Source: a virus
Strand: one strand, 5' to 3'
IMG/VR virus record: IMGVR_UViG_3300020190_002886
Span: 1 to 21,384 of that record
DNA: 21,384 nucleotides
The position numbers and the translations under genes were made by a program. Position 1 is the first letter of the stretch. Each line of letters begins with the position of its first letter. Shown piece by piece: positions 1-21,384 of this stretch. The notes beneath the pieces are model-generated. The model did no database searches. It had not been told where the DNA came from and worked only from the letters and a program-made list of their open reading frames with translations.

Positions 1-2083
1 CCAGTAATACTCTAGGTGCATATAAATCACCTGTCATAGTATCACCAGCTACATTTACAAATCTAGCATCTGATTCAGACTCGGTATAGTATCTATCATC
101 GTGGTTATGTGCAGGAAGAGATGTAAGATAACCTTGAGACTGCACCCAAGTTCTAGTAGCAACAAGGTTGCCAGCCATATAAATATCACCAACTCTATCT
201 ACTCTAAACACTTCAGAGCTTCCTGTTACACCTTGAAATAAATAGTAACCAGAAGAAGAATCCTGCTGAACAGCTTTTATAATAGGTGTTCCTTGTGTAC
301 TAGATTGAAAAGCTATCCATCCAGAAACTGTAGAGTTTACTGTTAAGTAGCCAGCAGAAGCGTGGTTGCCCCAGCTGTATGCGGTGTTCCAGTTGCTAAT
401 GTTAGTTGAAGTAAAGTCACCAGAATTCCATATTTTATACCAAGAAATGTTCGTTGTACTTTGTAAAGTATTTCCGTGATATAACTCGTGACTATTGTAT
501 GATTGAAGCAATGCGCCATATCCACCACTAGTATCCCTTCTTGCTATGATATGATAATATCCGTGAGATGGTAATGGATTTTGATAACTTGATGGCTGAA
601 TCATAGTGGAGTAACCACTAGGCTTATTATAATCAGCAAGTGTAGAAAATAACAGCGTTGGATGAACCGTCTTATTTAACTGTAGTGAATCTCTTTCTGA
701 AACATAAACAGGATCGGTTTCAGTATATGAAGTGAGATATCCAGCGCTTGCATGGTTGCCCCATCCGTAGGCGGTATTCCAATTGCTCTTTTCAGTAGTG
801 GTAATGCTCTTAACGTGAGCCGGAACAGTTGGATCTGTTTCTGTAAAACTTGTTAAGTATCCTAATTGAGCAAGATCTATATTACCAGTAAAAGCAGAGC
901 CTACTCCAGCAAATCGTAGTTCATTACCTTCAAGTTGTACATCTTGAATATAACCATCAGCTGTAGAAATTGTCCAAGATCTATTTGCAGAAAGGTCGTA
1001 AGAAACACCATTAATTGTAAGTGTACGTGACTGTGGAACTTTAGTGGCTATTGAGTTTGTAACCGTCGTTGCAAAGTTTGGATCATCTCCAAGTGCTGCA
1101 GCAAGTTCATTAAGCGTATCTAAAGTACTAGGAGCAGAATCTACAAGATTAGCTATTTGTGTATTTACGTATGTTTGAGTTGCGTAACCAGCCAATGCTG
1201 CTGCAGTAATATAAGCAGAGTCATTGGTAAACATTGAAATGTTACCAGAGACATTTGTTAGAACTCGTGATGTGCTTAGAATCTGAACGTCGTGATGATA
1301 CCAAGCGCCATAGGTTCTAAGTATTCCGCTACCGTTACCATAGTTTAAATAAAGTGTATTACCATTATTTAATCCAAGAACAAAGTGACCACCATCTCCT
1401 CTAAAATATGTCCCAGCTCCGTGCGAGTTATTGCTATTTGACATAGCGAGGTCAAGACCCGGTACATACACATAGTCATTGTATATCCTTAACGTATTGG
1501 TCTGATAGTCTGTACCTAAGTACATATAACTTAATGACGTACCAGAACCACCGTAAGCGCCAAGAGACTTCATTACGGTCCCAGAGCCATTTGCAAATGA
1601 GAACCCGTGTCTAGCCCATCCACCCCAACCGTTGCTGGTTCTAAATAAATAGCCTCCTCCGGTGCTTTCTACAACCGATATTGAATTTGTTGTCGTACTT
1701 CCTCTAGCAACAACCGTAGCAAGGGTATCTACTTCTGTAGGAATTAAAGAAGAAAGGTCAACATTTCCACTAAACGCGTTACCAATACCAGTAAACTGAA
1801 GATCGTTACCGTGTAATGCTACATTTGAGATATACCCATCATTAGATGTAATATATCCTTGAGCTTGAACCCATGCTGTTGTTGCAATAGTGTTTGTATC
1901 AATAGCAAGCGTAACATCACCAGTGCCAGGATCAGCACCAGTGTAAGATGAAATCGTAATACCAGTTGAAGGAGTTACAATGATTTTGCGAATAAGCGCT
2001 TTACCCGCTGCAGAAATGTTTATATCTGAGCGTTCAATGCTTCCATCAGCAATTTGTCTACCTGTTATTTGTGTACTTGCCAT
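1..2083 (-). CDS. Large modular phage tail fibre / receptor-binding adhesin (3' end outside the window)
   Basis: Open reading frame read directly from an ATG at 2081-2083 to the left edge, 694 codons with no stop; the C-terminus lies outside the window. The start reads MASTQITGRQIADGSIERSD, a form typical of phage fibre N-termini. Fibre modules follow in order: a DGYI...GNDLQF unit, a glycine- and asparagine-rich stretch (about 1300-1680), a conserved fibre segment with LVDSAPSTLDTLNELAAALG (about 1040-1170), a second DGYI unit, two WNTAYxWGNHASAGYL repeats, and near the edge HNHDDRYYTESESDARF followed by GDTMTGDL, a widespread tail-fibre repeat type. The missing end probably holds the receptor-binding tip, perhaps with a chaperone or peptidase domain, but this cannot be seen. 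It lies 42 bases after the 188-residue gene, with a weak AAGG about 8 bases before the ATG. The role in host recognition is inferred from the module types; the fibre identity itself is strong. Confidence 0.88.
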   Translation of the reverse strand, partial: MASTQITGRQIADGSIERSDINISAAGKALIRKIIVTPSTGITISSYTGADPGTGDVTLAIDTNTIATTAWVQAQGYITSNDGYISNVALHGNDLQFTGIGNAFSGNVDLSSLIPTEVDTLATVVARGSTTTNSISVVESTGGGYLFRTSNGWGGWARHGFSFANGSGTVMKSLGAYGGSGTSLSYMYLGTDYQTNTLRIYNDYVYVPGLDLAMSNSNNSHGAGTYFRGDGGHFVLGLNNGNTLYLNYGNGSGILRTYGAWYHHDVQILSTSRVLTNVSGNISMFTNDSAYITAAALAGYATQTYVNTQIANLVDSAPSTLDTLNELAAALGDDPNFATTVTNSIATKVPQSRTLTINGVSYDLSANRSWTISTADGYIQDVQLEGNELRFAGVGSAFTGNIDLAQLGYLTSFTETDPTVPAHVKSITTTEKSNWNTAYGWGNHASAGYLTSYTETDPVYVSERDSLQLNKTVHPTLLFSTLADYNKPSGYSTMIQPSSYQNPLPSHGYYHIIARRDTSGGYGALLQSYNSHELYHGNTLQSTTNISWYKIWNSGDFTSTNISNWNTAYSWGNHASAGYLTVNSTVSGWIAFQSSTQGTPIIKAVQQDSSSGYYLFQGVTGSSEVFRVDRVGDIYMAGNLVATRTWVQSQGYLTSLPAHNHDDRYYTESESDARFVNVAGDTMTGDLYAPRVLL
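344..391 (-). repeat. Fibre repeat WNTAYSWGNHASAGYL, copy 2
   Basis: Sixteen-residue repeat in the fibre gene. It differs from copy 1 (734-781) at one residue, S for G at position 6. The DNA of the two copies differs at many third positions, so the likeness is held at protein level. This motif recurs in fibres of phages infecting Bacteroidota. Confidence 0.85.
734..781 (-). repeat. Fibre repeat WNTAYGWGNHASAGYL, copy 1
   Basis: First copy of the sixteen-residue fibre repeat. Both copies are followed by a leucine and threonine (YLT). Before this copy lies a TETDPTVPAHV segment, and TETDP recurs just after it, so the repeat is part of a larger module of roughly 30-40 residues. Confidence 0.85.
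863..958 (-). repeat. DGYI module, copy 2
   Basis: A 32-residue unit running from DGYIQDVQLEGNELRF to GNIDLAQL. It aligns without gaps to copy 1 at 1745-1840. Conserved positions include DGYI, V, L, GN, L, F, G, G, AF, GN, DL and the final L. It probably forms one beta-rich shaft module. Confidence 0.8.
1745..1840 (-). repeat. DGYI module, copy 1
   Basis: A 32-residue unit from DGYISNVALHGNDLQF to GNVDLSSL, near the N-terminal end of the fibre gene. It is the gap-free counterpart of 863-958. Nearly 800 bases of other fibre modules separate the copies, which suggests module duplication or shuffling rather than a simple tandem array. Confidence 0.8.
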
Positions 2084-2125
2084 CTTTGACCTTAAAATTA
2101 ACTTTGACTATTCAGTCATAAGCAA

Positions 2126-2692
2126 TTAGAGCTGTATCTTGTAATCTACAGTAATAAGATCTGACGCAAGTGGTTGATCATAGATTGTCAAGATATTAGC
2201 TCCAGATTCTGAATAATCATAACCAATGCCCTCAGTCATTCTGATACCGTTTATATAGAGTTTGGTGGAACCGGCTATATAAGGCACTTGTGTTCTAAAC
2301 ACTTGGTTAATACCATTTCTGGTACCGATTATATCATAATCATAATCTGTCTCGTCTACTACACTAGATGAATCGGAATATACTAAACCGGTATGATTAA
2401 TTTTTAGTGTACCAGCTCCCAAAGAAGTTAATACAAACTGTCCGGTTATTGTGTGACTACCTACTTGTAGGTGTCTTGCTGAAGTATTACCGTTTGCTAA
2501 AACCTGATCAATATTAATTGTTACAGGTGCAGCGTCAATGTCGTCAAGAATTTGTGTAGAAGTACGATACTTGAGTTCTCCAGAACCAGGCTCCACTACG
2601 GCAAATCGTGTTGCATTTGCACTCAGATTATTAATCTGGTTAACTTGCAACTTACCACCTATGAAAACATCAGATTCAGTTCTTCTCGCCAT
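2126..2692 (-). CDS. Small phage virion protein of the fibre / tail cluster
   Basis: Protein of 188 residues starting MARRTESDVFIGGKLQVNQI and ending in LITVDYKIQL. No enzyme motif is seen. The N-terminal GGKLQVN stretch resembles the beta-strand turns of fibre shafts and echoes GGNLRVIGNLQVDG in the 441-residue neighbour. The C-terminal part (about residues 125-188) has the order NGINQVFRTQ, LYINGIRM, GYDYSESGANILTI, DLITVDYKI, which matches a small beta-sandwich module often found at the end of phage tail and fibre proteins. The start lies 13 bases after the stop of the 441-residue gene with no Shine-Dalgarno sequence, so translation may be coupled. It could be a fibre adaptor, a short fibre or a baseplate part; the exact role is not visible. 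Confidence 0.75.
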   Translation of the reverse strand: MARRTESDVFIGGKLQVNQINNLSANATRFAVVEPGSGELKYRTSTQILDDIDAAPVTINIDQVLANGNTSARHLQVGSHTITGQFVLTSLGAGTLKINHTGLVYSDSSSVVDETDYDYDIIGTRNGINQVFRTQVPYIAGSTKLYINGIRMTEGIGYDYSESGANILTIYDQPLASDLITVDYKIQL

Positions 2693-2705
2693 TACAAGAA
2701 TATTT

Positions 2706-4031
2706 TTAGATTACTACTGCTGTAAATTCTCCTGGGGCAGGTGCATCTGCAAATGTCAATAGAACCTGGTTTGCATTTACAAGAACTACTTCACACTCAA
2801 CTTGTTCACCAGGCATTATTGTAGTATATACCTGTACCAAAACGTGCTCTTCGCCTTTATTATGATCTACTGTAAATGCTACATTAGAACCATCTCCAAT
2901 TAATGCTGTATGTTTAAGAGCTACACTGCTTACAGTTTGTACGTGACCAAAAGTGTCAAAAGTCAAATTCTGCAATACAGACGTTCCAGAATTTGCAGTA
3001 TTTCCTACACTAGAAGTATCAGCATGTTTTACCTCAAGCGTATTAGCAGCGTCATTATATGTAACAACAATACCTACACCAGCAGTGATTGCGCCTAATG
3101 CTGAATCTTGAATAAATTCTACAGAAACATTGTTAGTACTAAGAATGTCATAGTATTCGTTACCATCTTCGGTAAGCGTCCATTTGTCAGAAGTTTCATT
3201 CCAAAGAATTCTAACATTTTCTGCACTACCACGCTCAACTTCAATACCCGCATTTTCAGTTGGTGCACCTGTAACATTACTATTTAATAGAATAATATTA
3301 TCAGCAATAGTTACAGTTTCAGAGTTTACAGTAGTTACTGTACCATCAACCTGCAAGTTCCCAATTACTCTAAGGTTTCCACCAACTTGTGTATTACCAG
3401 AAATATTTGCACCAGCGTTAACTGTAAGAAGACCACCAATTATTGCGGCATCATCAGTTGTAAGTGCTCCTCTGACAGCAGCTGTAAAACCGTCATCATC
3501 AATAATAGAATCAGTAACTTGTTGTGCAGGACCATCCCACTTTATAAGTTTATCGGGAGTAAGTGCATCAGCATTACGTAGTCTAATACTTGGAGCAGAT
3601 CCTTCACCACCACTACCAATAACATCAATTCCTGTATTAGGCGTAATGGTAGCAACATAATCACCTGTAGTATCTGTACCAAGAGCTACACTGTTAGGTT
3701 GTACAGTTGCTTGAATTTCCAAACGTCCTGTAGTATCGTTATAAGCAGCAGTACCAGCTACATCACCTACTAACGCAATAGAATTCAGAGACTTCTGAAT
3801 TTTTGCAAATGCTGTAAGTACAGTATCTGTACTAGTAATTGCAGTTGCAGTTGCAGGGATAGTTAAGTTTGTAAGAACTCTGTCAAGTACAAGGTCTCTC
3901 TGCACACCTTCAGGGTCCATAATTTTTGTAAAGCCATCTTTAAGATAGACTTTTTTAAAGCCAGACCCAGGAGCAGTTGGTGTACCCTGTATCTCGGGTA
4001 ACTGTACTGGGACTAAGAATTTTGATGCCAT
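2706..4031 (-). CDS. Phage tail fibre / whisker-like structural protein
   Basis: Protein of 441 residues built from recognisable fibre modules. The N-terminus (MASKFLVPVQLPEIQGTP) probably anchors it to the virion. Residues about 195-240 hold short repeating beta turns (GNTQVGGNLRVIGNLQVDG). Residues about 233-290 hold TVNSETVTIADNIILLNSN, then GAPTENAGIEVERGS, then WNETSDKW, a series well known from marine-phage and flavophage fibres. Residues about 340-370 carry a GTSVLQNLTFDTFGHVQTVS element. The C-terminal module, about 374-441, has TALIGDGSNVAFTVDHNKG, then VLVQVY, then LLTFADAPAPGEFTAVVI, a common terminal beta domain of phage virion proteins. No catalytic residues are evident. It is the first gene after the 153-base gap with stem-loops, so it may start a separately controlled transcript segment. 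No Shine-Dalgarno sequence precedes it; the leader is A/T-rich. Confidence 0.85.
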   Translation of the reverse strand: MASKFLVPVQLPEIQGTPTAPGSGFKKVYLKDGFTKIMDPEGVQRDLVLDRVLTNLTIPATATAITSTDTVLTAFAKIQKSLNSIALVGDVAGTAAYNDTTGRLEIQATVQPNSVALGTDTTGDYVATITPNTGIDVIGSGGEGSAPSIRLRNADALTPDKLIKWDGPAQQVTDSIIDDDGFTAAVRGALTTDDAAIIGGLLTVNAGANISGNTQVGGNLRVIGNLQVDGTVTTVNSETVTIADNIILLNSNVTGAPTENAGIEVERGSAENVRILWNETSDKWTLTEDGNEYYDILSTNNVSVEFIQDSALGAITAGVGIVVTYNDAANTLEVKHADTSSVGNTANSGTSVLQNLTFDTFGHVQTVSSVALKHTALIGDGSNVAFTVDHNKGEEHVLVQVYTTIMPGEQVECEVVLVNANQVLLTFADAPAPGEFTAVVI

Positions 4032-4047
4032 AATATAAAAGATTTAG

Positions 4048-4057
4048 TTGTCGACAA
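4048..4057. other. 10-bp palindrome TTGTCGACAA upstream of the 441-residue gene
   Basis: A perfect inverted repeat, centred about 20 bases before the start codon. It could be a protein-binding site or chance; in AT-rich DNA a 10-bp palindrome alone is weak evidence. Confidence 0.3.
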
Positions 4058-4070
4058 TAGATATCTTTTC

Positions 4071-4084
4071 AGGAGGTATCTCCT
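4071..4084 (-). other. Small stem-loop AGGAG-ATAC-CTCCT
   Basis: Perfect 5-bp stem with a 4-base loop in the leader of the 441-residue gene, about 40 bases before the start codon. The purine-rich arm AGGAG is locked in the stem, and it is too far from the ATG to act as a ribosome binding site. Confidence 0.4.
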
Positions 4085-4111
4085 AATAATAATATACCGA
4101 ATTCCTGCGAA

Positions 4112-4126
4112 ACTTCTATAAGAAGT
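4112..4126 (-). other. Small stem-loop ACTTCT-TAT-AGAAGT
   Basis: Perfect 6-bp inverted repeat with a 3-base loop, 13 bases downstream (in the minus direction) of the large stem-loop. No run of T follows. It could form part of a compound RNA structure with its neighbours. Confidence 0.4.
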
Positions 4127-4139
4127 AGCTAACTTTTTA

Positions 4140-4177
4140 AGGTGTAGGGGGATGGTTACCCAACCCCCTTTACACCT
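4140..4177 (-). promoter_or_regulatory. Strong RNA stem-loop with GNRA loop just after the 2,232-residue gene
   Basis: In the minus-strand RNA, AGGUGUA pairs with UACACCU, GGGGG pairs with CCCCC, and UGG pairs with CCA. The loop is GUAA, a GNRA tetraloop. The only flaws in 15 base pairs are a 2-base AA bulge and one U-U mismatch. It begins 7 bases after the stop codon of the 2,232-residue gene. What follows is UAAAAAG, not a U-run, so it does not look like a classical intrinsic terminator. A role as an RNase barrier, processing site or partial terminator that lowers or shields one side of the operon is inference. On the plus strand the loop would be UUAC and no gene lies upstream. Confidence 0.7.
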
Positions 4178-4184
4178 ACCCGTG

Positions 4185-7100
4185 TTATTGACTCTTCTGC
4201 ATAATGCTAAGCCGGTAATTAGGATCAAAAAAGTCACGGATATTCTTATAACCTGTTAAGTCTACAAGGTCTTTGTATACTTTAGGTTCACCTTTTTCAT
4301 AAAAACCTACCCGTCTTTGGTAAGTACCTCTTCTGAAAACGCCTGCCATAAAAGTGTCATCTTCAGGATCAGGTCGATCAGCTCCTACTAAATCATAAGT
4401 TCCCATGAGAGCGTATGCTGCTAGATGTTCTGTAGCTTTATATAACTTAAGTCCATCATTAACCAAGTTGGTAACCTGGCTAAAGTTTCTGAGATATTCG
4501 TCAAAACTTCCAATACCAGGGATGGGAGTAAGAGATGCTGTTTCCTGCTTAAGACCCCAGATAAGTCTAATAGCATTTCCTTCAAACATACCCAACTTTT
4601 CATCATCATCTTTTTTACGTCTGACATAGCTGAGTAAGAGTAGAGACACAGCAGTAAGTAAAATACCAGCGTAGAATTCTTTACTCGCTTGAGCTGCTTT
4701 TCTGCTATAAAAAGCATTAACAGGGGAGTTCTTTAAAAGACGAGGACTGAAACCACCCATTAGTAAATGTTTACCCATTTCTTTATATGAGTATAGATTA
4801 CCAATTGCAAGCATTGCACGCCAATATCCCATAGCTGCTTCTTCGCCTTCCCAGTTTGCTCTTAAGTTACCAAGACGGTTGATTGCTTGAGGAACTAAAT
4901 ACTTTTTAAAGAAGTACATCATTTTACCTACAAGTGTTTGTTCAACAGAAGTCATGTCACTTTTTGCATAAGCACCCTGTGCACGGCGAGTTTCAGAATA
5001 AACTATTCTTCTCAGACGTTTTTCGTCATCTTTTGTAAAGTTTACATCCGGTCTGATAGTGATCCTACCATCAGGAGTTTGTGTGTATGCTTCATATGCT
5101 GAAACCATTACTGTATCACCATTGTCATCTTTTACTTCTTCTCTGGTAATTGGATCTATTACAGCAAACTTGTAACTATCCATTACAGCCAGCCAAACAG
5201 TTATACTCACTTCAGTATCACCCTTATCTTGTAAAGCATACGCTAGCTCTTGTATAGAACTAAACTTCTCGGCTAATCTTCTGCTTTTTGAACCAGTTGT
5301 TAGATTAAGATATTTGATATAATCTTTTTGAGCTGGGTTATACATTCTGTAAAGCATTGTCTCAGTAGACAGATTACCAAGTTTTCCCCAATCAGCAAGA
5401 TACTTTCTGAAAAATCCATTGTAACCATAAATCTGAGACTTTGCCCATCTATAATTCTGAACACCGTAGTGTCCAGATGAATGCGTTGCTAAGAATGCCT
5501 GAATGTTACCAGACATAAAGTTCTTAAACTGTGCAGCCACATCAAATCCAAGTCTACCAAAAGATGCAATTTTGAAAACACCATTGAGCGCTTTTTTAGC
5601 TTTTCTATTTGTGTCTTCTTCATATTGACCAGAAATAAACTTGCGTTTTTCAAACTGAAGTAACTCTTCAAGCTTTGAAAGATCTTGGATACGTTTTTTA
5701 TCTGTAGCAGTATTAGAATTTCTAATCTCAAGTTCTCTACGAAAATCTCCAACAAGATTGAGGATGTGCTCCGCAACCGGTTGAACATCAGTCATTGCTT
5801 GGTTGATATAAGATTCAAACAACCATTTAGCACCAGCATTAACAGCATCAACTGTTTGTAAATTAGTGTCATATTGGTCATTAAATCTGAAACGTACAGA
5901 GTCTGGACCCATATCACCATACAAGTTGGTGACAGCATCTTCCTGACTAACTCTTACAGCAAAGAAATTGTCTCTCATTTTAGCAAGTTCACCAGACATA
6001 CCTTTAGTAAATCCTTTTGCAACAATATTTTCTATAAGAGTTGCTTTAGATGCTGGCACTTTATAACCTAATACTTTACCTGTAGTTTTTCTTTGCATAT
6101 CAAAGAACATCTTCATAAACGCATTATAATATGCAAATGCTGATTTGTCCTGCGATAGTTTAACATACTTAGAGTTTATATTATCTGAGTTTTCAAATCC
6201 GGGTAGTACTTCAATAACACCATTTACTATTTTTAATCCTCTTGGTAGTGGTGTACCATCTGCAAGTTCTTGATAGTCTTTATTGTAAGCATCCTCACTC
6301 AATCTTCTGATAGTATATTTACTACTAGGTTTTTGTTCCATATACTGAGGATCTGCGGGAACCCTATCATACAAGAACATTTTTGTTGTTGCAAACTGAA
6401 TATCCTGCTCTAGTATTGAAACATAAGGAGAGTAGTGGTGCTGGTTATACCATTTTCCAAATATTTTTTCTTCTGCTTGAAACTGAACTTCTGCAAATGC
6501 CAAATCAGTACTAGCACTTTCAATACGAATATTATCACCTGCTGCAATAGCATCTTCCAATCTTAACTTAGCATTGTCCATTAAAGACTTCGCTCTAAGC
6601 AAGTTGTTCTTACGCTCTTCGCGTTCCTGCTCATAAAACTTATTTAACCGCTGAGTTGAGATATTTCTAAGCTCAGCACTTAAATCTCTCAATCTGCTTG
6701 CGTCCTCTTCAGTAAGAAATCTAAATATATTAAAAGACTTATTAGCTTCTTTTAAACTTTCAATCTGCTGGGTTATTTTATCTAATTCATTTCTATCTTG
6801 TTCAGACAAATATCTAGGGTCAAATTGACCGTCTCTCTTATAAGGAGACATAATCTGTCTTCTTTTTTCAAACAAGTTAGTAAGTTCAGGATCACCCAAA
6901 CCGGCAGTAATACTTTCTATCTCACTGTAAATTGATTCTAAAGCTTCAAAGTATGCAGTATTTGGTGTTGTAACCATATTTTCCTCCTCCCACTTGCGAA
7001 GCATTTCAGGATTATTTGCATACTCAAGTTTCTTTCTGTTGTATATACGATCAAAAAGATTTTGATTTACGTCATATACAAATAGAGTATTAAGTGCATC

Positions 7101-10100
7101 TATATATTCTTGATATTGAGAATCTTGTTTAGCAGCGTCGTTTCTCAATTTTTTAATTTCAATATCAATTTCACGCATGCGATCAAAATCTTCTTCGTCA
7201 ATAAGTTCTTCATTACCAAATCCAACACTGTCAAGAATTACTTCTCTCTCCATATAAAGCAGCTCAAGCTTTTCTTTAATCTCAGGCGAGAGTTTTGAAA
7301 GGTATTCGTAATAAACATCAATGAATGGAAGAGAAGAATTTTCACGCATCCAATCAGTATGATTTCTGGTAAGCTTTTCTTTTTCTTTAATCAAAGACGC
7401 TACCTCAAGTTTTAGTTTTTCATACTGCTCTTTATTTTTGTCCTGTGCAGCTTGATCGCGTTCTCTTTTTACTTCTTCAATTTTATTACGCAACGCTCTA
7501 AGTTGTTGACGATAAACATTAAACTTATTATCATATGCTTCGCTACTAGGTTTTACATAAGTAGCAACCTGATAAGTTGAAGATTCACCGTTTTCGTCAT
7601 AAGATTGAATTGTTCTAATTTCACTTACAAGCGAATTCATTGACTCTACAGATCTACCTCTTCTGAAATTTTCAAGTAATGTTTGTAACTCAGACTGCTG
7701 AACATCATTAATAAATGTAGATTGAGCTTCTGCTTGTGCGTCTTTTAAATAGTTAACAAAAGATGCAACAGCTAAATCACTATTTCCCGCTGAAGATATG
7801 AATTGATCTGGTGAAATTCCTAAGAAGTTAATTAGCTTAGGATTGCTAGCACCAATATACATAATACTATCAGGATCAGTGGTTCCTTCAATGATGTTTC
7901 TTATACTCTCCGTATCATAATTAAAACCAGTCTCATAAATTAGCTTAAGTCTCTTAAGCTCGAGTTGTTTTACCTCAATTGCATTAACTATTCCCTTTTT
8001 ACTTGGGTCTAGCTTTTCCATTACTTCATTATAAGATTCCTTATTTAGAAACTTTAACGCCTTTAATTTTAATTTATCAATACCCTTAAGAGGAACACCT
8101 GCAATTAACTTTTGTATTTCCTCTTCGAGCTTTTTAATCTTTGGTTCAAGTGCTAATCGCATATCTTCACCAACAGCCTCAAATGTCTTTTCTGAGAAAG
8201 TAGACTGAATCATTTTTACAAAAAGTGGTACAGCATATTCTCTATAATCCGCCTGCATAATATCAAGCTTTGCTGATAAATCTTTAACAAGCTGATACAT
8301 AAAACCCGTTTTTTGAATCTTACCATCAAACTCAGCTCTGTTAATTTGATTTTCAACAAGTCTCATAATCTCACGAGTATTGTCTAGCATTTTTTTGTAG
8401 ACCAATACTTTTCTGGATTTTGCTACTTCATCTGTAATTGATAACGCCTCATTGAAATTTTTAAGCATGTTATTGATATCAATATCCATCTGCTCAACTA
8501 CACGTGCAAACTTAAGTGACGCCGCAATATCACCACCTTTTTCAATAATATCTTTAAATGTTTTAAGCGTTTCTATTCTCTTGTTTATCGTATCAATTTC
8601 TTGATCGTATCCTTCTTTTGATTTAAGATTTGTTCTTTCACCATAAAGCGCATCAATATTGTCAGAAACAGCTTTTTTAAGTGAATTAACAAACAACTTA
8701 TACTGATCAGCAGTCATGTCAAAAGCCATTCTTTCTTCGTTTACTTCTTGCTGATTCTCTTCGGATTCACCAATTTCAACATACTTTGATACTACTTTTT
8801 TTATTTTATCATATTCTCTTGCACCAATTTCTGAAAACGCTGCGCTTCTATTATCACCCTCAATACTGACCATTCCAGCATATTCATAGAAGTTGCCTTC
8901 AAATTTCTGAACAGCAAACCCTTGATATATTTTGTTGATGTCAGCTTGGTATATTAAAGCAATAATTTCTTTCTTACCTACATTGATACCGTTTTGTCTC
9001 AACATATATTCATATGCTAACAACTGAGCATTCCAGGTATCATAAGTTGATCTTTTCTGACCTTGAAATTCTACAGCTGTACCATTTGTTGAGTTGATTT
9101 TAATCTTGTTATTTGCAAGTTCTTTATATACTCTATTGATATTGAAATCAGTAACACCATCTTTTTGAGGTACAACAAGTTGTTTAACTTTTTTAGTCTT
9201 AAAGTCTACAATATGCAGCTGACCCGTAATATCAATTACAACCATATCAAGTCTACCAAGCATCATTGTACGACCCGTCTCAGAAGTTGATACACTTGCA
9301 CCAACAGTAAGTTCAGGTAGAATGATATTGCTAGCAGACACATTGGAACCAAGCACATCAATAACTTGAAGTGCCATCTCAAACATTTCTTCATCTTTTA
9401 AATTCTGTATCTGGAAAGGATTCTTTTTACGATATCCTTCAAGAATTGTATTGAACTTCTCCTCTGAGAGTATCTCTCTTAATCTTTTATTCTCTTTAGT
9501 AGCAGCCTCTTGAACTTCTTCAAGTACAGCATGCATAAACGTACCGAACTCTTTAAAATCCGTATAGTCTTGAACAGTTGTAAATTCTGATGAACCAATA
9601 AAACCACTTACACTTACAGATTCTAAGGGTTTTCTTCCTTGCGCTTCTGCTTCTAAACTATCACGAAAAAACTTAGCATTCTTTTCAGCATTTTCTAAAA
9701 GCTTTGTTATTGTCTCTACTTGCTTAGCATTTTGTTTAACTCGTGGATTACTGATTACAGCTTTTAATGTTTCAATCTGAGAATTAATACGATCTAATTT
9801 GTATTGAGTATTGCTTCTTCTCAGATTTTCATCAGGTTGACTATTAAATAAATCATTTACCTGCTTAGCATCATCCAAACTATATGATGTTCCTGCTTGA
9901 TTAAAATTAATATAGAACTCTATCTCAGCTGTATTTAGCAAGACAGCAAGATTTTCAAAACTCATTTTTTCAGGGAGACTTGAAATATCGATTACACGAT
10001 TACCCCTGCTATTAACTAGATACACGATTTCAGAAATCAAGTTTTTTAACCATCCAAAAAACTGTTCCATCAATTGCATAAAATCTGAAGCAGGTCTAGT

Positions 10101-10883
10101 AGGGTTAGTTGCAAACTCTTGTTTTACAGCACGTTGCAACATTTGAGTAACAAACTCTTTATTTATATCTACAGAACTATAACCTGTACCATTCTTATAT
10201 CTATCAGCAATTGTATTAAAAAATTCAATATCTAATTTTTTACCTGCTCTTAACAACTGATCAAACAACGGTCTGTTCTCAGCATAGAGTGTATTAATAA
10301 ATGGGTGAAGAACTTCTTCAATAGCAATTGAGGTGTTAGCTCTACCATTAACTAAATAAACTGTACCATTTTTAAAAAAACCATTTATTCTGTCTACGTT
10401 AACACCATGCTCAGACTGAATCAATTCTTCAGGATTTACAAAAGAAACTTTTAATCCTGGAAAAACTTCCGCCATTTTATCCAGTGTTTTTTGAATAACA
10501 TCTTGCTGCTCTGATTCTTTTAGCTGTTTAGCACGCATTTGAGGAGTTAATACTCCTGTAATATTAGCTTGCGGAGTGCTAAAGCTTACTTCATACAAGT
10601 TTTCACCATAAGTATAGTATGGTTTATAATAGAGACCGATACCTTTCACATCTGGTGAAGCAGTCCACTTTTTCAACCCATCTAGTTGTTTAGGTGTAGC
10701 AAGATATCTACCAGGAGATATTTGTCTTAATCTGAACGCTTTAGCAACATTAATGTCACGATTACTCAACTTATAATCAGTTAGATTATATTGAGCAGAT
10801 TCAATAACCTCATTTTCGAGAAGTGATTTTATATCGCTCTCGTTGTACTCTTGTCCGTTGTATAAAAATTTACAAGTACTCAT
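4185..10883 (-). CDS. Giant virion protein with degenerate zincin, RecB-type nuclease and C-terminal hydrophobic segment
   Basis: A 2,232-residue protein, probably packaged and ejected with the DNA as in crAss-like phages (inference). Residues about 160-300 resemble a phage zincin peptidase (GTVYLVNG, then IEEVLHPFINTLY), but the first zinc histidine of HExxH is E189, so the site reads EEVLH. Residues about 440-630 form a RecB/Cas4-like PD-(D/E)XK nuclease: GTFMHAVLE with H451, a PE pair at 523-524, GRLD with D546, VDFKTK with D560 and K562, and QLLAY with Q620 and Y624. All expected motifs are present, so it is probably active. Residues about 700-1450 are rich in charged coiled coil, clearest at 1125-1175. 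Residues about 1770-2060 are aromatic-rich and unrecognised. A hydrophobic helix, about 2070-2087, is followed by RRKKDDDEK. The start lies 9 bases after the polymerase stop, with no Shine-Dalgarno sequence; coupling is likely. Nuclease call strong, targets unknown. Confidence 0.85.
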   Translation of the reverse strand: MSTCKFLYNGQEYNESDIKSLLENEVIESAQYNLTDYKLSNRDINVAKAFRLRQISPGRYLATPKQLDGLKKWTASPDVKGIGLYYKPYYTYGENLYEVSFSTPQANITGVLTPQMRAKQLKESEQQDVIQKTLDKMAEVFPGLKVSFVNPEELIQSEHGVNVDRINGFFKNGTVYLVNGRANTSIAIEEVLHPFINTLYAENRPLFDQLLRAGKKLDIEFFNTIADRYKNGTGYSSVDINKEFVTQMLQRAVKQEFATNPTRPASDFMQLMEQFFGWLKNLISEIVYLVNSRGNRVIDISSLPEKMSFENLAVLLNTAEIEFYINFNQAGTSYSLDDAKQVNDLFNSQPDENLRRSNTQYKLDRINSQIETLKAVISNPRVKQNAKQVETITKLLENAEKNAKFFRDSLEAEAQGRKPLESVSVSGFIGSSEFTTVQDYTDFKEFGTFMHAVLEEVQEAATKENKRLREILSEEKFNTILEGYRKKNPFQIQNLKDEEMFEMALQVIDVLGSNVSASNIILPELTVGASVSTSETGRTMMLGRLDMVVIDITGQLHIVDFKTKKVKQLVVPQKDGVTDFNINRVYKELANNKIKINSTNGTAVEFQGQKRSTYDTWNAQLLAYEYMLRQNGINVGKKEIIALIYQADINKIYQGFAVQKFEGNFYEYAGMVSIEGDNRSAAFSEIGAREYDKIKKVVSKYVEIGESEENQQEVNEERMAFDMTADQYKLFVNSLKKAVSDNIDALYGERTNLKSKEGYDQEIDTINKRIETLKTFKDIIEKGGDIAASLKFARVVEQMDIDINNMLKNFNEALSITDEVAKSRKVLVYKKMLDNTREIMRLVENQINRAEFDGKIQKTGFMYQLVKDLSAKLDIMQADYREYAVPLFVKMIQSTFSEKTFEAVGEDMRLALEPKIKKLEEEIQKLIAGVPLKGIDKLKLKALKFLNKESYNEVMEKLDPSKKGIVNAIEVKQLELKRLKLIYETGFNYDTESIRNIIEGTTDPDSIMYIGASNPKLINFLGISPDQFISSAGNSDLAVASFVNYLKDAQAEAQSTFINDVQQSELQTLLENFRRGRSVESMNSLVSEIRTIQSYDENGESSTYQVATYVKPSSEAYDNKFNVYRQQLRALRNKIEEVKRERDQAAQDKNKEQYEKLKLEVASLIKEKEKLTRNHTDWMRENSSLPFIDVYYEYLSKLSPEIKEKLELLYMEREVILDSVGFGNEELIDEEDFDRMREIDIEIKKLRNDAAKQDSQYQEYIDALNTLFVYDVNQNLFDRIYNRKKLEYANNPEMLRKWEEENMVTTPNTAYFEALESIYSEIESITAGLGDPELTNLFEKRRQIMSPYKRDGQFDPRYLSEQDRNELDKITQQIESLKEANKSFNIFRFLTEEDASRLRDLSAELRNISTQRLNKFYEQEREERKNNLLRAKSLMDNAKLRLEDAIAAGDNIRIESASTDLAFAEVQFQAEEKIFGKWYNQHHYSPYVSILEQDIQFATTKMFLYDRVPADPQYMEQKPSSKYTIRRLSEDAYNKDYQELADGTPLPRGLKIVNGVIEVLPGFENSDNINSKYVKLSQDKSAFAYYNAFMKMFFDMQRKTTGKVLGYKVPASKATLIENIVAKGFTKGMSGELAKMRDNFFAVRVSQEDAVTNLYGDMGPDSVRFRFNDQYDTNLQTVDAVNAGAKWLFESYINQAMTDVQPVAEHILNLVGDFRRELEIRNSNTATDKKRIQDLSKLEELLQFEKRKFISGQYEEDTNRKAKKALNGVFKIASFGRLGFDVAAQFKNFMSGNIQAFLATHSSGHYGVQNYRWAKSQIYGYNGFFRKYLADWGKLGNLSTETMLYRMYNPAQKDYIKYLNLTTGSKSRRLAEKFSSIQELAYALQDKGDTEVSITVWLAVMDSYKFAVIDPITREEVKDDNGDTVMVSAYEAYTQTPDGRITIRPDVNFTKDDEKRLRRIVYSETRRAQGAYAKSDMTSVEQTLVGKMMYFFKKYLVPQAINRLGNLRANWEGEEAAMGYWRAMLAIGNLYSYKEMGKHLLMGGFSPRLLKNSPVNAFYSRKAAQASKEFYAGILLTAVSLLLLSYVRRKKDDDEKLGMFEGNAIRLIWGLKQETASLTPIPGIGSFDEYLRNFSQVTNLVNDGLKLYKATEHLAAYALMGTYDLVGADRPDPEDDTFMAGVFRRGTYQRRVGFYEKGEPKVYKDLVDLTGYKNIRDFFDPNYRLSIMQKSQ

Positions 10884-10892
10884 AGGATAACA

Positions 10893-13800
10893 TTAGCATT
10901 TAGTTTCTATTTCACCATTGTTTGTTTTATCAGTCAGTTCTTTAGATGCAATATCTATATCTGACACTTGTGGTGTTACGCTAGAAGGTAAGCTCTTATC
11001 AGGATTGCTAGCATAAGCGATGAAATCATTAATCTCTTTTCTAGAAAATCCTGCTAAACTGATACCATCAATGACTGTTGGTTGGTATAATTGATATTCC
11101 GCTTGAACACCCAAAACAGCTCCAGCAGTTTCAATACTCTGACTTAGCAAATCAGACATTGTTGTCAAATCACTTTTCTCTGAACTTCTTAATTTAGTCA
11201 GTACAAATATCTCACCAGTTCCCGCATTTTTAATCATAGCAGGAAACTCATATCTATTTGTAATAACGTCTTCCATTCTAACACCAAGGGGTGCAACTTG
11301 AGCATTCATAAGGTTCCTATTCTCACCCTCATAAGATCTCATATCTAAAGAAATAACATACTTCCCTGAACCAAGATCTTTAATAATATTATCAGAATAA
11401 GCAAAACCTTTCTTGTTAGCTTTTATAGTCTCAACACCAAATATTTTCTTTGCCATTTCAATATCCTGAATAAATACTGCATTTACAGTAGGTATCTTAG
11501 AATTTTTACTTGTGGCAGCTGCATCTAGCATTTTAACATATAGCTGGAACATAACATCTTTAACTTGTCGCTGTCCATTAAAGAATTGCTCAAATTTAGA
11601 TCGGCTAGATATTGCAGATATAAGTTCTTCCGTGTATGTATTAAGATTCTTGTATAAATCTGTATTAATATACTGCGCAAAGTTGCTAGCTTTTCTACCC
11701 ATACCATTTCTGATAATCTCATGGAAAAAGAGCTTAACCGCAATTTTTCTAGCACGAGCGTCAACGCTTTTCAATAAAGCATTATATCCATCAATAATTT
11801 CTTCTTTTAATTCAGGTACAAGCTTAGCTTTTGTATTCATTTGTAAAATGAAGTAAGACCTTGCAGCACCCGCATCTTCTTTTGAACGAATACTAATGCT
11901 TCTGACAAATGGGTTTGACGAATACTGATCATTTAAATATTCTAGATCTTCTTCTAATGTTGTAAACTTAGATGTATCTGAAACACTTCCAAACCAAAAC
12001 TCTGGTCTGAACATTTCTTTGAGAGTATCTTTTAAGAATTGATCATCAGCATTTATACCAGGATTTTCTGCCTCAACTCTCATCTTATCAAGAATAAGCG
12101 TACCTATAATTACATCCGCCATCTCTTCTTGCTCTTGAAATATGTTTCCGAACAGATTACGCAAAGAAGTCAAAGGATTGCTTCTAGACAACATTACTCT
12201 TGAAAGCTGAGTATTCATGTCAGATACAGCTGCTGCTAAAGGATTCCACACTGTCTCTCCTTTAAACAATTCAGAGCTGTTTTGGAATATACCCGCATTG
12301 TTCTTCAACTTTCCAATAGATTTACTAAATCTATCAAGCATTGCCGCACTAGGTTTAATTCTTTTAAACAAGTTTACAATTCTTCCTGCATCCATAATAC
12401 CAAATGACTGAGCAGCTTGTCTTGAATACATATCAAGAAGAATATATTTCTGAGCTTCCAAGCTCAAAGGTTCTCCAGATTTAGCTGTAATGGTATAACC
12501 TAGTTCAGCTGGTGTCAAGAGTTTTGCATCTAAGCGATTATTATCAATTTGAGTAGGAGGTGTAAATTTCACTGAAATGTTTCCGTATATAAGATTTCGA
12601 CGAGAAGGACTAAGAATCTTAGCAGCAGCTAAATCTTTAGATACTTGTGCTGTAAGTAATTTTCTCTTCTGATTATTTACCTCTTTATAGAACATTTTTG
12701 TATAAGTACCATTGACATCTGAGTCTTTAACAGTATCAACAGCATTAATAACTTCAGGAAGCATGTTTGTAAATACAGCCATTTCAATTGGTAAACCTAA
12801 ACCAATCATTGCAAGTGTCACATTTAAGTTGACATCATTAAGCTGAAGTAATGCAGGAATAGGATCTTTAGAACCATCGGCAAACATACCTAAAGCATTA
12901 CCAACCAACTGTATTGAACGATATGATTCGTTACCACCAAAAGAGTCAAAGAATTTACTATTACCTGCTTCGTCTGTCAAAAACCAAATTCTTTCATCTG
13001 CTTTTAGTATAAGTTTATTTGCACCAACCAGCGCTAAAAACTTATTGAAGTTTGCTGTAATACCAATACCATCTTTGTTTACAGCATTTAATCTGTTTAC
13101 GTTAATGACACCGTCAATACTAAACGCATTGTATTTTGCAGCTATAGATTCTGGAGACAATCCCAAAACATTGATTGCTAGATTTTTAAATATACTCGGG
13201 TCTGATCTTTCTTCAGAGTACAAACTATCAAAGACAATCTTGTTACTTATGATAGCAAGCTTTGCATCAAGATTTTGATTTTGATATGTCTCTACAGGTA
13301 TCTGCGGATTTTCTCTAAATTGCTCCGAGGTAAACGGTAAACCATTAACTGCTAAAACTAACTGAACAGCATTAATATAGTTGTAAAGTTTAACATAAGC
13401 TTTCTTATCAAGCTCACTAAATTGAGATGCTAAAAGATCAGCCCTACCTTTTGCTTGACGAAGTTTTGAAGAAAGTTCTCCTTGCAGTTTCCAATTTGCT
13501 TGCTCTTCGTCTGCTTCATTTGTATTTCTTACAACCATGTATTCTTTAAATGCTGCTTCTTGAATATTTTCAGCACCCCACAATTCTGCTAATTCAGGCA
13601 TTGTAGGTAGACCCATTAATTGCATTACTCTATCAACATCTTCATCGTAAACTACCTCATTGTCTTTTCTAGCTTCGTAGAATTCTTGCATTAACTCACG
13701 ATGAGCTTTTTTAATTTCATGACGGAAAATACTATTACTTCCTACAGAATTTATAAGTTCTAGGAACTGAGCATCATTTCTACTAACCTCTTCATAACCA

Positions 13801-16800
13801 GTGTAATCACCATATACATGTTTTTTCCCTGCAGCATCTATATAAGATGCGTAACCATGTGCATACAATGAGTCAATATCCAAATCAGAACCAGCCAATA
13901 AGTGAACAAGCTGCGGTGCGATTATGGTATTCTTATAAGAGGAATCAATAAAGTCTACAATTTTAAATGCAATCATTGATCGCTTATCTTCTGTAGGAAT
14001 ACGAGTAGCAAATGCTTTAGTCATTTTATCTTTAAAGAGTTGATACTCTTCAAAAGAATTAAACTCGGGCATAGGTACAATGACTTCTACAAAATATGTA
14101 GTATTACCCTGAGCATCTACTTCAGTAGTAATACCAGGATATCGCGTACCAAATCTTTCAGCATCCAAATACTGACTATACTGACCAGCACCTTCAACCA
14201 TTTCTTGCTCAACAGAATCTATAACTCGACCGGTTTGTTTATCGTATAGCAACTTGTAACCAAAAGATGTTGCATGGAAATACTTACCACCTTTAACTTT
14301 TTCGTCAAATACTTTATTACTATAATGACTAAAGAAATAGTACTGGAATGTTTTACGTATAACTGGAAGGTTTACATTAAACTTTGGAACACCATCTTGA
14401 GTTTCAAAAAACTTCAACATATTGCTATCAGCACCCTGATCTACCAAAGCTTCTCTGATCGTATCTACTAGCTCGCCAATATTGATATTACCATTTTCGT
14501 CTCTTAATGCTTTCAACATTAATTGCAAACGTGCATTAGTAGAACGAGCTAATGTCGTATTATATCTAGAAAGAATGTCGGCAAGTTGTTGAGTTTCAGA
14601 TGTTACACGCTCTCTATTTTCAGGAGTTGACTCCGCAAGCATTCTGTCAATAGTATTTTGAATATCTGCGGGCAACAAGATTTTAGCTTGTACAGATGCT
14701 TTAGATTCATCAGATACACCACTGGTTTCAACCTGGTTAAATTTAAATCTTGCATCTACACGATAACTACTTTTATTCAAAGAGATATAATTACCATCTC
14801 TTTCTTCCATGCTTATAGGTAAACTTGTAACCTTTTTAGAAGCCGTTGTATCCATCAACATATCTATTTGATGGTACTCCATAGCATTTAAAAGATCATG
14901 TAGCTTTTGTCTGTGAGGACGAGGTAACCAGAAACCATGTATTGTTGAATAAAGTTCTTTAATACGGTTTTGTATCAACTCATGCTCAGTATTACCCGGC
15001 TCAATAAGTCTTGCTCTCTGACGTAAATCATAGATTGTACGATAGGCATTTTCCAAAGTAGCTTTTTCTTGCTCATTGGTTACGTTCAATACACTTACAT
15101 CATTACGATTAATGATATGCTCAGACTGTTTGAAATAGTTTTCACGTCCTGCGTGTACTGTCTTGAATGAGTTTAAGACTATACGATTATCTTCTAAGTA
15201 TGAAATTTCTTTATTTGTAAGTCTACGATAGTTTGCTTCAATTAAAAGATTTCTAGCTTTTTCAGGTAATCTTCCAGTCTCTTGATAAAAGTCTATACGG
15301 TGCATTAATAACGTTAGTGACTGACCGTCAAATACTTTTTCTTTACCGTTTTCTTCTCTAATCAAACCATCTTCACCAACCAAAGCATCAAATTCTGCAC
15401 GTATATTATCATCTTCAATATCATCTATGCTGTCGTATTGTCCTGCAAGTATATTGTTTCTGTTAAGCAATAAGGTAATGTCATCAACGTGAGCTACATT
15501 ATACCAACCTCTTTTTCCTGTACTACCAGCAGCAAGCAATGATTTATTACGTTTAAAATAATCAATGGTGTTTTTAATACCCATTGCTCGATCCCCATCA
15601 ATAATTTGGTTAACAAACAAACTGTTAATCAAATAGTTAAAATAATAGTCTCTTAGATATTGCTCATCACCATTAATACCTAAGTCTTTATTGCTAAAGT
15701 ATACAGATTGGAAAGCTGTACCACGACTACTCGCTTTAGTCTTAGTACTATCGAGTGTATTTACTACACCGTTTCTAATTTCTCTTGGTCTTGCTCCACC
15801 CTTTAAATTAATAACACCCTTATCATCTCTTTTGACAATATCATTGCCAACTAGATTGTCTACATACTTTTTAAAGGACTCTTCAGCGTATAAAGACAAC
15901 TGCTTATCTAATTTTGATTTTGTCTCTGTATCTAGATTTTTGAAATCTATTTTATCCTCTCCAGATCTTTTAGCAATTTCAATAAGTTCATCTCTCAAAG
16001 AAGCCCTTTCAAATTGATTACTACCTTCTTCAAATTCCGTAGCAGATTTACCTGTTAAAAAGAAATCATCTAAATTATTGAATTGATAAGCTCTTAGTTT
16101 TTTAGACTGTGCTAATGCTGTATCGTCAGTAATAATTTCACCAGCTGGGGTTTTCTTAGCATTAAAATTATTTAGGTAGGTATTTGTACCTTGCTCATAT
16201 AAACTTTCACGCAACGACCTTGAAGACCATTCTCGTTGTATACGATTAAACTCTTGCTGAACAGCTGTTCTTAAATACTGAACAGGTGTATTTTCAAATG
16301 TAATTTTTCCAGCTACAATTTTAGGCGCAAAGTTTATATACATTGCGTTAATCAAGAAATTAGTTTGAGAAGCTTCAAGCTGTGTAAGATTCCTGTTAAA
16401 TATTGTTACTTCTCCTGTCAAGGATACTTTCTCATCGTTCTCCGTAATCATCTGATGCTCAGACTTTAATACTGATCGTTGAGAAAAATTCATTAACTCC
16501 TGCAAGTACTGGGACTTGTCGTTTAACCCTTTATAATTAGCGGATCTAACTCTTTGACCATTTACTGTTTGCTCAAGTCCTGCATTGACACTCACTGATA
16601 GATTTTCAAAAAATGTCTTTAAAGCAAGTCTTCTATCCACAGTTTTCTTATCTCCTTCAGCACTATCCTTTAGAGCAGCTGCAATAAATAAATTATCTTC
16701 AAACCAAGGTTTAAGATATTCACTGTAATAAATGCTTGAAGCAAGTGCTTCTTCAAGACCTTTGTTTTTAATTTCTTGAAGGAGTAACACTGCTGGTGTA

Positions 16801-19800
16801 TACTTTACGTATCTATAAACAGGTTTTCCCTCAGCATTGGTAACTACAGACGGTAACTCTTTAGGGTCCATTTTCAGCACATATTTCATTGCTCTTCGCA
16901 ATGATGCATAGAAGCTGTCATTACCAGATGTTCTAGAGCTGCTAAGTATATCAAGTTTTTGTCCCTGAATAGTATTAAAGCGAACTCCTTTAGACATGTT
17001 TTTAGCCATGTCACTGAGATTCTTAAAGAAGTTCTTGGACAAATATTCATCACTATGAGCAAAACTTTCAAATGCATAATAGTGTCTAAATACATTTTCT
17101 TCTTGTCTAGGAAGAACTCCATTCTCTTTTACGTCAATTGAAAGTAAAGAAAATCTAAGAAGTGATTTAGGGATATTAACACCCAAAACCTGCATGTTTT
17201 TGTACAACGAGTCTACTAAAGACTCAATCTTAACCTCTTGATTAGAAACAATAAGATCTGTTATTCTACCTGTATTCTGATAAATAGAAAGTGCAAGATT
17301 AGAAAGTGTTTCAGCAGCTTGTTTGTATTCTTCTGTAGAAGCAGATTTTGTATTAGTAGATTTAAGCTTGGACTCTAAAGCATCCATCTTAGATTGAACA
17401 TCCGCACGTGTAAGTTTTTCCACCTGTGATGTACTAGTCTGTGATGAAATAAGCTGATTTTGATCGTCATACTCTTCCTTAGTATTAAGCTTAGTAAGTA
17501 ATGAGTCCATCTCAGCATTATGAAATGTGTCAATTACTTGAGAGTATAAAAGCAAATCACCACCAATAGGTTCAAAGCTTTCATTAAATCTTATATTCTT
17601 TTCAAGAACATTAAATACAGCTTCTAATGAACGAGCTTCTTCAATATTTTCATCATAGCGATATTGCTCACTAGCTAATGCAATTCTAGGAATAATTTCT
17701 TCCGGCATAGCATTCGCTGTAATCTTCATCAACAAGTTAAAGATATTAGAACCGTCCACCATGCGTGTATATTTCACGCCATTTTCATCTTCTGTTTCAT
17801 ATTTAACTAATGATAGGAATCTTCGCATTTCACGAGGAAGACCTTCTAAAGGATTAATATTAAAGAATGAAGAGTCTAAATCAGCAGAAGTACCAAGCTC
17901 ATCTTCTGAAATATCAAAGTCATCTTGATTAAACGTATCTTCTTCTATAATATCTTCTTGCTCCCTGTGAGCGGGAGTAGAGCCGTAGTTAATATGCTTT
18001 AATATATTTTTTACCTGATCAAAAAGTACGTTAACCGATTTGTCATAAACTTGAGATACACCTGAATCATCAAAGTTATCATAAGATGGATTACCTGTCA
18101 TGTTCTCAGCTTTTGGAACAAATGCAAGCATTTGACCATCGACATTGAATTGTAATACACCATGTGCTAAAATAGCACGCATGTCTTCAAGTCTTGATTT
18201 CCAGTTTTCCTGAATAACACTATTCTTACCAGGATTTGTAGCAATCCAACTTTCAATGTTAAAGTCAGACATTGCAAGAAGTTTTCTCTGCAAATCAAAC
18301 TTGTCACGAAGAGTTAGTTTAATATCAGGATTAATTTCAGAAAACTCACGAGGGTCAAAATTCATTATCTCATAAGCAAGTCTATACGCTAATTGCTTTT
18401 GATCTTCTACTGGGAGAAAACTAGATACTCTTTTTACACTACCGTCTTCCTTCTGAACAATTCTATGTCTAGTAGGAGCTAGTTCAAAAGCTACAGAACC
18501 TGTTTCATAATTACTGATAACAGATGCATTTTTATAATACCCTGTTGCAATTCTACCATAAATATTATCGATAGTGCTAGCATTCTTAGTAAAGAACGCA
18601 ATGATATCTTTAAGTAAGCTAAATAATTTAGCAAGCAAACCCACAGGTTTAGAAGCTTTAGGTTTTGTCATATACGACTTAAAACCATCCGCTAATATTT
18701 CTTCCGCAATAAGGTTGTCAATTCGTTCCTTACTACCTGTCAATTTTCTTCGCTGGACAAATGCTTTACGATATTCAGCTGTAAAATATTTGTTGTTCTT
18801 GGTATCTGACTTAACCTGTTTTAAAAGCTTTGCACGTTCTTCAGTAGTCATAAGCTTTCTGAATACATGGTGAAAAGCTTCGTGATACACTGTACCACCA
18901 GATTTAATAGATTTATTAAGATAGATAACACTATCCTTATACATACCTAAAATGGTTCCATTAGTTTCAACCATTTCAAGAAGCTCAGACAAGTCTTTCT
19001 CCTCTATTCTTGCAGATTTAAGATTTTCTTGAAGCCATGCTTTTTCAGACTGAAGTCTTTCTTCATTAAAAGGTTCAGCATAATTATCCTGAAAGTCTTC
19101 TTCGACAGACAGGATACTATCTTCTACAGGGATGTCTAACCCAGTATTCTGTACCGGATTATTAATTTGAGCGTTTTCTGATCTAACCCCTGATTCTGTT
19201 GCAATTTCATTTTTAGCTGACGCAGAGTTTTGATACGCAGCTTCAAACGCAACTTTACTAGGCTTAGCTGTAAGAACTTGATAGAATTTTGTATTGAATT
19301 TTCCAACTTTAACATCGTTGACACGTAATGAATAAATAGGTCCTTCACCAGGCAACCCTGGTGTTGTTTGTGCAATTATTAAAAAAGGATTCTTTTTTAA
19401 ACCGCTTTTCTCATATGCTGATTTAACTTCGTCAGAACCCGTGTTTACAACTTCTTCGAACGTACTTACCATTGAGTCAACAATACTTCTAGTAATACGC
19501 TGCACACTTTGTGTAACACGTGAATTATAATTTTTTAATTCTGCATCTTCAGGATGTCTTTCCTGAAGTTTAGTTAGATCGGCATATAAATCAATAACAC
19601 CTTCTGGTGTATTTAAATCATGAATATTTAAGGATGTGTACTTAGCTTTTAACTTTTCAAGTATACTATTCGATTTAAATCTTTTAATATCATCTTTAAT
19701 TGTGTCTATTGGAAACTCAATGCTTATGGGTTTAATCAGACCCCCATATACTCTTTGCATCGGTTTTAACGTAAATACCAAAATTGGTGCACCCTCATTG

Positions 19801-21365
19801 TTCTTTCTAATATTGATATTGACAGCAACACCACCACGAGGATCGATTTGTATTTGATTTTTATTAAAATCAAAATTTAAGTCATTGAGTTGCTCATCAC
19901 TTAATCCCTCTGCTGTACTTAATGCGCTTGCAATAACATCAAACTGATTTGCTATTCTAGCATATAATCCAATAAACTTAGCGTTATTGAACATTGTTGA
20001 TGTAACAGGATTTGAAGTAACTAAACCAGATTCCGTTTTAGTCAAAAGATATTTCTTATTATACGGAATAGATCTGGAATTCATAGTATTAATCCATCTA
20101 CCTAGATTATTTTTACCAAGATAGTCTACTGCAAATTCTGAAATAGAACTATATGATTTACCATTAAAATCAATAATTTGATTAGCTCCTAATTGAGATT
20201 CAAATGACCAGTTAGTCGCATCAATATTAAAGTCTTCAGGGTTTACTTGTATACTAGAACGATTCGTATTAGTAAATAGAACAAGTGGTACTTGAGTAGT
20301 TTTACGATTTGTTTCTAAACCGGTTCTTTCATCTAATGTTACAACATCTACTGTAGGTGCAGTTTCAGGATTATTGATTACGTAGTCATCTAATGACTGA
20401 CTAGTAGTACCGGAACCGGCGCCATAAGAAAATAGATTGTAACTATTTTTGAAAAGATTTGTTACATCTGTAACAGGTCCTCCAAGTTCTACTTCTGGTA
20501 AAACTTGATTCTCAAACTGCTTATAAATTTCGTAAGCCTTTTTAAGCTCATTAAGATCAGCATCTGTAAGTTTTGAGTACTGACCATTTCTGTTTGTTAC
20601 TGCAGTATTCTGGATTCTTTTAAGGTGCTCTGGATTACTAAAATCAACTATTGTTGTATTGTTGTTATTATCAACAAAGCTGTAATTATTTAAAGTAAAG
20701 ATTTCAAATGTTTCACCTGTACCTTCTACAACACCTACAAGAATAAAACCCTGATCTTGTTTAGGTCTTGCTACAGTAAGTACTTCAGTAAAACCTACAG
20801 ATTTTTCTAGTTTTTGTATCTGTGCCTCATTCTCAAATGTCTCATGAGTTCTATTAGCAAGCCCTGCTAAAGAAGGATTAGATGATGCTTCTGAATAAAT
20901 ACGAGATATACGATCATCTGCAATATCACCAACTTTAATTGCAAAAACTCTGAAAGCTGAATTAATTGCTTCTTTAGATTTTGCAGCTAAAATCTCAGAT
21001 GCCGGCTTTTGACCATCTAAGATCATGTCTCTTATTCTCAAGCCTGAGCGCATGTTTACATCATAGAAGATTGTTTCACCTCTATTAAATGTTTCACTTG
21101 GTGCTGGTAAAGCAGGTCTTGCAAAAAGATAATCAGTAATTACATCACCATTTAAAGACACATACTGACCGTCTATTTTTACAGCTTCAACTACAAGAAA
21201 ACCAGGTAGACTTACAATGTATGTCTGTAAGTCCTCGGATAAATTTTTAAGTCTAATGTAAGGTGATTTACCAATCAGCTTTGTACGTGCAGCTGTTGTT
21301 CTATTCAGCAGAAATGTTAGATTCTCAGGTGATAACTGCTTAATGGTGTTATCAAGAAAATCCAT
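10893..21365 (-). CDS. Giant zincin-RNA polymerase fusion, crAss-like virion RNA polymerase
   Basis: A 3,490-residue protein. The crAss-like RNA polymerase core spans about residues 1890-3330, with motifs in the expected order: FVNQIIDGDRAMGI then DYFKRNKSL (1917-1943), FDGQS (2012-2016), LNSFKTVHAGRENYFKQSE with K2068 and K2079 as probable beta-barrel lysines, RIPTEDKRS (2455-2463), the metal-binding loop GSDLDIDSLY with D2494, D2496 and D2498, NKDGIGITAN (2763-2772), and FADGSKDP (2828-2835). The family is a single-chain, two-barrel polymerase carried in the virion to transcribe early genes. Residues about 800-900 form a zincin peptidase: VYHEAFHHVF (H828, E829, H832), with AEEILADGF (E888 or E889) as probable third ligand. 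Residues 1-700 are unrecognised. Acidic linkers lie at about 745-770 and 1136-1166. It is longer than the roughly 2,180 residues of phi14:2 gp66; the surplus is mainly N-terminal. The ATG fits, though only 19 bases of upstream sequence are visible. Confidence 0.9.
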   Translation of the reverse strand: MDFLDNTIKQLSPENLTFLLNRTTAARTKLIGKSPYIRLKNLSEDLQTYIVSLPGFLVVEAVKIDGQYVSLNGDVITDYLFARPALPAPSETFNRGETIFYDVNMRSGLRIRDMILDGQKPASEILAAKSKEAINSAFRVFAIKVGDIADDRISRIYSEASSNPSLAGLANRTHETFENEAQIQKLEKSVGFTEVLTVARPKQDQGFILVGVVEGTGETFEIFTLNNYSFVDNNNNTTIVDFSNPEHLKRIQNTAVTNRNGQYSKLTDADLNELKKAYEIYKQFENQVLPEVELGGPVTDVTNLFKNSYNLFSYGAGSGTTSQSLDDYVINNPETAPTVDVVTLDERTGLETNRKTTQVPLVLFTNTNRSSIQVNPEDFNIDATNWSFESQLGANQIIDFNGKSYSSISEFAVDYLGKNNLGRWINTMNSRSIPYNKKYLLTKTESGLVTSNPVTSTMFNNAKFIGLYARIANQFDVIASALSTAEGLSDEQLNDLNFDFNKNQIQIDPRGGVAVNINIRKNNEGAPILVFTLKPMQRVYGGLIKPISIEFPIDTIKDDIKRFKSNSILEKLKAKYTSLNIHDLNTPEGVIDLYADLTKLQERHPEDAELKNYNSRVTQSVQRITRSIVDSMVSTFEEVVNTGSDEVKSAYEKSGLKKNPFLIIAQTTPGLPGEGPIYSLRVNDVKVGKFNTKFYQVLTAKPSKVAFEAAYQNSASAKNEIATESGVRSENAQINNPVQNTGLDIPVEDSILSVEEDFQDNYAEPFNEERLQSEKAWLQENLKSARIEEKDLSELLEMVETNGTILGMYKDSVIYLNKSIKSGGTVYHEAFHHVFRKLMTTEERAKLLKQVKSDTKNNKYFTAEYRKAFVQRRKLTGSKERIDNLIAEEILADGFKSYMTKPKASKPVGLLAKLFSLLKDIIAFFTKNASTIDNIYGRIATGYYKNASVISNYETGSVAFELAPTRHRIVQKEDGSVKRVSSFLPVEDQKQLAYRLAYEIMNFDPREFSEINPDIKLTLRDKFDLQRKLLAMSDFNIESWIATNPGKNSVIQENWKSRLEDMRAILAHGVLQFNVDGQMLAFVPKAENMTGNPSYDNFDDSGVSQVYDKSVNVLFDQVKNILKHINYGSTPAHREQEDIIEEDTFNQDDFDISEDELGTSADLDSSFFNINPLEGLPREMRRFLSLVKYETEDENGVKYTRMVDGSNIFNLLMKITANAMPEEIIPRIALASEQYRYDENIEEARSLEAVFNVLEKNIRFNESFEPIGGDLLLYSQVIDTFHNAEMDSLLTKLNTKEEYDDQNQLISSQTSTSQVEKLTRADVQSKMDALESKLKSTNTKSASTEEYKQAAETLSNLALSIYQNTGRITDLIVSNQEVKIESLVDSLYKNMQVLGVNIPKSLLRFSLLSIDVKENGVLPRQEENVFRHYYAFESFAHSDEYLSKNFFKNLSDMAKNMSKGVRFNTIQGQKLDILSSSRTSGNDSFYASLRRAMKYVLKMDPKELPSVVTNAEGKPVYRYVKYTPAVLLLQEIKNKGLEEALASSIYYSEYLKPWFEDNLFIAAALKDSAEGDKKTVDRRLALKTFFENLSVSVNAGLEQTVNGQRVRSANYKGLNDKSQYLQELMNFSQRSVLKSEHQMITENDEKVSLTGEVTIFNRNLTQLEASQTNFLINAMYINFAPKIVAGKITFENTPVQYLRTAVQQEFNRIQREWSSRSLRESLYEQGTNTYLNNFNAKKTPAGEIITDDTALAQSKKLRAYQFNNLDDFFLTGKSATEFEEGSNQFERASLRDELIEIAKRSGEDKIDFKNLDTETKSKLDKQLSLYAEESFKKYVDNLVGNDIVKRDDKGVINLKGGARPREIRNGVVNTLDSTKTKASSRGTAFQSVYFSNKDLGINGDEQYLRDYYFNYLINSLFVNQIIDGDRAMGIKNTIDYFKRNKSLLAAGSTGKRGWYNVAHVDDITLLLNRNNILAGQYDSIDDIEDDNIRAEFDALVGEDGLIREENGKEKVFDGQSLTLLMHRIDFYQETGRLPEKARNLLIEANYRRLTNKEISYLEDNRIVLNSFKTVHAGRENYFKQSEHIINRNDVSVLNVTNEQEKATLENAYRTIYDLRQRARLIEPGNTEHELIQNRIKELYSTIHGFWLPRPHRQKLHDLLNAMEYHQIDMLMDTTASKKVTSLPISMEERDGNYISLNKSSYRVDARFKFNQVETSGVSDESKASVQAKILLPADIQNTIDRMLAESTPENRERVTSETQQLADILSRYNTTLARSTNARLQLMLKALRDENGNINIGELVDTIREALVDQGADSNMLKFFETQDGVPKFNVNLPVIRKTFQYYFFSHYSNKVFDEKVKGGKYFHATSFGYKLLYDKQTGRVIDSVEQEMVEGAGQYSQYLDAERFGTRYPGITTEVDAQGNTTYFVEVIVPMPEFNSFEEYQLFKDKMTKAFATRIPTEDKRSMIAFKIVDFIDSSYKNTIIAPQLVHLLAGSDLDIDSLYAHGYASYIDAAGKKHVYGDYTGYEEVSRNDAQFLELINSVGSNSIFRHEIKKAHRELMQEFYEARKDNEVVYDEDVDRVMQLMGLPTMPELAELWGAENIQEAAFKEYMVVRNTNEADEEQANWKLQGELSSKLRQAKGRADLLASQFSELDKKAYVKLYNYINAVQLVLAVNGLPFTSEQFRENPQIPVETYQNQNLDAKLAIISNKIVFDSLYSEERSDPSIFKNLAINVLGLSPESIAAKYNAFSIDGVINVNRLNAVNKDGIGITANFNKFLALVGANKLILKADERIWFLTDEAGNSKFFDSFGGNESYRSIQLVGNALGMFADGSKDPIPALLQLNDVNLNVTLAMIGLGLPIEMAVFTNMLPEVINAVDTVKDSDVNGTYTKMFYKEVNNQKRKLLTAQVSKDLAAAKILSPSRRNLIYGNISVKFTPPTQIDNNRLDAKLLTPAELGYTITAKSGEPLSLEAQKYILLDMYSRQAAQSFGIMDAGRIVNLFKRIKPSAAMLDRFSKSIGKLKNNAGIFQNSSELFKGETVWNPLAAAVSDMNTQLSRVMLSRSNPLTSLRNLFGNIFQEQEEMADVIIGTLILDKMRVEAENPGINADDQFLKDTLKEMFRPEFWFGSVSDTSKFTTLEEDLEYLNDQYSSNPFVRSISIRSKEDAGAARSYFILQMNTKAKLVPELKEEIIDGYNALLKSVDARARKIAVKLFFHEIIRNGMGRKASNFAQYINTDLYKNLNTYTEELISAISSRSKFEQFFNGQRQVKDVMFQLYVKMLDAAATSKNSKIPTVNAVFIQDIEMAKKIFGVETIKANKKGFAYSDNIIKDLGSGKYVISLDMRSYEGENRNLMNAQVAPLGVRMEDVITNRYEFPAMIKNAGTGEIFVLTKLRSSEKSDLTTMSDLLSQSIETAGAVLGVQAEYQLYQPTVIDGISLAGFSRKEINDFIAYASNPDKSLPSSVTPQVSDIDIASKELTDKTNNGEIETKC

Positions 21366-21384
21366 AAACTTGTTAATGTCCTGT

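Follow-up and report, generated by a model that had tools for sequence, protein, structure and literature searches.

We have confirmed a conserved RNA hairpin between a giant gene and the tail-fibre genes of an uncultured, apparently crAss-like phage, and we consider, at a probability of about 0.5, that it is an intercistronic RNA element that defines or protects the 3' end of the giant-gene mRNA. The hairpin lies on the minus strand of the window, that is, the whole stretch of DNA that was analysed, which is an entire virus record of 21,384 bp and a fragment of a genome. The hairpin is a clear example of RNA structure under selection in a gap between late genes. How crAss-like phages keep the expression of giant and fibre genes apart is little known, and the papers on crAss-like transcription considered here describe modules in crAss001, not borders of the giant-gene/fibre kind. 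If our reading is true, crAss-like phages would tune virion protein amounts with operon-internal RNA hairpins. The features of the border, listed 5' to 3' on the minus strand, are as follows.

4185-10883, minus strand: giant gene of 2232 aa, which encodes a PDDEXK_1 domain (aa 444-567) and flanks the hairpin upstream
4178-4184, minus strand: 7-nt spacer from the stop codon to the hairpin, equal in length in three near relatives
4140-4177, minus strand: GNRA-capped hairpin without a U-tail, from fold and conservation
4112-4126, minus strand: second small hairpin, ACUUCU-UAU-AGAAGU, conserved
4087-4097, minus strand: GTATATTATTA, putative promoter piece
4069-4086, minus strand: third small hairpin around AGGAG-AUAC-CUCCU, conserved
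4047-4057, minus strand: TTGTCGACAAC, putative degenerate form of the TTGTAGAAC motif
2706-4031, minus strand: 441-aa virion/tail protein, first in the tail-fibre cluster, downstream neighbour of the hairpin

RNA folding bore out the geometry that the first-pass annotation had described, with 15 base pairs (6+6+3), an AA bulge, a U-U mismatch and a GUAA loop in the minus-strand RNA (AGGUGU-AA-AGGGGG-U-UGG-GUAA-CCA-U-CCCCCU-ACACCU). The minimum free energy is -24.4 kcal/mol (z = -3.9 against dinucleotide shuffles, equalled by 1 of 200 shuffles), and the hairpin ranks first in stability among the local hairpins when both strands of the window are scanned; its homologue stands 11th when the hairpins on both strands of a 97-kb relative are listed. 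RNA of the opposite strand forms a nearly equally stable fold that has a UUAC loop, and the GNRA loop is therefore confined to the sense strand, as the annotation had claimed. Its distance of 7 bases from the giant gene was likewise correct, since the stop codon occupies 4185-4187. A weak outer helix, in which UAAC of the stop codon region pairs with GUUA a few nucleotides 3' of the hairpin, is kept in relatives. The lack of a U-run was also confirmed: the tail reads UUAAAAAGUUAG, and the hairpin is absent from the list given by a terminator scan of the window. Accordingly, the element shares with intrinsic (Rho-independent) terminators a stable GC-rich stem shortly 3' of a stop codon, but the U-tract directly 3' of the stem is missing. 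A search against Rfam models gave zero matches, even at E up to 1. Coding explanations were rejected: read-through of the stop codon would add just a few codons in both the window and the near relative L003, and a 1-nt deletion in L003 disrupts a 74-aa frame that spans the hairpin (4013-4237).

Searches that started from the giant protein, from its C-terminal part or alignment, or from the G008 protein gave just three near and two distant relatives. The near relatives are IMG/VR contigs of 97, 97 and 121 kb that share the region at a protein identity of about 90%. A DNA search of phage genomes gave no match, indicating no close isolate at the DNA level, and no relative was found among bacterial genome contigs. 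The terminase, portal and major capsid proteins of the 97-kb contig G001 match phage families, its gene map follows the crAss-like plan, including several giant genes, and the giant protein matches weakly the crAss-like phage cr118_1. Based on these matches and this map, the window and its relatives probably form an environmental crAss-like group in or near Crassvirales. Elsewhere in the window, a 3490-aa frame (10893-21383) is probably cut by the record end, the homologous gene of G001 having 3650 aa; G001 also carries tRNA-Arg(tct) and tRNA-Thr(tgt) genes (L088:13266-13340 and 16602-16676).

On the one hand, four-fold degenerate sites differ between the window and L002 by 44% in the giant gene and 41% in the 441-aa gene, and between the window and L003 by 52% and 47%. 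On the other hand, the 153-nt gap outside the hairpin diverges by 10% (L002) and 6% (L003), far below the synonymous 41-52%, indicating that the whole gap is under selection. The hairpin itself differs from that of the window at 1 of 38 positions in L002 and at 11 of 37, plus one deletion, in L003, to which L004 is identical over the hairpin region. Between the window and L003, two G-C pairs changed to A-U on both sides, three pairs are maintained as G-U, the U-U mismatch became A-U, and one pair was lost with local re-pairing in its place. Compensatory changes of the kind that the covariation analysis proposed in the annotation would look for are thus present, and the fold is kept (-23.5 kcal/mol in L003, against -24.4). 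When random mutations of equal size and transition share were applied, the observed stability was reached in 43 of 20,000 trials from the window to L003 and in 5 of 20,000 in reverse; a pair-count shuffle control (54/500) was not significant by itself, as the distinct hairpin sequences number just three and in effect represent a single divergence event. Across the window and its near relatives, the loop reads GUAA, GAAA or GCAA, its change being limited to the free N position, and the tail is UUAAAAAG in all near relatives, with no U-tract in any. Owing to this conservation, the hairpin is beyond chance; it is real and selected at the RNA level. The annotation had favoured an RNA-stability, processing or phage-specific termination element between cargo and fibre genes; the compensatory changes, the kept GNRA loop and the missing U-run support such an RNA element, and the three functions that it named look alike in the sequence.

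We consider that the hairpin most likely belongs to the well-known class that marks mRNA ends or intergenic processing boundaries. It would form in the late mRNA right 3' of the giant-gene stop codon and set the 3' boundary of this segment. An endonucleolytic cleavage, or a factor-dependent termination, further downstream would come first, and 3'-to-5' exonucleases would then halt at the hairpin. The giant-gene mRNA would thus be set apart from the following fibre mRNA, with a different stability, and the GNRA loop would serve as a stability cap rather than as a specific signal. This role is consistent with the kept structure and loop, the low divergence of the gap and the lack of a U-tract in the near relatives. 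Also, the distant relatives are in line with it, since G008 has a different U-less hairpin and L210, which has no fibres, a U-tailed terminator. The giant protein is probably required in fewer copies than the fibres; guarding the upstream mRNA is therefore not an obvious need, which argues against this role.

Where the 5'-most segment of an E. coli operon is stabilised, its 3' boundary in most cases carries a stable hairpin that lacks a uridine tract (PMC5927463). The hairpin resembles the protective 3' hairpins of the malE-malF type (PMC5927463) in being stable, conserved, located at a gene border and devoid of a uridine tract, and in that the flanking gene products may be needed in unequal amounts. 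It differs in belonging to the late operon of a phage, whose host is presumably one of the Bacteroidota, and in having a giant gene upstream. The same likenesses and differences apply to selective RNA processing and stabilisation stem-loops (PMC4423207). Given this likeness to bacterial operon hairpins, a 3'-boundary role is the most economical reading. The intercistronic CUUCGG hairpins of T4 are also tetraloop-capped, very stable and placed between phage genes; they have a UUCG-type loop and several copies, whereas the present hairpin has a GNRA loop and a single copy.

In G008 (29% identity over the giant protein), the border spans 74 nt and contains a perfect hairpin of 13 bp, which has the loop UUCUACC, no U-run and a weakly U-rich tail. 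This hairpin is unrelated to that of the window and lies 14 nt upstream of the fibre start codon. It may be a 5' element instead of a 3' one, and could equally match the small hairpin at 4069-4086 in the window, which is likewise just behind a TATATTAT stretch. Because the loop of G008 has 7 nt, a GNRA loop seems dispensable for the role; what recurs is a hairpin at the giant-gene end, not its GNRA loop. In L210 (27% identity), the giant gene ends in AAAAAAAGGGAGC...GCUCCCUUUUUU, a classical U-tailed terminator, and no fibre genes are present there; the same absence in G018 and G020 makes all three uninformative on the giant-gene/fibre border.

Somewhat unlikely in our view, the hairpin may be a U-less terminator, used by the host RNA polymerase with a Rho/NusG-type factor or by a phage RNA polymerase, that ends the giant-gene transcript ahead of a new late promoter within the gap. 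The true terminator of L210 and the weakly U-rich tail of G008 would fit this, and GTATATTATTA and TTGTCGACAAC, both 3' of the hairpin, suggest such a promoter. GTATATTATTA occurs just twice in G001, each time shortly upstream of a gene, and the TTGTAGAAC motif stands about 30 nt ahead of several late-gene starts and is a likely phage promoter or operator. Against termination, the UUAAAAAG tail is retained throughout the near relatives, while classical U-tailed terminators exist elsewhere in the same genomes. In G001 they follow the capsid gene and occur where convergent genes end; hence the phage has terminators of this kind and uses none here.

The conservation of the entire gap, whose downstream part differs even less than the hairpin when the window is compared with L003, also raises the reading, which we regard as unlikely, that all 153 nt form a structured 5' leader controlling the stability or translation of the fibre mRNA. 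The two small conserved hairpins 3' of the main one and the G008 hairpin directly before the fibre start codon agree with a leader. However, the main hairpin keeps a fixed 7 nt from the stop codon and is 108 nt from the fibre start, and with promoter-like sequences downstream of it, the fibre mRNA may not contain the hairpin.

It is very unlikely that the GNRA hairpin is a specific recognition site at which a phage RNA polymerase or RNA-binding protein ends or processes late transcripts without U-tracts, in a system that would also use the GNRA hairpins that follow the major capsid gene and precede the exonuclease gene. Besides the present one, two GNRA hairpins do occur on the sense strand in gaps between late genes, with conservation in G003, but GNRA hairpins number 5 genome-wide against 1-5 in shuffled sequence, a slight excess from which no system can be claimed. 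Hardly probable at all is a role of the hairpin as DNA, a conserved boundary or recombination joint beside exchangeable fibre genes, since the similarity of the window to L002 over the hairpin (1/38), lower on both flanks and reversed in favour of L003 just downstream, is set against pairs kept through G-U and a sense-strand-only GNRA loop, which point to RNA.

The annotation had also raised the same stem-loop at other gene borders. Apart from the GNRA-capped late-gene hairpins above, this did not hold: the hairpin is not a sequence family, an exact search of viral contigs matched only the window's own record, and one weak second match (21 nt) lies inside a gene on the other strand. A REP/BIME-like repeat family, with many similar copies per genome, was rejected, as the hairpin is single copy in the window record and its relatives. 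In cultured crAss001, several gaps between late genes contain stable hairpins, some U-tailed and some not, indicating that such elements are ordinary in the crAss-like group. The gap 3' of the major capsid gene in G001 (L089:8262-8457, that is, G001:28262-28457), nearly identical in G002, contains in order a U-tailed terminator, a conserved GNRA hairpin (ACCUGGG-GCAA-CCCAGGU) and a conserved CUUCUGA...UCAGAAG hairpin.

In G001, TTGTAGAAC sites lie at L089:16660-16694 and 5300-5328 and at L092:12110-12130 and 12829-12865, and the motif once forms a long palindrome, GTTCTACAA..TTGTAGAAC; TGTAG sites number 16 upstream against 6 in control windows. The window is a mosaic at 4127-4187, matching L002 near-exactly over the hairpin and being closer to L003 just downstream, which suggests recombination at the border. 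At 3228-3468, within the 441-aa fibre gene, L002 and L003 share a stretch of about 240 nt without any difference, and the window differs by 13-42% from both, a pattern of recent exchange in this gene.
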